Assembly: GCA_026397505.1 (NCBI GenBank)
Contig: JAPLUR010000060.1
Coordinates: 28,081 to 92,080 of the forward strand
Direction: 5' to 3'
Source of the DNA: Candidatus Zixiibacteriota bacterium
Lineage (GTDB): Bacteria; Zixibacteria; MSB-5A5; GN15; PGXB01
DNA length: 64,000 nt
Shown piece after piece: positions 1 through 64,000 of the stretch; position 1 is the stretch's first letter; the number at the start of each line of letters is the position of its first letter. The position numbers and the translations under genes were made by a program. Below the pieces are notes generated by a model, which worked only from the letters and a program-made list of their open reading frames with translations, searched no databases and had not been told where the DNA came from.

Positions 1-2
1 CG

Positions 3-197
3 AGCAATCTGACCACCGAAAGTGCGGAAGGGACCGATACAAATGATGAGACTCTGGATGACCAATATCTTGACGTCATAATTGGCAATTATGTTGAGGC
101 TTATGGGTTTAACGCCGGTGAAATGCTTCTGGGAGAGCTGAATAGTGATGAGCTTCGAATTTTAAAAAGTAGAATGAAAACAAAGGATATCTTATGA
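3..197 (+). CDS. C-terminal end of an unknown protein (partial)
   Basis: An open frame enters from the left edge and ends at TGA 195-197, leaving 64 codons. The residues are acidic and soluble, ending in a helical, charged tail (ELNSDELRILKSRMKTKDIL). The stop overlaps the start of the next gene in an ATGA, so the two are probably translationally coupled. I do not recognise the family. Spy-like genes often follow an ECF sigma/anti-sigma pair, so a regulatory protein is possible, but nothing visible proves it. Confidence 0.6.
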   Translation, partial: SNLTTESAEGTDTNDETLDDQYLDVIIGNYVEAYGFNAGEMLLGELNSDELRILKSRMKTKDIL

Positions 198-703
198 GGA
201 AAGAGAAATATTTTGCCCTGATCTTTGTTTTGCTGCTTGTTCTTCTCTTTGGCAATGCAATTCGCGCTCAGGAGCCTGGTTGGCCCGGCTGTGGCCGGGG
301 AGAAGAACGGGCCAGAAATCTGGAAAGCCTTCGACTCTTGAAGCTGATGGAAGCATTGGAATTGAATGATGAACAGAGCACCAAATTTATCTCCTTATTT
401 GTGGACTTCAGAAAGGAGATGCGCGGGATTAATGACGATATCCAGACTGAAATAGACCATCTATCTGAATTATTGAGCGCCGAGAAGCCCTCCGAAGATT
501 CCATAAAGACGGAAATAGCCAGAATAGAGGCACTAAAGTCAGGGATGGAGGATAATCAAAGGAAATTTCATACTGAAGTTTCAAAACTATTAACCGTGGT
601 ACAGATGGGGAAGATGGTGGTTTTTGAGATGCGGTTTGAGCGGGAACTGATAATGAATGTCAGAGGTCTCCGCACCGGTCAAATGCCGCCGCTCGGCCCC
701 TGA
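194..703 (+). CDS. Spy/CpxP-like periplasmic protein
   Basis: A 169-residue protein with a clear signal peptide: a charged start (MRKEK), a hydrophobic core and a likely cleavage after IRA at about residue 25. The mature part is almost all amphipathic helix. It includes a helix-turn of the type LELNDEQSTKFISLF, the LT/LN-xxQ pattern typical of Spy, CpxP and ZraP-like periplasmic chaperones or metal-responsive proteins. The length fits that family. It overlaps the upstream gene by ATGA, and a second member of the same fold follows 35 bases later, so the two probably act together in envelope or metal stress. The family call is inference from pattern; the ligand is unknown. Confidence 0.65.
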   Translation: MRKEKYFALIFVLLLVLLFGNAIRAQEPGWPGCGRGEERARNLESLRLLKLMEALELNDEQSTKFISLFVDFRKEMRGINDDIQTEIDHLSELLSAEKPSEDSIKTEIARIEALKSGMEDNQRKFHTEVSKLLTVVQMGKMVVFEMRFERELIMNVRGLRTGQMPPLGP

Positions 704-738
704 GTACTGCATAGAACTTATTATTCCAAGGAGAAGAA

Positions 739-1365
739 ATGAAAAGAAACCTGGCATTGTTCGCAACCGTGATTCTGCTTCTGGCCCCGTTGGCCATGGC
801 CCAGCCCGGTGGCTGTGGAAAAGGGATGGGCATGGGCAAAGGTATGGACATGGGAAAAGGGATGGGGATGGGGATGTGCCGGCAGGATTGCATGATGGGT
901 GGGGAATGCGTTCATCCCGGCATGATACTCAAAATGGCCGATGAAATCGGATTGGATGCCGGGCAGAAGACCCAGATATCCAAAATGACTGAGGAATTCG
1001 GTGTTGCCCGTATCGACAAAGATGCTGAATTGGAGAAAGCGGAACTGAAATTACGCTATTTGATGAAGAATGATGGGGCGGAAAAAGAGATTCTGGCGGC
1101 GATGGATAAAGTCGGCCAGTTGAAAACTGAAATGCAGAAAATGAGATTCCAGCATCAGCGGCAAATCAAGGCTCTCTTGAATGCCGATCAGCAGAAGAAA
1201 CTCAAAGAGCTGATGCCCAAGATGTGCGGCCAGGGGGGACCGGAAATGGGTGAAGGACCGGATTGCAGGATCGAGAAAGTTATCATGCTTTCAGATGATG
1301 ATCCGGGCGATGCCCCTGGCAGAATGATGGGATGCAATAAGCCATGTGGCAAGAAGTCTAGATGA
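739..1365 (+). CDS. Met/Gly/Cys-rich Spy/ZraP-like periplasmic protein
   Basis: A 208-residue exported protein with a signal peptide ending near LAMA-Q (about residue 21) and a good ribosome-binding site (AGGAGAAG). After the signal comes a low-complexity run of GM, GK and MG units (about residues 25-47), then CRQDCMMGGECVHPG, a soft-metal-binding type of sequence. The central part is a helical Spy-like domain containing IGLDAGQKTQISKM and LLNADQQKKLKELM, the two LT-xxQ repeats of the family. The C-terminus adds further Cys and Met (MCGQGG, CNKPCGKK). Copper or zinc binding in the periplasm is likely from composition. It is followed at once by an intrinsic terminator. Confidence 0.68.
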   Translation: MKRNLALFATVILLLAPLAMAQPGGCGKGMGMGKGMDMGKGMGMGMCRQDCMMGGECVHPGMILKMADEIGLDAGQKTQISKMTEEFGVARIDKDAELEKAELKLRYLMKNDGAEKEILAAMDKVGQLKTEMQKMRFQHQRQIKALLNADQQKKLKELMPKMCGQGGPEMGEGPDCRIEKVIMLSDDDPGDAPGRMMGCNKPCGKKSR

Positions 1366-1403
1366 CGAAACTAGTGTAACAGGCAGATTAATAAATCTGA
1401 CAT

Positions 1404-1437
1404 AGAAGGCAGGTTTTTGACTTGCCTTCTTTTTTTA
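1404..1437 (+). terminator. Intrinsic terminator after the Spy-like pair
   Basis: A 10-base-pair stem (1404-1413 with 1421-1430, one G-T pair) has a 7-base loop and runs directly into a T tract of seven. It separates the Spy-like genes from rnr. Confidence 0.85.
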
Positions 1438-1480
1438 TTGCGAATATCTGCCAATTTGGCAGAAAAATGGCATATTTGAC

Positions 1481-1509
1481 TTGACTTTTGTGGCTCGCCT
1501 TATTAACAA
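1481..1509 (+). promoter_or_regulatory. Promoter of rnr, placed for a leaderless mRNA
   Basis: TTGACT (1481-1486), a 17-base spacer and TAACAA (1504-1509) form a sigma-70 type promoter. Only seven bases separate the -10 box from the ATG at 1517, so transcription should begin at or next to the start codon. No Shine-Dalgarno sequence is present. A second TTGACT sits at 1476-1481. Confidence 0.6.
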
Positions 1510-1516
1510 TAGCGCC

Positions 1517-3664
1517 ATGAGTATTAAAGATCAGTATATAATTGATTATCTGGCCTATAAGGCCGGAAGACCTTTGAAATTGAGAGAGCTGGCTCACGAA
1601 TTAAGAATTTCTGAAAAGGAATACCCATCTTTCCGAGGCGCTGTCAAGAAGTTGATAGATTCCGGAAAATTGGTGAAGCTGCGGCGAAACCGATTGGGAG
1701 TCCCCTCGGAATTGAATCTGGTGGTCGGCAATATCTCTATTTCCAAAGGAGGATATGGAACGACCTTCACCGAATCAGGCGAGCCGGTTGTGATTCCTCC
1801 CTCCGATACTCTTACGGCCCTCGACGGTGATAAAGTCATGGTGCGGGTCGAGACCGGCGATGAAAACGAATTGCATGGTAAAGTAATTAAGGTTCTGGAG
1901 CGGGCCTCACGCAATATTATCGGGACTTTCAGAATCGGCCGGAATTTCAGCTTTGTCGTCCCGGACAATAAGAAAGTCCAGCGCGATATTTATATTCCTG
2001 TCAAATTATCCCAGAAAGCGCGTGATGGCGAGCGGGTGGTGGCCCGAATCAACTCCTGGGAGGATGCTTTGAGCAATCCGGAGGGAGAGGTACTGGAGAG
2101 AATCGGTATGCCGGGCGAGCCGGGCGTGGATCTTCTGACGGTTATAAAGAATTATGAACTTCCCGAGGAATTCCCCAGAAAAGTAATCGAGGAAACCGAA
2201 GAGGCCGCCGCATTTTTTGCACCGGAGGAATTGGGTCGGCGGCATGATTTCACCAAAGATATTATTTATACCATCGATCCTGAGGATGCCAAAGACCATG
2301 ATGATGCCATTTCTGTGACGAAAACGCCCCAGGGATACCGCCTGGGAGTGCATATTGCCGATGTTTCTTTCTTTGTGCGCGAAGGAACGATGCTCGACAA
2401 GGAGGCATTCGAACGGGGCAATTCGGTCTACCTTCCGGGGATGGTGATACCGATGCTTCCCGAGAAGCTTTCCAACGACCTCTGTTCTCTGCGGCCGAAC
2501 CGCAAGCGGCTGGTTTATTCGGCACTCATCAATTTTGATGTTGACGGCAACATGCGGGATTGGGAACTCTGCGAAGGGGTGATCAACTCCAAGGCCAAGT
2601 TAAGCTATGAAGAAGTGCAGGAATTTTTCAACACCGGCAAATCTGGTGATAGTGTCGGCAAGGTGGCCGAGAATCTTCTTCTGGCGCGGCAGCTTGCCTC
2701 CCTGCTTCAAAAGAAGAGGATAGCGGAGGGTTCTCTGGACTTTGATCTTCCCGAGGCCAAAATAGTTCTTAACAGTAGAGGGGAGATTATTGAAATAGGA
2801 AACCGTGTGCGGTTGGAGTCGCACCGTCTTATTGAGGAATTCATGCTGGCGGCCAATAAGGCGGTGGCGTTGCATGTCTTCCGGATGGGACAAAAATTTC
2901 TCTATCGGGTACATGACAAGCCCGATATGGAGAAACTTGAGGCGTTTTCCTATCTGGTTTCGACTCTGGGATACCATTTCCCGGTTTCCGACACGGTCAA
3001 GCCGATTCAATTCTCCCGTTTTCTGGAAAAAATAAAAGGGAAACCGGAGGAGGAGCTTCTCAACGAACTGGCGCTCCGCTCCATGAAGAAGGCGGTCTAT
3101 CAGCCGCAAAATATCGGTCATTTTGGATTGGCATTCACCCATTACACTCATTTTACTTCGCCTATCAGGCGTTATCCCGATTTGATGGTGCACCGTCTGC
3201 TGCGGAAACTGAAAAGCGGGCGTTACCCCGAAACATTGAGCAAGCGTATTGATAATATTTTGACCAATGTCGGGCAGCATTGCTCCGAGACCGAGCGCAC
3301 CGCCGAAGCGGCGGAACGGGAAGCAATCAAAATCAAGCAGGTGGCTTTCATGGCCGAGCGGATAGGCCAGGAATATGTCGGAGTAATATCGGGGCTTCTG
3401 AATTTCGGTTTCTTTGTTCGTCTCGGCGGGACCGGGGCGGAGGGGATGGTTCGTCTATCCAGTCTTGATGATGATTACTATAAGTATGATGCGGACCATT
3501 TTCGTCTCGTGGGAAGAAGAACCGGGCGTATTTTTCGATTGGGGGATCAAGTGACGGTGGGAATTCAGACAGTCGATAAGGTCAAAAACGAAATAAATCT
3601 TTATCTGGTTGAAGCCGCCGAACCCCGGCAACGAAAGTCTAAAAGGAAACATCGTCAAAGATGA
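1517..3664 (+). CDS. rnr: Ribonuclease R (3'-5' exoribonuclease)
   Basis: A 715-residue RNase II/R family enzyme that degrades structured RNA processively from the 3' end. Domains in order: an N-terminal winged-helix segment (about 1-65), two cold-shock RNA-binding domains (about 70-215), the RNB catalytic domain with its acidic cluster IDPEDAKDHDDAISV (near residue 260) and SPIRRYPDLMVHRLL, an S1 domain (VGVISGLLNFGFFVRL) and a short basic tail (KRKHRQR). I chose the ATG at 1517 over an in-frame ATG at 1481 because the protein then starts with the helix expected for the family and because the promoter -10 box lies just before it. It overlaps the following regulator by ATGA. Confidence 0.93.
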   Translation: MSIKDQYIIDYLAYKAGRPLKLRELAHELRISEKEYPSFRGAVKKLIDSGKLVKLRRNRLGVPSELNLVVGNISISKGGYGTTFTESGEPVVIPPSDTLTALDGDKVMVRVETGDENELHGKVIKVLERASRNIIGTFRIGRNFSFVVPDNKKVQRDIYIPVKLSQKARDGERVVARINSWEDALSNPEGEVLERIGMPGEPGVDLLTVIKNYELPEEFPRKVIEETEEAAAFFAPEELGRRHDFTKDIIYTIDPEDAKDHDDAISVTKTPQGYRLGVHIADVSFFVREGTMLDKEAFERGNSVYLPGMVIPMLPEKLSNDLCSLRPNRKRLVYSALINFDVDGNMRDWELCEGVINSKAKLSYEEVQEFFNTGKSGDSVGKVAENLLLARQLASLLQKKRIAEGSLDFDLPEAKIVLNSRGEIIEIGNRVRLESHRLIEEFMLAANKAVALHVFRMGQKFLYRVHDKPDMEKLEAFSYLVSTLGYHFPVSDTVKPIQFSRFLEKIKGKPEEELLNELALRSMKKAVYQPQNIGHFGLAFTHYTHFTSPIRRYPDLMVHRLLRKLKSGRYPETLSKRIDNILTNVGQHCSETERTAEAAEREAIKIKQVAFMAERIGQEYVGVISGLLNFGFFVRLGGTGAEGMVRLSSLDDDYYKYDADHFRLVGRRTGRIFRLGDQVTVGIQTVDKVKNEINLYLVEAAEPRQRKSKRKHRQR

Positions 3665-5100
3665 TACAGAACATATTGGTACTTGCCAAACCGGAATTTG
3701 CGGAGGGGGATCCGCTTTTTGGCAGTACTTTCAGGGCGATGGGGGAATTCGTTTCAGAGCTGTCACAATTATATACTATCCTCAAGGAGCGTTCGGTCGA
3801 GTTGATTCTTATCGGTGGGGAATTTCAGGGGATTAATCCCGGGATCATAAGACGAATCAGAATGCGGGCGCCGGTTGTCGATATCTGGAAAATTGTCCCG
3901 ACCATGCAGCATCAAATCGGCGACGAAGGGTTATCGCTTGATGGGTTCATCAGCCTGGCCGATGGTGCCGATTCCATCGCCAAGAAGGTCCGCCGCATTT
4001 TGTATCAAAAGGCTCTGCTGCGAAAATACGATCTGGTGGGGCGCTCGGAAAAAATGAAAATGGTCGCCGAAACGATAGATAGAATCGCCGCGACTGATAT
4101 CAGTGTCCTGATAATCGGGCCCTCGGGTAGCGGCAAGGAACTCGTGGCCCGCGCCATACATACTAATTCCAATCGAAACGAGCGCCGTTTTGTGGCGGTG
4201 AACTGTGGGGCGCTGGCCGAGGGGATTCTGGAATCGGAGCTCTTCGGGCATGAAAAGGGTGCATTCACCGGATCGGTCGGCAAGCGTGAAGGACTCTTTG
4301 TGCAGGCAGACGGCGGCACAATTTTCCTTGATGAAATCGGCGAGACGAGACCGGATATGCAGGTAAAGCTATTGCGGGTGCTGGAAGACGGCATTTTCTA
4401 CCCGGTGGGAGGCGACAAACCTGCCCATTCCGATGTCCGGGTAATTGCGGCCACAAATCGCGACCTGTCGGAGGCGATACGGGAAGGTGCTTTCCGTGAG
4501 GACCTCTATTTTCGCCTCGGCGTGGTCAAGATAATTCTTTCCTCGCTCTACGAGAGGAAAGAAGATATTCTTCCCCTGCTCTGCCACTTCGCATCGTGTG
4601 AAAAAGTAAAAGGATTCTCGGATGGCGCTGTTGATTTGCTCTTACGGTATGACTGGCCGGGGAATGTGAGACAGTTGCGCAACTTTGTGGCGCATGTGGC
4701 GGCGCTTCACCCGGAAGGTGAAATTTCCGTACATAATGTTGAACAGTTTATCGCCGAACAGGGGATAACGCAGCGACAACTGCCGGTCGTAACCGGGAGG
4801 ACGCCGGATGAAGCCGGGCATGAATTAATTTACCGCGCACTGCTCTCGCTGGGAAGCGAAATCAAGATGCTGCGTGACTTGATAACGGTCAATCTTCCGA
4901 CCAGAACAGAATTCGAAAATGGCGCCGCCGGGCAGCAGACAACAGTCGCCGGATCGGGTGGGACAATGCAGGAGGTGGAAAAAGAGATGATTGAAGCGGC
5001 GCTGAATGAAGCCAACGGCAATCGCAAGATGGTGGCTCGAAAGCTCGGTATCGGCGAAAGAACGCTCTACCGAAAATTGAAGAAGTACCATCTGACTTGA
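3661..5100 (+). CDS. Sigma-54-dependent transcriptional activator with a pseudo-receiver
   Basis: A 479-residue NtrC-family activator. Residues 1-115 occupy the place of a receiver but lack its acidic pocket; where the phospho-acceptor Asp would sit the chain reads ELILIGGEF. The central AAA+ domain is complete: Walker A GPSGSGKE (153-160), the sigma-54 loop GAFTGS (200-205), Walker B GTIFLDEIGE (219-228) and a conserved arginine region FREDLYFRL. The C-terminus has a Fis-type helix-turn-helix (MVARKLGIGERTLYRKLKK). It therefore probably drives sigma-54 promoters under control of something other than classic phosphorylation. It overlaps rnr (ATGA) and the next gene (TTGA). No sensor kinase is adjacent. 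Confidence 0.88.
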   Translation: MIQNILVLAKPEFAEGDPLFGSTFRAMGEFVSELSQLYTILKERSVELILIGGEFQGINPGIIRRIRMRAPVVDIWKIVPTMQHQIGDEGLSLDGFISLADGADSIAKKVRRILYQKALLRKYDLVGRSEKMKMVAETIDRIAATDISVLIIGPSGSGKELVARAIHTNSNRNERRFVAVNCGALAEGILESELFGHEKGAFTGSVGKREGLFVQADGGTIFLDEIGETRPDMQVKLLRVLEDGIFYPVGGDKPAHSDVRVIAATNRDLSEAIREGAFREDLYFRLGVVKIILSSLYERKEDILPLLCHFASCEKVKGFSDGAVDLLLRYDWPGNVRQLRNFVAHVAALHPEGEISVHNVEQFIAEQGITQRQLPVVTGRTPDEAGHELIYRALLSLGSEIKMLRDLITVNLPTRTEFENGAAGQQTTVAGSGGTMQEVEKEMIEAALNEANGNRKMVARKLGIGERTLYRKLKKYHLT

Positions 5101-6744
5101 CCAGAATTCTCCATGTTTTCACTTTCAGCCTGCTTTTTATCGTTATATCTGTACCCACTGCTCTGACTCAGATTATATCCGGTGAGGTTTATCCCTCCGA
5201 TGAAGAGATTTTTGAGGCGTACTTGCGCGGTGATATTGACTATCAAGCATATCTTAATCTGGTCGAGATATTTGACGGCGGAATTGACAGCACTGAGCTG
5301 TATCTTCTGGATGAAATTCCCGGCTTCGACTACTTTACTAATTCGTACCTGAAAAGCTTCACGGAATCGGAATCGGAGCAGGCGGCGGCATTTTTAAGTG
5401 TAAGCGAAGTCGAAAATGAAGTTAAGGCCAATGGGTATCTGAAATATCGAGGGTGGCAGAAACTTGGAGAAAACGGTGAGCGAAAAAACCAGTATTATAT
5501 CAATTCATCTATTGCCGCCGATTGGAACTTGACCGGACGATTCGAAAGGAATTATCAGCATATCGGGAAATGCACTCAAAGGGCGCTTACCTATCGGGGG
5601 AAACCGGGAACGCTGAAGAAAATAGTGATTGGGAACTATAACGCCCGGTATGGTTTGGGACTCACTGTAGGATATCGCGGCAGGCTCTTTGACAAGGGCG
5701 AGCAATCCGAAGATGCCTCCTGGCTCTTCCCGGTTTATGGCGGATTCAACGGTATCTATGCCGAGGGGGGGGCGCAAAAGCGACGCGGTCAAGTGGCTGA
5801 TTCATTATGATCAGAACTCCGATTATCGCATTCGCGCCACCGCCCTCGATCTATCCAGACGATTCCACAAATTCCAGCTGGAGGGAATCCTTCTGGGGGC
5901 CATGGTCAACAATCGTATTACCGGGGTGGAATATCGTCATTATCAATTGGGGATATCGGCACAGTATCGCGTGAAGGCAGGACAGGCGGCGCTGGAACTG
6001 GCCTTTCCCAAAAATGCCCGCACTCTTTTCCCGGCGGCGCTTATGGAATCGGAATATACGGAGGGCCCGATCCGGCTGCGGCTTTCGGCCTGGCATTATG
6101 ATGGAGAGTTCCTGAATCTGATTGGCGGGGGGCGCTCCGGGCTGCTTTATAGCGACGTTACAATCGACACCATTCAATTCAGTTTCCGCGACCGCCGCCA
6201 TGACCAGCAGGGAATGCTGTTCAAAGCAAATACCGAGATGGGTCATGATATCACCACCGATTTCTCCTGTTCCATTTATGGTAAAGACCGCTATGAGAGA
6301 GCCGCCCGTCTGGTCGCCGGGCTGGAGGTGCCGCTATCCCTTCAATCCCGTGTAAGAATGGAATTTCGCCATTATGAAGAAAACCACCCGGGTGAGTTGG
6401 TTTTTGAAAATCAAGCCCGAGCCGAGTATCGGTTCTATTCAGACCGAATTTCTCTAAGAAGCTATCTGGGGTATAAGTTGGATAAATGGAATAATGAATA
6501 CCTTTCCTGCTTCACACGGGTCAGAGTGTTCTTGTCATCACCGGGGACAACAGAAATCTGGCTGAATCTGGATAAACTGAATACCCGAACCGGCCGAATT
6601 GATTATTTCTACGGCTATCTGCGCGAGGCCTTCCGCCTGATGAAATATGTTGAGTTGGCTGCGAAATATTCATATCGTTACAGTCGCAGTTATACCGAGC
6701 GGGTAGAAGCGACTCTCTTTTTTGAGGTGAAAGTAGAATGGTAA
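5097..6744 (+). pseudogene. Outer-membrane beta-barrel protein, frame broken in a G8 tract
   Basis: Begins at a TTG overlapping the previous stop and has a signal peptide (ending ALTQ). The first frame runs to 5810; its homologous continuation lies in another frame and runs to 6744. The switch falls in a run of eight G (5765-5772): with seven G the two parts join into one protein of 548 residues. The fused product has an N-terminal segment with a possible degenerate helix-hairpin-helix (LYLLDEIPGFDYF), then a barrel of alternating aromatic and polar strands including GNYNARYGLGLTVG. That resembles the barrel of FCB-group HHH-containing outer-membrane proteins. It may be a phase-variable gene, a real pseudogene, or a homopolymer miscall. 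The last codons overlap the next gene. Confidence 0.68.
5765..5772 (+). repeat. Homopolymer tract of eight G inside a coding frame
   Basis: Eight consecutive G bases at the exact point where the barrel gene changes frame. Removing one G restores an open frame from 5097 to 6744. Tracts like this are both slipped-strand hotspots and common sequencing errors. Confidence 0.9.
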
Positions 6745-8372
6745 TGAGCCGGATTTTTTGCACATTGTTATTTCTGTTGGCGGCTTTTGGTTTGGCGCAG
6801 GCCGATATAATTATCAACGAGGTCATGTCCAACGAACTTGGCGCCAACGTGTCGCTGGAGTGGATTGAATTATATAATAACTCCGATAGTGCCAAATCGC
6901 TTCTGTTCTACTCGCTTGACATTGATGGTGTCAGTCTTACTCTGCCCGGTATCTCGTTGGGGCCATATCAATATTATATCGCATGTCGCAGGTTGTACGA
7001 TTCGGCAACCGTTATCGGTTTTGAATCGGTTTGGGGCGACGGCAGCGGCTTATGGGGTGACACACCTCAGGAAAATTATCAGGTACACCGCCTCGCGGAA
7101 CTGGCTTTGAGAAATGATTCCGGGACCATTATCCTGAAATATGCCTCAATTGCCAAATCCATTTTCCATTGGACGAGCGCTGGACAGGATGGAGTTTCAT
7201 GGGAAAGATTCGCACCCACTTCGCTGGTAATAAGCAACTCTTTCGACCCCCGCGGCGGAACACCGGGAAGAATAAATTCCAGTACGCCCCGACAGGATGA
7301 TCTGGCGTTGCTGAAAATATCGGCTTATCCGGAATCGGACAACATGACCGGATTAAATTACTTGATCGCCAATATCGGGCTTCAACCTGTGTCAGGGGCA
7401 GCACTGAGTATCTATTATGATAATAACGAAGACAGCATTGTTGCCGATTCCGATTTCGTGGTTATATTCAATCTGCCGGATATGGCGCCGGGTGATACCA
7501 TAGCGCGGATAGAGAATTTGCACCTTCGGGGTACATACGCCACTCTTCTGGCGCGGCTTCCCCAGGATGACCGTCCCGCTAATAATCTGGTATTGCTGAC
7601 GGCGCCGGGTGAATATTTCCCGCCGATAATCCTCTCCGAATTTCTGGCCGATCCGCAATCGCCCCTGAGAGCGGAATGGGTCGAAATAAAAAACCGCAGT
7701 GACAGCACCATTAATATTAAAGGGTGGCTGCTGGGTGATTCGGCCCGGCAATATCAAATTACGGCGCTGGATTATTTTCTGTCGGTCGGCGAGTATCTGG
7801 TGCTCTGTGATGACAGCAGCGCTTTCAAATCCTTCTATACGGCAAGCGAAATCCCGTTGCTCCAGATGAGCGGCTGGGCGTCACTCAATAATAATGGGGA
7901 TAAAATCAGACTGACCGATTCCTTTGGCTTTGTCGCCGATAGTTTCCTCTATAGTCTTGCCTATGGAGATAATTACACCTGGGGACGAGGCGGAGAGGTC
8001 GATATCACCGGCCGCTGGGGACGTTCTGTTTCGCCCGGCGGTACGCCCGGACAGGGGAATGAAGTTTATTATCAGGCATCGGCGTCGAAGATAGAGATTA
8101 AAGTTGAACCGAATCCATTCTCGCCCAGAGAAGATGGTGAGATGGTGATAACCTTTGCCGTCCCGCCCGGCGATAATTTGAGCATGAGATTATATGATAC
8201 CGAGGGGCGAGTGGTTAAGACTCTGCTGGATAAAATGCCGGCATTGGACGGAACGGTTCGCTGGAACGGCAGCAGCGAGGCCGGGCGGCGTCTGCCGGTC
8301 GGGATTTATATCCTTTTTGTTGAAGTTTATGGCCGGGAACAGTACAAGCAGACGGTGGTGATCGCGCCATGA
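6738..8372 (+). CDS. Secreted lamin-tail-domain protein with C-terminal FlgD-like domain
   Basis: A 544-residue exported protein with a signal peptide ending at about GLAQA-D. Two lamin-tail-like beta domains are visible: one near residues 23-140 (INEVMSN...EWIELYNNS) and one near 295-415 (LSEFLADPQSPLRAEWVEIKN). The C-terminus (about 455-544) contains VEPNPFSPREDGEMVI, then LYDTEGRVVKTLLD and VRWNGSSEAGRRLPVGIYI. This is the FlgD Ig-like/type IX sorting-like fold common at the end of FCB surface proteins. It overlaps the barrel gene before it and the PorV-like gene after it, so the three are probably made as a surface set. ATG 6744 is an alternative start. Confidence 0.75.
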   Translation: MVMSRIFCTLLFLLAAFGLAQADIIINEVMSNELGANVSLEWIELYNNSDSAKSLLFYSLDIDGVSLTLPGISLGPYQYYIACRRLYDSATVIGFESVWGDGSGLWGDTPQENYQVHRLAELALRNDSGTIILKYASIAKSIFHWTSAGQDGVSWERFAPTSLVISNSFDPRGGTPGRINSSTPRQDDLALLKISAYPESDNMTGLNYLIANIGLQPVSGAALSIYYDNNEDSIVADSDFVVIFNLPDMAPGDTIARIENLHLRGTYATLLARLPQDDRPANNLVLLTAPGEYFPPIILSEFLADPQSPLRAEWVEIKNRSDSTINIKGWLLGDSARQYQITALDYFLSVGEYLVLCDDSSAFKSFYTASEIPLLQMSGWASLNNNGDKIRLTDSFGFVADSFLYSLAYGDNYTWGRGGEVDITGRWGRSVSPGGTPGQGNEVYYQASASKIEIKVEPNPFSPREDGEMVITFAVPPGDNLSMRLYDTEGRVVKTLLDKMPALDGTVRWNGSSEAGRRLPVGIYILFVEVYGREQYKQTVVIAP

Positions 8373-9175
8373 GGTCGAAACTAATCTTTCTCTGCCTACT
8401 TGGCCTTTCGCTGCCGGCATTCTCGTTCGATATCGGGGCGGGAAGGCTGACCGGTATGGGCGGAACAGTGCTTTTCTCATCACCGTCCGCATCTGATTAT
8501 CTGGCCTGCCCGGCGGTATTACTTTCCGAGCGGCAGTTGGTTTTTGAGTCGGGTTTCCAGAGAAAATATGATTTGGCCGATCTGGATAAGGTTTTTGCGG
8601 CAGCGGCTTATCGGTATAGAAGTTTCTCCGGGGCCGTCGGTTTCTCGCAATTTGGCCGGGAGAATTATTACACGGAGAAACTTATTAGGGGGGCACTGGG
8701 GGTGCAGTTCCGCTTGATGACGCTGGCAATTGATATTTCGGGATGGACCATAGAGATAGGGGACAACCATGGTTCGTTCAATATGGCCTCCCTGGGAGTA
8801 ACCGGCGGCCTGAATTATGAGAGGTTTCACCTGGGATTAGCCGCAGACAATATCAATCAGCCGGCGCCGATCGACGACGCTGAAAGGTATCAGACCGTCT
8901 TTAAGATTTATGCTGAAGTAGAGGGACCCTCGACCTATTCTCTCACCGGGCGGGTGGCGCTGGAAAAGTACGAAAAACCGATTCTGGCCGTCGGCCAATA
9001 TATCCGTTTGCAGGGGAAGAATGCCATCTTCTGGGGGGTAAGCAACAATCCTCTCACTTATGGCGGTGGTATTGACCTGCATTATCGCGGTTTCCGGCTC
9101 GGTTATGCAGCCTCATATCACCCGGTTCTGGGGATGAGTCATAATTTGTCGCTGGAATTCGTGTGGAAGAGCTGA
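8369..9175 (+). CDS. PorV/PorQ-like outer-membrane beta-barrel protein
   Basis: A 268-residue protein starting in an ATGA overlap with the lamin-tail gene. It has a short signal peptide (ending PAFS-F). The mature part begins with GAGRLTGMGGTVLFSSPSAS, the glycine-rich opening seen in PorV/PorQ and UPF0164-type barrels. The rest is built of short alternating strands ending in an aromatic residue pattern (LSLEFVWKS). PorV-like proteins shuttle or anchor type IX secretion cargo in Bacteroidota; here a structural or export role for the neighbouring surface protein is inference. The exact family is uncertain. Confidence 0.62.
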   Translation: MRSKLIFLCLLGLSLPAFSFDIGAGRLTGMGGTVLFSSPSASDYLACPAVLLSERQLVFESGFQRKYDLADLDKVFAAAAYRYRSFSGAVGFSQFGRENYYTEKLIRGALGVQFRLMTLAIDISGWTIEIGDNHGSFNMASLGVTGGLNYERFHLGLAADNINQPAPIDDAERYQTVFKIYAEVEGPSTYSLTGRVALEKYEKPILAVGQYIRLQGKNAIFWGVSNNPLTYGGGIDLHYRGFRLGYAASYHPVLGMSHNLSLEFVWKS

Positions 9176-9192
9176 TCGCATAAGAGAGCTTT

Positions 9193-10341
9193 ATGGAATT
9201 TCTATCACCTCAGGACAGAATCATACAATATGAGCGGCGGATATTAGCTCCTTATGCCGCATTTTCCTCGGGCAGCCGCGGGCGGCAGTACCGCCAGAGC
9301 GAACATCCCCTTCGTTCAGTCTATCAGCGTGACCGCGATCGGGTCATCCATTCGGCGGCTTTCCGCCGCATGGAATATAAGACACAGGTTTTTGTCAACC
9401 ATGAGGGGGATCATTATCGAACGCGCCTGACACATACGATAGAAGTAGCTCAGATCAGCCGGACGATTGCCCGGACTCTGGGATTAAATGAGGATCTGGC
9501 CGAAGCGATCGCACTGGTGCATGATCTGGGACACACCCCGTTCGGCCATTCGGGTGAGGATGTTCTTGATAATCTCATGGCCGATTTCGGCGGTTTTAAT
9601 CATAATCGGCAGTCACTGCGGGTGGTTGATATTCTGGAACGAAGGTATCCTGATTATCCCGGCCTCAATCTTACCTATGAGGTTCGTGAGGGGATTATCA
9701 AGCATGAAACCGGCGGCCCGCAGATTTGCCCGGAAATATTTCCGCCGGAGGAAAAGCCGACTCTGGAAGCCTCGCTGGTTGATATGGCCGATGCCATCGC
9801 TTACAACAGCCATGACATCGATGACGGATTATCATCGGGAATACTCAGTTGGGATGAATTGGCGGACGTGCCGATATGGGTCGAAGCCAGGACCGAATCG
9901 GAGCGGATATTCCCGTATCTTGATAAAAAGCTTCGTCGCCATTCCATAGTAAGACTTCTGGTCGACCGTCAGGTAGGCAGCCTGATACAGCAAACCTCCC
10001 AGAACATTCAAGAAAACAGGATCAATTCACTGGCTGATGTTCGCCGTTATCCGGGAAGGCTGGTCGAATTTGCAATTCCGATGCAGGAAAAGATGAGCGT
10101 CCTCAAAAAATTTCTCACGTTGAAAATGTACCGCCACCCAAAGATCATGAAAATGGCCGATGAGGCCCGGATGATTTTGGAAACATTGTTTGAGGAATAT
10201 CGCCGTGACCCAATAAAACTCCACGGTAAGTTCAAGCTCCGTCTTGATAAGGAGCCGGTCGAAACCATCATTGCCGATTTCATTGCCGGAATGACCGACC
10301 GATATGCGGTACGTATGTTCGGGCAGATGAAAGCGCGGTGA
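9193..10341 (+). CDS. dgt: Deoxyguanosinetriphosphate triphosphohydrolase-like HD protein
   Basis: A 382-residue dNTP triphosphohydrolase of the HD superfamily, which hydrolyses dNTPs to nucleoside and tripolyphosphate. Visible signatures: RDRDRVIHSAAFRRMEYKTQ at the start of the core, the metal ligands H81 (LTHTIEV), H110-D111 (LVHDLGHTPFGH) and a later Asp in LVDMADAIAYNSHDIDDG. The length fits the bacterial Dgt-like family. The start ATG has only a weak GAGAG ribosome-binding site. It does not overlap its neighbours and is probably cotranscribed with the PorV-like gene 17 bases upstream. Confidence 0.9.
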   Translation: MEFLSPQDRIIQYERRILAPYAAFSSGSRGRQYRQSEHPLRSVYQRDRDRVIHSAAFRRMEYKTQVFVNHEGDHYRTRLTHTIEVAQISRTIARTLGLNEDLAEAIALVHDLGHTPFGHSGEDVLDNLMADFGGFNHNRQSLRVVDILERRYPDYPGLNLTYEVREGIIKHETGGPQICPEIFPPEEKPTLEASLVDMADAIAYNSHDIDDGLSSGILSWDELADVPIWVEARTESERIFPYLDKKLRRHSIVRLLVDRQVGSLIQQTSQNIQENRINSLADVRRYPGRLVEFAIPMQEKMSVLKKFLTLKMYRHPKIMKMADEARMILETLFEEYRRDPIKLHGKFKLRLDKEPVETIIADFIAGMTDRYAVRMFGQMKAR

Positions 10342-10424
10342 AAAATTCTCACCATTTGTCATCCGGGTCTCAGCCGAAACCCTCTTTATCGAATTCCATG
10401 TAAAATTGTAATGGGCAATAAAAA

Positions 10425-10487
10425 GGGAGTGGAAGCTGTTAGGTAGAGGGGGCTAGGAAACTACCTGAAGTTCAGCGCTCCACTCCC
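10425..10487. other. Long imperfect hairpin in the dgt - RNase H-like gap
   Basis: The 364-base gap between dgt and the next gene has no credible ORF. It contains a three-tier inverted repeat: GGGAGTGGA (10425-10433) with TCCACTCCC (10479-10487), GCTG (10435-10438) with CAGC (10473-10476), and AGGTAG (10441-10446) with CTACCT (10461-10466). That makes 19 pairs around a 14-base purine-rich loop. No T tract follows, so it is not an ordinary terminator. It could be a small structured RNA or a processing signal. I recognise no known RNA family in it. Confidence 0.5.
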
Positions 10488-10705
10488 AAATCTCAACTGG
10501 AAGAACTACCCTTCGCAAATAATATAAATAATAAGACCGAAATTGCATAGTGAAAATACCGGGATTTCATCTAAGATATGAATATTTTTTCACAAGGACA
10601 ACAATTCCGTAAGTTTTCCTCTTGCGTATCTCGTTGAAAAACAATGAAATGCGATTAAGTTTGACTATCTATCCCGGGGGCATGACTTTTGCCGGTTGAT
10701 AGTTC

Positions 10706-11083
10706 ATGGACTGTTTCTTTGGCGCATATCAGAAGAGACTGGATGCTTCTACAACCCAGAAGATGCTGGTCTGTTTTTCCATACCGGCGGCGGGCATTTC
10801 ATTCAAGGCTCCTTTCGTCGGGGAAGAACTGCACACCGAGTATGCCTCACTCTTGACCCTGCTTGAATTCATTGAACTGAACCGCCAGCTTTTTGAGGGG
10901 CGAGAGTTGAGGATTTATGGTGATAACCTGGAATTGGTCAACCAGATCAATTTGCAGTCGGTCTGTCGTTATGAATTCACCGAATTGTTGAAAAAGGCGT
11001 TGGAATACCGCGAAAAATACAAATTTTGCCTTGGCTGGGTGCCAAAAAAGAATAATCCGGCCTTGAACTCCCTTTTTGATTGA
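10706..11083 (+). CDS. RNase H-fold protein, probably degenerate
   Basis: A 125-residue protein whose order of elements fits an RNase HI-like fold: early beta strands, a helix with a conserved Glu (HTEYASLLTLLEFIE), a strand-helix unit LRIYGDNLELVNQIN matching the Asp of the active site, and a final strand LGWVPKKNNPA. Canonical enzymes carry a first catalytic Asp in a DG motif and a late Asp after the last strand. Neither is clearly present here, so nuclease activity is doubtful. It ends immediately before holA, whose promoter overlaps its stop codon. Confidence 0.55.
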   Translation: MDCFFGAYQKRLDASTTQKMLVCFSIPAAGISFKAPFVGEELHTEYASLLTLLEFIELNRQLFEGRELRIYGDNLELVNQINLQSVCRYEFTELLKKALEYREKYKFCLGWVPKKNNPALNSLFD

Positions 11084-11108
11084 CAGTTCTTTCCCCTCTC
11101 TCTTAATT
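11080..11108 (+). promoter_or_regulatory. Promoter of holA, placed for a leaderless mRNA
   Basis: A perfect TTGACA (11080-11085), a 17-base spacer and TTAATT (11103-11108). The GTG start at 11116 follows after seven bases, so the transcript should begin at or one base before the start codon. No ribosome-binding site is present. Confidence 0.72.
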
Positions 11109-11115
11109 TGGGGCT

Positions 11116-12111
11116 GTGACTCCAAGCGAACTTAATCAGGAACTGGAATCCGGTAGATTCCGGTCGGTCTACTATTTTTGTGGGACCGAAGATTATCGGA
11201 TGAAAGAAGCCGAAAAGGCGATTGTCCGGAGATTTCTTCCCAAATCCCAGACGGCTATAAATCATACAGTCATAACCGCGCAGAAAGGAAAGCTGCCCGA
11301 TATTCTGACCGAGCTTTCTGTCATCCCGATGCTGGGAGAGCGGCAGGTTTTCACCATTGATGAAATTCAATCCCTTGCACAGAGCGAGATAGAGAAGATA
11401 CTTTCTATCTTGAGCCCGCCGGATCCGAGCCGAGTTGTCATTTTCGTGACACCGGCAACCAGGGCGTTGAGCAAGAAAACGAAGCTGCTGGAATTCCTGC
11501 TTCAAAAAACCGCGGCAATTGAATTTAATCGGATCCCGGGGGACCAGGCGCGAAGAAGAATCACCGCCGTCTTCAAAGAGCACCAGATCACGATTCAGCC
11601 CGAAGCCGAAAAAATACTGATAATGTTGGGCGGTGGTGATATGGGAGGACTGACCGAAGAAGTGAACAAGCTGGTCAACTATGTCGGTCAGGGAGGAACG
11701 ATCAGAAAAGAGGATGTAGCGCTGGTCTGTTCCGACTATCAGGCTTACCAGATTTACGAGTTGGCGGATCGGGCGGCACAGGGGGATTTTGATCGATCAC
11801 TGGCCATCATAAGTTATCTGTCCGGTCAGGGGGAGAGAGCTTCCACGATTACATTCTGGCTGGGAGAGCATTTTATCGACCTTTATCTGGTCAAGAATAA
11901 GAAGCCTTTGCCGGTCTGGAAAAAGAAGTTTCTTTGGAAATACAGCCAGCAGGCGGATCTGTTTGATAATAAACAGCTTGAGAAGATAATCGAGTTGATT
12001 TCCGAGGCCGATTATGAGCTTCGCAGCAATATCAAACCGGAAATCCTGATTATCGAGAAATTGGTTATTAATATCTGTAACCTTCGCAATCAAAAAACTG
12101 CCCATGGATGA
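11116..12111 (+). CDS. holA: DNA polymerase III, delta subunit
   Basis: A 331-residue clamp-loader delta subunit, which opens the sliding clamp during loading. Family features: the N-terminal FRSVYYFCGTEDYRMKEAEKAI (a degenerate nucleotide-binding start without a functional P-loop), a central segment with LLQKTAAIEFNRIPGDQARRRI, the conserved LxxLxGGDxxxLxxEvxKL region as ILMLGGGDMGGLTEEVNKLV (about 170-190), and a C-terminal helical collar domain. It starts with GTG directly behind its promoter. It overlaps the sigma-factor gene by eight bases. Confidence 0.88.
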   Translation: MTPSELNQELESGRFRSVYYFCGTEDYRMKEAEKAIVRRFLPKSQTAINHTVITAQKGKLPDILTELSVIPMLGERQVFTIDEIQSLAQSEIEKILSILSPPDPSRVVIFVTPATRALSKKTKLLEFLLQKTAAIEFNRIPGDQARRRITAVFKEHQITIQPEAEKILIMLGGGDMGGLTEEVNKLVNYVGQGGTIRKEDVALVCSDYQAYQIYELADRAAQGDFDRSLAIISYLSGQGERASTITFWLGEHFIDLYLVKNKKPLPVWKKKFLWKYSQQADLFDNKQLEKIIELISEADYELRSNIKPEILIIEKLVINICNLRNQKTAHG

Positions 12112-12706
12112 AAAAATCCGGGAAGAAAAAGCGGCTCTATCTGTAAATAATGCGAATGATGCCGCCTTGGACCAGGCTCTTATCAAGGCAGCCCGGGACG
12201 GTGATAAGAATGCGTATGGGCGGCTGGTGCTGAAATATCAGAAGCGGGTATATAGATTCGTGGCGGCGCTTCTGGGCCGAACGGATACCGCCGAGGATAT
12301 GGTGCAGGAAGCTTTTGTGAAAGGATACCTGGCCTTGAATGATTTTGAGTGGGGAAGGCCGTTTTATCCCTGGATTTCAACTATTGCCAGAAATCTGGCC
12401 CTCAATCATATCAAGAGAGAGGAGCGGGAGAAACCGATTTCGGAAATCGATGATTTCCTCTATCAGGTGCCTGATTCCAGCGCAAACCCGCTGGAACGAA
12501 TGATTGAGAAGGAGAATGATAAGAGGCTCTTGCGAGCCATTATGGCTTTGCCGATTCAGTTTCGGTCGGTTTTCATTCTGCGAATGTTCGAGAAGATGAG
12601 CTATGAGGAAATTGCCCGATATTTGAATATCTCGGTCGGAACCGTTGATTCCAGGCTGCACCGGGCGCGGGAAAGGCTGATTGAGGCCCTAAAGGATTCG
12701 CTTTAG
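12104..12706 (+). CDS. ECF RNA polymerase sigma factor (RpoE-like)
   Basis: A 200-residue ECF sigma factor. Region 2 is clear (YGRLVLKYQKRVYRFVAALL, DTAEDMVQEAFVKGYLAL, FYPWISTIARNLALNHIK). Region 4 contains LPIQFRSVFILRMFEKMSYEEIARYLNIS followed by VGTVDSRLHRARERL, the -35-binding helix-turn-helix. It begins inside the end of holA and is followed eight bases later by a zinc-finger anti-sigma factor, the usual partner arrangement. With PspC and LiaF-like genes next, an envelope-stress regulon is a reasonable inference. Confidence 0.92.
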   Translation: MDEKIREEKAALSVNNANDAALDQALIKAARDGDKNAYGRLVLKYQKRVYRFVAALLGRTDTAEDMVQEAFVKGYLALNDFEWGRPFYPWISTIARNLALNHIKREEREKPISEIDDFLYQVPDSSANPLERMIEKENDKRLLRAIMALPIQFRSVFILRMFEKMSYEEIARYLNISVGTVDSRLHRARERLIEALKDSL

Positions 12707-12714
12707 AAGGAATT

Positions 12715-13902
12715 ATGAAGTGTGACAGGATAAAATTGATTTTGGGTCGGTATGTTGATGACCGGCTGACCGCATTGGAAAGAGCCGAGGTCGAGGAGCA
12801 TCTGACCGGCTGTACCGAATGCCGCGCACATTATCAGGATCTGCTGAAATTAGAGGCTTCGGTCGAGAAGCTGCAACTTGGCGGCGATGAGGAGTATTGG
12901 TTGCGGCAGAAAGACGCCATCCTCGGCACCATAGGCGAAATTGAGGCATCCACAGTTGTTAAACTGCCAAAGAAAAAGAGAACCGGACTTCCTTTTAAGC
13001 TGGCGGCAATCGCCGCCTCGGTTTCGCTGGTGGCCTATATATCCATACATGAATCGAAAGTCACCGAGCCGACTAGGGCACTATTTACGCCGCAAGCTTT
13101 GCCGAGTGTATCAACCGTCAAACCTTCAATGCCTGAAACAACCAAAGCGGCCGAGCATCTGATGATCGAGAAGAGGGCATCTGATACCGGCGCTCGGACC
13201 TCTCCGAAAAGCACAATCATAAGCATGGAACCGGAAAAGAGGGAGGTTCCGGTAGTGTCTCCAATTACTGTCACTCAAAGTGCGGAGTCGATGGTGGCCG
13301 GCGAGAAGCCAATAGTTCTTGAAGCAGTACCGCCTGCTCCAGACACAACGAGCAGAATCTCGAAAATTACGAAAATGGAGCAGACGCTAATCCAGAAAGT
13401 GCCGGAGCCTGCCGGAGAGTCTCTACTTAAAAAAGAGAGAAAGAGCGCACCGTCGGCAAAGCCTGAGGAACAAAAGGGTCACAAGCCAGAGGCCCTGCCC
13501 GAAATTCCAGTTCCGAAGACTGATCTCGCGAGTGCTGACCGGCAGATGAATCCAAAAAGCCAGAGCAACGCAATCATATCGGCCGCGTCCGACAGCAGCG
13601 ATATGATTGCCTATGTGGATTGGCGCCGTCAGACGGAGTATCTGGAGGCACTGCACGGTCAACTCCTGACTTCTGAAGGCAAAGGGATTTCTTCCATCAG
13701 CTCATCTCAAAAGACCGATTCCCTGAAACAGGTACTGCTGGACATGGCCGAGGCTTATTACAATGTCGGCCGTCTCACGCCCGATAAGGATGAGAGATAT
13801 GTCATGCTGGGCAAACTCCAGAGTCTAGCCGCCCGGGCGGATTCAAGCTGCCTGAAAACGATACAGGATTATATAACTGCTCTTGATTCCCTGACAAAAT
13901 AA
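12715..13902 (+). CDS. Zinc-finger anti-sigma factor with long C-terminal domain
   Basis: A 395-residue membrane protein. The first 45 residues hold the ZAS motif in EEHLTGCTECRAHY (HxxxCxxC), preceded by an early Cys (MKCDRI), which clamps the cognate ECF sigma in the cytoplasm. One membrane segment lies at about 100-120 (FKLAAIAASVSLVAYISI). The outer part is long: a Pro/Lys/Glu/Ser-rich low-complexity linker (about 125-295) and then a helical region ending in a possible TPR-like segment (LLDMAEAYYNVGRLTPDKD). The periplasmic part probably senses stress. It is much longer than a minimal anti-sigma factor. Confidence 0.8.
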   Translation: MKCDRIKLILGRYVDDRLTALERAEVEEHLTGCTECRAHYQDLLKLEASVEKLQLGGDEEYWLRQKDAILGTIGEIEASTVVKLPKKKRTGLPFKLAAIAASVSLVAYISIHESKVTEPTRALFTPQALPSVSTVKPSMPETTKAAEHLMIEKRASDTGARTSPKSTIISMEPEKREVPVVSPITVTQSAESMVAGEKPIVLEAVPPAPDTTSRISKITKMEQTLIQKVPEPAGESLLKKERKSAPSAKPEEQKGHKPEALPEIPVPKTDLASADRQMNPKSQSNAIISAASDSSDMIAYVDWRRQTEYLEALHGQLLTSEGKGISSISSSQKTDSLKQVLLDMAEAYYNVGRLTPDKDERYVMLGKLQSLAARADSSCLKTIQDYITALDSLTK

Positions 13903-13969
13903 GAACTTTTTGTTCCCCCTTCCGTAAATAAACAATAGAAGAACGGAATTTGAAACGGATGGAGGTCTT

Positions 13970-14410
13970 ATGAATAAACGACTTTACTGGTCGCGGGTAG
14001 ACCACAAGATTGGCGGCGTATGCGGCGGTCTGGCGGAATACTTCGATATCGATCCGACGCTGGTAAGGATTGCGGCCATAGTGCTGATATTTTTTCACGG
14101 CCTCGGTCTTCTGGCCTACATTATCGCCTGGATCACCATGCCCAGACGTCCCCTGGTAGTTGTCGACGGAGCAATTGTCAACGAGCGGCCAGCGGGTAAG
14201 AATGGAGCTTCGAAAGGCGCTTTCATTCTGGGTTTTATCCTGATTCTAATCGGACTGCTTTTTCTAATTGAGAAATTTTACTGGTGGTTTGATTTTGGCC
14301 TTGTCATTGCGATTGCACTGGTTTTATTGGGCATATTTTTACTTGTTCGGCCGGGGAAAGGAGAGCATGTCAATCATAATAATGCACAGCCGGGGGAGGT
14401 GGTAAGATGA
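13970..14410 (+). CDS. pspC: PspC-domain membrane protein
   Basis: A 146-residue protein opening with the PspC domain: KIGGVCGGLAEYFDIDPTLV, then a membrane helix and AYIIAWITMPRRP. Two further membrane helices follow (about 77-95 and 100-122). PspC proteins sense envelope stress and in many lineages regulate or recruit other Psp/Lia components. It has a strong GGAGG site before the ATG. The stop overlaps the next gene by four bases, so the pair is coupled. Confidence 0.88.
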   Translation: MNKRLYWSRVDHKIGGVCGGLAEYFDIDPTLVRIAAIVLIFFHGLGLLAYIIAWITMPRRPLVVVDGAIVNERPAGKNGASKGAFILGFILILIGLLFLIEKFYWWFDFGLVIAIALVLLGIFLLVRPGKGEHVNHNNAQPGEVVR

Positions 14411-15321
14411 CACCGAGCCGTCTGAGATGGGGACTTCTTCTGGTCGCAATCGGCGCGATGCTATTGCTTAACAATACCGGCGCTCTCAGTTGGGAATACT
14501 GGCTCCAGTTGCTTTATTGGTGGCCGATTATCCTCATCGCCATAGGTGTGGAGAAAATATTCCTCAGGACCAGATTGCAGATTTTGTCGTACCTGTCGCC
14601 GTTGATTCTGGTGGGAACCATGGTTTATATTGCCTTTGATACCGGGGCGGAGACAGCTAATTCCCATGATTACTTCTCCCGCTATCGTTGGAGCGAAGCA
14701 TCGGATTCCTCGGTTCGTCTGACCGAGGCGACCATAGAGAACGGCAGCACGAATCTCTATGTTGGCCGCGGTGGTTCCGACCTGGTTTCGGCGCGATTTG
14801 ACCGGTTTTCCCGAAAGCCCAAAATTGATTTTTCCAAGAACAGCGGTATTGCCCGGCTCGAGATGCGGCGCGGAGGCGGGGGATCGAACTGGAGCGGACG
14901 GGATTTCATCGTGATCAACAATCACCGCGACGGGCGCACCTGGAATCTTACTTTTTCCGAGGCAGTGCCTCTCAAACTCACCTGTCGTGGCCGCAATGCA
15001 GATATGGATCTCAATATGACTTCGATCCCGATGGAAAATTTGCTCATCGATGACCCGGGCGGGGAAGTCTACTTGAGAGTCGGAACGCTGAAACCTCGGG
15101 TAAATGTGGAGTTGAGCGGCCGCGATGCCCAGCTTCAGTTTCGCATCCCCGACGGAGTCGGAGTTAAAGTAACCGGCTCCGGAAAGAGCGATTACCTGCA
15201 GAGGAAGGGATTCATTGAAAGGGGCGGGGATTATTTTTCCGGCGGCTATGACACCTCGAATGTTCAGATCTCTTTGAAGATCAATGATGAACTGGAAGAA
15301 TTTTCAATCGAGCCTTACTGA
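14407..15321 (+). CDS. LiaF-like membrane protein with toastrack domain
   Basis: A 304-residue protein. The N-terminus has two or three short membrane helices with WWPIILIAIGVEKI, the LiaI/LiaF-type transmembrane region. From about residue 90 the chain becomes an all-beta domain with repeating short strands (DLVSARFDRFS, LEMRRGGGGSNW, WNLTFSEAVPLKLTCRGRN, VQISLKINDE), the toastrack fold found in Lia/Psp envelope-stress partners. It overlaps pspC and ends in front of a strong terminator. Partnership with PspC is supported by this layout. Confidence 0.75.
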   Translation: MTPSRLRWGLLLVAIGAMLLLNNTGALSWEYWLQLLYWWPIILIAIGVEKIFLRTRLQILSYLSPLILVGTMVYIAFDTGAETANSHDYFSRYRWSEASDSSVRLTEATIENGSTNLYVGRGGSDLVSARFDRFSRKPKIDFSKNSGIARLEMRRGGGGSNWSGRDFIVINNHRDGRTWNLTFSEAVPLKLTCRGRNADMDLNMTSIPMENLLIDDPGGEVYLRVGTLKPRVNVELSGRDAQLQFRIPDGVGVKVTGSGKSDYLQRKGFIERGGDYFSGGYDTSNVQISLKINDELEEFSIEPY

Positions 15322-15339
15322 CGACTATCGGTTTTGACC

Positions 15340-15367
15340 AAAGGCCGCCCGCGGGCGGCCTTTTTTT
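15340..15367 (+). terminator. Intrinsic terminator after the pspC/liaF-like pair
   Basis: GGCCGCCC (15343-15350) pairs with GGGCGGCC (15353-15360) in an almost perfect palindrome flanked by AAA and seven T. It closes the sigma - anti-sigma - pspC - liaF-like block. Confidence 0.9.
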
Positions 15368-15412
15368 ATGAACTTCTCCTGCGCGGCGCCTGCCCGGGTC
15401 CAGAAAAAAGGG

Positions 15413-15440
15413 TTGATTTGCGCCATGTTTTATTTATAAT
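15413..15440 (+). promoter_or_regulatory. Promoter of cmk, placed for a leaderless mRNA
   Basis: TTGATT (15413-15418), a 16-base spacer and a perfect TATAAT (15435-15440). The ATG at 15450 comes nine bases after the -10 box, leaving at most about two leader bases. No ribosome-binding site is visible. Confidence 0.7.
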
Positions 15441-15449
15441 AGTAACCTT

Positions 15450-16154
15450 ATGTCAAAACCATACAAACTTTCATCGCTGGAAGGTAAGGTCATAGCCATT
15501 GACGGCCCGGCCGGTTCCGGAAAATCGACCACCGCCCGGCTGCTGGCCGCCCGCCTCGGATATATTTACCTCGATACCGGGGCCATGTATCGGGCGGTGA
15601 CCCTTTTTGCTTTAAGGAATGATGTTTCGCCTGATGATGCCCGGGCGCTTGAGGCAATTGCGGGGAAGGTGGTCATCGAATTTAAGCCGGAAGGTGACGG
15701 CAATCGGGTTTTCCTTAACGGCGAGGATGTTTCCGCCGCTATCAGGAATCCTGAAGTAACCGCAGCGGTCTCGCAGGTCTCGGCTCATCCCGGAGTACGG
15801 GAGGCGATGGTCAGGCAGCAGCGGGAAATCTCCATAAAGGGGAGCGTTGTTGCCGAAGGGCGCGATACCACTTCGGTGGTTTTTCCCGAAGCCGATCTCA
15901 AGGTCTATCTGGAAGCCTCCCCGGCTGAGCGGGCGCGCCGCCGCCTGATAGACTTTACCCGTCTGAACATAAGTTCCTCGCTTGAAGAACAGATGAAGGA
16001 TCTGCAGCGGCGTGATGCTTATGACAGCGGTCGGGCTCATTCGCCTCTGACCCGCACCGGCGATGCAGTAGTTATTGATACGACGAATCTGACAGTCGAA
16101 GAGCAGGTAGATAGAATTATCAAGCTGGCGAAATCGCGTTTTACGAAGGTATGA
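15450..16154 (+). CDS. cmk: Cytidylate kinase
   Basis: A 234-residue (d)CMP kinase, making CDP/dCDP for nucleotide and lipid synthesis. The P-loop GPAGSGKS lies at about 19-26, followed by YLDTGAMYRAVTL, the CMP-binding start. VVAEGRDTTSVVFPEADLKVYL is the conserved GRD..VFP segment, and RRDAYDSGRAHSPLTR is the late nucleotide-binding motif. The length and order match family members of about 220 residues. It overlaps plsC by ATGA and belongs to the cmk-plsC-rpsA order common in many bacteria. Confidence 0.95.
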   Translation: MSKPYKLSSLEGKVIAIDGPAGSGKSTTARLLAARLGYIYLDTGAMYRAVTLFALRNDVSPDDARALEAIAGKVVIEFKPEGDGNRVFLNGEDVSAAIRNPEVTAAVSQVSAHPGVREAMVRQQREISIKGSVVAEGRDTTSVVFPEADLKVYLEASPAERARRRLIDFTRLNISSSLEEQMKDLQRRDAYDSGRAHSPLTRTGDAVVIDTTNLTVEEQVDRIIKLAKSRFTKV

Positions 16155-16780
16155 GATTTTTCTACCGTCTGTCGACCTTTTTGGTCAGAGCGCTGGCCCG
16201 CATAATCTTCCGAATAAGAATCTTCCAGCGAGATAATATCCCGCCCAAAGGACCTTTCATTCTGGCCTGTAACCATATTTCCTATTATGATCCCCCGCTG
16301 GTAGGGAGCTTTCTTTATCAGGAAATTCATTTTATGGCCAAGAAGGAACTGTTTCGCAATCGGCTCTTTGGCGCTTTGATAAGCTACTTTCATGCCCATC
16401 CGATCAATCGGCGCGGCTTTGATAAAGCCGCCATTGATATGGCCATTGATGTTCTTAAATCGGAAGGGGGAATCATAATATTCCCGGAGGGCACCAGAGC
16501 CAAAGAAGGGGTGTTTCTTCCGCCCCGGCCCGGTATCGGCATGATTGCGGCAATGTCCGGGGCGCCGGTGATTCCGGCCTATATTCATGGTTCCAACCGT
16601 CTTTCGGCCTGCCTGATGGGGAAAGAAACATTGGGGATAATCTATGGCCGGGCTATGGCAGGTGAGAAGATCGCCTCTTATGCGAAAGAGAAGGACGGGT
16701 ATCGGAGACTGGCCGAGGATATTATGAACCGCATAAAGGATTTAAAGACCGAATTTTATAATAAAGTGAAGAAAGATTGA
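16151..16780 (+). CDS. plsC: 1-acyl-sn-glycerol-3-phosphate acyltransferase
   Basis: A 209-residue membrane-associated acyltransferase that converts lysophosphatidate to phosphatidate. The catalytic HX4D motif is NHISYYDPP (about residue 37), the glycerol-phosphate motif is FPEGTRAKEG (about 115), and VIPAYIHGSNR is the late conserved block. It begins in an ATGA overlap with cmk, and the rpsA promoter -35 box overlaps its stop codon. Confidence 0.92.
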   Translation: MRFFYRLSTFLVRALARIIFRIRIFQRDNIPPKGPFILACNHISYYDPPLVGSFLYQEIHFMAKKELFRNRLFGALISYFHAHPINRRGFDKAAIDMAIDVLKSEGGIIIFPEGTRAKEGVFLPPRPGIGMIAAMSGAPVIPAYIHGSNRLSACLMGKETLGIIYGRAMAGEKIASYAKEKDGYRRLAEDIMNRIKDLKTEFYNKVKKD

Positions 16781-16804
16781 CATTTCGGGGGAAATGTATA
16801 ATAT
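16777..16804 (+). promoter_or_regulatory. rpsA promoter
   Basis: A perfect TTGACA (16777-16782), 16-base spacer and TAATAT (16799-16804). The -35 box overlaps the plsC stop. The predicted leader of about 100 bases contrasts with the leaderless promoters elsewhere and leaves room for control of S1 synthesis. Confidence 0.7.
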
Positions 16805-16857
16805 TTAAAGTTTGCGCCGATATTGAAATCGTCGCTTGATTCTATGCGAATATCCCG

Positions 16858-16879
16858 CCCAGGCGTTCTGCGCCTAGGG
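16858..16879 (+). other. Hairpin in the rpsA leader
   Basis: CCCAGGCG (16858-16865) pairs with CGCCTAGGG (16871-16879), with one bulged A and a five-base loop. It ends about 14 bases before the AGGAGG ribosome-binding site, where it could take part in translational autoregulation, as S1 is known to do in other bacteria. Confidence 0.45.
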
Positions 16880-16910
16880 ATAAATATATCGTAAGGAGGA
16901 ATTTCTAACA

Positions 16911-18998
16911 ATGGCTGAAGCCAAAAACGAACAGAGAAGCAAAGTCCAGACGACAGGAGGTGATCAAACGCCAAGAATGACTAAGAGAAAAGCAGGCTTG
17001 GCAAAGAAAACCAAGGTAAAGAAAGTCAAACTGGTCAAGAAAGAAGAAATCGAAGGTTCCGCTGCAGCGGTGGAACTGGAAGAAAAGCCAAAGGAGCAGA
17101 TTGTCACCGCCCGCAGGCAGCGGGTATCCGAACGTGCCGCCCGCGCTGAGATTCAGCCTCGACCGGTCGTGGCACTGGAGACGGTCGCCTCCATGAAGCT
17201 GACCGAGATCGACAGCAAGGAATACACGCCGGAGGAACACAAACGCCTTCTTGAAATGTACGAAGGTACTATCAAAGATATAAAAGAAGGTGAGATTGTC
17301 GCCGGCACCGTTCTGGGTGTCACCCGGGATGATGTTATTGTCGATGTCGGATTTAAATCTGAAGGAATTATACCCATTTCCGAATTCCCCGAACCGATCA
17401 ATATTTCCGTGGGCCAAAAGATCGATGTTTACCTCGAGGAAATTGAAGATCAGAACGGCCAGTTGGTTCTATCCAAGCAAAAAGCCGATTTCATGAGGGT
17501 CTGGGATAGAATCCAGGAGGCGCATGATTCGGGCGAACTGGTTGCCGGCAGAGTGGTCCGCCGTATCAAAGGCGGCGTCGTGGTTGACATTATGGGAGTC
17601 GACGCTTTCCTTCCGGGGTCGCAGATTGCGCTTCGGCAGGTTCCTGATTTCGACGCCCTCATCAATACCTCGATGCAGTTGAAAATTATCAAGCTCAACA
17701 AGAATCGGAGAAACATTGTCGTGTCCCGGCGGGTAGTGCTTGAAGAGGAGCGCGAGTCGAAGAAAGCCACACTTCTCAAGGAGATTGCCGTCAGCCAGGT
17801 GCGCGAGGGTATTGTCAAGAATATTACCGATTTCGGCGTTTTCATCAACCTCAATGGTGTCGACGGCCTGCTGCATATTACCGATATGTCCTGGGGACGA
17901 ATAAAACATCCCAGCGAAATGGTCTCTCTCAGCGACCGGATTTCGGTCAAAATTCTTGATTTCGATGAGAAAACTTCGCGCATATCGCTCGGTTTGAAAC
18001 AGCTGACGCCTTACCCGTGGGAGAATATTGAAGAGAAATATCCGATCGGTAAGAAAGTCACCGGCCGGGTGGTATCAATAACCGATTACGGTGCATTTGT
18101 TGAGCTGGAAAAGGGCGTGGAAGGTTTGATTCATATCTCCGAGATGTCCTGGACCCAGCATATCAAGCATCCCTCCAAGGTGATGAATGTCGGCGACAAG
18201 ATCGACGCGGTGGTGCTATCGGTTGACCGGGAGAATGAAAAAATCTCTCTGGGCATCAAGCAGATGGAACCGGATCCATGGGATACCATTGAAAAGAAAT
18301 ATCCGGTGGGGAAGGTTGTCTCCGGCAAGGTTCGGAATTTGACCGCGTTCGGGGCATTTATCGAACTGGAAGAAGGGATTGACGGGTTGATTCATATCTC
18401 CGACATGTCCTGGACGAAGCGAATCCAGCATCCTTCCGAGTTAATGAAAAAGGGCGATAAGATCGAAGTGAAGATTCTTCGCATCGACCACGAAAATCGC
18501 CGCATTTCTCTGGGGTATAAGCAACTCAGGGATGACCCCTGGCCCGAAATTGCCAAGAAGTATTCCATTGGGTCGGAATCTCTGGGGACTATCACCCGGG
18601 TTTTGGATCGCGGTGTGACAGTGGCTCTGGATGATGATGTGGAAGGATTTGTCCCCACATCGCAGCTGGGAAAGCAGGATCTGGCTAACCCGGGCGATGT
18701 TTTCTCGGAAGGGGAAAAGATTCCGCTTCAAGTCATCGAATTCGACCGGGCGGCCCACAAGATAGTGCTTTCGGTTTCCTCTTATTACCGGAATCGGGAA
18801 AAGACGGAATTTGAGCAGTATCTGGCGGCGCACCCAACACGAACCGTGACCATGGGTGATGTTGTCGGGGAAGCGGCCACGGGGACCAAAAGCTCCGAGC
18901 CGACCGGCAGCGCTCAGCCGAGTGAATCCGGAGAAGAGGCGACTCCTGAAGAGCCCCGGATGGCTCCGCCTTCAGTTGATGAAGCTCCCGGTTCTTAG
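16911..18998 (+). CDS. rpsA: 30S ribosomal protein S1
   Basis: A 695-residue S1 protein with six S1 repeats, at about residues 123-190, 207-275, 295-365, 377-450, 464-540 and 550-625. Repeats 3 to 5 are the most regular (for example DFGVFINLNGVDGLLHITDMSW). The family is usually about 560 residues; the excess is a Lys/Glu-rich, probably disordered N-terminal extension of about 110 residues and a Glu/Pro/Ser-rich tail. A strong AGGAGG site precedes the ATG. Ribosomal S1 helps recruit structured mRNAs; its sequence-specific role in this organism, which appears to use leaderless mRNAs, is open. Confidence 0.95.
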   Translation: MAEAKNEQRSKVQTTGGDQTPRMTKRKAGLAKKTKVKKVKLVKKEEIEGSAAAVELEEKPKEQIVTARRQRVSERAARAEIQPRPVVALETVASMKLTEIDSKEYTPEEHKRLLEMYEGTIKDIKEGEIVAGTVLGVTRDDVIVDVGFKSEGIIPISEFPEPINISVGQKIDVYLEEIEDQNGQLVLSKQKADFMRVWDRIQEAHDSGELVAGRVVRRIKGGVVVDIMGVDAFLPGSQIALRQVPDFDALINTSMQLKIIKLNKNRRNIVVSRRVVLEEERESKKATLLKEIAVSQVREGIVKNITDFGVFINLNGVDGLLHITDMSWGRIKHPSEMVSLSDRISVKILDFDEKTSRISLGLKQLTPYPWENIEEKYPIGKKVTGRVVSITDYGAFVELEKGVEGLIHISEMSWTQHIKHPSKVMNVGDKIDAVVLSVDRENEKISLGIKQMEPDPWDTIEKKYPVGKVVSGKVRNLTAFGAFIELEEGIDGLIHISDMSWTKRIQHPSELMKKGDKIEVKILRIDHENRRISLGYKQLRDDPWPEIAKKYSIGSESLGTITRVLDRGVTVALDDDVEGFVPTSQLGKQDLANPGDVFSEGEKIPLQVIEFDRAAHKIVLSVSSYYRNREKTEFEQYLAAHPTRTVTMGDVVGEAATGTKSSEPTGSAQPSESGEEATPEEPRMAPPSVDEAPGS

Positions 18999-19021
18999 GA
19001 AAAGGGTTCTAATTATAGAGC

Positions 19022-19041
19022 TTAATGAATTGATTCATTAA
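19022..19041. repeat. Perfect palindrome after rpsA
   Basis: TTAATGAAT (19022-19030) and ATTCATTAA (19033-19041) form a nine-base inverted repeat separated by TG. It sits between the rpsA stop and its terminator, upstream of mtaB. The form suits an operator or a small hairpin; its role is unknown. Confidence 0.6.
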
Positions 19042-19050
19042 TGCGGTTAA

Positions 19051-19084
19051 AAGTGAGCGGCAAGTGATTTGCCGCTCACTTTTT
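19051..19084 (+). terminator. rpsA terminator
   Basis: A 13-base-pair stem (19051-19063 with 19069-19081), a five-base loop and a TTTTT run. The T run lies directly against the TATAAT of the mtaB promoter, so one gene's end and the next gene's promoter share bases. Confidence 0.9.
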
Positions 19085-19085
19085 G

Positions 19086-19091
19086 TATAAT
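19086..19091 (+). promoter_or_regulatory. -10 box of the mtaB promoter
   Basis: A perfect TATAAT ten bases before the ATG at 19102. The -35 region falls inside the terminator stem and is poor (GTGATT at a 16-base spacing). The expected leader is only a few bases long and there is no ribosome-binding site. Confidence 0.55.
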
Positions 19092-19101
19092 CGATTCTGA
19101 T

Positions 19102-20382
19102 ATGAAGAAAGTGGCTCTGGAGACAATCGGCTGCCGCCTGAATCAGTACGAAACCGAGCGGATAGCCGCCACACTGGCCGCCTGCGGCTTGGTGCGGGTT
19201 CCTTTTGAAGATGCGGCCGATCTTTATATTATCAATACCTGCACGGTCACCGGGCGGGCTGATGCCAGTTGCCGACGGGCCATTTCGAAAACCATCAAGC
19301 ATCATAATCAGGCCCGCATCGTGGTGGTCGGATGTTATGTCACCGCTGAAAGAGAAATGGTGACAAATCTCAATGGGGTCGATCTGGTCATTGATAATGA
19401 AGAAAAGGAGGAAATCGCGGGCATTCTTAGAAGAAAATTCCCGGAGCTTTTTGAAAATATTTCTGAATCCGCCCAGGCTCCATTGCTTTCCGATTTTCAC
19501 AGGCACAACCGCGCCTGGGTAAAAGTCGGCGACGGGTGCAATCAGAATTGCTCTTTCTGCATTGTTCCCATGGTACGAGGCAGGCTGGTCAATCGCCCGC
19601 CTGGGGAGATAATAGCGGAAATTGATCATCTCGTTTCGCACGGATTTAAGGAAATTGTCTTGACCGGCGTGCATCTGGGGCAATATCGTTACGACCGGAT
19701 TGGCTCGCCCGCTGAACTCATCCGACATATTCTAGCGGAAACTCAGGTCGCCCGCCTGCGGCTGTCATCAATAGAGCCGCAGGAAGTCAGCCCCGTATTG
19801 ATAGCTGTTATGATCGAGGGAGGGCAAAGGGTCTGCCGCCATCTGCATATCCCGCTTCAATCAGGCTCCGATAGAATTCTTAAGATTATGCGCCGCCCCT
19901 ATGATATACAATCATATCTGGAGAAACTGCGTCTGGCCGGAGGAGAAATCGGCCGCATCGTTATCGGCGCCGACATTATAGTAGGCTTTCCGGGAGAAAC
20001 GGAAGATGATTATCAGCAGACGATCAAGGCCGTTCAATCCGGTCTGATAGATTATCTTCATGTCTTTTCTTACTCCGATCGTCCCGGCACCGCTGCTGCT
20101 TCATTGCCGGACAAAATCCATTCACGTGTCATCAAAGAGAGAAATGAAATACTCCACGGTATATCCGGTGAGCAATATGCGAAGGCGCTTAAAAGAGAAA
20201 TAGGGGAAACCGCTTATGCCATATCGGAGCATCGCGCCGAAAGGGGGGACCATTTCTGGGGGATAACCGATAATTATCTGAAGGTTGCTCTTCCGGCCGG
20301 ACGCGGTGGAACCAAAGAGATAATCAAAATGAAAATTACCGGTGCCAATGACAGGCATCTGATTGGTGAAATCAAGTCATAA
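19102..20382 (+). CDS. mtaB: tRNA t6A37 methylthiotransferase MtaB
   Basis: A 426-residue radical SAM methylthiotransferase that converts t6A37 to ms2t6A37 in tRNAs. The N-terminal UPF0004 domain carries the cluster cysteines C11 (ETIGCRLNQYE), C47 (NTCTVT) and C78 (VGCYVT). The radical SAM motif CNQNCSFC gives C146, C150 and C153. A TRAM-like C-terminal domain follows. GCRLNQYE at the start is typical of MtaB rather than MiaB. I place the start at ATG 19102, not the in-frame ATG at 19069, because the latter lies in the terminator stem upstream of TATAAT. Confidence 0.92.
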   Translation: MKKVALETIGCRLNQYETERIAATLAACGLVRVPFEDAADLYIINTCTVTGRADASCRRAISKTIKHHNQARIVVVGCYVTAEREMVTNLNGVDLVIDNEEKEEIAGILRRKFPELFENISESAQAPLLSDFHRHNRAWVKVGDGCNQNCSFCIVPMVRGRLVNRPPGEIIAEIDHLVSHGFKEIVLTGVHLGQYRYDRIGSPAELIRHILAETQVARLRLSSIEPQEVSPVLIAVMIEGGQRVCRHLHIPLQSGSDRILKIMRRPYDIQSYLEKLRLAGGEIGRIVIGADIIVGFPGETEDDYQQTIKAVQSGLIDYLHVFSYSDRPGTAAASLPDKIHSRVIKERNEILHGISGEQYAKALKREIGETAYAISEHRAERGDHFWGITDNYLKVALPAGRGGTKEIIKMKITGANDRHLIGEIKS

Positions 20383-20600
20383 ATGCTGTCATTTTTCATT
20401 TAATCCTCTTAACTCTTCAAAGAAGATTTTGCCCTTATTCGGGAAAAATTTTCATTACAGGCCTGAATTTCGGCCCTTATGCCGAGATTTTCTTTCTGTC
20501 GTAATCCATTGATTCTCATGTAATTGGCTCGCCGGCACCGTTTGCGGCACGCCCCGTGCTAAAATATCCTTCGGCAAAATGTAAATATGCCTTGGAATAT

Positions 20601-21299
20601 ATGGAAGAAAAAAAAGATATAAATGAAATAGCCCCCGATGAGCGCGCGGGAAGGAAGCTGCAACTGGGCAGCCTGAAAAAGTACCTTCTGCCGACATTAA
20701 TAGCCCTCGCCCTGTTCGTTATTTCGACCGCCGTTTCCTCGCTGTTTTTTCAGAAGCCATCTGCTATAACAGGTCTGGAGGGGACACCTTCCGATACGGC
20801 CAACCTCAAGGCCGATTCCATTTCCGAGCAACTTTCGTCAGATGATTCAGGGTCCCTCAAAATCGACACCGTCGCAATCATGAAGGAATTGGCTTTTCTT
20901 AATTATGATCCCGAGAAGAAAGCAGGCAGCTCACCGTCGGCCGCCCGCGACTCATCGGACACACTGAATTGGATACAGAAACAAGTTGCCAGGCTGGAAG
21001 AAGAAAAAACCACAATTGAAAATAAGAAGAAAGAACTGGAGATGCTGGATGCCAAAGTCAACCAGGGTCTTCAGAAACTGCAACAGGTGGAATCAGCGCG
21101 GATGGTCAGCTTGGCCCGTCTTTATGATGGGATGCGTCCCGAAGAAGTAGCCAAATTGTTTGAGAATCTTGATGATTCGATGGTAGTGGCGATTCTCCCT
21201 CGCATGAAAGCAGCCAATGCCGCCAAGTTGCTGGCGCTTCTCCCTCCCAAACGGGCGGCTCTTATTTCGACACAACTTATTTCGGTGGTAGAAAAGTAA
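20601..21299 (+). CDS. MotE-like / MgtE-N-type flagellar protein
   Basis: A 232-residue membrane protein at the head of the flagellar cluster. One membrane helix lies near residues 27-47, followed by a linker, a coiled coil (WIQKQVARLEEEKTTIENKK) and a C-terminal MgtE-N-like helical repeat (LYDGMRPEEVAKLFENLDDSMVVAILPRM). MotE-type proteins with this layout stand just before fliK in many flagellar operons and help stator or export function. I prefer ATG 20601; an in-frame start at 20556 would add 15 residues of untypical sequence. The 218-base gap before it has no clear promoter. Confidence 0.75.
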   Translation: MEEKKDINEIAPDERAGRKLQLGSLKKYLLPTLIALALFVISTAVSSLFFQKPSAITGLEGTPSDTANLKADSISEQLSSDDSGSLKIDTVAIMKELAFLNYDPEKKAGSSPSAARDSSDTLNWIQKQVARLEEEKTTIENKKKELEMLDAKVNQGLQKLQQVESARMVSLARLYDGMRPEEVAKLFENLDDSMVVAILPRMKAANAAKLLALLPPKRAALISTQLISVVEK

Positions 21300-21300
21300 G

Positions 21301-22935
21301 ATGAATACTGTCCCTCAAATAATCGATCCCCTGGCTCTCCTGAGCGCGTCCGTCACCGGCATTAATATAGGCCCGGTACCGGCAACAGAGAAGGTCGCTT
21401 CGGCTCCGGATTTCACCCAATTGCTATTTGAGGGATTGTCATCGAATAAAGCCGGCCAGAGCGTTTCCCTAATGGATACGAGAAAGCCGCAAGGGAACTC
21501 ACCGGCACTATTCCAAAATCCTATTCCGGTGTCAATCATACCTGAAACAAAGACACCCTTATTTATTGCACCGGCTTTGATGCCGGCCTCTTCTGGTGGG
21601 AATGGATCAGTTCCCGAAGAACTTCTCTTTGACGGTCTCGCAATGATAAGCCCCAATCCCGAGGCTGGTGAGGCACAGTTGCTTCAGGGCCTGGATAATG
21701 CCGTTTCCGCTCCGCTGGTCCCTATGTTTGCAGGCAATTGCTTTGAAACCGCCGACGGTCCTCTGGTTTCCAAGCAGAACGGTACAAAGCCGATCATGAA
21801 GAATCTTTTCCTGACATCTCATCAAAATTTGGGGAAAACTTCCCCACAGCAATATAATGTGGGGAGGCTTTTAGGCCTTTCGGAAAGTGGCATGATAACA
21901 CCAGATTTGAAAAGCGTTCCGACCGATCAAGTATCGCGGGGATTCATATTTCGCACGGACACTTTGCCGCTCCATGAAAATCCCCATGCACCTATGCTAT
22001 CAATTGTCGAGGAGGGACTGAAGATTAAGGAAGTGAATATTACCACAATAGATTCAGGTGCCGCCAATTTTGCTAAAGCGAATAACAGTGAAATCAATAT
22101 TAACCAATCAAATATAATTGAAGCCAATCCTGATGATAGCTCTATGAATAAGGGCGTGATTCCAAAGGGGGTTCTTTTTCTAAATGACAAGTCCGTCATA
22201 ACCGGATTGATGCAAACGCCTTCGAATGATACGGTTCCCATTTCCTTAAATATAAGGAAAGGCGGCAATCTCTCCCCACAGGGTGTGGCTGTTTCTGAGG
22301 GGAAAACAGCTCTCCCTGAGGGTGTAATTTCTGAGGTAACCGCACCAGAGAGTGCTGCCAATACTTTAAATCAAAATCGGGAATTTCTTGAACTGACGGA
22401 ACCTGTCATTAAGGGCAGTCCCGCGGTCACCGGTACGGATAAAGCTGTCATCATGCCGGCGGTTAAAGGAGTGCCGATCGCGGATAATACGCCGACTTCG
22501 GAGATGACCGCTGTTCGTTTTGTCCTGCCTCCGGAAGTGCGCGAAACCGACCTGAAGCAGGGCCGGACAATTATCATCAAGATGGAGCCGGAGCATCTGG
22601 GAAATGTACGATTGACTCTGACTTCTCAGCATGACTCGATTACGGGAAGACTGGTGGTCGAGAACTCCGCCGCCCGCGCCGTGGTCGAGACCAACCTGGA
22701 CAAGCTCTATGACCAGCTGGCTCGTCAGGGAATCAGACTTGATGCTTTTCAGGTATCCCTCAGCGGGGAGCATGCGGGAAACCGCTTTGCGCACAGCCGC
22801 TCCGCCGGAGATCTTAAAGCCAGGGGCCGTAACAGAAAAGAGTACGATTCCGCCGGGGAATCTTTGAATCGTTCGGAAAATATCTCCCGCAACCTGATGT
22901 ATATCACGGCCGCGGGTGTGAACTGGGTAATATAG
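21301..22935 (+). CDS. fliK: Flagellar hook-length control protein
   Basis: A 544-residue protein, very poor in conserved sequence over its first 400 residues (Ser/Pro/Asn/Gly rich, disordered ruler). It has a typical FliK C-terminal domain at about 415-500: LKQGRTIIIKMEPEHLGNVR, then RLVVENSAARAVVETNLDKLYDQL. FliK measures hook length and switches export specificity through FlhB. It begins one base after the motE-like stop and ends nine bases before flgD. Confidence 0.9.
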   Translation: MNTVPQIIDPLALLSASVTGINIGPVPATEKVASAPDFTQLLFEGLSSNKAGQSVSLMDTRKPQGNSPALFQNPIPVSIIPETKTPLFIAPALMPASSGGNGSVPEELLFDGLAMISPNPEAGEAQLLQGLDNAVSAPLVPMFAGNCFETADGPLVSKQNGTKPIMKNLFLTSHQNLGKTSPQQYNVGRLLGLSESGMITPDLKSVPTDQVSRGFIFRTDTLPLHENPHAPMLSIVEEGLKIKEVNITTIDSGAANFAKANNSEININQSNIIEANPDDSSMNKGVIPKGVLFLNDKSVITGLMQTPSNDTVPISLNIRKGGNLSPQGVAVSEGKTALPEGVISEVTAPESAANTLNQNREFLELTEPVIKGSPAVTGTDKAVIMPAVKGVPIADNTPTSEMTAVRFVLPPEVRETDLKQGRTIIIKMEPEHLGNVRLTLTSQHDSITGRLVVENSAARAVVETNLDKLYDQLARQGIRLDAFQVSLSGEHAGNRFAHSRSAGDLKARGRNRKEYDSAGESLNRSENISRNLMYITAAGVNWVI

Positions 22936-22944
22936 GAGGAAGCA

Positions 22945-23625
22945 ATGGGTATCATATCACCGGTTGGCGTTGACAGTAACGGCAAGGCGTTGTCAACCGG
23001 CAGCATGAAGTCGCTGGATAAAGACGATTTTCTCAAGCTGCTGGTCACCAAGCTGACTTATCAGGACCCCATGAAGCCGATGGAGGATGAGGCTTTTATC
23101 GCCGAACTGGCGCAGTTTTCCTCTCTGGAGCAGTTGCAGAATCTCAATAACGCTCTGGTAAATTCCCAGCAGTGGGACCTTATGCAGATGCAGACAATAA
23201 ACAACACCATGGCCACCGGGCTGATCGGCAAGGAAGTGAAAGCGACCTACAGCGGTGTTTACCTAAGCGATGACAATCGCCCCATGATCAACTACACTAC
23301 AACCGAGCAAGCCGCTCATATCAAAGTGGAAATAAAGAACGCCGATGGAACGGTAATACGGACGCTCACCCAGAATGATGTTCCCCCGGGCCAGTCATCG
23401 GTCGTCTGGGACGGCAAGGATGAAACCGGAAAACGAGTTTCCTCGGGATACTATACCATAGAGATTTCCGGTGAATCGGTTGGAGGAACCAAAATAACAC
23501 CATCAACCTTTGTTACAGGACGAGTCAACGGTGTGGTTTATCGCGAAGGCTCGGCCTTCCTGCAGGTCAACGGGCTGGAGATTCCTCTGAGCGATATCAG
23601 CGCCATAAACGAAGCGAATGGTTGA
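22945..23625 (+). CDS. flgD: Flagellar hook assembly scaffold FlgD
   Basis: A 226-residue hook-capping protein. The N-terminus has the conserved LDKDDFLKLLVTKLTYQDPM and EDEAFIAELAQFSSLEQLQN. The C-terminal half is the FlgD Ig-like/tudor hybrid (IKNADGTVIRTL, VVWDGKDETGKRVSSGYY). The length is typical. It is preceded by AGGAGG and by fliK, the usual order, and caps the growing hook so FlgE can polymerise. Confidence 0.94.
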   Translation: MGIISPVGVDSNGKALSTGSMKSLDKDDFLKLLVTKLTYQDPMKPMEDEAFIAELAQFSSLEQLQNLNNALVNSQQWDLMQMQTINNTMATGLIGKEVKATYSGVYLSDDNRPMINYTTTEQAAHIKVEIKNADGTVIRTLTQNDVPPGQSSVVWDGKDETGKRVSSGYYTIEISGESVGGTKITPSTFVTGRVNGVVYREGSAFLQVNGLEIPLSDISAINEANG

Positions 23626-23639
23626 GGAGCAGACTGATT

Positions 23640-24023
23640 ATGCAAGTCGACAATTATAATCGGGAAGTGAATCTTCTGGACATAGTCAACCGCGGCCGGA
23701 TAATGCCGAAAACGGTTGCCACCGGAAAAGCGGCCAAGAACAGTTTCTCGCAGGAGCTGGTCAAGGCCACGCAAATAAACATTTCCAAGCATGCCCGCGA
23801 GCGCCTTCATTCGCGCGGCATTGAACTATCGGATACCAAGATGGCCGAGCTTTCCGCGGCGATCGATAAAGCCGCCGGAAAAGGCTCACGCGAGACTTTG
23901 ATACTGGATGAATCGGCGGCCTATGTGGTTTCCATTCCCAATCGCACTATTATCACAGCTTTCGGGCGGGAGAATCTGCGGGAAGGGGTTATCACCGCCA
24001 TTGATTCGGCCATTGTCCTGTAG
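23640..24023 (+). CDS. Flagellar operon protein (TIGR02530-like)
   Basis: A 127-residue protein of the small family found between flgD and flgE in many flagellar operons. Recognisable parts are FSQELVKATQINISKHARERLHSRG, then LSDTKMAELSAAIDKAAGKG and YVVSIPNRTIITAF. I prefer ATG 23640, which has GAGGAG about ten bases upstream, over a TTG at 23622 that overlaps the flgD stop. The molecular role is not established; position and conservation tie it to the hook. Confidence 0.8.
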   Translation: MQVDNYNREVNLLDIVNRGRIMPKTVATGKAAKNSFSQELVKATQINISKHARERLHSRGIELSDTKMAELSAAIDKAAGKGSRETLILDESAAYVVSIPNRTIITAFGRENLREGVITAIDSAIVL

Positions 24024-24032
24024 GAGAAGAAA

Positions 24033-24125
24033 ATGAACAATGTAACAATACACACTAACCGAGGCTGGCCCCCGTATCGAAACGGGGAGGCCTTACCAAA
24101 CGGTAAGGAGGATGTACTCCTATGA
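24033..24125 (+). CDS. Small ORF upstream of and overlapping flgE
   Basis: Thirty codons with a good ribosome-binding site (TAGGAGAA) before ATG 24033. The product starts MNNVTIHTNRGWPPY and ends DVLL, with no resemblance to a known protein. Its stop TGA (24123-24125) overlaps the flgE ATG in ATGA form. The same bases form hairpins over the flgE ribosome-binding site, so translation of this ORF would reshape the flgE initiation region. It may be a leader peptide rather than a functional protein. Confidence 0.45.
   Translation: MNNVTIHTNRGWPPYRNGEALPNGKEDVLL
24091..24121 (+). promoter_or_regulatory. Mutually exclusive hairpins over the flgE ribosome-binding site
   Basis: Hairpin A pairs CCTTACC (24091-24097) with GGTAAGG (24102-24108). 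Hairpin B pairs AGGAG (24106-24110) with CTCCT (24117-24121), ending one base before the flgE ATG. The two share 24106-24108 and cannot coexist, and both cover parts of the AAGGAGG site (24105-24111). A further hairpin, CCCCGT/ACGGGG, lies upstream at 24070-24087. This looks like a translational switch for hook protein. Confidence 0.5.
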
Positions 24126-26089
24126 TGGCATCACTATTTGCCGGCGTTTCGGGACTCCGAAACCACCAAGTCAGAATGAATGTAATCGGCGACAACATTG
24201 CCAATGTCAACACGATCGGTTACAAAGCGGGTCGGGTTAATTTTCAGGAAGCCCTGGTGCAGACGTACAAGGGAGCCGGAAGACCTTCATCGATTTCCGG
24301 CGGCACCAACCCGATCCAGCTGGGATTGGGTATGACGGTGGCGACAATCGACAATCTCTTTCAGCAGGGAGGATTGGAAACCACGGGACAGATAACCGAC
24401 ATGGCTCTTCAGGGTTCGGGTTTCTTTGTCCTCGCCGATAACACCGGCCGGTATTATACGCGCGCCGGTTCTTTCGGATTCGACGCCAACTCGAATCTGG
24501 TTGACCCTTCAACCGGTCTTTTTGTGCAGGGGAAGATGGCCGATGCCAACGGCAATATTCCTTCGACCGCAACGGTCGGCAATGTTACCATGCCTTTCGG
24601 CCAGCAGGACCCGGCTCGCATGACCACCCAGATTGCTCTCGGGAATAACCTGAATTCGGTGGCGACCGATTCGGCGGCTACCATGGTATCGGTCAGCACG
24701 ACAAATATTGACACCGTCACCGGTACCGCCATTAACGGCGCCGGCGGCGTGCATCGTCTGGATATCACCGGGAACCAGGCTACCAATTCGTCTTTTACCG
24801 GCAACAATGTGGCCGATGACGGCTTCGGCAATCCCGGTGCGGTACTGTCGGGGGGTACAACCCTGACCAGTTTGGGAGTGACCGATGCCACCGGGTTTAC
24901 TCTCTCCCGTGACAACGGCAGTCGTATCGACACCGTCTCCGGCCTGACCGTGGATTCCACCATTAATGATCTCATTTCCGCCATCAATCAGATAAGCGGC
25001 GTACATGCTCAACTGGTGGGAGGAGAAATCGAAATTACCAGAACCAAAGCCGGCTCAGGTGCGGATTTTAATATTGAGTCTTCGACTTCAGCGGTAACCC
25101 TGAATGGCAGCGGTGTTGCGATCGGCGGCAATATTGTGGGAGTAATCTTTAATCCCATTGGCGCAACATTCCTGGCCAATAGCGGGACGAATAACACTTT
25201 CAGTTGCACTGATAGTTTCACGCCGACCGGCGGCTCGGCCCTTCCGGGCCAGACGCTGGGAATCGTGGTCGATGACGTGACCGGATTAGCGGTGGGCGTG
25301 TCGGGTTTGGGTGCCGGCGGCGTTGAGGTGAGCAGCCTTAATGGGTTGAACGCCGGAACCGCCGTAATCAATACGGCTAACACCACTCATGCTATGTCGA
25401 TTACGGTCTATGACTCGCAGGGCGGCAAGCATGCGCTTACTCTGGAATTTCTTAAATCGGTCAATCCCAACGAGTGGACCTGGTCGGCATCTTTTAACGG
25501 CAATGAGACCGTAGTGGACGGCGGCAGCGGGACGGTTCGATTTAATGAGGATGGCTCAATGCTTTCCTTCAATTATATCGGCGGCGCCACCTCGCTGACA
25601 TTCAATCCCAATAACGGCGCGGCCCCGGTCAATATCGCCATCGATTCCGGTACAACCGGCCGATATGACGGTCTAACCGGATTCGCCTCGCCCCATACCG
25701 CCTCGGTTATGACCCAGGATGGTTATGGACTGGGGATTCTCGACAAGATATCCATTGATAAGTCCGGTAATATCTCCGGGATTTTCACGAATGGTGTCAG
25801 CCGTGTCCTGGCGCAGATAATCATTGCCGATTTCAACAACCATGCCGGTCTGCTCAAGGCGGGTCGCTCGCTCTATCAGGCCTCGGCCAACTCTGGCCAG
25901 GCTATCGAGGGCGTGGCCGGCGAGACCATCTCGGGAACGATTTCCTCGGGTGCGCTGGAGGCTTCCTCGGTCGATATAGCCCAGGAATTTACCAATATGA
26001 TCACGGCTCAGAGAGGATTTCAGGCCAACGCCAGAATCATCACCACCTCCGACAATATGTTGGATGAACTGGTCAACCTCAAGAGGTAA
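24122..26089 (+). CDS. flgE: Flagellar hook protein FlgE
   Basis: A 655-residue hook protein. The N-terminal rod-like segment ASLFAGVSGLRNHQVRMNVI and GDNIANVNTIGYKAGRVNFQ is the axial-protein signature, and GSGFFVLADNTGRYYTRAGS follows. The C-terminus SVDIAQEFTNMITAQRGFQA and ARIITTSDNMLDELVNLKR closes the D0 domain. The middle is long, Gly/Thr/Asn rich and variable (about 190-430), which makes the protein larger than many FlgE proteins of about 400-450 residues. ATG 24125 is a possible alternative start. Confidence 0.95.
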   Translation: MMASLFAGVSGLRNHQVRMNVIGDNIANVNTIGYKAGRVNFQEALVQTYKGAGRPSSISGGTNPIQLGLGMTVATIDNLFQQGGLETTGQITDMALQGSGFFVLADNTGRYYTRAGSFGFDANSNLVDPSTGLFVQGKMADANGNIPSTATVGNVTMPFGQQDPARMTTQIALGNNLNSVATDSAATMVSVSTTNIDTVTGTAINGAGGVHRLDITGNQATNSSFTGNNVADDGFGNPGAVLSGGTTLTSLGVTDATGFTLSRDNGSRIDTVSGLTVDSTINDLISAINQISGVHAQLVGGEIEITRTKAGSGADFNIESSTSAVTLNGSGVAIGGNIVGVIFNPIGATFLANSGTNNTFSCTDSFTPTGGSALPGQTLGIVVDDVTGLAVGVSGLGAGGVEVSSLNGLNAGTAVINTANTTHAMSITVYDSQGGKHALTLEFLKSVNPNEWTWSASFNGNETVVDGGSGTVRFNEDGSMLSFNYIGGATSLTFNPNNGAAPVNIAIDSGTTGRYDGLTGFASPHTASVMTQDGYGLGILDKISIDKSGNISGIFTNGVSRVLAQIIIADFNNHAGLLKAGRSLYQASANSGQAIEGVAGETISGTISSGALEASSVDIAQEFTNMITAQRGFQANARIITTSDNMLDELVNLKR

Positions 26090-26103
26090 TGGGAAACGGT
26101 TAG

Positions 26104-26325
26104 ATGATTAAAGTGACCCGATTAAATAACGCGGAAATCGTGATTAACGACGATCTGATCGAATTTGTCGAATCGAGCCCCGATACTATTATCAGTCTGA
26201 CCGACGGCAAGAAGATAATGGTCAAGGAAGCTCCCGATGAGATTATCAGGAGGGTGGCCGCCTTTCGCAGGCTGGCCACCGGGTCCGATCGATTGTCGAT
26301 GAATGATAAAATGGAGGAGCATTGA
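26104..26325 (+). CDS. flbD: FlbD family flagellar protein
   Basis: A 73-residue protein beginning MIKVTRLNNAEIVINDDLIE and continuing with DTIISLTDGKKIMVKEAPDE, the standard signature of the short FlbD family found after flgE. Its exact role is unclear. It is not the sigma-54 regulator of the same name in Caulobacter. It stands between flgE and fliL; motA and motB, often found here, are absent. Confidence 0.85.
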   Translation: MIKVTRLNNAEIVINDDLIEFVESSPDTIISLTDGKKIMVKEAPDEIIRRVAAFRRLATGSDRLSMNDKMEEH

Positions 26326-26326
26326 G

Positions 26327-26893
26327 ATGCCCCCGAAAAAGGAAAATGTAGAACTTAATGACGCAATGGCCGCCGAGGATGGCGGAAAAGAAAAGGCCCG
26401 AAGGAAAATCCCTCCTCTGGCAATCTATGCGGCCATCAGTCTGGTCATGATCGTGGCCGGCTACTTTGTTGGGACGAGCTTTTTCCGTTCTTCGGGAAAA
26501 GTCACCAGGCAGGAGACGGCCAGTGCTGAAAAAAAGAGCGAAGAGAAAAAGACTGAAAAGAAAACTGATAAGAAGGAAGAGTCAGAAGGAGCTGGCTCGG
26601 TGGTCAATCTGGATGATATCATTGTCAACCCGGCCGGCACCTCGGGAACGAGATTTCTATCGGTCTCGATCGGTTTCGAAATCGGCTCGCCCGAAACGGC
26701 CCGGCTGTTTGAGGAACGCCAGCCGCTTATCCGCGATGCCCTGATAACCATTCTCGGGTCGAAAACGATCGAACAGTTGTCCGATTCCAAGCAGAAAGAG
26801 ATCACCCGTTATCAGATCAAAAAGCGCGTCGAGCAGCTCTTGAAGATTGATGATCTGGCGGCGGTCTATTTCACCGATTTTATCCTTCAATGA
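26327..26893 (+). CDS. fliL: Flagellar basal body-associated protein FliL
   Basis: A 188-residue inner-membrane protein that surrounds the stator and supports motor output. One membrane helix lies near 29-48 (LAIYAAISLVMIVAGYFVG), followed by a Lys/Glu-rich linker and the stomatin-like periplasmic domain (NLDDIIVNPAGTSGTRFLSV, then LIRDALITILGSKTIEQL, ending VYFTDFILQ). I chose ATG 26327 (GGAGG about ten bases upstream) over an in-frame ATG at 26303 inside flbD. Confidence 0.9.
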   Translation: MPPKKENVELNDAMAAEDGGKEKARRKIPPLAIYAAISLVMIVAGYFVGTSFFRSSGKVTRQETASAEKKSEEKKTEKKTDKKEESEGAGSVVNLDDIIVNPAGTSGTRFLSVSIGFEIGSPETARLFEERQPLIRDALITILGSKTIEQLSDSKQKEITRYQIKKRVEQLLKIDDLAAVYFTDFILQ

Positions 26894-26915
26894 CAGGTAA
26901 CAGGAGACAGTTTCC

Positions 26916-27908
26916 TTGGCCAAAATACTGACACAGGATGAGATTGATGCCCTCTTGACGACCGTGTCGTCGAATACGCCCGACCCGGAACCGGTCATCG
27001 GGAAATCGGAGCAGATGCGTTCGGTGGTCAACTATGACTTCAAGCATCCCAATCGGGTTTCCAAAGACCAGGTCCGGACTCTGGAGAACATGCATGATAC
27101 TTTCGCCGGGCATATCAGTTCGACCATGTCGGCGATGCTGCGAAGCATGGTTGATGTCGACCTTGTGTCGGTCGACCAGATCAACTATTCGGAGTATGTC
27201 ATGTCTCTGGTTTCTCCCTCATGCACCTATACTTTCACGGCGCCGCCGCTGGAAGGGCTGTGCATTATGGATTTCAATCCCGCCCTGGCTTTCGCCTTTA
27301 TCGACCGGATGTTCGGCGGTGGAGAAAAAAACCTGGAAATCGAACGGGAGTTGACCGGAATCGAACGGCTGGTGATGTCGAAAATCGCGCAGAGAATTTA
27401 CCGCGATCTGGAAAACTCCTGGTCGAAGATCGTGCCGATAACCATCGAACAGAAGTCATTCGAGAGCAATCCCCAGTTCATCCAGATTGTCCCGGCCAAT
27501 GAGACGGTCATTGTGATTTCGATTCAAATCAAGCTTTTCAGTACGACCGGTCTTTTGACCATTTGCTATCCCTATGTTTCCCTGGAGTCGGTTTTGGGAA
27601 AACTCTCCGCCCAGAACTGGATTGACGCTACCAAGCGGAAAAATCTCCGCGAGAACCGGGATATAAATCGCGACAATCTGATGCCGGTGCCGGTGCCGTT
27701 GGCAGTCATACTGGCCCGAACCAAATTGAAGCTGCGTGATTTTGTCAGCCTGCAGGTCGGCGATGTGATGACCACCGACCATAAGATCAACAATCCGATT
27801 GAACTGCTTGTGGCCCAACGGAGAAAATTCGTATGTCGCCCCGGCCTTTTCGGGAAGAGGAGAGCCTGTCAGATTATTCAATTACATTCCGGAATAGGAA
27901 AGGAGTGA
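26916..27908 (+). CDS. fliM: Flagellar motor switch protein FliM
   Basis: A 330-residue C-ring protein that binds CheY-P and sets rotation direction. It begins at TTG with AGGAG upstream. The N-terminal AKILTQDEIDALL is the CheY-P-binding EIDALL motif. The core includes NYDFKHPNRVSKDQVRTLEN and VMSLVSPSCTYTF; the end (LRDFVSLQVGDVMTTDHKIN, FVCRPGLFGKRRACQI) is the SpoA domain. It is complete and of normal length. Confidence 0.94.
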   Translation: MAKILTQDEIDALLTTVSSNTPDPEPVIGKSEQMRSVVNYDFKHPNRVSKDQVRTLENMHDTFAGHISSTMSAMLRSMVDVDLVSVDQINYSEYVMSLVSPSCTYTFTAPPLEGLCIMDFNPALAFAFIDRMFGGGEKNLEIERELTGIERLVMSKIAQRIYRDLENSWSKIVPITIEQKSFESNPQFIQIVPANETVIVISIQIKLFSTTGLLTICYPYVSLESVLGKLSAQNWIDATKRKNLRENRDINRDNLMPVPVPLAVILARTKLKLRDFVSLQVGDVMTTDHKINNPIELLVAQRRKFVCRPGLFGKRRACQIIQLHSGIGKE

Positions 27909-27918
27909 AGACAAAAAC

Positions 27919-28238
27919 ATGGACGAAAAAAACGATTTGAAGATGCCCGAAGAGGAGATTCAGGCGGGACCGCCTGCGGAAGAAGATAAGCCTCTTGACT
28001 TGATGTCGATCTTCCTGTCTCAATCGAACTGGGGCGGGCCAAGATGAGCATCTCCGATCTGCTCGCTCTGGGACCCGGTTCGGTCGTGGAACTGGACAAG
28101 CTGGTCGGCGAGCCGGTCGACCTTCTGGTCAATCAAAAGTGTGTCGCCCGCGGCGAGGTGGTAGTTGTGGAAGAGAATTTCGGGTTGCGGATTACGCAAT
28201 TGATTTCGCCCGAAGAAAGAATCAAGAATCTGCAATGA
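27919..28238 (+). pseudogene. fliN: Flagellar motor switch protein FliN, frame broken by an apparent 1-base loss
   Basis: The frame from ATG 27919 (MDEKNDLKMPEEE) reaches PLDL at about 27998 and then leaves homology, stopping at 28045. From there the homologous sequence continues in another frame as [20 protein letters not shown], then [20 protein letters not shown] and the normal FliN end to 28238. Total length is 320 bases, one short of a whole number of codons. One added base near 27998-28003 would give a normal FliN of about 106 residues. No slippery heptamer is visible, so I favour a sequence or assembly error or a real mutation over programmed shifting. ATG 28044 could give a 64-residue SpoA fragment. 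Confidence 0.75.
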
Positions 28239-28816
28239 AAGCCAATCCCAAAACCAGAGCCGTAACGCTGGCGATCATTCTGGCGGTGGTGATTCTGGGC
28301 CTGCTGATGCTAACGAGGTTCGGTCATGTGACTGCGGACCCGTCGGACACAACGAAAAGCTATCTGGTGCAAACGGACAGTACTGGTACAGCGGCCGGTA
28401 CGATCAACCCGGTTGATAAGCGTGCCGATAATGAGACGGTGTTTCTTTCAATGGCCAAGCTGGTCGGCGCCCTGATTGTGGTCGTGGGGGCCATTTATGC
28501 CTTTCTGTTTATGCTGCGGAAGATGATGGGATCCAAGCTTTCGGCCAATCGCGGCCATCGGGTACTGGAGGTTCTCGAGACCACCTATGTGGCGCAGAAA
28601 AAATCGGTTTCTCTGGTCCGTTTCTCCGACCGGGCCGTCCTGATCGGTATCACCGAAAGCGGCATTACCCCGCTGGCGGAATTGGATGGTGATGAGACCG
28701 CCAGAGTGCTTTCGGCGGCCAATGCGGAAAAATCATCGGCCGGTTTCAGAAATGTCTTGAGTGAGGCAAAAGAGCGTTTCAAAGTATTCAGTTTCGGGAG
28801 GTCACAGAACTCTTAG
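28235..28816 (+). CDS. fliO: Flagellar biosynthetic protein FliO
   Basis: A 193-residue protein starting in an ATGA overlap with fliN. A first membrane helix lies near 9-26, and a second near 71-90 ([20 protein letters not shown]). A FliO domain follows with [21 protein letters not shown], then [17 protein letters not shown]. FliO helps assemble the FliP ring of the export gate. It has an unusually long segment between the two helices. Confidence 0.85.
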
Positions 28817-28906
28817 ATTTTTCTGTTTTCACTCTGCGGCCAGGACGGCCGCTGTCAATTAACCCGGCTTAAGCCGGACAAATAGGATTGCACGGTTTCA
28901 TAGGAT

Positions 28907-29653
28907 ATGAAAAAGAGAATTGGCATCTTAACGTTTATCATCCTGCTTGCCCTGGCATTTTCAAGCGCCCAGGCGCAGGCGATCCCCAAGGTATCGGTTG
29001 AAGTGGGGCAGTCATCCAAACCGGGTGACCTATCGGCCACGCTGCAAATTGTCCTTGTCCTGACCGTTCTGACATTGGCACCCTCGATTATATTGATGAT
29101 CACCTCGTTCGTTCGGATCGTAGTCGTCCTGGGATTTCTGCGGCAGGCGATCGGCACCCAGCAGTTGCCCCCGAACCAGTTATTAATCTCATTGGCCCTG
29201 ATTTTGACATTTTTCATTATGAGTCCGATGGCCAATAAGGCGTACAACGAGGGATTGAAGCCGTATCTGGAGGAAAAAATCGGCAAGGAAGAGGCCTTCA
29301 ACAAGGGAATTGAACCTTTCCGCAAATTCATGTTGGCCCAGACGCGGGAGAAAGACCTGGCTCTCTTTATCAACCTGGCCAATTTGCCGCGACCCAATAC
29401 ACCGGCGGATGTGCCGCTGCATATTCTGATTCCCGGTTTTGTCCTTTCAGAGCTTCGCACCGGTTTCCAAATAGCCTTTCTGGTATTTGTTCCATTCCTG
29501 ATTATTGACATGATTGTCGCTTCGGTTCTTATGGCGATGGGTATGATGATGCTGCCACCGACCATCGTGGCCCTGCCGTTCAAGATTCTGCTTTTTGTTC
29601 TCGTGGACGGCTGGTATCTGCTGGTAAAATCTCTGGTGGAATCATTTCATTAG
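28907..29653 (+). CDS. fliP: Flagellar export gate protein FliP
   Basis: A 248-residue integral membrane protein with a signal peptide (ending AQAQA) and four membrane helices. Conserved blocks include IILMITSFVRIVVVLGFLRQ, GTQQLPPNQLLISLALILTF, LHILIPGFVLSELRTGFQIA and MGMMMLPPTIVALPFKILLF. It forms the central pore with FliQ and FliR. Two short GC hairpins lie in the 90-base gap after fliO. Confidence 0.95.
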   Translation: MKKRIGILTFIILLALAFSSAQAQAIPKVSVEVGQSSKPGDLSATLQIVLVLTVLTLAPSIILMITSFVRIVVVLGFLRQAIGTQQLPPNQLLISLALILTFFIMSPMANKAYNEGLKPYLEEKIGKEEAFNKGIEPFRKFMLAQTREKDLALFINLANLPRPNTPADVPLHILIPGFVLSELRTGFQIAFLVFVPFLIIDMIVASVLMAMGMMMLPPTIVALPFKILLFVLVDGWYLLVKSLVESFH

Positions 29654-29666
29654 GAAGGACAGATAG

Positions 29667-29930
29667 ATGACTCCGGAATTGATTGTCACAATCGCCCGCG
29701 ATGCGATTATCACCATGCTTCTGGTTTCGGCCCCGATGCTGATTTCAGGGCTGCTTATCGGGCTCATAATTTCCATCCTTCAGGCGATCACCCAGATTCA
29801 CGAAATGACGCTGACCTTCATTCCCAAGATTATCGTGGTGGCGGTTTCTTTGCTCCTTTTTCTCCCCTGGATTATCAGCACGCTGGTGGAATTCACCCAG
29901 CGAATGTATGGAATGATTTCAACCTTATGA
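29667..29930 (+). CDS. fliQ: Flagellar export gate protein FliQ
   Basis: An 87-residue, two-helix membrane protein: a first helix around MLLVSAPMLISGLLIGLIIS, then QAITQIHEMTLTFIPKI and a second helix. It matches FliQ throughout and has the usual length. It follows fliP by 13 bases. After it comes an unusually long 198-base gap before fliR. Confidence 0.93.
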   Translation: MTPELIVTIARDAIITMLLVSAPMLISGLLIGLIISILQAITQIHEMTLTFIPKIIVVAVSLLLFLPWIISTLVEFTQRMYGMISTL

Positions 29931-29990
29931 AAAAAGCCTTTCTGAAAATATTTCTGTCTCGTCCGGTATTATTTTCCGCATCTCAGCTTC

Positions 29991-30010
29991 GCCGGGCCGC
30001 CGGCCTTTTT
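29991..30010 (+). terminator. Terminator-like hairpin between fliQ and fliR
   Basis: GCCGG (29991-29995) pairs with CCGGC (30000-30004), followed by CTTTTT. The stem is short but GC rich. With a TTGACG-17-GTAAAA promoter-like pair at 30096-30124, it suggests that fliR and the downstream genes may be transcribed partly on their own. Confidence 0.4.
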
Positions 30011-30128
30011 AACTCTCTTTCTAAACTTCATTAAATCAACGACTTAAAGCGCCTCCGGGCGCGCCTGCAGACCGGCATAAGACTTGATTAAAGTCTTGAC
30101 GAATAACCCGTACTGTAGGTAAAAAGAT

Positions 30129-30917
30129 TTGTTTGAATTCGTAACATACAGCGCCGCCAAACTTCAGATACTCCTTCTGGTATCCTTTCGGGCCGCCGGG
30201 CTCTTTATCTCCGCTCCAATACTGGGGCATCGCGTGCTGCCGCCGTTGGTCAAGGCGGGGCTGGCCATAATCCTGGCCATCATTCTTATTCCGGTCGCCT
30301 CACAGGTGTCGCTCGAGCCGGTCAATTCAATCTGGCTGCTGGCCGTTCTGGCCGCCAAAGAGATGTTGATCGGCTTCATCATCGGCTTTTTCTTCTCACT
30401 CCTTTTTCTGGCGATCCAGATGGGCGGGGGCATTGTCGGTTATCAGATTGGTCTGGCTATCGGCAATGTGCTCGATCCCGAGTTCGGGAGTGAAGTCTCG
30501 ATTGTCGGCGAGTTCTGGGTTTTGATAGCGTCGTTGATATTTCTGTCCATTGACGGACATCATGCCATCATCTCCGCCTTTGCCGACAGTTATCGAATGA
30601 TTCCCGTGGGCGTTTTCAATTTCTCCGGACCGGCCGGTGAAAATATCATCCGCCTGTCCTCATATGCCTTTGTCATGGCCATCAAGATTTCGGCGCCGGT
30701 GGTAATCACTCTCTTCTTAACGGAAGTGGCGCTTGGCGTGGTGGCTCGCACTGTGCCGCAGATGAATATATTTATTGTCGGTATCCCCCTAAAAATCGGC
30801 ATCGGCTTTTTGATTCTGGCGATATCTCTGCCGGTTTTCAGATTCATAATCGAAAAATCGATTGGTTATCTCGATATGGAAGTGATCCGGCTGCTTCACA
30901 ACATTGGCACCGCATGA
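30129..30917 (+). CDS. fliR: Flagellar export gate protein FliR
   Basis: A 262-residue protein with about six membrane helices. Blocks typical of FliR are FRAAGLFISAPILGHRVLPP, LAAKEMLIGFIIGFFFSLLF, IQMGGGIVGYQIGLAIGNVL and ARTVPQMNIFIVGIPLKIGI. The start is TTG 30129; an in-frame TAA at 30120 rules out anything longer, and only a weak AGGT stands upstream. FliR completes the FliPQR gate. Confidence 0.93.
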   Translation: MFEFVTYSAAKLQILLLVSFRAAGLFISAPILGHRVLPPLVKAGLAIILAIILIPVASQVSLEPVNSIWLLAVLAAKEMLIGFIIGFFFSLLFLAIQMGGGIVGYQIGLAIGNVLDPEFGSEVSIVGEFWVLIASLIFLSIDGHHAIISAFADSYRMIPVGVFNFSGPAGENIIRLSSYAFVMAIKISAPVVITLFLTEVALGVVARTVPQMNIFIVGIPLKIGIGFLILAISLPVFRFIIEKSIGYLDMEVIRLLHNIGTA

Positions 30918-30926
30918 TAGGTTAAT

Positions 30927-31994
30927 ATGGCTGAAGAGCAATTCCAGGAACGCACCGAACAAGCGACCCCGCGCCGCCGCGAAAAGGCGCGCGAGGAAGG
31001 GAAAGTCGCCCGCTCCGCCGAGCTTAACTCGGCCGTGATTCTTTGTCTTGGTGCAGTCGCCCTCTATTTCATGGGGCCCATTCTGGTTTCGCAGTTGAAG
31101 CAGTTTATGATCTTCATATTTCAGGAAGCACCGCGTATGCATCCCGATTATGATACCATGGTGGCGCTTCTCACTTCGAAAGTAATGACCTTCTTCTTTC
31201 TGCTGGGGCCGATTCTTCTGGTCCTGATGGTGGTGGCGTATGGAATCAATGTCATGCAGGTGGGATTCCTTTTCACCGGCAAGCCGCTCGAACCGAAACT
31301 GGACAAACTGAATATCGCCACCGGCATCAAGAAGCTTTTCTCGGCGCGTTCGCTGGTTGAGCTTATCCGCGACACCGCCAAGGTCATACTGATAGGCTTT
31401 GTGGGTTACAAGGCTATCACCGCCCAGATGGATTCCTTCTTCCTCCTCTCGGATAACTCGGTGGGTGTCTTTGCCGGCGCCATGGGGCAGATGGCACTCA
31501 AAACCACGCTTCAAATTGGAGCGGTTATGCTGGTGCTGGCCATATTCGATTATGCCTACCAGAAATTTGATTTCGAAAAATCAATCCGGATGAGCAAGCA
31601 GGATATCCGGGATGAATATAAAGACACCGAGGGTTCACCGCAGATCAAGGCGCGGGTGCGACAGATACAGCGGGAGATGTCCCGCCGGCGAATGATGCAG
31701 GAAATCCCCAATGCCGATGTTGTCGTGACCAACCCGACCCATATAGCAGTCGCGCTCAAGTACAATTCGACGGAGATGGATGCGCCCATGGTCGTTGCCA
31801 AAGGCGAAAGGCTGATTGCGGAGAAAATTAAAGAGATCGCGCGTGAGGCGGAAGTGCCGGTCGTCGAGAATCCGCCGCTGGCGCGGGCCCTTTTCAGCAT
31901 GTGCGAGGTCGGCTCGTATGTTCCGGCTAAGTTGTACCGCGCCGTAGCCGAGGTGCTGGCCTATGTGTACCGGCTTAAGGGAGTGGGAGTTTAA
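30927..31994 (+). CDS. flhB: Flagellar export switch protein FlhB
   Basis: A 355-residue protein: a basic N-terminus (ERTEQATPRRREKAREEG), four membrane helices, and a cytoplasmic domain with the autocleavage site NPTH in DVVVTNPTHIAVALKY (about residue 270). Cleavage there, triggered with FliK, switches export from hook to filament substrates. The C-terminal ENPPLARALFSMCEVGSYVP block is also conserved. It lies nine bases after fliR and four bases before flhA. Confidence 0.95.
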   Translation: MAEEQFQERTEQATPRRREKAREEGKVARSAELNSAVILCLGAVALYFMGPILVSQLKQFMIFIFQEAPRMHPDYDTMVALLTSKVMTFFFLLGPILLVLMVVAYGINVMQVGFLFTGKPLEPKLDKLNIATGIKKLFSARSLVELIRDTAKVILIGFVGYKAITAQMDSFFLLSDNSVGVFAGAMGQMALKTTLQIGAVMLVLAIFDYAYQKFDFEKSIRMSKQDIRDEYKDTEGSPQIKARVRQIQREMSRRRMMQEIPNADVVVTNPTHIAVALKYNSTEMDAPMVVAKGERLIAEKIKEIAREAEVPVVENPPLARALFSMCEVGSYVPAKLYRAVAEVLAYVYRLKGVGV

Positions 31995-31997
31995 GAA

Positions 31998-34073
31998 ATG
32001 GCGTTTGAAGGCAATTCCCTGCTTAGCAATCTCATGAAGCGCTCGGATATAATCCTGGCGGTTTTTGTCATCGGGACCATCGGGGTTCTGGTGATACCGG
32101 TGCCGCCCGGATTCCTCGATTTCGCTCTGGCTTTCAATATAACTTTCTCGCTGGTTATCCTTTTGACCACCCTTTATATCACCCGGCCGCTCGAACTCTC
32201 GGTTTTCCCCGGCATGCTTTTAATAGTTACGCTGATGCGGCTGGCGTTGAATGTCGCCTCGACCCGTCTGATTCTGGGCAACGGATACGCCGGCGAAGTC
32301 ATCAACTCTTTCGGAAATTTCGTTGTCCGCGGCAATTATGTCGTGGGCTTTATCATCTTCATAATTCTGGTCATCATTCAGTTTGTCGTTATCACCAAGG
32401 GGGCCGGACGCATCTCGGAAGTGGCCGCACGGTTCACTCTCGATGCCATGCCCGGAAAGCAGATGGCCATCGATGCCGACCTCAACGCCGGATTAATCGA
32501 TGACCAGGAGGCCCGCCGCCGTCGCGAAGAGATTGCCCGCGAAGCCGACTTTTACGGCGCCATGGATGGCGCCTCCAAGTTCGTCCGCGGCGATGCTATC
32601 GCCGGCATCCTTATCACCATGGTTAACGTGGTCGGCGGATTCATCATCGGCATTCTGATGCAGGGGAAAACGGTCTCCGATGCTCTGCGCACCTATACGC
32701 TTCTGTCGGTGGGCGACGGTCTGGTCACTCAGATACCGGCGCTGATCGTTTCCACCGCCGCCGGCATCATTGTCACCCGGGCCGCGTCGACATCGAATAT
32801 GGGCAGCGATCTCACCAATCAACTGGTGAAACAACCGCGCGCCATAATGATTGCGGCCTCGATGTTGGTGCTGTTCGGCATTGTGCCCGGTATGCCGACC
32901 CTGCCCTTTGTCCTCTTGGGAGCTGTGGTCGGCGCGATCGGATATATCACCAACGAAAACCTGAAGAAAAAGAAAGTGGATGATGATAGACAGTTGGCGC
33001 AGAAGGGCGCAAATGCCCCGCCGGAGCGCACCGAGGATCTTCTCAAAGTCGATTCCCTCGAAGTTGAAATCGGTTACGGCCTTATTCCTCTGGTCGATGC
33101 CAGTCAGGGCGGTGACCTGCTCGATCGCGTCTCGACCATTCGTCGCCAGCTGGCGTCGGAAATGGGTGTTATTGTCCCACCCATTCGTATCCGCGACAAT
33201 GTCCAGCTTCAGCCCAATCAGTACCGTATTAAAGTCAAAGGCATAAATATCGCGGGCTACGAATTGATGCTAGACCATGTCCTGGCCATCAATCCCGGAT
33301 ATGTTCAGGATGAATTGGAAGGATTCGCCACCAATGAGCCGGCTTTTGGCTTGGGGGCGACCTGGATTATTCCCAACTTGAAAGAACTGGCCGAGTCGCG
33401 CGGGTACACCACCGTCATACCCTCGGCCGTACTGGCGACACATCTCACTGAGACAATCAAGATCTATGCGGCCGAATTACTCAGCCGCCAGGATGTGGCT
33501 CATCTGATAGATACTCTCAAGGAGGACCATCCCTCGCTGGTGAATGATGTTATCCCGTCCGTGGTGCCTCTTTCGGCCATCCAGCGCGTGCTTCAGGTGC
33601 TTCTCACCGAACGGATTCCTATTCGCGACCTGGCCGCCATTGTGGAAACCATTACCGATTATTACCCCGTCACCAAAGAAACTGATGTTCTCGCAGAATA
33701 TGTGAGAATGGCGCTGAAACGGCAGATAACTAATATGCATCGTGATAAAGACAACCGCATTCATGTCTTTACCATCGATCCGACTATTGAACAGATGCTT
33801 ACCGACGCCGTGCAGAACACCAAGCAGGGACTGATGCTGGTAATTGCACCGGCCGATTCGGAAAAACTATTGAAGGCTTTCGGACGGCAGATTGAGCGTA
33901 TAACCACGGAAGGACATAATCCGATCTGCCTCTGCTCCCCCAATATCAGGCTCGCTCTAAAACGTTTGACCGAGGCCGCCTATTCCGGCCTGATAGTGCT
34001 CTCTTACAATGAAATTACCAACAATGTGGAGGTCATCTCCATCGGAACAGTGAGAATTGGCGATGATAATTAA
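31998..34073 (+). CDS. flhA: Flagellar export protein FlhA
   Basis: A 691-residue export gate protein. The N-terminal half has about eight membrane helices with PGMLLIVTLMRLALNVASTR and the FHIPEP-type region ARFTLDAMPGKQMAIDADLN. The C-terminal half is the cytoplasmic ring domain (LEVEIGYGLIPLVDASQGGD, LIDTLKEDHPSLVNDVIP). It forms the nonameric ring that uses the proton motive force. It overlaps flhF by 17 bases. Confidence 0.96.
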   Translation: MAFEGNSLLSNLMKRSDIILAVFVIGTIGVLVIPVPPGFLDFALAFNITFSLVILLTTLYITRPLELSVFPGMLLIVTLMRLALNVASTRLILGNGYAGEVINSFGNFVVRGNYVVGFIIFIILVIIQFVVITKGAGRISEVAARFTLDAMPGKQMAIDADLNAGLIDDQEARRRREEIAREADFYGAMDGASKFVRGDAIAGILITMVNVVGGFIIGILMQGKTVSDALRTYTLLSVGDGLVTQIPALIVSTAAGIIVTRAASTSNMGSDLTNQLVKQPRAIMIAASMLVLFGIVPGMPTLPFVLLGAVVGAIGYITNENLKKKKVDDDRQLAQKGANAPPERTEDLLKVDSLEVEIGYGLIPLVDASQGGDLLDRVSTIRRQLASEMGVIVPPIRIRDNVQLQPNQYRIKVKGINIAGYELMLDHVLAINPGYVQDELEGFATNEPAFGLGATWIIPNLKELAESRGYTTVIPSAVLATHLTETIKIYAAELLSRQDVAHLIDTLKEDHPSLVNDVIPSVVPLSAIQRVLQVLLTERIPIRDLAAIVETITDYYPVTKETDVLAEYVRMALKRQITNMHRDKDNRIHVFTIDPTIEQMLTDAVQNTKQGLMLVIAPADSEKLLKAFGRQIERITTEGHNPICLCSPNIRLALKRLTEAAYSGLIVLSYNEITNNVEVISIGTVRIGDDN

Positions 34074-35193
34074 ATCATTCACAGCTCCCACCGTAGCAGG
34101 CGCGCTCAAGATAATCAAAGAGGAATTGGGCAATAGTGCCGTGATTCTCAAGACCCGTCTCTGTCCGGTCACCGAAACAGTGCAGGGAGGAGACCGCGTC
34201 GAGGTGACCGCCTGCATCGATGAAAGCGCTCTGGCACCCAGACCGGCCAAAAAGGAAACAAAACCACGGCCGGAAATAAAGTCTAACCGGAATGAACCGG
34301 TTGAAAAAGCTGGATCATTGTCGCACTTATCGGCGACATCCGACCCCATTGATTTCGCCGTAATGCTGGAAAAGAAACTCGATTGCATTCTCAATTCTCA
34401 GCGTACCGCGGATTCAATGGGCGAGATCGACCGGAGAGTCCGGCCGATCTATCTCAATCTCATCGATGCCGATATTCCGGTCGAGATCGCCCGTGAATTG
34501 GCTGACGAGGTCGAAACCAGACTGACCTCGGAAGCGGCGGAACTGGCCGCTTACAAAATCCTCCTTCAGGAATTAAAAAAGTACACGGCCGACGAAGTTC
34601 CGATTGAGCCGGGTATGCGGGTGGTTTTTGTCGGGCCGAGCGGCGCCGGAAAAACCTCCGCTCTGGCCAAAATGGCCGCCCTGCTTTCCTCCGGTCTCAA
34701 TAAGAAAGTCACGCTCTCCTCGCTCGATAATATCAAAGTTTCCGCTTACGAGGAGATCAGCGGGTATGCCGACATACTGGGCGTTCCGCTTGATATTTCG
34801 GGGCGGTCGGAAAAGAAACATAAAAAGGACTCAATCCTTCTGATTGATACCCCCTCGCTCAACGGCCGCGAGGAGCAACATATGGAACTGATGAAGAAAA
34901 TAAGCGAAATCAGTCCCGATCTCCTTTTCTTATGCTTCTCGGTTTGCACCCGATCGCGCGATCTGATCGATTCCATCAACCTCTTTGAGTCTCTGGCGCC
35001 CAACTATCTCATCGCGGGGCATCTTGATGAGACTCCGCGCTGGGGCGGCATTCTTACCATGATGCGGTATCTGGATATTCCGCTGGCCTATCTGGCTGAT
35101 TCACCCGGTGGGATGGGGCTGTTGAAGACGGTTGATCCGGCTGTTATCGCCCGCAGGATATTGAAAGTAGAGGAGGCCGGCTATGAAGATTAA
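34057..35193 (+). CDS. flhF: Flagellar SRP-type GTPase FlhF
   Basis: A 378-residue SRP-family GTPase that places the flagellum. The N-terminal part (MIIKSFTAPTVAGALKIIKE) is the FlhF B domain, the middle is a helical N domain, and the G domain starts with GPSGAGKT at about residue 190. Later motifs deviate: the canonical DTAGR reads DTPSL and the TKLD-type specificity motif reads AGHLDE. GTP binding is likely but turnover may be altered. It overlaps flhA and flhG, so the three are coupled. Confidence 0.88.
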   Translation: MAMIIKSFTAPTVAGALKIIKEELGNSAVILKTRLCPVTETVQGGDRVEVTACIDESALAPRPAKKETKPRPEIKSNRNEPVEKAGSLSHLSATSDPIDFAVMLEKKLDCILNSQRTADSMGEIDRRVRPIYLNLIDADIPVEIARELADEVETRLTSEAAELAAYKILLQELKKYTADEVPIEPGMRVVFVGPSGAGKTSALAKMAALLSSGLNKKVTLSSLDNIKVSAYEEISGYADILGVPLDISGRSEKKHKKDSILLIDTPSLNGREEQHMELMKKISEISPDLLFLCFSVCTRSRDLIDSINLFESLAPNYLIAGHLDETPRWGGILTMMRYLDIPLAYLADSPGGMGLLKTVDPAVIARRILKVEEAGYED

Positions 35194-36055
35194 TCGTCTG
35201 GCCGAATATTATCATGAAGGCATCCCGGAGAAGAGGGGACCCCATCTGGTTTCATTGCTTTCCGGAAAAGGGGGCGTTGGGAAATCGACCATCGCTTTCA
35301 ACCTGGCCGCGACCATGGCCGAGGCCGATGAAAAATGCCTGCTTATCGACACCGACTGGTATTTCGGAAATCAGCATATTCTTGCCAACGTAACGCCTCG
35401 GGGCACCCTGCTGGATGTCACCGGAAATCGTAATGATGCAGAAAAGGCGCTAACGGAAGTCAATAACAATCTGCATTTGATTGCCTCACCCTCATGCGCC
35501 GTCGACCCCCAGGATTTTGAAGCCGGATCGTTTGCGCATTTTGCGGCGGATATTCGTTCTCTTTTCCACGTCTACGATTTTGTTATCCTCGATACCCCCT
35601 CGGGCCTGATCGATCTGATTCGTCTTGCGGCATGCACGTCCGATACCAATATCATCGTTGTCAATCCCGAGCTAACCTCGATTGCCGATTCGTATGGCCT
35701 TTTCAAGTATCTTGCAAAATGCAATAAAAATATCGCTGTGCATTTATTGATCAATCGTGTCACGAACAGCAATGATCATGAGTATATATATCAGAAATTG
35801 GCGGTCACGGCCGAGCGGTTTCTTGGGATTCTGCCGTACGACGGCGGCTATCTCCTTGAGGATGATGCAATTGTCACATCGGTGGCGCAACAGAAACCGC
35901 TAATCGGATTGGCGCCGGCCTCACCGGCCATGGACGGGCTTCTGTCTCTAAGAAATCTGCTTCGGGGTGAAAGGGCAAACGGGGCCGAGTATAATCGTGT
36001 CAATTTAACCGGAAATATAAATTCTCAAAGGATTCTAGCCGATATAAAGGAATAG
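35183..36055 (+). CDS. flhG: Flagellar number regulator FlhG (MinD-like ATPase)
   Basis: A 290-residue ParA/MinD family ATPase. The deviant Walker A is SGKGGVGKST (about 29-38), followed by LLIDTDWYFGNQHI and later FVILDTPSGLID. FlhG limits flagellar number by acting on FlhF and sometimes on transcription. Its start lies inside flhF, an 11-base overlap, and fliA follows seven bases later. Confidence 0.92.
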   Translation: MKINRLAEYYHEGIPEKRGPHLVSLLSGKGGVGKSTIAFNLAATMAEADEKCLLIDTDWYFGNQHILANVTPRGTLLDVTGNRNDAEKALTEVNNNLHLIASPSCAVDPQDFEAGSFAHFAADIRSLFHVYDFVILDTPSGLIDLIRLAACTSDTNIIVVNPELTSIADSYGLFKYLAKCNKNIAVHLLINRVTNSNDHEYIYQKLAVTAERFLGILPYDGGYLLEDDAIVTSVAQQKPLIGLAPASPAMDGLLSLRNLLRGERANGAEYNRVNLTGNINSQRILADIKE

Positions 36056-36062
36056 CATTCAA

Positions 36063-36941
36063 ATGATTAGCACGAGAAAAATTCGAGCGAAACGTGAAGT
36101 GAAGAGCCAGGGAAAAACCAGGCGCATTTCCGTGTACCAAGCACCGTCCGAACCGGAAAAACCGATCAAGAAAGCGTCGGAACCATCAATAGACTGGTTG
36201 CGCTATCAGCGTGACGCCAGTCCGGAAGTACGTGCCCGGTTGCTGCGGCAGTACCTTCCTCTGGTGCGCAATGTTGCCGGAAGGATGGCCATTGGTTTTC
36301 CCCGGTCGGTGGAGTTATCGGACCTGATCAATACGGGAGTAATCGGCCTGGTGGAGGCTTTCGGCAACTTTGATCCGCAGCGTGGAGTAAAATTCGAAAC
36401 TTATGCCGTTCCGCGGATAAGAGGCGCCATCCTGGATGAGTTGCGCGCTCTCGACTGGGTGCCGCGTTCCACCCGCGCTCGCGCCCGCGAAATCGAGCGG
36501 GCGATTTTGAGTCTGGAGAATGATTACGGTCGCCCGCCCAATGATGCCGAACTGGCTCAAAAACTCGGTTGCACGATAGAGGAACTTATGCTGGCCAAAG
36601 GAGATGTCAGTGGTTCGTCCCTTCTCTCGCTGGACGAGACCATTTATCGGGAAGAAGACAATCATCAGGTGCCCCGAATCGAAACGGTGCGCGATGATTC
36701 GCGGGCCACGGCGCTGGGAGATCTGGAAAAGAGCGAATTGCGGGCATTCCTCGTGACCGCCATCGATCGTCTCACCGAACAGGAAAAATTGGTCATTGCG
36801 CTCTATTATTTTGAAGAACTGACACTCAAGGAAATCGGCGAGGTTATGACGATTTCGGAATCAAGAGTGTCGCAGATACATACCAAGGCGGTCCTTAAAC
36901 TGCGCGGAATGATTCGGGAGAGATTCGCCTTGAGCGGTTGA
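36063..36941 (+). CDS. fliA: RNA polymerase sigma factor FliA (sigma-28)
   Basis: A 292-residue group 3 sigma factor for late flagellar and chemotaxis genes. Region 2 is DLINTGVIGLVEAFGNFDPQ, GVKFETYAVPRIRGAILDEL; region 3 starts RSTRARAREIERA; region 4 is LTEQEKLVIALYYFEELTLK, EIGEVMTISESRVSQIHTKA. It carries a basic N-terminal extension of about 45 residues that most FliA proteins lack. It closes the core flagellar cluster; no clear FliA-type promoter is visible in the window. Confidence 0.94.
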   Translation: MISTRKIRAKREVKSQGKTRRISVYQAPSEPEKPIKKASEPSIDWLRYQRDASPEVRARLLRQYLPLVRNVAGRMAIGFPRSVELSDLINTGVIGLVEAFGNFDPQRGVKFETYAVPRIRGAILDELRALDWVPRSTRARAREIERAILSLENDYGRPPNDAELAQKLGCTIEELMLAKGDVSGSSLLSLDETIYREEDNHQVPRIETVRDDSRATALGDLEKSELRAFLVTAIDRLTEQEKLVIALYYFEELTLKEIGEVMTISESRVSQIHTKAVLKLRGMIRERFALSG

Positions 36942-36954
36942 GAAAGCAGGTTGT

Positions 36955-37260
36955 ATGATACGGCCGGTGGAACTTTCAGATGCTTTATCCAAAGCGGAGG
37001 TGGCCGGAAAGCTCAGCCAGATGCAGAAGGCTCACTCCGAAATGGAACAGCGGCAGGTGGCCGCAGCCCTTAAGGAAAAAACCAATGTCGATACCGAAAG
37101 AACCCACGAGACCGAAAAAAGCGATCTGGTGATCATAAACAAAGATAAACAGAACAAGCAAGAAAAGAAAAAGGATAGGAAGAAGGATGATGGTCCGGAG
37201 GAAGAGGCAGAAGAGGACGAGAAAACCCCGCCGACGCCGCATTTGGACTTGAAAGCCTGA
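36955..37260 (+). CDS. Small charged protein after fliA
   Basis: A 101-residue hydrophilic protein. The first 40 residues are helical (IRPVELSDALSKAEVAGKLS, MQKAHSEMEQRQVAAAL); the rest is a Lys/Glu/Asp-rich disordered tail (NKQEKKKDRKKDD). I do not recognise a family. Its position directly after fliA and before a single-helix membrane protein suggests a small accessory factor of the flagellar cluster. Confidence 0.6.
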   Translation: MIRPVELSDALSKAEVAGKLSQMQKAHSEMEQRQVAAALKEKTNVDTERTHETEKSDLVIINKDKQNKQEKKKDRKKDDGPEEEAEEDEKTPPTPHLDLKA

Positions 37261-37272
37261 AGAAAGGAAAAT

Positions 37273-37644
37273 ATGGAAATAGGATTTTCGACCGAGCAAT
37301 TGATTGATATCGGATTGAATTTCGCCGGCTTTATGGCCGCCGGAATCCTGACGGCTCTCGTCTATTCATTATTCACCGGAAAACAGAAGAAGAATATCTC
37401 CCTCGCCTCCCCCGGCCTCTCATTGTCCGATACGGGTGTGTCGTTGCCGGCGGAAACGCGCTCGTCGGTCCGCTCAAGAGATTTCGAATTTGTCGATTTC
37501 AAGAGCGAACGGCACCGGCCGCCGGCCGATAACAAAGTTCCTGCCCCAAAAGGGGACAGTCGAACCCGCAATCGCCAGGAGATTCTGCGACAGGCCATGG
37601 AGATGAAACAGAACTTGAATCTTCAAGGATTGGCAAGGAGTTAG
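37273..37644 (+). CDS. Small single-pass membrane protein of the flagellar tail
   Basis: A 123-residue protein with one membrane helix near residues 14-35 (LNFAGFMAAGILTALVYSLF) and a long basic cytoplasmic tail ending in a helix (NRQEILRQAMEMKQNLNL). No known family is recognised. It is 12 bases after the preceding small gene and two bases before the DUF2225 gene, clearly in the same transcription unit. Confidence 0.6.
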   Translation: MEIGFSTEQLIDIGLNFAGFMAAGILTALVYSLFTGKQKKNISLASPGLSLSDTGVSLPAETRSSVRSRDFEFVDFKSERHRPPADNKVPAPKGDSRTRNRQEILRQAMEMKQNLNLQGLARS

Positions 37645-37646
37645 TA

Positions 37647-38831
37647 ATGGCGACGGAATCACCTTTTTTTCTCACAAAGGTAGAGTGCCCGATCTGCAAG
37701 ACATTGAATGAATTTGAAACCATTCGGGTGGGGGCGTATGCCGAAACAGGACGCGATACCGATTTCTGTCCCACGGGAAGAAAGTGGCGCAACCCGCGCT
37801 ACCAGGCCTACAATCCCCTCCTCTATTTTATCGCCACCTGCAGCAACTGTTTCTACAGCCGGGAATTCAACAACAGCTTCAAGGAATGGAAAGAAGATTC
37901 ATATTTCAAAACTTATCGGGTCAAAACCATCAAGGAAAAACATCTCGACCTTCTGGCCCAGGCCGACTCTGTTATCAAGGCCATCGGCCAGGAACTTGAC
38001 GGCAATCGTCATCCCAACGAAACCGCTATCCTTAAATTTCTTTTGGCTATCCAGGATGAATTGCTGAATGATAAGCCGGTTGATCTTGATCTGGGACGCT
38101 TCTATTTGAGAATCGGCTGGGTTTTCCGCGAGATGGAGGGGGGAGAAAATACTAACCGCCAGGCCATTAAAGGGTATATGACCGATATCGGCAGCAAGTA
38201 CTCCCTGCTGAAAGATTCGGTGGCGGCGGTTGTCGAGAAAGCGCACCACTTCGAGCAGGCGGTGGCGCAACAGTTCGAGGATGTTCAGATCTCCGCCGAA
38301 ATGAAATCGATGCTGTACCCCATGAAAGATAAATATGACCACGAATTTTCGTCACTCCGGGAGTTAATGGCTCTGATCGACGGCAAGATTGACACTCTGG
38401 AGGCAATCTTACAAGAGCAGAAGAAACAGGCTCTCGGTTCGGGCGATGATGATGCTAATCCCGGATTTCATAATCATCGGTCATTTTATGATTTCCTGAC
38501 CGGCCTGGCCGCCCAATGGGATCGTGTCCCGACCAACGAGCGGGAAGCGATTACATTCGCGGCCCGTTATTATAAGCAGGCGTACGAGGATGGGCGCGAT
38601 ATCGGCGAAGGCAATCAGCAGATTCAAGCGTCTTACCTCATCGCCGAGCTCTCGCGAAGAATCGGCGACTATGACCTGGCCCGCGAATATTTCAATACCA
38701 CCATTCGTAACGGGCAGGAATTCATTTACCGGAATAAGGGCGACCAGAGCCGAACCGCTCTGGCCAGAAAGATACTGGAGTTGGCGATCGAACAGGGCCG
38801 AAGCAATCTGGCCGAGGCGAAAGCGGTCTGA
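37647..38831 (+). CDS. DUF2225 zinc-ribbon protein
   Basis: A 394-residue cytoplasmic protein. The N-terminal DUF2225 domain has two cysteine pairs: ECPICKTLNEF (C14, C17) and ATCSNCFYSREFNNSF (about 69-72), likely binding zinc. The rest is helical with TPR-like character: IAELSRRIGDYDLAREYFNT is a clear repeat, followed by GDQSRTALARKILELA. The function of DUF2225 is not established. Its place between fliA and three PilZ genes suggests a role in motility signalling. Confidence 0.75.
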   Translation: MATESPFFLTKVECPICKTLNEFETIRVGAYAETGRDTDFCPTGRKWRNPRYQAYNPLLYFIATCSNCFYSREFNNSFKEWKEDSYFKTYRVKTIKEKHLDLLAQADSVIKAIGQELDGNRHPNETAILKFLLAIQDELLNDKPVDLDLGRFYLRIGWVFREMEGGENTNRQAIKGYMTDIGSKYSLLKDSVAAVVEKAHHFEQAVAQQFEDVQISAEMKSMLYPMKDKYDHEFSSLRELMALIDGKIDTLEAILQEQKKQALGSGDDDANPGFHNHRSFYDFLTGLAAQWDRVPTNEREAITFAARYYKQAYEDGRDIGEGNQQIQASYLIAELSRRIGDYDLAREYFNTTIRNGQEFIYRNKGDQSRTALARKILELAIEQGRSNLAEAKAV

Positions 38832-38839
38832 TATTGGCC

Positions 38840-39589
38840 ATGCTGAAAACGGAACGACATACAAGCAGACTGCCTCTGAACCTCTGGGATCGGATTGAAC
38901 TGGTAGTCGGCCGCGAGGGCGAGGAAGGAACCTATGTCTCGCGGGTGGAGGATTTCGGCCCGCAAGGGTTGATTATCACCAAACCGGATTTTGTCGGCGG
39001 CCATACGTTGCTGACCGCCAATTCGAAAGTGTATGTTCATTTCATGCGGCCCGATGCACTGTACCGCTTTTCGGCACTTCTCAAAACTCTGCCCGGTCGC
39101 ATCGACAGTCAAATTCTGCTGCATACCATCGGACAGGTGGAGCGCGTTCAGAGACGGCAGTTTGTCCGAGTCGATATGCGTCTGGACCTGAAATATGCCC
39201 TGTTGAAAAATTCCAACGGCAGCCTCCATATGGGGGAAATCAAATGGTTCAATTCGTATTCATCCAATGTTTCGGCCGGCGGCCTCTTGATGAAGGTTGA
39301 TACACCTGTTCAGAAAGGCGACCTTCTGCTGGTAAAAATGGGCAGATACGAAATGTTGGGGATTCCTCGGCTGCTCGGTGCTCTCTGCTGCCGCATTATA
39401 AGAATCGAGGACGGGCGCTTTGCCGGATTGGAGTTTATCACCGATCGTAAACTGCCCAAGTGCTTTTCGCAGCGAGAGATTGATCAGTTACCCGGACAGA
39501 TCAAAGGATTCACGACCCAGGTTCAGAATAAAATGGTGAAGTTCATTTTCGAGCAGCAGGTAAAAGAACGTCAAAAAGGATTAATCTGA
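38840..39589 (+). CDS. PilZ-domain protein 1
   Basis: A c-di-GMP receptor of about 249 residues with a YcgR-like layout. The N-terminal beta domain (about 1-95) contains LWDRIELVVGREGEEGTYVS. The C-terminal PilZ domain has the RxxxR motif in RRQFVRVDMRLDL and the NxSxxG motif in SSNVSAGGLLMKV, both intact. YcgR-like proteins brake or steer the flagellar motor when c-di-GMP is high. The start is ATG 38840 (a TTG at 38834 is possible). Its last base is the first base of the next gene. Confidence 0.85.
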   Translation: MLKTERHTSRLPLNLWDRIELVVGREGEEGTYVSRVEDFGPQGLIITKPDFVGGHTLLTANSKVYVHFMRPDALYRFSALLKTLPGRIDSQILLHTIGQVERVQRRQFVRVDMRLDLKYALLKNSNGSLHMGEIKWFNSYSSNVSAGGLLMKVDTPVQKGDLLLVKMGRYEMLGIPRLLGALCCRIIRIEDGRFAGLEFITDRKLPKCFSQREIDQLPGQIKGFTTQVQNKMVKFIFEQQVKERQKGLI

Positions 39590-40329
39590 TGGATACCGAG
39601 ATTATTGTTATCAACAGCCGCGAAATTGACTACTCCAAATTGGTCGGCCGGGAAATAAAGATTCGCACTGAACAATTTCCCGGCCAAATGTTGAGCACGA
39701 AAATTCTGGCGGTGACGGATAATAATCTCGTGATCGACCGCTCCGGCTCCTGCGGACGCATCGACCAATTAATCAACAATCAGAAAATCGAAGTCTTTTT
39801 CGACTATAAGGGTGAACCGGTGGAGTTTGTTTCCCGCATATCGGTTCCTCGCGCCGGACGTCTCCAGATACCGATTGCACTCAATGTCAACCCTCAGGTC
39901 CGCCGGCAATTTGTACGTGTCAATCTCGCGAGGGATGTCCGGCTGACCCTGTTTGATGACAGTAGTATCGGCTATGTCCGGCTCAGCCGGATGAAGTGGC
40001 TGGAAACCAGCACCGTCAATATCTCCGGCGGCGGTATGCTGATCAATGTGCCCTTGTTACCGACCACTGAGGAATTCACGGTTCTGCACCTGATTCTCGA
40101 TGATTTTGTCCTGCCGAAACTGATGGTGGGAAGAATCCGCCATCGCCGTCGCAGCGATGGCAACAAAAACTGTCTCGGAATCGAGTTTGTGGTTCGCGAA
40201 AGCTGCTTTGAGAAACTTCCCCGAAATCTGCTGCGGAATCTGCCGCTCAAGTTTTTTGACTTCGACGAAAAGAAACGAACCGAACTGGCAAACTATTTGA
40301 CCGAAAATTTAAAGAGTTTAATGGAATGA
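39589..40329 (+). CDS. PilZ-domain protein 2
   Basis: A 246-residue paralogue of the preceding protein with the same two-domain layout. The N-terminal part contains DYSKLVGREIKIRTEQFPGQ. The PilZ domain has RRQFVRVNLARDV (RxxxR) and TVNISGGGMLINV (NxSxxG), both intact. Sequence divergence from neighbour 1 is large, so the duplication is not recent. It shares one base with the preceding gene and four with the following frame. Confidence 0.85.
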   Translation: MDTEIIVINSREIDYSKLVGREIKIRTEQFPGQMLSTKILAVTDNNLVIDRSGSCGRIDQLINNQKIEVFFDYKGEPVEFVSRISVPRAGRLQIPIALNVNPQVRRQFVRVNLARDVRLTLFDDSSIGYVRLSRMKWLETSTVNISGGGMLINVPLLPTTEEFTVLHLILDDFVLPKLMVGRIRHRRRSDGNKNCLGIEFVVRESCFEKLPRNLLRNLPLKFFDFDEKKRTELANYLTENLKSLME

Positions 40330-40343
40330 AAAGGAGCAAGTTC

Positions 40344-40865
40344 ATGGATGCAACTCAATCAAAGTACCCGGGCGAAATCGCCGCCGATGATACTATCACC
40401 GCGGTGAAACTGCCTTTTAAATTGCACAAAGACCACGAAAGGCGCTATATCCGATTGCAAATTTCAGGGCCGGTGGGTCTTGCCATTCTGAAAGATCATG
40501 CGGGAAAATTCTATCCCGGAGGAGACGGCGCGTTATATAGTGGTCATCTCCTGAACCTGTCGGCCGGTGGGCTCCTGCTGGAAACCGACGCGCCGTTTGA
40601 GGAAGGAACGATTGTCTCCATGAAAATGACGCTTCAGGATATAGAAGTCCTGGACAACATAATCGGGGTAATCAAAAGAGCGGAGGCAGAAGGCGACGGA
40701 TGGCTTGTGGGAGTGGAATTTGTTTCGCGGGAGTATCTCAGGGATTTTCTTTCCGAAAGCGAACTTGAGATTCTTCCCAAAGAGATGGCCGCATTTGATG
40801 AAAGAGTCCAACATGTCGTCAATAAGTATGTTTACCGCCGGAAAGTATCGAAAGGCGGTGAGTAA
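40344..40865 (+). CDS. PilZ-domain protein 3 (single domain)
   Basis: A 173-residue protein consisting mainly of a PilZ domain: ERRYIRLQISGPVGL carries RxxxR and NLSAGGLLLETD carries NxSxxG. It lacks the full N-terminal YcgR-like domain of the other two. I chose ATG 40344, eight bases after AAGGAG, over ATG 40326. It is adjacent to the next start with no spacer. Confidence 0.82.
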   Translation: MDATQSKYPGEIAADDTITAVKLPFKLHKDHERRYIRLQISGPVGLAILKDHAGKFYPGGDGALYSGHLLNLSAGGLLLETDAPFEEGTIVSMKMTLQDIEVLDNIIGVIKRAEAEGDGWLVGVEFVSREYLRDFLSESELEILPKEMAAFDERVQHVVNKYVYRRKVSKGGE

Positions 40866-41462
40866 ATGTTTCCCAGGCATCTGAAACTGGCGGAATTTGT
40901 TTTTCTTCTGTTGGCGGCGATAACACCGGCCGTGGCCGGCGACGGCATTATTCTGAATATCAATCAGCCCGCCTGCCCTTATGCCGATCCGCACCTGAGC
41001 GAAAAACTTAATCTCTACCTTTCGGCCATCAGCAGTGTCCCGATCGTGAAACTGTATTCCGATCAGACTGTTCCGGCCGATCTCAATCAGCTCATCAACC
41101 TGGGCCGAAATTTGGGAGGCAGGTATCTGGTCGATGTGTCTGTTGAGAAAATGGATATTATCCGGAAAAAACGGACCATCATACCACTGGCTGTCTGTCG
41201 GTATCGGATTTACGGCGTCCTGACGGCGACTTTGAGAGTGATTGATCTTGCCCGAGGGAAAACAATTAAGATGGATCGAATTGAGTATGAGTTGAAAGCC
41301 TCCAACCAGTGGCAATTTCTTGAAGATGATGTCAATGATCCCGCGCTGATCCTTCCGGCGGATGAGAAGGTCAACCTTTTCAACCGCCTTGAGGAGAGCG
41401 CCGCCGGGCGGCTGCTGGAAGAAATTGCAAAGATCATAAAGGATAATCACCTTGGCAAATAA
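40866..41462 (+). CDS. Exported protein of unknown function (CsgG/FlgT-like fold possible)
   Basis: A 198-residue protein with a signal peptide ending at TPAVA-G (about residue 24). The mature part reads as an alpha/beta domain: LNLYLSAISSVPIVKLYSDQ, LINLGRNLGGRYLVDVSVEK and TATLRVIDLARGKTIKMDRI. That order resembles the periplasmic lipoprotein-like fold of CsgG/FlgO/FlgT proteins, some of which belong to flagellar outer-membrane structures. The resemblance is weak. The location inside the flagellar signalling operon supports a cell-envelope role for motility. Confidence 0.5.
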   Translation: MFPRHLKLAEFVFLLLAAITPAVAGDGIILNINQPACPYADPHLSEKLNLYLSAISSVPIVKLYSDQTVPADLNQLINLGRNLGGRYLVDVSVEKMDIIRKKRTIIPLAVCRYRIYGVLTATLRVIDLARGKTIKMDRIEYELKASNQWQFLEDDVNDPALILPADEKVNLFNRLEESAAGRLLEEIAKIIKDNHLGK

Positions 41463-42327
41463 AAAGGGTAAAATCGAAGATTCAACCCACAGCTTCTGGA
41501 ATAAGATTAATCTGGTGGCCCGGGTGGCCTTGCTGATGCGCAAAGAACCTCCCGGCAAAGCCACTTTCCGCAAGCTACTGGAATTGATACAGGAAGTGAT
41601 TCCCTTTGATTCCGCCACGCTCTATCTCTATGATAAAAGAAAAAAGGGATTGGATGAGGTGGTTTCGTTGGGAGACAAGGTCGAACCGATCGACTTCGTT
41701 CGTTTCGATTTCGGAACCGGTATGTCCGCCTGGGCCGCTCAGCAGAAGAAACCGATACTTTTATCCCATATAAAAAATAAGGATCGCCCGCCCGAACTGG
41801 CCAGAAGCTCCTTTCTCTTTATTCCCCTTATGGTGGAAGAGAAACTAATCGGCGTCATCGATTTCGCCCACAGTCAGACCGACTTTTTCATGGAGAAGGA
41901 TCTACAGTTGCTTTCCATAGTGGGCGATCAGATAGCGGTCTCGATTGAGCGCATGATATATCAAAAGCAATTGGAGCGTAAGGAACAGGAGTTGCGTAAA
42001 ATTCAGAATGAACTGAAGGGTGTCCCGGCGAATGATCCGGTCGAAAATAAACTGGAACGAGCGGGGCGCTTGGCGGTCTCAATAAATCACGAAATTAATA
42101 ATCCTCTGTCGGTCATAATCGGGAATATCCAGTGTTTGCTCTACCTTGATAAGGATCTCGAGCCGGGAACGGTGGAGCGGCTGCGGCGGATTGAGAGCGA
42201 ATCGCTCAAAATCGCCGAGATCAATCGCCGTCTGCTGCAAATTGAGGAATTGGCCGCAGAGTCAAGCGACAGTAAAGACAAGAATTCTAACATCATAAAC
42301 TATCAGAAATCACCGGCGGGAGTTTAG
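41452..42327 (+). CDS. GAF protein with histidine-kinase dimerisation domain but no ATPase domain
   Basis: A 291-residue protein starting at TTG inside the end of the preceding gene. A GAF domain occupies about 20-180 (DSATLYLYDKRKKGLDEVVS, GTGMSAWAAQQKKPILL), followed by a coiled coil. Then comes an H-box, RLAVSINHEINNPLSVIIGN (about 205-225), with the second dimerisation helix. The chain stops where an HATPase_c domain should begin. It could be a phosphotransfer or dimerisation partner for another kinase. The next gene starts two bases later but opens with PAS, so this is not a simple split. Confidence 0.75.
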   Translation: MANKKGKIEDSTHSFWNKINLVARVALLMRKEPPGKATFRKLLELIQEVIPFDSATLYLYDKRKKGLDEVVSLGDKVEPIDFVRFDFGTGMSAWAAQQKKPILLSHIKNKDRPPELARSSFLFIPLMVEEKLIGVIDFAHSQTDFFMEKDLQLLSIVGDQIAVSIERMIYQKQLERKEQELRKIQNELKGVPANDPVENKLERAGRLAVSINHEINNPLSVIIGNIQCLLYLDKDLEPGTVERLRRIESESLKIAEINRRLLQIEELAAESSDSKDKNSNIINYQKSPAGV

Positions 42328-42328
42328 A

Positions 42329-44119
42329 ATGATTGACCTCACCCACACCATGCCGGCCGAAAGCAAAATTGCTTTCTTAAAGGCCCATTTTGACGATTCT
42401 CCCTTGGGATTTTTTGTGGCTGATGAACGCGGCCTGATTGAATACATTAACAGTACCGCCGCCGCGGTCATCGGTTTTGATTCGATCGGGGAAGCGCACG
42501 GCTATTCTCTTCACGACATCGAATCGGTCTTCAGCTGCGGTTTCACCGAAGCTTTTAATACCATCTGGAGTGGCCGCACCTTTCAGCGAAAAGGGCATCG
42601 CTGTACCAACCGCAATGGACATTTTGCCATATTGAACATTTTCTGCCACCCTTTCCGGGGCGATTCCGGGGAGATTCTCGGCTTATTGGGGGTGGTGCAG
42701 GATGTCACCGATACTTTCAGGAAGAATGCGGAACTGGAAGAAGCGATCTTTGAACTTTCCATCATGTCTCAGGTTTCCGAGGCGCTTTCATCCACGGCCG
42801 ACCTCGATGAAGTGTTGAAAATCATCCTCACCGGTGTCACGGCCAATCAGGGACTGGGATTCAACCGGGCTTTTCTTTTTCTGACCGACGCCGAAGCTGT
42901 CTATCTGGAGGGGAAAATTGCCGTCGGACCCTCGAATCCGGAAGAGGCGGGGCAAATCTGGTCGCGCCTGGCGCGGCAGCATCATTCGCTGAAAGAGCTG
43001 CTCGATGACTACAGCGAGCGGGAGAATGCCTCGAACTATTCATTATCGTCATTAATTGCGGGATGGAAAATTCCACTCGCCGAAGATACATTCTTTAGCC
43101 GGGCGATTAATGATGCCTGCGGTATTAATGTCAATGGAAGCGAAAACCTCTCGCCGGCCTCGGCGGATATTCTCCATCGTCTCAACACGGGCAATCTGGC
43201 GGTGGCGCCCATTATCAGCAAAGGGAAAAATCTGGGGTTGATCGCCGCCGACAACCGGATTACCGGACGAAGAATCACCTCCTCCGAGGTCTCTCTGCTC
43301 CAGACTTTCGCCAATCATACCGCGGTGGCGATCGAAAGGTCGCGCCTGTATGACAAGGCCATTGAACATGCCGCCGAACTGGAACAGATCAACATACAAT
43401 TGGCCGAATCGCAAGAGCAAATTATTCGGGTAGAGAAAATGTCGGTCATCGGCGAGTTAACCTCTTCGATTGCGCACGAGCTTCGCAACCCGCTCACCGT
43501 TATCGGCGGCTTTGCCAATCTTCTGCTTTCCGCCGGCAACAACGAGGGAAATACCGAGTATCTCGGCATCATCCTCTCCGAAACCAAGCGGGCCGAAACC
43601 GTCCTGCATCATGTGCTCGATTTCTCCCGTGCCAGCCGCACCAAAACCAGAGAGATTGATTTCAATCATCTGGTATCGACCACGAGCCAATTGCTTCACT
43701 CCAAAATCAAACATCGCCACAAACCGCCCCTCCTGAAATTGGCCGATCCGAAACCGTCGGTCTGGGGAAATCCCGACCAGTTGCAGCATGCGCTGCTTCA
43801 GTTCATGATTATAGCGGTGGAAGAGATGACCGATGAATGCACTATCGAACTGGTTACGGTGGTCAATGATGGCAACGTCCGGCTCGTGATCGGATTCGAC
43901 GGTGGGGAAGAGGCGCGGGCGAAAGTCGTCAAGACCTTAAAACAGATATTTGGAAATTCCACGGGGACACAGAAATTATCCATAATTGTAGCCGGGGAGA
44001 CTCTTCGCTATCATGGGGGAAATTACGGCGTCGAAAGTTCCTCGGAGATTCTTCCGAAACTATTTATAGAGTTGCCTCAATATAAAGGAGGTGTCGATGA
44101 GCAGACTTCTGGTAGTTGA
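42329..44119 (+). CDS. PAS-GAF histidine kinase with degenerate ATP-binding domain
   Basis: A 596-residue cytoplasmic sensor: PAS (about 20-130, LGFFVADERGLIEYINSTAA), GAF (about 150-345), coiled coil, then an intact H-box (SSIAHELRNPLTVIGGFANL, about 380). The ATPase domain is eroded. The N-box reads HALLQFMIIAVEEM with the key Asn replaced, no DxGxG G1 box is visible, and G2 survives only as GTQKLSII. Autophosphorylation is therefore doubtful. It overlaps the following receiver by 23 bases. Confidence 0.78.
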   Translation: MIDLTHTMPAESKIAFLKAHFDDSPLGFFVADERGLIEYINSTAAAVIGFDSIGEAHGYSLHDIESVFSCGFTEAFNTIWSGRTFQRKGHRCTNRNGHFAILNIFCHPFRGDSGEILGLLGVVQDVTDTFRKNAELEEAIFELSIMSQVSEALSSTADLDEVLKIILTGVTANQGLGFNRAFLFLTDAEAVYLEGKIAVGPSNPEEAGQIWSRLARQHHSLKELLDDYSERENASNYSLSSLIAGWKIPLAEDTFFSRAINDACGINVNGSENLSPASADILHRLNTGNLAVAPIISKGKNLGLIAADNRITGRRITSSEVSLLQTFANHTAVAIERSRLYDKAIEHAAELEQINIQLAESQEQIIRVEKMSVIGELTSSIAHELRNPLTVIGGFANLLLSAGNNEGNTEYLGIILSETKRAETVLHHVLDFSRASRTKTREIDFNHLVSTTSQLLHSKIKHRHKPPLLKLADPKPSVWGNPDQLQHALLQFMIIAVEEMTDECTIELVTVVNDGNVRLVIGFDGGEEARAKVVKTLKQIFGNSTGTQKLSIIVAGETLRYHGGNYGVESSSEILPKLFIELPQYKGGVDEQTSGS

Positions 44120-44450
44120 CGATGAAGACCATATACGGAAACTATATAAAGACTTCTTTACCCGGGACGGTTTTCAGGTGGAGACGGCGGCCTCGGGTGA
44201 GGAGGCTTTCCGGCTGGCCGGAGAGAAGGAATTTGACTTGGTGATTCTGGATATCGAGCTGGAAGAGGCCAGCGGTCTGGAAATTCTGAAGCGGTTCAAA
44301 GAGGAACACCCACATCTGCCGGTGGTGCTAAATTCGGCCTATTCGACCTATAAGGCCGATTTCCACACCTGGGTGGCTGATGGGTATATTCTTAAGTCCT
44401 CGGATATTCAGCCTCTGCGCCAGAAGGTCAAAGAACTGGTGTCGGCATGA
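44097..44450 (+). CDS. Single-domain response regulator 1
   Basis: A 117-residue receiver with all pocket residues: RLLVVDDEDHIRKLY, the phospho-acceptor in VILDIELEEASGL, a Ser in VVLNSAYST and the Lys in GYILKSSD. It has no output domain. The start ATG 44097 has AAAGGAGG upstream; both lie inside the kinase gene. It is probably a CheY-like partner of the adjacent sensor. Confidence 0.85.
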   Translation: MSRLLVVDDEDHIRKLYKDFFTRDGFQVETAASGEEAFRLAGEKEFDLVILDIELEEASGLEILKRFKEEHPHLPVVLNSAYSTYKADFHTWVADGYILKSSDIQPLRQKVKELVSA

Positions 44451-44845
44451 GCGAAGAAAAAAAAGAAAATGCCGCCGAACAGTGCGACTGGTTTGGTCAG
44501 GTCGATGAACTGGCCAATCAGGTCAAAATGCTCGCCCTGAATCTGGCTATTAATCTGGCCAAAGCCAAGAATGAAATACGCGAACTGGCCTACCTTGAAC
44601 CGGAATTCACCCGCCTGATTAACGGCTCGGTCGATGTCATAAGGGAAATAACGACTATGCTGAATGCTTTCCGCAATCAGGATAAGTTGGTCTATACGGT
44701 TCCCTCGGGCGCCGACAAGCTCGACCGGATCGAGACCTCGCTCAACGAAATACTTAATCTGAGCCAGAATGTTTTGAAAACAGTTGCCGATATAAAAAGA
44801 AGAAAGGGACAGGTTGACAATTATCGCCAGTCCCGAGGTGAATGA
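44447..44845 (+). CDS. Small coiled-coil protein resembling a chemoreceptor signalling tip
   Basis: A 132-residue, all-helical soluble protein without a membrane segment. Residues around 20-45 read VDELANQVKMLALNLAINLA followed by KAKNEI. This closely parallels the hairpin tip of methyl-accepting chemotaxis proteins (IDEIAxQTNLLALNAAIEAA), which binds CheA and CheW. Only one short helical hairpin seems to be present; no HAMP, ligand or methylation region is seen. The family is not one I can name. It starts in an ATGA overlap with receiver 1 and ends in an ATGA overlap with receiver 2. Confidence 0.6.
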   Translation: MSEEKKENAAEQCDWFGQVDELANQVKMLALNLAINLAKAKNEIRELAYLEPEFTRLINGSVDVIREITTMLNAFRNQDKLVYTVPSGADKLDRIETSLNEILNLSQNVLKTVADIKRRKGQVDNYRQSRGE

Positions 44846-45282
44846 CAAAAATGGAAATACACAAAATCGAAGAAATGGCGCGCCGACGCGGGAAACCGTT
44901 CCGGATTCTTATCGTTGATGACGAACCCAGGGTACGTGATGTTTTCAAAGAGTTCTGCGAAATTACCCATTCGGTTGAGGTCGACCTGGCGGTTGATGGT
45001 CTTGACGCGGTCAGCAAGGTTGGGAAAGCCAATTATGACCTGGTTACCATGGATCTGATTATGCCCGAGATGGCCGGCGTTGAGGCGGTGGCGAAAATAA
45101 AGGAAATCAGACCATATCTGCCGGTCATTATTATCACCGGAAACGCCACCGAGCGTCTTATCAATCAGGCTGGAGTCAAAGGGGCTACCTCATTGATGTA
45201 TAAGCCGGTCATGCTGGAAGATTTTGTCGACGAAGTGATCAGAGCTTTGGAGAAGGGTATTCCTGTCAAAACCACGGTATGA
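44842..45282 (+). CDS. Single-domain response regulator 2
   Basis: A 146-residue receiver with an extra N-terminal helix (EIHKIEEMARRRGKPF). Pocket residues are intact: ILIVDDEPRVRDVF, LVTMDLIMPEMAGVEAV, IIITGNATER and SLMYKPVM. There is no output domain. It is coupled to both neighbours by ATGA overlaps. Confidence 0.85.
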   Translation: MTKMEIHKIEEMARRRGKPFRILIVDDEPRVRDVFKEFCEITHSVEVDLAVDGLDAVSKVGKANYDLVTMDLIMPEMAGVEAVAKIKEIRPYLPVIIITGNATERLINQAGVKGATSLMYKPVMLEDFVDEVIRALEKGIPVKTTV

Positions 45283-45695
45283 AGACAGCCATAACAATTC
45301 TGGTCGTCGATGACGACTTGATGGTGCGGGGGGTGCTGGAACAGCTTCTGGCCCGCAAAGGATACTCTATAAAGGGGGTCTCGAGCGGCCGGGAGGCGCT
45401 GGAATTTATCAGGAATAATCCGGTCGATCTGGTATTAACCGACATTGTTATGCCGGAAATGTCCGGTTTTGAGCTTCTTCAGGTCATCAAGAAGAGTTTC
45501 CCCGAGGTGGGCGTTATCATGATGACCGGATACGGGGATGCATGCTCGGTCAAGGAGGCGCTTTCGTTGGGGGCCGATGAATATATTACCAAGCCGTTTA
45601 AGGGCCAGGAAGTCTCGCTGATAATCGAGCGGGCCTACTGGCGTTTTCTTTCGCGCAGCAAGGATTTTCAGTTGGTGCCTCCGCGAGGGGAGTAA
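45279..45695 (+). CDS. Single-domain response regulator 3
   Basis: A 138-residue receiver. ILVVDDDLMVRGVL, LVLTDIVMPEMSGFELL, VIMMTGYGDA and EYITKPFKGQE are all intact. The short C-terminal tail (YWRFLSRSKDFQLVPPRGE) is not a known output domain. It is the last gene of the run that begins at the flagellar cluster. No clear terminator follows. Confidence 0.85.
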   Translation: MKTAITILVVDDDLMVRGVLEQLLARKGYSIKGVSSGREALEFIRNNPVDLVLTDIVMPEMSGFELLQVIKKSFPEVGVIMMTGYGDACSVKEALSLGADEYITKPFKGQEVSLIIERAYWRFLSRSKDFQLVPPRGE

Positions 45696-45738
45696 GAATA
45701 AGGATTTGCTCTCTCTTTTCTTTGCCTTCATAATTCTC

Positions 45739-45766
45739 TTGATATTCCCTGCCAATCGTTTATATT
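45739..45766 (+). promoter_or_regulatory. Promoter of tRNA-Ser
   Basis: TTGATA (45739-45744), a 16-base spacer and TATATT (45761-45766) stand 20 bases before the mature tRNA 5' end, a normal distance. Confidence 0.6.
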
Positions 45767-45786
45767 TCATCCCTTAGTTCTGTTAA

Positions 45787-45873
45787 GGAGAGGTGGCCGA
45801 GCGGCCGAAGGCAGCTGCCTGCTAAGCAGTTGACGGTTAACGCCGTCCCTGGGTTCGAATCCCAGCCTCTCCG
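45787..45873 (+). tRNA. tRNA-Ser (anticodon GCT)
   Basis: An 87-base class II tRNA. The acceptor stem pairs GGAGAGG (45787-45793) with CCTCTCC (45866-45872), with discriminator G. The D arm contains GGCCGAGCGGCCGAAGGC. The anticodon arm loop is CTGCTAA, giving GCT for AGC/AGU codons. A long variable arm (TGACGGTTAACGCCGTC) and the T arm (CTGGGTTCGAATCCCAG) follow. CCA is not encoded. Confidence 0.96.
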
Positions 45874-46433
45874 TATAATTAGTACGCATCAGGGCATTTT
45901 CCACTATTATTTGTTGCCGGAGAATAGGTTGGGTGGTCGGGAGAGGGCCGGCAAAATGGGTTTGTTTCTTCGTTTTTTAAAATGTACAGTTTCGTTAGGG
46001 CTATTATAAAGTATAAGGCCAACGGTGTAAGATAGTATGCCCAAAAGGGTTGCGAAAATGTGACACGGTTTTGAGCGGCGTGGCGCGTTTTTTGTTTAGG
46101 ATGGCCGGCCATTTTGGGGCCGTTCTGGGCAATGGCCGTATTTGGGCGCTTAAAAATATGTTGATTCTTGTCAAAAAGCATAATAGTTTCCTTCTACATA
46201 ATGGGAAAGGTTCCAAATCACCATCGATGCGCAACAGATTTTGATAATATGGCCCACGGGCAGATTGAAGCCGCCGGTGCGCGAGGGAAGGCGGGAGTGA
46301 AGTTGGAAAAAGAAATTAAATATCGGGTTACTCATTCCGACCAGGATCGAAATTTCGGAACCCGACGAAAGCGAGAGAATAATGTGGCATTCCCACAGCA
46401 GAGCTGTTGGTTACCCGGTTCATATAATAGAGT
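45874..46433. other. Intergenic region before the DpnI-like gene, with repeat remnants
   Basis: In 560 bases I find no supported gene; the short frames here look like random reading. A composite hairpin lies at 46323-46365 (TCGGG with CCCGA, and TTCCGA 46335-46340 with TCGGAA 46355-46360). It is followed by the 19-base repeat at 46381. Both features have counterparts on the other side of the DpnI-like gene. Confidence 0.5.
46381..46399 (+). repeat. Left copy of a 19-base repeat flanking the DpnI-like gene
   Basis: AATGTGGCATTCCCACAGC matches 47465-47483 at 18 of 19 positions (A/G at the ninth base). It contains the inverted pair TGTGG/CCACA. It ends 34 bases before the endonuclease start. 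Confidence 0.75.
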
Positions 46434-47201
46434 ATGCAAATACACTTTGATGTAAAAATTTCAAAAGGATATCATAGCGCTTCGCAAAAAAGTCGCGTCT
46501 TAAGCGAGGCTTGGGTTGGTAATGAAGTGTTTTGTCCAAATTGCGGATCAAACTTGCTTCAATTCAATAATGGGAAGCCTGTTGCGGATTTTTATTGTTC
46601 GATATGTCGTGAAGAATATGAACTAAAAAGTAAGAAAGATTCTATGGGAATGAAAATTGTTGATGGTGCATACCGGACCATGCTTGAAAGATTAACCAGT
46701 TATAATAACCCAAGTCTTTTCCTGCTAAATTATGATTTACAAAATTATAAAATACAAAATTTCTTTGTTGTTCCGAAACATTTTTTTGTACCAGAAATTA
46801 TAGAGAAGAGAAAGCCATTATCGGAAACCGCGCGACGTGCAGGTTGGGTCGGATGCAATATTTTGCTGAAAAACATTCCCTTAACAGGGAAAATATTCTA
46901 TGTAAGGGACGGGAAGGTTGAATTGAGAGAGAATATTTTAAAATATTGGAGTAAAACACTCTTTCTAAGAGAAACCAAAGAGCTTGCTGCAAAAGGCTGG
47001 ATTTTGGATATTATGAATTGCATAGATAAAATCGGCAAAGGAGAGTTTTCTCTTAATGAAGTTTATGCTTTTGAAATGCTCCTAAAACAAAAATATCCAA
47101 ACAATAGACATATTAGAGACAAAATTCGTCAACAGTTACAATTTTTGAGGGATAAGGGTTACTTGGATTTTATCGCAAGAGGTAATTACAGGCTCAGGTA
47201 A
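46434..47201 (+). CDS. DpnI-like restriction endonuclease (methylated GATC)
   Basis: A 255-residue protein closely similar throughout to DpnI, the type IIM enzyme that cuts Gm6ATC. The N-terminal PD-(D/E)xK domain has D52 (KPVADFYC) and E63-x-K65 (EEYELKSKK), in the positions known for DpnI D53/E64/K66. A zinc site is formed by CPNCG (C34, C37) and CSIC (C55, C58). ETARRAGWVGCNILLKNIPL is a conserved central block. The C-terminal winged helix (HIRDKIRQQLQFLRDKGYLD) is the second methyl-DNA reader. No methyltransferase is adjacent, as expected for this class. The gene is clearly more AT-rich than its neighbours, which suggests transfer. Confidence 0.93.
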   Translation: MQIHFDVKISKGYHSASQKSRVLSEAWVGNEVFCPNCGSNLLQFNNGKPVADFYCSICREEYELKSKKDSMGMKIVDGAYRTMLERLTSYNNPSLFLLNYDLQNYKIQNFFVVPKHFFVPEIIEKRKPLSETARRAGWVGCNILLKNIPLTGKIFYVRDGKVELRENILKYWSKTLFLRETKELAAKGWILDIMNCIDKIGKGEFSLNEVYAFEMLLKQKYPNNRHIRDKIRQQLQFLRDKGYLDFIARGNYRLR

Positions 47202-47336
47202 TGACCCTTTTAAAAAGAGAAAACATTAGTAAAAAGAAGAGAGAATATTAGTAATATAGGATGAATTTTCTGCGGATTCGACATCTGCGAAAGCGGAAGC
47301 AAAGAAGATTCATGCCGGCGCTTATGAAATATAAAA

Positions 47337-47572
47337 GTGTCGAAAGCCCACCACGGGCGGGCAAGTGCCGTACTAGGCTTTCAGAGAGATTTGCGCCTGC
47401 GGCGCATTGTCAAGACTCCAAGGGGTCGTTCACCTGCAAAAACTGCCCTACTTGGCTGGTGGACAATGTGGCGTTCCCACAGCCCGGCTATCGGGAATGA
47501 ATTGAAGATGTCGGGTTTCTCAATCATCCGGCTGGCGCCGGATTCCTTTGAAACCCGACCTACGAAGACTGG
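47337..47572. repeat. Composite hairpin-rich intergenic element right of the DpnI-like gene
   Basis: About 235 bases made of successive inverted repeats: GAAAGCC (47342-47348) with GGCTTTC (47376-47382), GCGCC (47393-47397) with GGCGC (47401-47405), TGTGG/CCACA within 47465-47483, and a two-part hairpin at 47510-47559 pairing GTCGGGTTTC with GAAACCCGAC and ATCCGGC with GCCGGAT. No coding frame is convincing. It looks like a dispersed intergenic repeat or MITE-like element. Copy number cannot be judged from one window. Confidence 0.6.
47465..47483 (+). repeat. Right copy of the 19-base repeat
   Basis: AATGTGGCGTTCCCACAGC, in the same orientation as the copy at 46381-46399 and differing from it at one base. 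Together the two copies bracket the endonuclease gene. Confidence 0.75.
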
Positions 47573-47645
47573 TAATCCGCCCAACGGCGGAGATTTTTCA
47601 CACCGGCTTCAATGCCAGTTTGTTAAAGGGAGTAACTGCTTCATA

Positions 47646-49022
47646 TCAAAGATGAATCCGCCTGGTGTCGTCATAAAGCCTGGTTGACACGGCTATCAGG
47701 AAAGTGGCGGCATAACTGGTTATTCCCCATGTCCACCCCCCCTCAAGAAAAATTGAGGTAAAAAGAAGCAGGGCCATCGATAATAGATATATGGCGAAAG
47801 GATGATTTTCCGGTATTCGGCTGAAAGTGAAGGATCGACGTGCCTGTCTCAAATTGCGCCAGTAGAGCGCAATAAGCATCAATGCACCGACCAAACCCGT
47901 TTCCGCCAAATAATGCAATATTGGGCTGTGAGCGCTAAGTCCACTCACATACATAAAGAAAGGATCAAATTTCAGCAGCGGAAAGGCAGTTTCGATATAT
48001 CTGAAATTCCCGGGGCCGATTCCCAAGACGGGATGCTGTTGGAAGGCTACCAGTGCGGCATGGTACAGGGATTTCCTCAGTTCAAAGGACACGACCGGCT
48101 GATTTGAGGAAATCTCGCCGAATCTGCCGGTAATGGGCTGCAGCATCGATGGATAAAGAATCATCATGAATACCGCACCCAGCAGACCATATATTATAAT
48201 CCTTTTTGCACGCCTGCCGGCATATGAAAGCTGTTCCCCCCTGGCCTTCCTGATTGATAACACCATGACGACTAATGTTGCCAGTAAACCAAAGGCGATT
48301 GAAGTTCGCGATTGGGTAACCAGAAGACCCCCGAGAACAAATCCTGACCCCAACAGGTACATGACTGAATACCGCTTTGCCCACAGAAATAATGAAATAC
48401 CCAGGGGAAGAGCGATCATCAGAAGGTCATCAAGCGTGTTGATGGTGAATCCAAACGATCTCATCGCCCCGCCGGAACGAAAGAAGAGGAATAGATTCAA
48501 GAAACCATTAATGACACTGATCCAGAAGAAAAATCCGGCGGCAGAAAACAAGGCATACCTCGAAACCCTATAAATTGAAAGAAACAGCAGGAGTAAGATT
48601 ATCGATTTGAAAATTGGCGTGAGTGATAGATCGGGCTGAATGGCAAATATCCCGGTAAGCGCCAGCATCAGAGTGATTAATATATAATTCTTAATTATGG
48701 AGGGCGCAGCAAGTGATGCGTCTCGTTTGAGCAGGACGTTGGCCAGGGCCGACAGAATCAATGCCCCGGCCGCCAGATCAGCAGGGAAGAGGGGGAATCT
48801 ACTGGACAGCGGGAATTGGAAAAATAATGAAATAATAAAAAGATTCAGAGCATACCTGGGGAAACAGATTAAGAGAAAAATGGGTAAGGCGGCGAAATAT
48901 GCTACGGCATAGGTCATACGATTGGCCAGCAGTATGGCCGCTCCAACGAATAAATATAAGACCGCCAAAATGATGGTCTGGAGTTCAATCTTCTTAAAAT
49001 CTATATTAGCAATCGTTTCCAT
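47646..49022 (-). CDS. O-antigen ligase / polymerase family membrane protein
   Basis: A polytopic membrane protein of about 458 residues with some 11-12 hydrophobic segments. A large periplasmic loop contains ALVAFQQHPVLGIGPGNFRY and GLSAHSPILHYLAETGLVGA, the conserved Wzy_C/WaaL pattern with R and H residues. Such proteins polymerise O-antigen or join it to lipid A core, or ligate glycans to other carriers. I chose the ATG whose first base is 49022 on this strand because the promoter -10 box ends eight bases upstream; a TTG at 49031 would overlap the -10. It is a single-gene unit on the minus strand. Confidence 0.85.
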   Translation of the reverse strand: METIANIDFKKIELQTIILAVLYLFVGAAILLANRMTYAVAYFAALPIFLLICFPRYALNLFIISLFFQFPLSSRFPLFPADLAAGALILSALANVLLKRDASLAAPSIIKNYILITLMLALTGIFAIQPDLSLTPIFKSIILLLLFLSIYRVSRYALFSAAGFFFWISVINGFLNLFLFFRSGGAMRSFGFTINTLDDLLMIALPLGISLFLWAKRYSVMYLLGSGFVLGGLLVTQSRTSIAFGLLATLVVMVLSIRKARGEQLSYAGRRAKRIIIYGLLGAVFMMILYPSMLQPITGRFGEISSNQPVVSFELRKSLYHAALVAFQQHPVLGIGPGNFRYIETAFPLLKFDPFFMYVSGLSAHSPILHYLAETGLVGALMLIALYWRNLRQARRSFTFSRIPENHPFAIYLLSMALLLFTSIFLEGGWTWGITSYAATFLIAVSTRLYDDTRRIHL

Positions 49023-49030
49023 TCTTTTCA

Positions 49031-49059
49031 ATCATATAATAATAAGCGGGATTGGTCAA
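49031..49059 (-). promoter_or_regulatory. Promoter of the O-antigen ligase gene, placed for a leaderless mRNA
   Basis: On the minus strand: TTGACC (49059-49054), a 17-base spacer and TATGAT (49036-49031). The ATG at 49022 follows after eight bases. No ribosome-binding site is present. Confidence 0.65.
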
Positions 49060-49567
49060 GACCCGATTGCGCTCCCGACATTCTTATTCTGAGAAATCAT
49101 GGATCGGAATTGGCGGGACATGCGGACTTATGGAAAATGCCATGGTCTCATCGTGAATCATGCAAGGTTATCACTCGGGCCATTTTCTAAAATTGCAGCG
49201 GGCGTTCAAGGTCGCAGGGAATTGACCCTTTTGCGCCCGAGTTGGAATCGAGAGTTGCGCTTCGTGCAAGCCGGGAAAAGCGATTATAGCCGGCCACCTA
49301 AGCCAAAGCAAAGACACCATATATATGTATTCACATCGGGTTATGCCACAATCAATAGTATGGCCAATACAGCTTTTTACGACGAAGGAGCCGTAAATTC
49401 AATCAATCCCCAAAAACCGCTTGCGCTTACGGGGATTTTGGATAAATTGATTATGGTTATACCCTGTTGACTCTGATGGGAGAGATGGCAGAACTTGCTC
49501 GGGAATCTATATATATGTCTCGGCTGCGCCGGGGTTTCGGTCAGGCGGAATTCACGAACGGGTTATA
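49060..49567. other. Intergenic region, no supported gene
   Basis: About 500 bases between divergent genes. A frame at 49099-49470 encodes 123 residues without family resemblance, signal or clear ribosome-binding site, so I do not call it. An inverted repeat AATCCCC (49405-49411) / GGGGATT (49431-49437) is present. No confident promoter for the next gene is visible. Confidence 0.5.
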
Positions 49568-50785
49568 TTGATGAGAATCAGCCTTGCATTCAAAGTGATC
49601 TCAGGCGTCCTTGCATCTTTGGTGTCATTAACAACGCTTCTCTATACGATACCAGAGCTTAAATCGGTTCGGCAATATCTGGGCATTGAGCGGCCACCTA
49701 TAGACTCGCCATTCATAGCTAAATTTCCAATCAATAGTAGTGTGGTCAGATGCAATCCACTTGAGGCGCCAACTGCCGAATATGTCATGCCGGATGGATG
49801 GGACGAGGCTTTTCACGATGATTTTTCGGCACGTGATTCTACCAGAAAGAAATGGAATCTTGGTGAGGCTGGCTGGGAATCCATTGGTAACCACCTGGCG
49901 AAAGCAGTTGGTCAATTTGGGAGGCGCGATAGCATTAGTACAAAGCCTGTTTTCTCATTGGGTGCGGCCTTGGATTTTTATGTCTTCAGTGATGACTCCA
50001 GCAATAGCATTTTTTGCCGACTGAGGGGCGACAGTTCAAACAGTGATGGATACGGGTTATCCCTGGGTTTCCGCAGATTAGAAGCCAGTAAATTGCAAAA
50101 GAATGACAGCACGGTTGTGACTGATGAAAGATTCGTTCTTTCGCCGTGTATTTGGCATCGTGTTTATTATTCATGGAGGAACGATACCGTCACTGTGAAG
50201 GTCGATAATAATTCACTGATGCAATATTGTGACACTTTATCTGGTATTCGTCCTAATTCGGTTCGTGTCACTCTCGGCTGTAATGAAGGAAACGGCCGAG
50301 TGTATTTCGACAATTTCATAGTATATACATTGCAGCAGCCTTTCATCGATAGTTCTCCACCTCCTCCCCAAGATACCTGTTTCTGGGTTGCGACCGATAT
50401 GTCGGTATCGGCTCTTTTGGAGGAACCATCTATAAACATATTGGTCCAAGAGGGTGACAGTCTCTTATTTACCGCTTCAAGCACGGTTCAACTGTTTCGC
50501 AATTATTCTGTACTCTTTGGACCGGAAGGGAAAACCGTTATTTCCGATTCCCTCCCATATCAAGGGAAGAAGATTTATGATGCCGCACTTCTCGGTGCCT
50601 TGATCGGGAAAATTGGCCGGAACGGCAATTGGTTTGTAATTGGCCGGTCAACTCTCAAAGTCGCCGCATTCTCAGATACTCTTTTCCTGACGACTAATGA
50701 TTTTCAAGGACAATTTAACGATAACGGCGGGGCGTTCAAAATATTACTAAAGCGGAGGCGTTGTCAACAACTGTCGCAATTATGA
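49568..50785 (+). CDS. Anchored protein with LamG-like and PA-IL-like lectin domains
   Basis: A 405-residue protein with an N-terminal membrane anchor or uncleaved signal (residues 5-27). A concanavalin/LamG-like beta domain spans about 75-265 (EAFHDDFSARDSTRKKWNLG, VYYSWRNDTVTVKVDNNSLM, GRVYFDNFIVY). A Pro-rich linker (SSPPPPQDT) leads to a C-terminal domain (about 280-400) whose AALLGALIGKIGRNGNWFVI and NDFQGQFNDNGGAFKI match the galactophilic lectin PA-IL/LecA. Calcium-dependent galactoside binding is possible. Its end overlaps the next gene by ATGA. Confidence 0.65.
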   Translation: MMRISLAFKVISGVLASLVSLTTLLYTIPELKSVRQYLGIERPPIDSPFIAKFPINSSVVRCNPLEAPTAEYVMPDGWDEAFHDDFSARDSTRKKWNLGEAGWESIGNHLAKAVGQFGRRDSISTKPVFSLGAALDFYVFSDDSSNSIFCRLRGDSSNSDGYGLSLGFRRLEASKLQKNDSTVVTDERFVLSPCIWHRVYYSWRNDTVTVKVDNNSLMQYCDTLSGIRPNSVRVTLGCNEGNGRVYFDNFIVYTLQQPFIDSSPPPPQDTCFWVATDMSVSALLEEPSINILVQEGDSLLFTASSTVQLFRNYSVLFGPEGKTVISDSLPYQGKKIYDAALLGALIGKIGRNGNWFVIGRSTLKVAAFSDTLFLTTNDFQGQFNDNGGAFKILLKRRRCQQLSQL

Positions 50786-51990
50786 AAAAGATAAGCATGC
50801 ATTTGACTCAAGCTATTCTAATTTTATCGCTCTTTCAAGCGACATCATGGTGTACTGAACGGGGTGGAATTCTGACAAATTCCGAAATCAGAAAGGAAAA
50901 TCTTGCTGGCGGGGCCGTTAAACAAACCATAAGCACTATATATGATAATATTCTGGTGCGGGATCGGACATATAATGTCGCAATTATTAAGATCGGTAAT
51001 AGTGCCGGCGAATCCCCACAAATGGATAATTACATTTCCGGTCTGGTGCGAAAGGAATTTGAGGAGAGAAGGGCGACCGGAGATCAGCGAGCCTATCTTT
51101 TCGATGATACGCTGCTGATCGACAATATGAAGGCCCATCAGTTGAAATCGAACGAAGCCGATATCAAGCAGAATTATGCCAAATGGAACACCATCGGTGT
51201 CGACCTGATTCTTATTGGGTATTGGCGCTCAATTCCCGCTGATTCTATTCGCATTGATCTCGAGATGTATGACATTGCCCAATCGGGCTCCCGAGTATTT
51301 TCGGGCTCCCAGACCGTATTGAAGGATTTTGTCATAAAGAAGATATTAAACGAGAAAATTCCAGCGATGCTTATGATTAAATCAAGGGACCATGGTACAA
51401 CGGCATACATCGATTCTTATCAAATGGGAAAGATCACAAAGAAAGGAATTAAGAAAGATGTCGGCGGCGGTGAACATACTGTCCGTGTTGAGCATAAAGA
51501 CTACGGCACATTTTCCGGAATGTTCTATGTGCCTGAAAATGAAATCAAAACGGTCACGGTGAAATGCACAGCCCCGTATTCCGCTACGGCCAAGGCCTTC
51601 TTGTGGAGTGTCTTTGTACCTGGTAGTGCCGGTTTCAAATATGATCACAAGATTTCGAGGAATAAGGGCTGGGCATACGTGAATATGATGTCGGCGGGAC
51701 TGCTTTATGCTACAGCCATCGTATATATTTTCGACAGTGATGAATCTAAAGGCTGGTTCACTAAAGAGCGAACCGATCGCTTTGACAGGCTCAAGGATAT
51801 TGAGCTGGGGGCCGGAGGCGGATTGTACCTCCTGAATCTAATCTCCGGATACATTCTCGGCTATGAATATATGAGAGAAAATCGGCAGATAGTCGAGGTG
51901 GCCGCCATAAATGCGGCCAACAGGATCTCTTTCGGAATCCAACCGACCGGAAGAGACAATGTCAGGTTTAGTGTGAGCTACGGCTTCTAG
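50782..51990 (+). CDS. Exported PEGA-like membrane protein of unknown function
   Basis: A 402-residue protein with a signal peptide (ending near ATSWC-T). An alpha/beta domain at about 45-195 (YNVAIIKIGNSAGESPQMDN, IGVDLILIGYWRS) resembles TolB-N/CsgG-type lipoprotein folds. A PEGA-like beta domain follows (TTAYIDSYQMGKITKKG, GGGEHTVRVEHKDYG). Two or three hydrophobic segments lie in the last third (about 275-375). ATG 50782 overlaps the previous stop in ATGA, so it is coupled to the lectin-like gene and may form a surface complex with it. Confidence 0.55.
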   Translation: MKKISMHLTQAILILSLFQATSWCTERGGILTNSEIRKENLAGGAVKQTISTIYDNILVRDRTYNVAIIKIGNSAGESPQMDNYISGLVRKEFEERRATGDQRAYLFDDTLLIDNMKAHQLKSNEADIKQNYAKWNTIGVDLILIGYWRSIPADSIRIDLEMYDIAQSGSRVFSGSQTVLKDFVIKKILNEKIPAMLMIKSRDHGTTAYIDSYQMGKITKKGIKKDVGGGEHTVRVEHKDYGTFSGMFYVPENEIKTVTVKCTAPYSATAKAFLWSVFVPGSAGFKYDHKISRNKGWAYVNMMSAGLLYATAIVYIFDSDESKGWFTKERTDRFDRLKDIELGAGGGLYLLNLISGYILGYEYMRENRQIVEVAAINAANRISFGIQPTGRDNVRFSVSYGF

Positions 51991-52095
51991 ACATCCATTT
52001 AAAATTGGTTTCTGCCTCTTTACAATGGAAACATTCGAAATGGCCTTCATTAATCCTTAAACCACAGACCGTTTCACGATAATCCTAAAAAGGAT

Positions 52096-53544
52096 ATGAA
52101 CGCAGCCAGCAAACCAGCTATTCTTCTTGCCTATCCTTCTTTCCTGAGCGGCGCCGAATGGTCCGGCCGCGATGAAGTAAAAGCATCGCAATTGATTCTC
52201 GCATCATATCTGGCCGAGCACTTTCCGGTTGAGTATGTTGATTTTGAAATCGAAATCGGCCGGCCGGTAAGTCCGGTGCAGTTTCGTCGTTTTGAACGGA
52301 AGGTACGTGAGTTCCTCGAAAAGCGTGATTACGACATTCTGGGCATCTCCTGCTGGACCAGCCTTTCATATAAAGCAACTATGACTATAGCTCGCATAGC
52401 CCGCGAGGTACACCCGAAGCGACTCATCGTCATAGGAGGATACCATCCCACGGCGCGGCCCGAGGATTTCCAAACTCCCGACAATTTGGTTGATTATGTC
52501 ATCCAGGGGGAAGGGGAGATCGCTTTCAGGGAAATCGCCGCCGCTTTTCCCGTTTCAGGGAGACCGCCGCAAACTAAAGTTATTGCCGGCCCGCCGCTGC
52601 AGCCGGAGCAGTTTGTCGGAGTAAAATGGGACTTGGTCGACGACATGCTCCGCTCTCGTTTCTCGGGAGGAATCGGCACCCTCTGTATTTATCTTTCACG
52701 GGGATGTCCCTTTGAGTGTGCCTTCTGCATGGAGGCGTTGAAAGATCATACCTGGCGCCCTTATTCGGTCGAACAGGCTATCGAGCAGGTACGGATTCCC
52801 ATGGAACGATATAAGGTAATTGCCCTTGCCTTTGGTGATGCCGTTCTCGGTGTGCAGCCGGCCTGGCGAAAGGAATTCTTCCGTCGCCTGGTCGAGCTTA
52901 ACCCGCAGTCATGGATTTTTCTGGAAACCCGACCCGATTTCCTCGATGAAGAGGATATCAAAATGCTTTCGAAACTCAAAGCCGAGATCCAATTTGGGGT
53001 CGAAAGCTGTTCGCCGGAGATGCTTCGTATCATGAACAAAACCAGACAGCCGGAAAAGTTCCTTGCCCGATTCCGCGAGGTCAGTCACATTCTCTCTGAT
53101 TATGGTGTGGTCCACGGTGCCAACCTGATTTTCAACCATCCCGGCGAAACCCGGCGCACTCTGGAAGAGACTTTTGCTTTTGTTGATGCCGAATCGGCAC
53201 GAAAGGATTCATCGCTCATCTGGGCCAGCCACGGTTATTTGCACTTCCCCGGCAATGAAATTGACCGCAACCAGAGCTTCTATGAGCAGAAATATGGAAC
53301 TCGTTTTCTGAGCCCGGACTGGTGGAAAGGTGAGGATGATCCTCTGGTTGCCAGTCGAAATATTATTCCCTCGCGCGATTTGGAGGGGGAGGGGATAACC
53401 TTGTGGAAGAAAATGTTCGGCGAGCGTCAGCAGCAGCTCAAGGATTGTCTGACGCCCAAAGCATTTCGCCTGGCTGCTGAAACCTATTTCCCCGATTGGC
53501 GGCTTGACAGTCGGTACGACGAGCTTGAGAAAGGGAACCGTTAG
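52096..53544 (+). CDS. B12-binding-type radical SAM protein
   Basis: A 482-residue protein. Residues 1-160 are a cobalamin-binding-like Rossmann domain (DYDILGISCWTSLSYKA, IVIGGYHPTARPEDF). The radical SAM core begins with CPFECAFC (C204, C208, C211) and continues with LETRPDFLDEEDIKMLSKLK and QFGVESCSPEMLRIMNKTRQ. The C-terminal part contains HFPGNEID and is typical of the large BchE/P-methylase superfamily. The substrate cannot be told. It heads a three-gene unit with a 2H phosphoesterase and a THEP1 NTPase. Confidence 0.85.
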   Translation: MNAASKPAILLAYPSFLSGAEWSGRDEVKASQLILASYLAEHFPVEYVDFEIEIGRPVSPVQFRRFERKVREFLEKRDYDILGISCWTSLSYKATMTIARIAREVHPKRLIVIGGYHPTARPEDFQTPDNLVDYVIQGEGEIAFREIAAAFPVSGRPPQTKVIAGPPLQPEQFVGVKWDLVDDMLRSRFSGGIGTLCIYLSRGCPFECAFCMEALKDHTWRPYSVEQAIEQVRIPMERYKVIALAFGDAVLGVQPAWRKEFFRRLVELNPQSWIFLETRPDFLDEEDIKMLSKLKAEIQFGVESCSPEMLRIMNKTRQPEKFLARFREVSHILSDYGVVHGANLIFNHPGETRRTLEETFAFVDAESARKDSSLIWASHGYLHFPGNEIDRNQSFYEQKYGTRFLSPDWWKGEDDPLVASRNIIPSRDLEGEGITLWKKMFGERQQQLKDCLTPKAFRLAAETYFPDWRLDSRYDELEKGNR

Positions 53545-53584
53545 TAAATTTCAGTATTCCGGAATGATCGCATTTACCTCTAAT

Positions 53585-54136
53585 ATGCAATATTCAATTG
53601 TCATCTACCCCGATATTGACTGTGAAAAGATAAATGCTCTGAGGCGACAATATGATCCCAATTACAATTTGATTGCTCCCCATATCACTCTGGTATTCCC
53701 CTTCTCCGAGGAAGTTAACGAACAGGGACTGATGGATCATATAAATAATGTTCTGCGAGAAAAACGTCCTTTCAAGATCACTCTTTCCGGTCTGAGGAAA
53801 TCAGACGATCATTGGCTCTTCCTTTTAATAGATGACGGGAAACAGGATTTGTTAGAATTACATAACCGGCTCTACACGGGAATTCTGGCTCCTTATCTTG
53901 TCGCGGGAATCGAATATATTCCGCATCTATCGCTCGGCCGCTTCGCTCAATCCGATGCAACGGCCGCCTGTGAAAGAGGAAAGAAATGTCCTTTTGATTC
54001 GCAGAATTATTGGGAGGCCCTGAAAAAGGCGCGGGAGCAGAATTTATATTATGAATGCATGGTCGATAGAATCCATCTGCTGAAGATTGACGCGGAGAAA
54101 ATTTCATTCTTCAGACAATTCATGTTTGACGTATGA
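53585..54136 (+). CDS. 2H phosphoesterase / 2'-5' RNA ligase-like protein
   Basis: A protein of about 183 residues with the two HxTx-type motifs of the 2H superfamily: APHITLVFPF (near residue 30) and IPHLSLGRF (near 120). These enzymes act on 2',3'-cyclic phosphates or 2'-5' RNA linkages. I place the start at ATG 53585, immediately before the first beta strand (QYSIVIYP); ATG 53564 is possible. It overlaps the THEP1 gene by ATGA. Whether the target here is RNA or a nucleotide is unknown. Confidence 0.78.
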   Translation: MQYSIVIYPDIDCEKINALRRQYDPNYNLIAPHITLVFPFSEEVNEQGLMDHINNVLREKRPFKITLSGLRKSDDHWLFLLIDDGKQDLLELHNRLYTGILAPYLVAGIEYIPHLSLGRFAQSDATAACERGKKCPFDSQNYWEALKKAREQNLYYECMVDRIHLLKIDAEKISFFRQFMFDV

Positions 54137-54654
54137 ATAATTTCCTTATCACCGGTACTCCCGGAGTAGGCAAGACCACTCTCATCAAATCCCTTTTTGA
54201 TGAACTGGTGCAATTCAATCCGGTCGGCTTCTATACCGCCGAAATAAGAGAGAGTGGCATACGCCGCGGCTTCGAGCTGGATGATTTCCACGGGCACAAG
54301 GACTTGCTTTCCCATATTCAGGTAAAGAGCGTCCATCGAGTAGGCAAATATGGTGTCGATATCGAGGGATTCGAACGATATCTCGATACAATCGAATTCA
54401 AAAAGACCGATTGCCGGCTGGTCATTATTGACGAGATCGGCAAAATGGAATGTCTTTCGGGCAAGTTTTTGGCTCTTATTAATGAGCTTCTCGATTCCGA
54501 AAAAACTCTCATCGCCACCGTAGCTGTGGTGGGCGGCGGCATTATTTCTGATGTGAAACGGCGCCAGGATGCCAGGATATTTCAGGTCACCGCCGCCAAC
54601 CGCGATTCGCTTGCTTCCGAAATTGTAAGATATGCCAATGATGCCTTGACCTGA
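54133..54654 (+). CDS. THEP1-type nucleoside-triphosphatase
   Basis: A 173-residue P-loop NTPase of the THEP1/DUF265 family. Walker A is TGTPGVGKTT (about 8-17), followed by NPVGFYTAEIRESGIRRGF, the family signature, and Walker B LVIIDEIGKMEC. Known members hydrolyse several NTPs slowly; the cellular role is unclear. The coupling to a 2H phosphoesterase suggests nucleotide or RNA metabolism, which is inference only. Confidence 0.9.
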   Translation: MNNFLITGTPGVGKTTLIKSLFDELVQFNPVGFYTAEIRESGIRRGFELDDFHGHKDLLSHIQVKSVHRVGKYGVDIEGFERYLDTIEFKKTDCRLVIIDEIGKMECLSGKFLALINELLDSEKTLIATVAVVGGGIISDVKRRQDARIFQVTAANRDSLASEIVRYANDALT

Positions 54655-54672
54655 TTATCATATTGGCGATTG

Positions 54673-55554
54673 TTATGTGATCCGTCGGCCGGGGATGCCG
54701 GAGACGACCAGAGCGGCAAAGATGAATAAGCCGCCGATTGCACTATGCATAACAAATTTCTCTCCGCCGACTGTCCAGGCAAAAATTGCTGCAAAAACCG
54801 GCTCCATGGAAAAGATCAGCGAGACTTTCAGCGGTGAGGTTATTTTCTGTGCAAGCATCTGAATCACAAAAGCCGTCATGGTAGGGAATAAGGCCAGGAA
54901 GATCACCGTCATAGCCACCGAGCTGCCGCGAACTCCCAGCGGCGAGCCGGACAGTAAGCCGGCCCCAAGACTGATAAGCCCTACCAGAATAAATTGCTGG
55001 CAATTTACCACATAGGGATCCAGTCCGGCTTTCATATAACGGTCGGAATAGAGCAGGTGAAGCGCATATGCCATCGCCGCCACCAGTGTCAGTATATCGC
55101 CGGTATTGATTTCTTTCAACCCGCCGGTAAGTATCCAGAGACCGATCAGCGATGTAATCGAGGCGATTATTTCCATTCGAGTGGGTTTTCTTTTGAAAAT
55201 TGTCCTCAAAAATAGCGGTACAAAGGCGACAAACAGGCCGGTTATGAATCCGGAGTTGGAGGCGGTTGTGATCCCCAGACCTATCGTCTGCGGTATATAA
55301 AGGAGTGTCAGAATCACTGCCAGGATAGATGCTTTTCCCAGCTCTCTAAAAACCGGCCGATGACTGAGGAGCAAAAATATCAGAAGAACCAGCCCGGCCA
55401 ATAGAAATCTGTAGGCCACCATTATCACCGGGTCAATTCCGGCCAGAGCCCCTTTCACCATAAAAAAAGTAGCGCCCCAGATGGCGGCAGCGTAGAAAAG
55501 GCCAAAATCGGCCAGAACTCTCTTTGACCTCGGCAAGGTACTCGGGATATTCAT
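54673..55554 (-). CDS. EamA/DMT-family transporter
   Basis: An inner-membrane protein of about 293 residues with ten membrane helices in two EamA repeats. Typical starts are FYAAAIWGATFFMVKGALAG and, in the second half, FPTMTAFVIQMLAQKITSPL followed by SLIFSMEPVFAAIFAW. The substrate is unknown; family members export metabolites or amino acids. I chose the ATG with first base 55554, because a strong promoter ends six bases upstream of it; a longer frame to 55614 would lie across that promoter. Confidence 0.88.
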   Translation of the reverse strand: MNIPSTLPRSKRVLADFGLFYAAAIWGATFFMVKGALAGIDPVIMVAYRFLLAGLVLLIFLLLSHRPVFRELGKASILAVILTLLYIPQTIGLGITTASNSGFITGLFVAFVPLFLRTIFKRKPTRMEIIASITSLIGLWILTGGLKEINTGDILTLVAAMAYALHLLYSDRYMKAGLDPYVVNCQQFILVGLISLGAGLLSGSPLGVRGSSVAMTVIFLALFPTMTAFVIQMLAQKITSPLKVSLIFSMEPVFAAIFAWTVGGEKFVMHSAIGGLFIFAALVVSGIPGRRIT

Positions 55555-55560
55555 ATTGGG

Positions 55561-55589
55561 AGTATCAAGTTTCCGGCCATGTTTGTCAA
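55561..55589 (-). promoter_or_regulatory. Promoter of the EamA gene, placed for a leaderless mRNA
   Basis: On the minus strand: a perfect TTGACA (55589-55584), a 17-base spacer and GATACT (55566-55561). The ATG at 55554 follows after six bases, so the message should begin at the start codon. Confidence 0.65.
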
Positions 55590-55639
55590 AGAATTTCTCA
55601 CCCGATGGTATCAATCAGACCGCCGGCACGAATTGACTG

Positions 55640-56644
55640 TTATCCGCTAATTGTCACTTCTCTAAGGAAGCGGGCCGAGTCCTCCGGAGGTACCGTGTTG
55701 ATATAAATACCAGAGCCGATTTCAAATCCGGCCGGAATGGAAATCTTCGGCACGATCACCATATACCAGTGCTGGTGACGGGTGTCTTCATCGCCGCTGG
55801 GTGCGGAACGAAGAATATAGTTGTAGTCCGGGTTGTTGAGGCCGTGATATATTCTTCCCAGAATGTCCTGCAGGACTCCCGCGAATTCCGACAGTTCCTC
55901 ATCCGAAGCAAGCGTAAATCCGGCCTGATGCCTTTTAGGATAAATCCTTGATTCAAAAGGAGAGCGGGCGGCAAAAGGGCAGAAAGAAACAAAATTCTCG
56001 GATTCGAGAATGATTCGTTCTCCCTGACGAATCTCTTCCTCGATCAAATCGCAAAAGACACAGCGACCATGCTTGTCATAATGAAGAACGGCCTGCTCCA
56101 TCGGGTAGCGCACATGGGGTGGAACGATAGGGGTGGCGATTATCTGCGAGTGGGGGTGCTCCAGTGAGGTTCCTGCCCGCGCACCGTGATTTCGAAATAT
56201 GGTGACTAGGTTGATATTCTCATTTTTGCTCATCTCGCGTTGCCGTTCGCGGTAGGCGCGCAGCACCCCGGCGACCTCTTCGACACTCATGAGGGCAAGT
56301 GTCTGATCATGCCGCGGGTGTTCGATCACCACCTCGGCCAGGCCGAATCCCTTGGCCGAAAGGAATGAACCGACCTGCATCCTGGTGGCTGTCAACCTCG
56401 GCTGCAACGCCGCATATTTGTTTGGTACTACCCGGACCTGCCAGGGCCCGCTTTGCGGGTAGATATAAACCGATTCCTCGGTTTGCCCCTCATTGCCGGG
56501 GCAGAAGGGACATTCGGCTCGGAAAGGAGGCGGGAGTTCGCGCCTTAATTGCTCGCGGGCGATATCATGCGGACGCTTGCCTCGTTCCGGCGCCAGAATG
56601 ACCCATTCTTTGGTAGCCAGATTCTGACGAAATTCCGACATCAT
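55640..56644 (-). CDS. galT: Galactose-1-phosphate uridylyltransferase
   Basis: A 334-residue HIT-superfamily enzyme of the Leloir pathway, exchanging UMP between UDP-glucose and galactose-1-phosphate. Zinc ligands appear in ECPFCPGNEGQ and CVFCDLIEEE. The active-site motif is GTSLEHPHSQIIATP with the nucleophilic His of HPH. NHGARAG precedes it and RHQHWYMVIVPK is the second HIT-like strand. A GGGAGAA site lies before ATGATG; the second Met could be used. No galK or galE is next to it. Confidence 0.92.
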   Translation of the reverse strand: MMSEFRQNLATKEWVILAPERGKRPHDIAREQLRRELPPPFRAECPFCPGNEGQTEESVYIYPQSGPWQVRVVPNKYAALQPRLTATRMQVGSFLSAKGFGLAEVVIEHPRHDQTLALMSVEEVAGVLRAYRERQREMSKNENINLVTIFRNHGARAGTSLEHPHSQIIATPIVPPHVRYPMEQAVLHYDKHGRCVFCDLIEEEIRQGERIILESENFVSFCPFAARSPFESRIYPKRHQAGFTLASDEELSEFAGVLQDILGRIYHGLNNPDYNYILRSAPSGDEDTRHQHWYMVIVPKISIPAGFEIGSGIYINTVPPEDSARFLREVTISG

Positions 56645-56676
56645 TTCTCCCGAAAAATTCAGTCTTAATTCCTAAG

Positions 56677-56705
56677 ATAATAACCGTAACAAATTTCCAA
56701 GTCAA
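56677..56705 (-). promoter_or_regulatory. galT promoter
   Basis: On the minus strand: TTGACT (56705-56700), 17-base spacer and TATTAT (56682-56677). It lies about 32 bases before the galT start, leaving a normal leader that carries a ribosome-binding site. Confidence 0.65.
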
Positions 56706-56804
56706 CTGCCAAGTTCTTGATCCAAAACATAATATAATTGTCTGGAAGAGACCCTGAAGAGTTGGACAAATCGGCCCATAAGCGGAAATAGGCGAATTTT
56801 TTCC

Positions 56805-56832
56805 TTGACAGCCCGCCCGATTTCCATATATT
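56805..56832 (+). promoter_or_regulatory. Promoter in the galT - lipoprotein intergenic region
   Basis: A perfect TTGACA (56805-56810), 16-base spacer and TATATT (56827-56832). It would give the lipoprotein gene at 57068 a leader of about 230 bases. The rest of this AT-rich 423-base gap shows no gene. Confidence 0.55.
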
Positions 56833-57067
56833 TGCTCTGGTCGGATTATTGACTATTATCATTCAGTATGAATTACCTATTAGCAAGCGAATTCAACTAA
56901 TCTCTTGGCATATGGAAGAAAATCAATTAATGTCTGTCGATCCATTATGAATCAATTCGATCATCGAACTAGTTCACTTGCGTACAATGGGCAGTTTTTT
57001 CATTTCTATAAGCCTGACAAGAAAATTATTAATCTCTTCAGCCCAAATTATTTTATAGGAGGGTAAT

Positions 57068-59011
57068 ATGAAACGGCTGTTGATTTTCAGTGTGGTTCTG
57101 ATCCTGCTCATGCTCTTTCTGAGCGGATGCACCGATGAGAACAACATCACTAATGTCCTGCAAACAAAATCAGCCATTGTCGGAAAGGTGGTCAATTACG
57201 AGCCCGGTATGACGGTCTCGGCCTGGCAGGCAATCGAAATTAAAAAGGTTACGGTTGACAATGCCGGGTATTTTTCGATTGCTGATTTGAATCCGGGACT
57301 CTATGAGGTGCGGTTCTTCTGTCCCACCGGCGCCCGGAAAACTATAAGAGATGTCGAGGTGAAAAGCTCCGAGACCACTCTGCTGGGCGAAATTATGATG
57401 ATCCATATGCCCTGGCCTTTTGTGGAAAGCACGCCGGGTGACGGTCTTATCAAATATCCGCCGTTATCGAGCAGTATTATGCTTTCCAGTGAAGAACTTC
57501 TCGATTTCGGCTCCCTCAGCACCGCGATTATTTTCGATCCCCCGATCGCCGGCCAATGGGATATGTATCACTATTATGGTGATATATATAATTACTCATT
57601 TCGACCGACGCCTCAACTTCGAGCCGCGACACATTACCATGTTAATATTAGGCCGAATCTGAGACTATTTTCGGGCGAGGAATGGAGTGACAGTCTCACT
57701 TTTTCCTTTGATACCGATTCGCTGAGGCTATGCAGCGCAATGTGGCATCTTTATGGTGAGACAGATACAATAGCTGTCGATTTCAGAGGTTCATTGATAG
57801 AATTTCGTTACAACAGTCTGCTCGATCCGGCAACCGTCGGTGGCGCAATTCACATCGAGCCGCCGATCGATTTTGCCGCCGTTCCCGATGACACGCCCAC
57901 GAGCGTCATCCTTCAGATTAATGGTGGGTTGGTCAGCGGCACCAGATACCTGATAATCATCGATAAATCGCTTAAAGACATTTTTGGCGCCGCTCCAGTC
58001 AAGGGGGACACAATTTCATTTTATACGGAGAAATTCGAGGTTGAACAGAGGGATTATCCAAGTACACTGGACAATGTTTCCCCCCGGGCTACCAATGGAC
58101 TCCTTCGGTATCGCTTCAGCATCCCGCCCGACCCCAGTTCGGCGAGAGCCTCGATTTCGATTGACCCACCGGTTGACCTTCATGTTTCCATAGAGCGCGA
58201 TTACTACGGCCCCGATTGGCTTTTTGTCGGCGCCGCGCAGGGACTTCGCCCGGGAACTACTTATAGCCTGACCATCGACTCCACTCTCAGCGCCATTGAT
58301 GGGACAAAAATCGGCACTATTGAAACGGTGCTCTTTGAAGTACAGCCATTAATGGTGATCCGAAATGGTGCCTCAAACGGGTATTACTCCAGCGATCTTG
58401 ACAGCATTATCGACCCGGGAGAGAGTTTTAACTATCGTATTTATTTGAATGCCGATGTCGATATCGACTCCTTTAATCTTGCTGCCTCCATTTCGCCGGA
58501 ACTCCCCGGCTTCTGGTATCAGAGGTATGAATATGATTATAGTCAGCGCAATCCATATCTCGCTTTCTTCCCGACCGGCCCAATCAATCTTGCCGCGGAA
58601 CAGACTTATACTATTACCATTGATGGTTCGGTCGGCCTGGTTATGGGCGCCGGTTTCGGCGAAGATTTGCAAATGCGTCTTCATATCAACCCGGTTATAA
58701 TTACGAGCCTCTACCCCTCTCCGGGGACGCAGAATTTTGGCATCTCCAATAATATTGCCGTGGAGTTCAACGCTCCTATGGATCATGCCACCACCGAGGC
58801 GGCCTTCAGTATGACGACCTGGGATGGCACTCCGGTCAGTGGAACATTCAACTGGTACTATTATGATGATGACAGGCGAATGATATTCTATCCAACAAGT
58901 TACCTGACTCCGCTGCAAACGTACAAGGTTAATATCGCCACAACGGCTAGGAGCCAGAGTGGAGCCTATCTAAAAGAGGCCGGCTATACATTTTTCCGCA
59001 CAGAGGGTTGA
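57068..59011 (+). CDS. Lipoprotein with carboxypeptidase-regulatory and Big_5-like repeats
   Basis: A 647-residue protein with an AGGAGG site and a lipobox LSGC (Cys at residue 21). Residues about 35-115 form a CarboxypepD_reg-like beta domain (GYFSIADLNPGLYEVRFFCP). The remainder holds several Ig-like modules of the SbsA/Big_5 kind, each with an entry motif such as PPLSSSIMLSSEELLDFGS, VEFNAPMDHATTEAAFSM, then YLTPLQTYKVNIATTA. It is probably an outer-membrane surface lipoprotein. Ligand and role are unknown. It appears to be a single-gene unit. Confidence 0.75.
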   Translation: MKRLLIFSVVLILLMLFLSGCTDENNITNVLQTKSAIVGKVVNYEPGMTVSAWQAIEIKKVTVDNAGYFSIADLNPGLYEVRFFCPTGARKTIRDVEVKSSETTLLGEIMMIHMPWPFVESTPGDGLIKYPPLSSSIMLSSEELLDFGSLSTAIIFDPPIAGQWDMYHYYGDIYNYSFRPTPQLRAATHYHVNIRPNLRLFSGEEWSDSLTFSFDTDSLRLCSAMWHLYGETDTIAVDFRGSLIEFRYNSLLDPATVGGAIHIEPPIDFAAVPDDTPTSVILQINGGLVSGTRYLIIIDKSLKDIFGAAPVKGDTISFYTEKFEVEQRDYPSTLDNVSPRATNGLLRYRFSIPPDPSSARASISIDPPVDLHVSIERDYYGPDWLFVGAAQGLRPGTTYSLTIDSTLSAIDGTKIGTIETVLFEVQPLMVIRNGASNGYYSSDLDSIIDPGESFNYRIYLNADVDIDSFNLAASISPELPGFWYQRYEYDYSQRNPYLAFFPTGPINLAAEQTYTITIDGSVGLVMGAGFGEDLQMRLHINPVIITSLYPSPGTQNFGISNNIAVEFNAPMDHATTEAAFSMTTWDGTPVSGTFNWYYYDDDRRMIFYPTSYLTPLQTYKVNIATTARSQSGAYLKEAGYTFFRTEG

Positions 59012-59265
59012 TTCGGAAGTCAAGGCAGCGGATTTGTTTGTTAGCGAGGAAGATTCAGAATCAAAGCTCCCGCAAGATCATCAGGTCATACTCTATCATG
59101 AGTATGACCTGAACGCATTTGTCGTCTATTTCTGTCAGCTATCAATATTCTAACAACAGGCAAAATACATTATTCCGGTTTGATCTGAACGATTATATTG
59201 CCATCTATGATAGGTCGGTGAAATATTGCGAACAATTACTGTTCATTATATAGAAGGGGATTGTA

Positions 59266-59889
59266 GTGACTTTTCTAAAAATAGCCCTGTTTATTCCAGT
59301 GATGCTCTGCTTTCTGGAATGTTCGAATTCCGATAAACAAACCGATAGGAATATAGGGAATTTGGGGGATGTCTCGGCGGTGAAGCTCGATGGCCGGCCG
59401 GTGACCGTGGCCGGGGTCACTTTTCGCCCTCCTTCCGCCTGGAAGGATCTGGGGCCTGGGGGCATGAGGCAGGCCAATTATACTCTGGGGCCTCTGGAAG
59501 GGGAGAAAGATTCGGCCACCATGGCGGTTTTCTATTTTGGGGCCACCCAGGGTGGGAGCGTGAACGAAAACATCGAGCGCTGGATCAGCCAAATATCCCT
59601 GCCGGACGGCGGCGACTCGCATAAGGCGGTGGTGCAAAACGATTTCAATGTCGATGGCATGCCGGTGCATTTGGTGGAATTGGCCGGTACTTATCAGGCT
59701 TCGGCCCGGGGGATGATGGGAGGAGCGACAGAATCCAAAGAGAATTATCGTATGGCCGCCGTAGTTCTGGAAACACCCGAGGGGAATCTCTTTTTCAAAC
59801 TGACCGGCCCCGATTATACGGCCCGGACGATGATCGGGCAATTCAGGGCGATGCTTAAAGAAATTAAGCGGGCTCCAAAGCTTGGGTGA
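59266..59889 (+). CDS. Exported protein of unknown function
   Basis: A 207-residue protein from GTG 59266 with AAGGGG upstream. The N-terminus is hydrophobic and ends FLECSNSD; the Cys at 19 could be lipidated, though Glu at -1 is unusual for a lipobox. The mature part is one alpha/beta domain with FRPPSAWKDLGPGGMRQANY, NENIERWISQISLPDG and NLFFKLTGPDYTARTMIGQF, ending in a helix. I recognise no family. A 254-base gap without a gene precedes it. Confidence 0.6.
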   Translation: MTFLKIALFIPVMLCFLECSNSDKQTDRNIGNLGDVSAVKLDGRPVTVAGVTFRPPSAWKDLGPGGMRQANYTLGPLEGEKDSATMAVFYFGATQGGSVNENIERWISQISLPDGGDSHKAVVQNDFNVDGMPVHLVELAGTYQASARGMMGGATESKENYRMAAVVLETPEGNLFFKLTGPDYTARTMIGQFRAMLKEIKRAPKLG

Positions 59890-59910
59890 CATCCGAATTC
59901 GGAATAATGG

Positions 59911-59938
59911 TTGACTAATTTGCCAATAATTTTATATT
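59911..59938 (+). promoter_or_regulatory. Promoter of the HesB-like selenoprotein gene
   Basis: TTGACT (59911-59916), 16-base spacer and TATATT (59933-59938), about 70 bases before the ATG at 60012. GGCCG/CGGCC near 59966-59988 can form a leader hairpin. Confidence 0.55.
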
Positions 59939-60011
59939 GAAAAAAATAGATTATCCTTTTATACGGGCCGAAATATCCCTGTCGGCCGCATAGGAGAAAG
60001 GCAGATATTAA

Positions 60012-60335
60012 ATGCTGGTTATTACCGATAAGGCAGGAATCGAGCTTAAAAAGGTCATTGAATCCCAGGAGGCCGAAAATAAGCAGTTGATCATCTATTA
60101 TCAGGGAGCCGGGTGAAGCGGTCCCTCTGTGGGAATGGCTCTGGATGAGTCAACTGATGATATGGACAAGCTGGAATCAAATGGCATTACGGCCTATATC
60201 GACCGCCGCCTCAATCAATTCCTGGCCGACGTCGGGGATATAAGTATCGATTATATCTCCAGTGATGATGGCCCGAGCGGTTACCGCGTGGTTATTGGTG
60301 AAAAGAAGTGCGGCTCCGGCGGCTGCAGTTGTTGA
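60012..60335 (+). CDS. HesB/IscA-like selenoprotein (in-frame TGA = selenocysteine 35)
   Basis: A 107-residue HesB/IscA-type protein read through an in-frame TGA at 60114-60116. Before it: MLVITDKAGIELKKVIESQE and LIIYYQGAG; after it: SGPSVGMALDE, with homology continuing in the same frame to the end. In IscA the matching position is the first conserved cysteine (SGCSG), so selenocysteine replaces a cluster-ligand Cys. The C-terminus CGSGGCSC corresponds to the CGCG end of IscA and is extra rich in Cys. HesB-like selenoproteins are a known bacterial selenoprotein group. Standard gene finding would either miss it or call only 60129-60335. A candidate SECIS follows the TGA. Confidence 0.85.
60102..60144 (+). 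promoter_or_regulatory. Candidate bacterial SECIS element
   Basis: Bases on both sides of the TGA can fold: CCGG (60109-60112) with CTGG (60141-60144), AGC (60117-60119) with GGCT, and GGTCCC (60120-60125) with GGGAAT (60131-60136) apart from one mismatch. The apical loop is TCTGT (60126-60130). The loop is 10-14 bases after the TGA, somewhat closer than in the E. coli fdhF element. I paired it by eye; no folding energy was computed. Confidence 0.5.
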
Positions 60336-60698
60336 CCGCGCCGGCCGCTAATCCAATAGAGAGTAACGGCGGTTTTGCGCAGATCAATTTATCCTGAAAT
60401 TGACTATTTGCTTGACAGGCGTTGATTCTCAGTCCCTTCCATGTGTAGAAAATGACATTCCGCCCGCCCGAGTCAGAGTAAAATCTCTCGAGAGCCCGGA
60501 TTATGCAAGCGGTAACACGCTCGACAATAAACCGCTTGCCCGGAAGGAACTTTTTATTTATCCTCTGGTATCAGAGATATGAAAAGAAATCGTAAAATAT
60601 TTCAGGTTCTTTGCCTGCCCAATTAAACGCTATCGAATCACCTTTACAAATGATGACCCAATTATTATATATAATCTCAACTAATTTGGAGGTTCTTA
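60336..60698. other. Intergenic region with promoter for the duplicated-domain protein
   Basis: No supported gene in 363 bases. A promoter-like pair is TTTACA (60643-60648) with TATATA at a 17-base spacing (60666-60671), overlapping a TATAAT at 60670-60675. It stands about 25 bases before a GGAGG site and the next ATG. Confidence 0.5.
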
Positions 60699-61454
60699 AT
60701 GAAAAAGTGTGAGGTCATTTTCGCATTGATTCTGTCACTGACCCTGCTGGTCAGCCTGAGCATGGCCGAGACTCAGGAAAAGGCGGCGACCCCTGCCGAC
60801 AGCAGCCACTCAATGGCGATGGAACGGCCGCGGATTGAAGGCTTGAGGGAATTCCATGAGGTCCTGCGCCCGGTCTGGCATACATTCTTGCCTGAAGGCG
60901 ATTACAAATCAGTTCGTGAGGCGGCGCCCCTTTTCAGCAAGAGTGTTGAAAAAATCATGAAAGGCGAACTGCCTTCCTATTTTCAGCATGTGAAAGAGGC
61001 TTTCGAACAGAAACGGCAGGCCCTGGCTCTGGCCACGGCAAAAATGGATACGGTCGCCAAAGGAACCGATGACTCACTGCTGGCCGTCACTGTCGAGGAA
61101 CTGCATACCGCCTATGAGCAGCTGGTGCGCGTAATAGCTCCCAGAATGATGGAAATCGAAAGTTTCCACCTCGTGCTTTATCCACTCTGGCATCAGGCCC
61201 TGCCTGATTCGGACTATGCCGCTATCAAGACGGCCATGCCTGTTTTGAAGGCAAAGATGGATACGCTGATGAGTGCGCCGGTGCCGGAATGGCTAAAAGA
61301 TAAGGAAACCGCCATTTCCGAAAAAAGAGCCGCTCTAAAGAATGCGGTTGACGCGCTCGGGACTGCATGCCAAACCGGCGGTGATGCCGATATAAAGATC
61401 AAAATGACGGCGATGCATGAGAGTTTCCGTGCTTTGGATGGGGTTTTTGAATAG
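60699..61454 (+). CDS. Exported helical protein with an internal duplication
   Basis: A 251-residue protein with a signal peptide (ending LSMAETQ). The mature chain is two homologous helical halves. Half one starts LREFHEVLRPVWHTFLPEGDY (near residue 50) and half two starts IESFHLVLYPLWHQALPDSDY (near 152), each followed by a long helix with EKRxAL. The shared FHxVLxPxWHxxLPxxDY pattern, with two His and one Trp each, suggests metal or haem binding in a four-helix arrangement, but I know no named family. It has a strong ribosome-binding site and its own terminator. Confidence 0.65.
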   Translation: MKKCEVIFALILSLTLLVSLSMAETQEKAATPADSSHSMAMERPRIEGLREFHEVLRPVWHTFLPEGDYKSVREAAPLFSKSVEKIMKGELPSYFQHVKEAFEQKRQALALATAKMDTVAKGTDDSLLAVTVEELHTAYEQLVRVIAPRMMEIESFHLVLYPLWHQALPDSDYAAIKTAMPVLKAKMDTLMSAPVPEWLKDKETAISEKRAALKNAVDALGTACQTGGDADIKIKMTAMHESFRALDGVFE

Positions 61455-61498
61455 GTCGGAATGACTCTTCATTAGGTAACTCATTCAGAGATAAATTG

Positions 61499-61528
61499 GC
61501 CGGGGAATCAACCCCGGCTCTTTTTTTT
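61499..61528 (+). terminator. Intrinsic terminator after the duplicated helical protein
   Basis: GCCGGGG (61499-61505) pairs with CCCCGGC (61512-61518) around AATCAA, followed by CTC... and a run of eight T. Confidence 0.88.
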
Positions 61529-61701
61529 CGCTTTGGCCATTTCTAATCACGAGAAATAATGTCCTGCTAAATGGGGAATCAATCTGACGATTCACATTTT
61601 CAGGTTTACGGGACTGTTCGTATCCCAAGCATAAGACTGCCATTTAATTATCATTTGGAGTCATAATTGTCCACAATTTTAACTTATTGTGCATAAATAG
61701 C

Positions 61702-61730
61702 TTGACAGTCAAGTGGAATGTCAATATATT
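61702..61730 (+). promoter_or_regulatory. Promoter upstream of the M28 peptidase
   Basis: A perfect TTGACA (61702-61707), 17-base spacer and TATATT (61725-61730), running into TATAAT. It would give a leader of about 220 bases. The rest of the 505-base gap is AT rich and shows no gene. Confidence 0.6.
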
Positions 61731-61959
61731 ATAATCAGCTTCGTTCTCACTTCGCATGTTGCCGCCATACAACCTCATGTTGTTTTCACGAGCGATCGTT
61801 GATTGAGAAATGCTGTTTATATCGCCCGGGTTTTCGCACATGGTGCCATTATTGACCATGGTATCTATTAAGCGAAGAAGAATAGCGGTCGCATCGGTTG
61901 TTACTGAATCTATAATTGCAATGAGAATTAGTTAATCAAATCGTTGGGAGGACCGAATT

Positions 61960-63951
61960 ATGCGTAGCAGGAGTCTGTTGATTGCACTGGGGCTGCTTCT
62001 GATTGGCCAAATTGTTCTGGCCGGGGACCTTTATCTGGCGGGGATTGAAAATCCCGATCAACTGGAATCATTGAAGAAATTAGCGGGGCATGCTCACGGA
62101 ATGATCGGCGAGCGTTTTCTGGTTGAGCTTTCAGCAGATCAGGCATCGCAACTGGCTGACAACGGCATTTTGGCTGAGCGAATATTGTCGGATTATTCCG
62201 GGGAGCGCCTCTTTCTGGTCAGGTCAACCGACCCGGAGAGGAAGCCGCTTCCCGAAGGAATCGAAGCGATCTTTTCCTCCAAAGAAGAATTTCTCACCCG
62301 ACCCGACTATGCCGGTCTGGAACGCCTGCGTCGGGACAGATTCAATGTCTATGCGGTTGGCGATATGGAGACGCCGCTGTTCTATCATCCGGTTTCCATC
62401 CCGAGTCCTTTGATGGATAGCTACCCCACCGATACTATCGCAAACTTAGTCAGTCAGGATTCGCTTTATTCTTATACCGGTCGCTTGCAGGCATTCCGGA
62501 CCCGATGTGTCCTGTCGGACTCGATCGGGCCGGTTATGGAATGGCTGATAGATAAATTCCAGGAATTCGGATACAATAATGTTTATCCCGATTATTGCAG
62601 CGGTATCAATCAGTGGAACGGCCAATTCACGAGCGGCTACAATGTAGTTTGCATCAAGCCGGGCCGCATCCAGCCGCCCAAATATATAATGGTCGGCGCC
62701 CATTATGACTCCTATACCTGGTATCCGGTCGAAAATCGGGAAAATGCACCGGGCGCCGATGACAACGCCACCGGGACAGCGGCCGTGCTGGAGATGGCGC
62801 GCATCCTGAAAGATGTGGAGCTCGATTACTCCATCATGTTTGTCCCCTTCTGGGGTGAGGAAATAGGCCTCCTCGGTTCCAAATATCTTGGCCAGAAGCT
62901 TCTGGCCGAAGGGACTAAAGTTGAATTTGTCACCAACATGGACATGATCGCCTATACATACGATGCGGTCGATTCGGCCATGATCAATTATCCTGCCTCT
63001 TCGAGTAATTTCGGGCTGATCTATAAGCAAGCGTCCGAGCGCATTTCCCAGCTTCCTTCATATAGTAGTAGTGATCATCTCGGGTCTGATGACTATGCTC
63101 TGCATGATTTGGGGTTCCAGACAACGGGCATTGCCGAGGACGACATTAATCACAACAATATCATTCACACCATTCACGATTCGACTACAAGACTCGATTT
63201 CCCTTACATGACCAGTATGGTCAAATTCATTGCCGCCGGACTGGCCGTTATCGCCAAAGCCCCCGAATCCCCCGCGTTTACTCTTCAGGACTTCGGCGAC
63301 GGGCAAAGAATTAGAATTCATATTGGCGACTGCAATCCGGATTATAGCTATTCGGTACTATATGGTACTGCAAGCGGGGTATATACCGACACAATCGATA
63401 TCCCTCCGCAGACATGCACCTATGATTTGGGGGAGCTGACTACGGGCCAGATTTACCATATCGGTCTGGTTGCCGTCAACGGCGAGGGGTACAGCTCTAT
63501 CCGAATCGTAGAAAAGACGATGATTCCGAGAATCGTCCCTCTGGAGCCGTATCTCATTTCGGCCATCCCGGATTCGCTCAGCGCCAATATTACCTGGCGC
63601 AAACACGGCGAGCTGGACATCAAAGAATATCATGTCGTCAGAACCCGCAATATGATCGATTGGGAGGTGGGGGCCATCTGCACCGATACAACTTATCATG
63701 ATGTTGATGTCATTCCCCATACAATAACCTGGTACAAGGTAATTGCGGTCGACAGCGCCCTGAATCAATCCGACAGCTCGGGTATCAACCAGGCGACCCC
63801 GGCCACTTTCGACTGGCCGCTCCTGTTTGTGGATGAAACGAACGACGGCGGCATCACTCCCAGCGAAAAAACGCAAAAAGCATTTTATGACAGCATCCTG
63901 ACAGAATTGACCTATACCCAGATGAACGTTGACACTATAAATCAGAATTGA
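61960..63951 (+). CDS. Secreted M28-family metallopeptidase with fibronectin-like domains
   Basis: A 663-residue exported protein: GGAGG site, signal peptide ending VLAG, a propeptide-like N-terminal part to about 165, then the M28 zinc peptidase domain. Metal and catalytic residues are visible: H248 (VGAHYDSY), D267/D268 (GADDNATG), E300/E301 (WGEEIGLLGS), D328 (NMDMIAY) and H403/H406 (IIHTIHDS). Two fibronectin type III-like modules follow (about 435-610). The chain ends soon after DETNDGGITPSEKT, without a visible C-terminal sorting domain; the reading frame stops 49 bases before the window end, so a truncating frameshift is possible. Confidence 0.85.
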   Translation: MRSRSLLIALGLLLIGQIVLAGDLYLAGIENPDQLESLKKLAGHAHGMIGERFLVELSADQASQLADNGILAERILSDYSGERLFLVRSTDPERKPLPEGIEAIFSSKEEFLTRPDYAGLERLRRDRFNVYAVGDMETPLFYHPVSIPSPLMDSYPTDTIANLVSQDSLYSYTGRLQAFRTRCVLSDSIGPVMEWLIDKFQEFGYNNVYPDYCSGINQWNGQFTSGYNVVCIKPGRIQPPKYIMVGAHYDSYTWYPVENRENAPGADDNATGTAAVLEMARILKDVELDYSIMFVPFWGEEIGLLGSKYLGQKLLAEGTKVEFVTNMDMIAYTYDAVDSAMINYPASSSNFGLIYKQASERISQLPSYSSSDHLGSDDYALHDLGFQTTGIAEDDINHNNIIHTIHDSTTRLDFPYMTSMVKFIAAGLAVIAKAPESPAFTLQDFGDGQRIRIHIGDCNPDYSYSVLYGTASGVYTDTIDIPPQTCTYDLGELTTGQIYHIGLVAVNGEGYSSIRIVEKTMIPRIVPLEPYLISAIPDSLSANITWRKHGELDIKEYHVVRTRNMIDWEVGAICTDTTYHDVDVIPHTITWYKVIAVDSALNQSDSSGINQATPATFDWPLLFVDETNDGGITPSEKTQKAFYDSILTELTYTQMNVDTINQN

Positions 63952-64000
63952 AAGTGTTTCTAAAGCCTGAGAATATGTTTCAGTCGGATGACCAATGATA

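What the first reader, a model, noticed from the sequence alone, without database searches (positions are those of the whole stretch)
60012..60335. HesB/IscA-like selenoprotein with selenocysteine at a cluster-ligand position
The frame from ATG 60012 crosses a TGA at codon 35 and keeps HesB/IscA homology on both sides without a shift (QGAG-U-SGPSVGMALDE, then a normal C-terminus). The TGA sits exactly where IscA has its first conserved Cys. HesB-like selenoproteins are known as a class, but this gene would be missed or truncated by routine annotation. It implies that this lineage has selenocysteine machinery (selA, selB, selC, selD). The extra Cys-rich tail CGSGGCSC may form a selenium-containing metal or redox site.
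Basis: partly seen in the sequence, partly recalled or inferred. Interest (0 to 1): 0.9.

Follow-up and report, generated by a model that had tools for sequence, protein, structure and literature searches.

The report
Selenium-containing iron-sulfur carrier protein gene
A small gene in an uncultured bacterium, likely one of the Zixibacteria, has an internal stop codon that is predicted to be read as the selenium amino acid selenocysteine, in a protein that would likely handle iron-sulfur clusters; it belongs to a known class of selenoproteins, and existing predictions of its relatives are cut short.

Summary
Frame 60012-60335 crosses one TGA (60114-60116, codon 35), at the position of the first conserved Cys of A-type (IscA/ErpA-like) proteins. 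The genome has tRNA-Sec, SelA, SelD and SelB (split over two overlapping contigs). In 98 related genomes, 70 of 74 strong homologues have TGA at this codon; the 4 with Cys all lie in genomes that also hold a TGA copy. A hairpin 25 nt after the TGA (60137-60151) pairs fully in 67 of 70 TGA genes and in 0 of 4 Cys copies; it shows strong codon constraint and compensatory changes, and pairs in 45 of 45 TGA homologues fetched from other groups. This is very probably a real HesB-like selenoprotein with a bacterial SECIS element.

The class (UxGP motif) is known, so this is a new member of a known kind. It scores below both curated NCBIfam cut-offs for the class, and relatives in protein databases are truncated. 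Function is inferred: likely an A-type iron-sulfur carrier with Sec as a ligand. In this genome no other A-type protein was found beside SUF and IscU/NifU-type genes. The 'extra' Cys tail is a variant of the usual A-type C-terminal Cys region.

The parts
60012..60335 (+). coding frame of the HesB-like selenoprotein, 107 residues with TGA read as Sec
60114..60116 (+). in-frame TGA, predicted Sec codon (residue 35), at the first conserved A-type Cys
   Evidence: TGA in 70 of 74 strong homologues, Cys in 4; aligned to the Cys of 2apn and 1nwb
60137..60151 (+). predicted bacterial SECIS hairpin: stem GGCTC (60137-60141) with GAGTC (60147-60151), loop TGGAT (60142-60146); T60136-A60152 can extend it
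   Evidence: codon constraint, RNAalifold, pair counts, single-sequence fold, presence and absence counts
60309..60311 (+). codon of Cys100 in the C-terminal tail (not among the columns conserved at 90% or more)
60324..60332 (+). codons of Cys105-Ser106-Cys107, the conserved C-terminal Cys pair, proposed cluster ligands
   Evidence: C105 and C107 at least 90% conserved in 72 sequences; Fe-S binding not tested
60333..60335 (+). terminal TGA, taken as the real stop; read through it, the frame ends 7 codons later at TAG
59992..59996 (+). AGGAG, a possible ribosome-binding site, 15 nt before the ATG (rather far)
   Evidence: sequence only

Best explanation
This is a HesB-like selenoprotein gene: its in-frame UGA is predicted to be decoded as selenocysteine by the Sec machinery encoded in the same genome, guided by a conserved hairpin 25 nt downstream that likely acts as its SECIS element, and the product is likely an A-type iron-sulfur cluster carrier that would hold the cluster with Sec35, Cys105 and Cys107. 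Shown: the frame, the TGA conserved in relatives, the machinery genes, the hairpin's codon constraint and compensatory changes. Inferred: that SelB binds this hairpin and Sec is inserted (about 97%); that the protein binds iron or an Fe-S cluster through the selenolate (about 55%); that it passes clusters from the SUF/IscU-type system to client proteins (about 45%). A selenolate ligand might ease cluster release or give the carrier a redox switch; that is speculation. The confidence given is for the selenoprotein part.
For: TGA at the same codon in 70 of 74 strong homologues in 98 related genomes. tRNA-Sec 71.9 bits over cut-off and called by ARAGORN with anticodon tca (the Rfam search also goes over the cut-off in 5 of 14 control genomes), SelA 484.6 bits, SelB in two contig-end pieces with a 141-base identical overlap, SelD 394.4 bits with its own in-frame TGA. 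Hairpin: codon choice at +8, +9, +11, +12 far from background, 99.1% of 350 cells paired, 3 of 5 pairs with changes on both sides, 67 of 70 TGA genes and 0 of 4 Cys copies pair fully, same hairpin in 45 of 45 TGA homologues from other groups. A-type family and fold: PF01521, 2apn and 1nwb by profile, AlphaFold2 pLDDT 87.4, Foldseek SufA, HI1723, IscA. SUF core and IscU/NifU proteins in the genome.
Against: No protein or selenium measurement. The tail 101-107, with the two proposed Cys ligands, is not modelled (pLDDT under 50), so ligand geometry is untested. Single-sequence folding is not exceptional (z -1.10 for 47 nt, -2.42 for 29 nt) and the hairpin alone (-7.3 kcal/mol) just misses the published -7.5; loop ends U and U do not pair, as most published loops do. 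7 of 69 genomes with the Sec gene have no SelA over the cut-off. No Fe-S partner gene was noticed nearby. 6 of 60 good genomes have neither this gene nor an ordinary A-type protein, so the function is not universal in the group. A Methanococcus HesB-like disruption mutant was not impaired in nitrogen fixation (PMC11097638, passage).
Confidence: 0.93

Rival explanations
1. A true selenoprotein on an A-type scaffold, but not an Fe-S carrier: Sec35 and the mobile Cys tail form a selenenylsulfide redox centre or bind a metal or metalloid.
For: Most uncharacterised selenoproteins are thought to be redox proteins (PMC13188914, passages). The motif is UxGP and the tail is a variable Cys/Gly/Ser stretch. 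In 26 of 60 good genomes an ordinary A-type protein coexists, so the Sec form may do something else. No Fe-S neighbour was noticed.
Against: All three ligand positions of A-type proteins are kept, the first as Sec; the fold is A-type; in 18 of 60 good genomes it is the only A-type protein found.
Confidence: 0.4
2. Pseudogene or sequencing error: the TGA is a nonsense mutation in an iscA-like gene.
For: A plain reading of the single sequence: an ordinary reading frame broken by a stop.
Against: 70 of 74 strong homologues, from many genera, have TGA at the same codon with homology kept on both sides; Sec machinery present.
Confidence: 0.01
3. TGA is reassigned to a standard amino acid (Trp or Gly) in this lineage.
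For: A metagenome protein, P0001, has Trp at this position, which is what a caller using TGA=Trp would write.
Against: TGA ends 27 of 73 of these genes; the hairpin and a tRNA-Sec are present; the position is Cys, never Trp, in the 4 non-TGA copies. A suppressor or Trp tRNA reading TGA was not searched for.
Confidence: 0.01
4. The codon constraint downstream of the TGA reflects the conserved peptide or some other nucleic-acid signal, not a SECIS.
For: The encoded peptide (ALDES) is itself conserved; codons at -1, +1, +3, +5 and +6 are biased too, outside the main stem; folding energy of the single sequence is ordinary; related sequences inflate such counts.
Against: The strongest bias is at synonymous positions of the stem and loop; stem changes are compensatory; the stem is missing in 4 of 4 Cys copies of the relatives.
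Confidence: 0.03

Closest known systems
HesB-like selenoprotein as modelled by NF038090 IscA_HesB_Se
   Same: A-type domain, U (or C) in UxGP, C-terminal Cys-rich region; the same downstream hairpin in the fetched loci of this type
   Different: The window protein scores 58.8 bits against a cut-off of 85; seven of ten loci scored from other groups reach 103-131 bits
TIGR01911 HesB_rel_seleno, the family named for HesB-like selenoproteins in PMC13188914 and PMC9312934 (passages)
   Same: Same class and motif UxGP
   Different: 39.3 bits against a cut-off of 66.35
HesB-like selenoprotein of Methanococcus maripaludis
   Same: Same class; identified by mutagenesis and 75Se labelling, function not clear (PMC11097638, passages)
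   Different: Archaeal SECIS elements mostly lie in the 3' UTR (PMC13188914, passages); its sequence was not compared here
IscA / SufA / ErpA A-type Fe-S carriers
   Same: Fold and Cys positions
   Different: Sec in place of the first Cys, GP after it, longer spacing in the tail; far below the IscA, SufA and ErpA cut-offs

Membership tests
HesB-like selenoproteins (class) | A-type (PF01521) domain | tested here: met
   27.1 bits, cut-off 26.3
HesB-like selenoproteins (class) | UxGP motif with in-frame TGA at the first conserved Cys | tested here: met
   U35-S-G-P; TGA in 70 of 74 homologues; motif as listed in PMC13188914
HesB-like selenoproteins (class) | Selenocysteine present in the protein | not testable with these tools
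   needs mass spectrometry or 75Se labelling
NCBIfam NF038090 and TIGR01911 | score over the curated cut-off | tested here: not met
   58.8 against 85 and 39.3 against 66.35; so it is filed with the class, not with these models
Bacterial SECIS (model in PMC13188914) | loop 3-9 nt, stem 4-16 bp, G in the first two loop positions, 16-37 nt from UGA | tested here: met
   loop 5 nt (UGGAU), stem 5 bp, G second, 25 nt
Bacterial SECIS (model in PMC13188914) | minimum free energy at or below -7.5 kcal/mol | tested here: inconclusive
   -7.3 for the 29-nt piece, -13 for 39 and 47 nt, the latter with a second small hairpin
Sec-decoding trait | selA, selB, selC, selD in the genome | tested here: met
   (selB in two overlapping contig ends)
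A-type Fe-S carriers (IscA/SufA/ErpA) | score over the curated cut-off of TIGR00049, IscA, SufA or ErpA | tested here: not met
   39.5/58.8, 13.8/150.6, 17.4/136.2, 41.3/117
A-type Fe-S carriers (IscA/SufA/ErpA) | A-type fold | tested here: met
A-type Fe-S carriers (IscA/SufA/ErpA) | binds and transfers Fe-S clusters | not testable with these tools
   needs biochemistry

The most novel reading that the evidence does not exclude
In this lineage the selenoprotein is the only A-type carrier serving the SUF system, so delivery of iron-sulfur clusters depends on selenocysteine. In 18 of 60 good genomes, this one included, the Sec form is the only A-type protein found. Two separate duplications then made Sec/Cys pairs, a selenium-rich and a selenium-poor version of one carrier.
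Probability: 0.15. Interest if true: 0.65.

Novelty: new member of a known kind. Interest (0 to 1): 0.36.

Why it matters
HesB-like selenoproteins turn out to be frequent in genomes related to this one (69 of 98 searched), where two literature searches found no report of them and where the curated models' cut-offs pass them by, so predictions are truncated or misread. The hairpin, shared with other groups, is a ready signature for finding more. Sec/Cys paralogue pairs and genomes with only the Sec form make an open question testable: what a selenolate does in an iron-sulfur carrier.

Tried and rejected
Pseudogene and reassigned-TGA readings were rejected (see rivals). Gene neighbourhood gave no clue to function: among the 22 shared clusters printed, the recurrent genes looked like a nucleotidyltransferase (22 genomes), galT (20, this genome included), glycogen synthase (18) and, downstream, glutamate dehydrogenase (13) (names are my reading of the sequences, only the window's own galT-like gene was tested). 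Rfam gave no SECIS match for 59900-60500. PF01521 as a genome query found nothing in G000, not even this gene, so that search cannot prove absence of other A-type proteins; TIGR00049 found this gene and nothing else in G000. The hairpin model R1 found no second significant site in the genome (next E 0.36; 150 of 1651 candidates scored). A small second hairpin just after the UGA (columns 12-14 with 22-24) came out of RNAalifold, but one of its three pairs is broken in 19 of 70 sequences and the other two never vary, so I make no claim for it.

Rows dropped: of 74 strong homologues, L117 (cut by a contig end) and L054 (second TGA and long tail) were left out of A1, giving 72, with the window standing for L052; L117 was left out of the tree, and so were L156, L178 and L203 among L155-L204. 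Weak hits (E above 1e-8) were not counted as strong. In the stop-codon count, L054 was read past a second TGA and counted as TAA. Ten of the 48 loci from other groups were scored against NCBIfam.

Full report
WHAT IS THERE. The frame from ATG 60012 to the TGA at 60333-60335 holds 107 codons, with one TGA inside at 60114-60116 (codon 35). Read with TGA as Sec, the protein matches Pfam PF01521 at 27.1 bits (cut-off 26.3), across the TGA. Its best NCBIfam matches are NF038090 IscA_HesB_Se (58.8 bits, cut-off 85), ErpA (41.3/117), TIGR00049 (39.5/58.8) and TIGR01911 HesB_rel_seleno (39.3/66.35), all under their cut-offs. A profile of 72 relatives aligns the U position with the Cys of the CSG motif in HI1723 (2apn) and AQ_1857 (1nwb), the only two PDB sequences matched. 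AlphaFold2 gives mean pLDDT 87.4, with residues 101-107 under 50; 8 Foldseek matches have E at or below 0.001, among them SufA 2d2a, HI1723 2apn, IscA 1r94, 1s98 and 1x0g, and DsrR 2k4z. Because the Cys tail is not modelled, the geometry of the proposed ligands is untested.

THE GENOME CAN MAKE SELENOCYSTEINE. G000 (147 contigs, listed as 100% complete, 3.58% contaminated) has a tRNA-Sec match of 71.9 bits over the cut-off, which ARAGORN also calls, with anticodon tca. The Rfam search alone is not fully specific: it goes over the cut-off in 5 of 14 control genomes. SelA scores 484.6 bits (over the cut-off in 1 of 14 controls), SelD 394.4 (2 of 14). SelB is cut by a contig end: the N-terminal part (293.6 bits, over the cut-off) lies at the end of contig C144, and a C-terminal part (37.6 bits) lies at the end of C141; the two ends share 141 identical bases in the right order, so by inference selB is whole in the organism. 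SelD has its own in-frame TGA in the motif CAGU.

THE TGA IS CONSERVED. 81 of 98 related genomes have a match at E 1e-3 or better. The 74 strong matches (E below 1e-10) have at the aligned codon TGA in 70, TGC in 3, TGT in 1. The 4 Cys genes lie in genomes that also have a TGA copy: G007, G060 and G063 side by side, G030 about 5 kb apart. The tree gives the Cys copies two origins, each next to Sec copies of the same genomes, and sets the relatives' sequences apart from the loci of other groups (99/93); it rests on few columns and the bootstrap had not settled. 27 of 73 genes with a readable stop end in TGA, so TGA is a stop as well. Of 80 named loci fetched by a conserved-peptide scan, 76 have TGA and 4 Cys; titles include Ca. 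Zixiibacteriota, Deltaproteobacteria, Syntrophaceae, Spirochaetes and Myxococcota.

THE HAIRPIN. In the 70 TGA genes, synonymous codon choice is most extreme at the hairpin: +8 Ala GCT 53/54, +9 Leu CTG 70/70, +11 Glu GAG 68/69, +12 Ser TCA 50/59 (background 17, 31, 33 and 12%; minus log10 P 31-39), with +10 Asp GAT 49/52 and +13 Thr ACG 22/27 (9 and 11). Weaker bias (5-19) also lies at -3, -1, +1, +3, +5 and +6; from +14 on no codon goes above 4.7. These P values ignore kinship. RNAalifold finds the stem in columns 27-31/37-41, and a small second one at 12-14/22-24. For the main stem 99.1% of 350 cells pair, 3 of 5 pairs have a change on both sides (mean 0.1 in shuffles; each change is in a single sequence), and sliding the partner by 1-3 columns drops pairing to 19-41%. 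In window coordinates: stem 60137-60141 with 60147-60151, loop UGGAU 60142-60146, 25 nt between UGA and loop. All five pairs form in 67 of 70 TGA genes and 0 of 4 Cys copies; the loop starts UG in 70 of 70 and 0 of 4. In loci from other groups all five form in 45 of 45 TGA genes and 1 of 3 Cys genes; that one, L159, looks like a recent Sec-to-Cys change that still carries the hairpin. The published model asks for a 3-9 nt loop, a 4-16 bp stem, G in the first two loop positions, 16-37 nt spacing and energy at or below -7.5 kcal/mol, mostly with paired loop ends (PMC13188914, passages). The geometry fits; the energy is -7.3 for the 29-nt piece and -13 for 39 or 47 nt, and the loop ends (U and U) do not pair. 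Single-sequence z-scores (-1.10, -1.47, -2.42) would not show a structure by themselves; the comparison does.

WHAT IT MAY DO. The first A-type Cys position is Sec in 70 of 74, and C105 and C107 are kept in 90% or more of 72 sequences. G000 has two SUF core proteins (292.8 and 228.1 bits, contig C88) and two IscU/NifU N-domain proteins (169.0 on C125, 73.5 on C88). In the TIGR00049 search this gene is the only match in G000. Over 60 genomes at least 90% complete and at most 5% contaminated, 26 have the Sec gene and an ordinary A-type protein (TIGR00049 over cut-off), 18 the Sec gene only, 10 the ordinary one only, 6 neither. So the Sec gene stands alone in some genomes, coexists with an ordinary one in others, and is dispensable to the group. 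The likeliest role is an Fe-S carrier with a selenolate ligand; a redox or metal-binding role is the main rival. Neighbours do not point to a partner.

AGAINST. 7 of 69 genomes with the Sec gene have no SelA over the cut-off: G069 and G077 have pieces that start at base 1 of a contig, G003 a 49-bit partial match, G014, G050 and G064 only matches near 20 bits, G021 none; G021 and G064 are 93 and 92% complete. Conversely 27 of 29 genomes without the Sec gene do have SelA over the cut-off, so presence of the machinery does not predict this gene. No measurement of the protein exists here.

WHAT IS KNOWN. HesB-like selenoproteins are a listed family with motif UxGP and model TIGR01911 (PMC13188914, passages), with 11 members and two Sec-to-Cys changes in PMC1794560 (passages and table), and are listed in PMC9312934 (passage). 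The Methanococcus maripaludis protein was found by mutagenesis and 75Se labelling, function not clear; a disruption mutant still fixed nitrogen (PMC11097638, passages). 'Zixibacteria' with 'selenoprotein' gave one paper, whose passages do not treat the point (PMC8318568); 'Zixiibacteriota' with 'selenocysteine' gave none. All 72 aligned members match NF038090 and TIGR01911; from the best E-values (6.9e-20 and 1.7e-12, against 58.8 bits at 5.2e-16 and 39.3 bits at 7.3e-10 for the window protein) I infer that none reaches either cut-off. Of ten loci of other groups scored, seven clear NF038090 (103-131 bits), while one Myxococcota (78.5) and two Spirochaetes (57.7, 66.0) do not. Misprediction is visible among the four database proteins found: P0002, P0003 and P0004 start after the UGA, and P0001 has Trp at the Sec position, probably because TGA was read as Trp.

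VERDICT. What is added: a clade under the curated cut-offs, its conserved hairpin, Sec/Cys pairs, and genomes where the Sec form appears alone.

Noticed in passing
L113 (G000:C122:8398-9324, minus strand): SelD of this genome has an in-frame TGA in the motif CAGU, so it is probably a selenoprotein itself.
   Followed up: partly
L064, L102, L104, L107 (genomes G007, G060, G030, G063): Paired HesB-like paralogues, one with TGA and one with Cys at the same codon; the Cys copies have lost the hairpin. Two separate origins on the tree. They may be a selenium-rich and selenium-poor pair.
   Followed up: partly
L159 (Syntrophaceae contig): A Cys (TGC) homologue that still carries the complete hairpin, a likely remnant of a recent Sec-to-Cys change.
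   Followed up: no
P0001 (ENA metagenome protein, 109 aa): A 68% identical relative has Trp at the Sec position, probably because the gene caller read TGA as Trp.
   Followed up: no
window 53504-56644: 2'-5' RNA ligase-like gene overlapping an NTPase_1 gene by 4 bases, then EamA transporter and galT-like genes on the other strand. A galT-like gene near the selenoprotein gene recurs in 20 genomes, this one included.
   Followed up: partly
window 59266-59889 and 60699-61454: The two genes flanking the selenoprotein gene on the same strand have no Pfam match at E 0.001.
   Followed up: no
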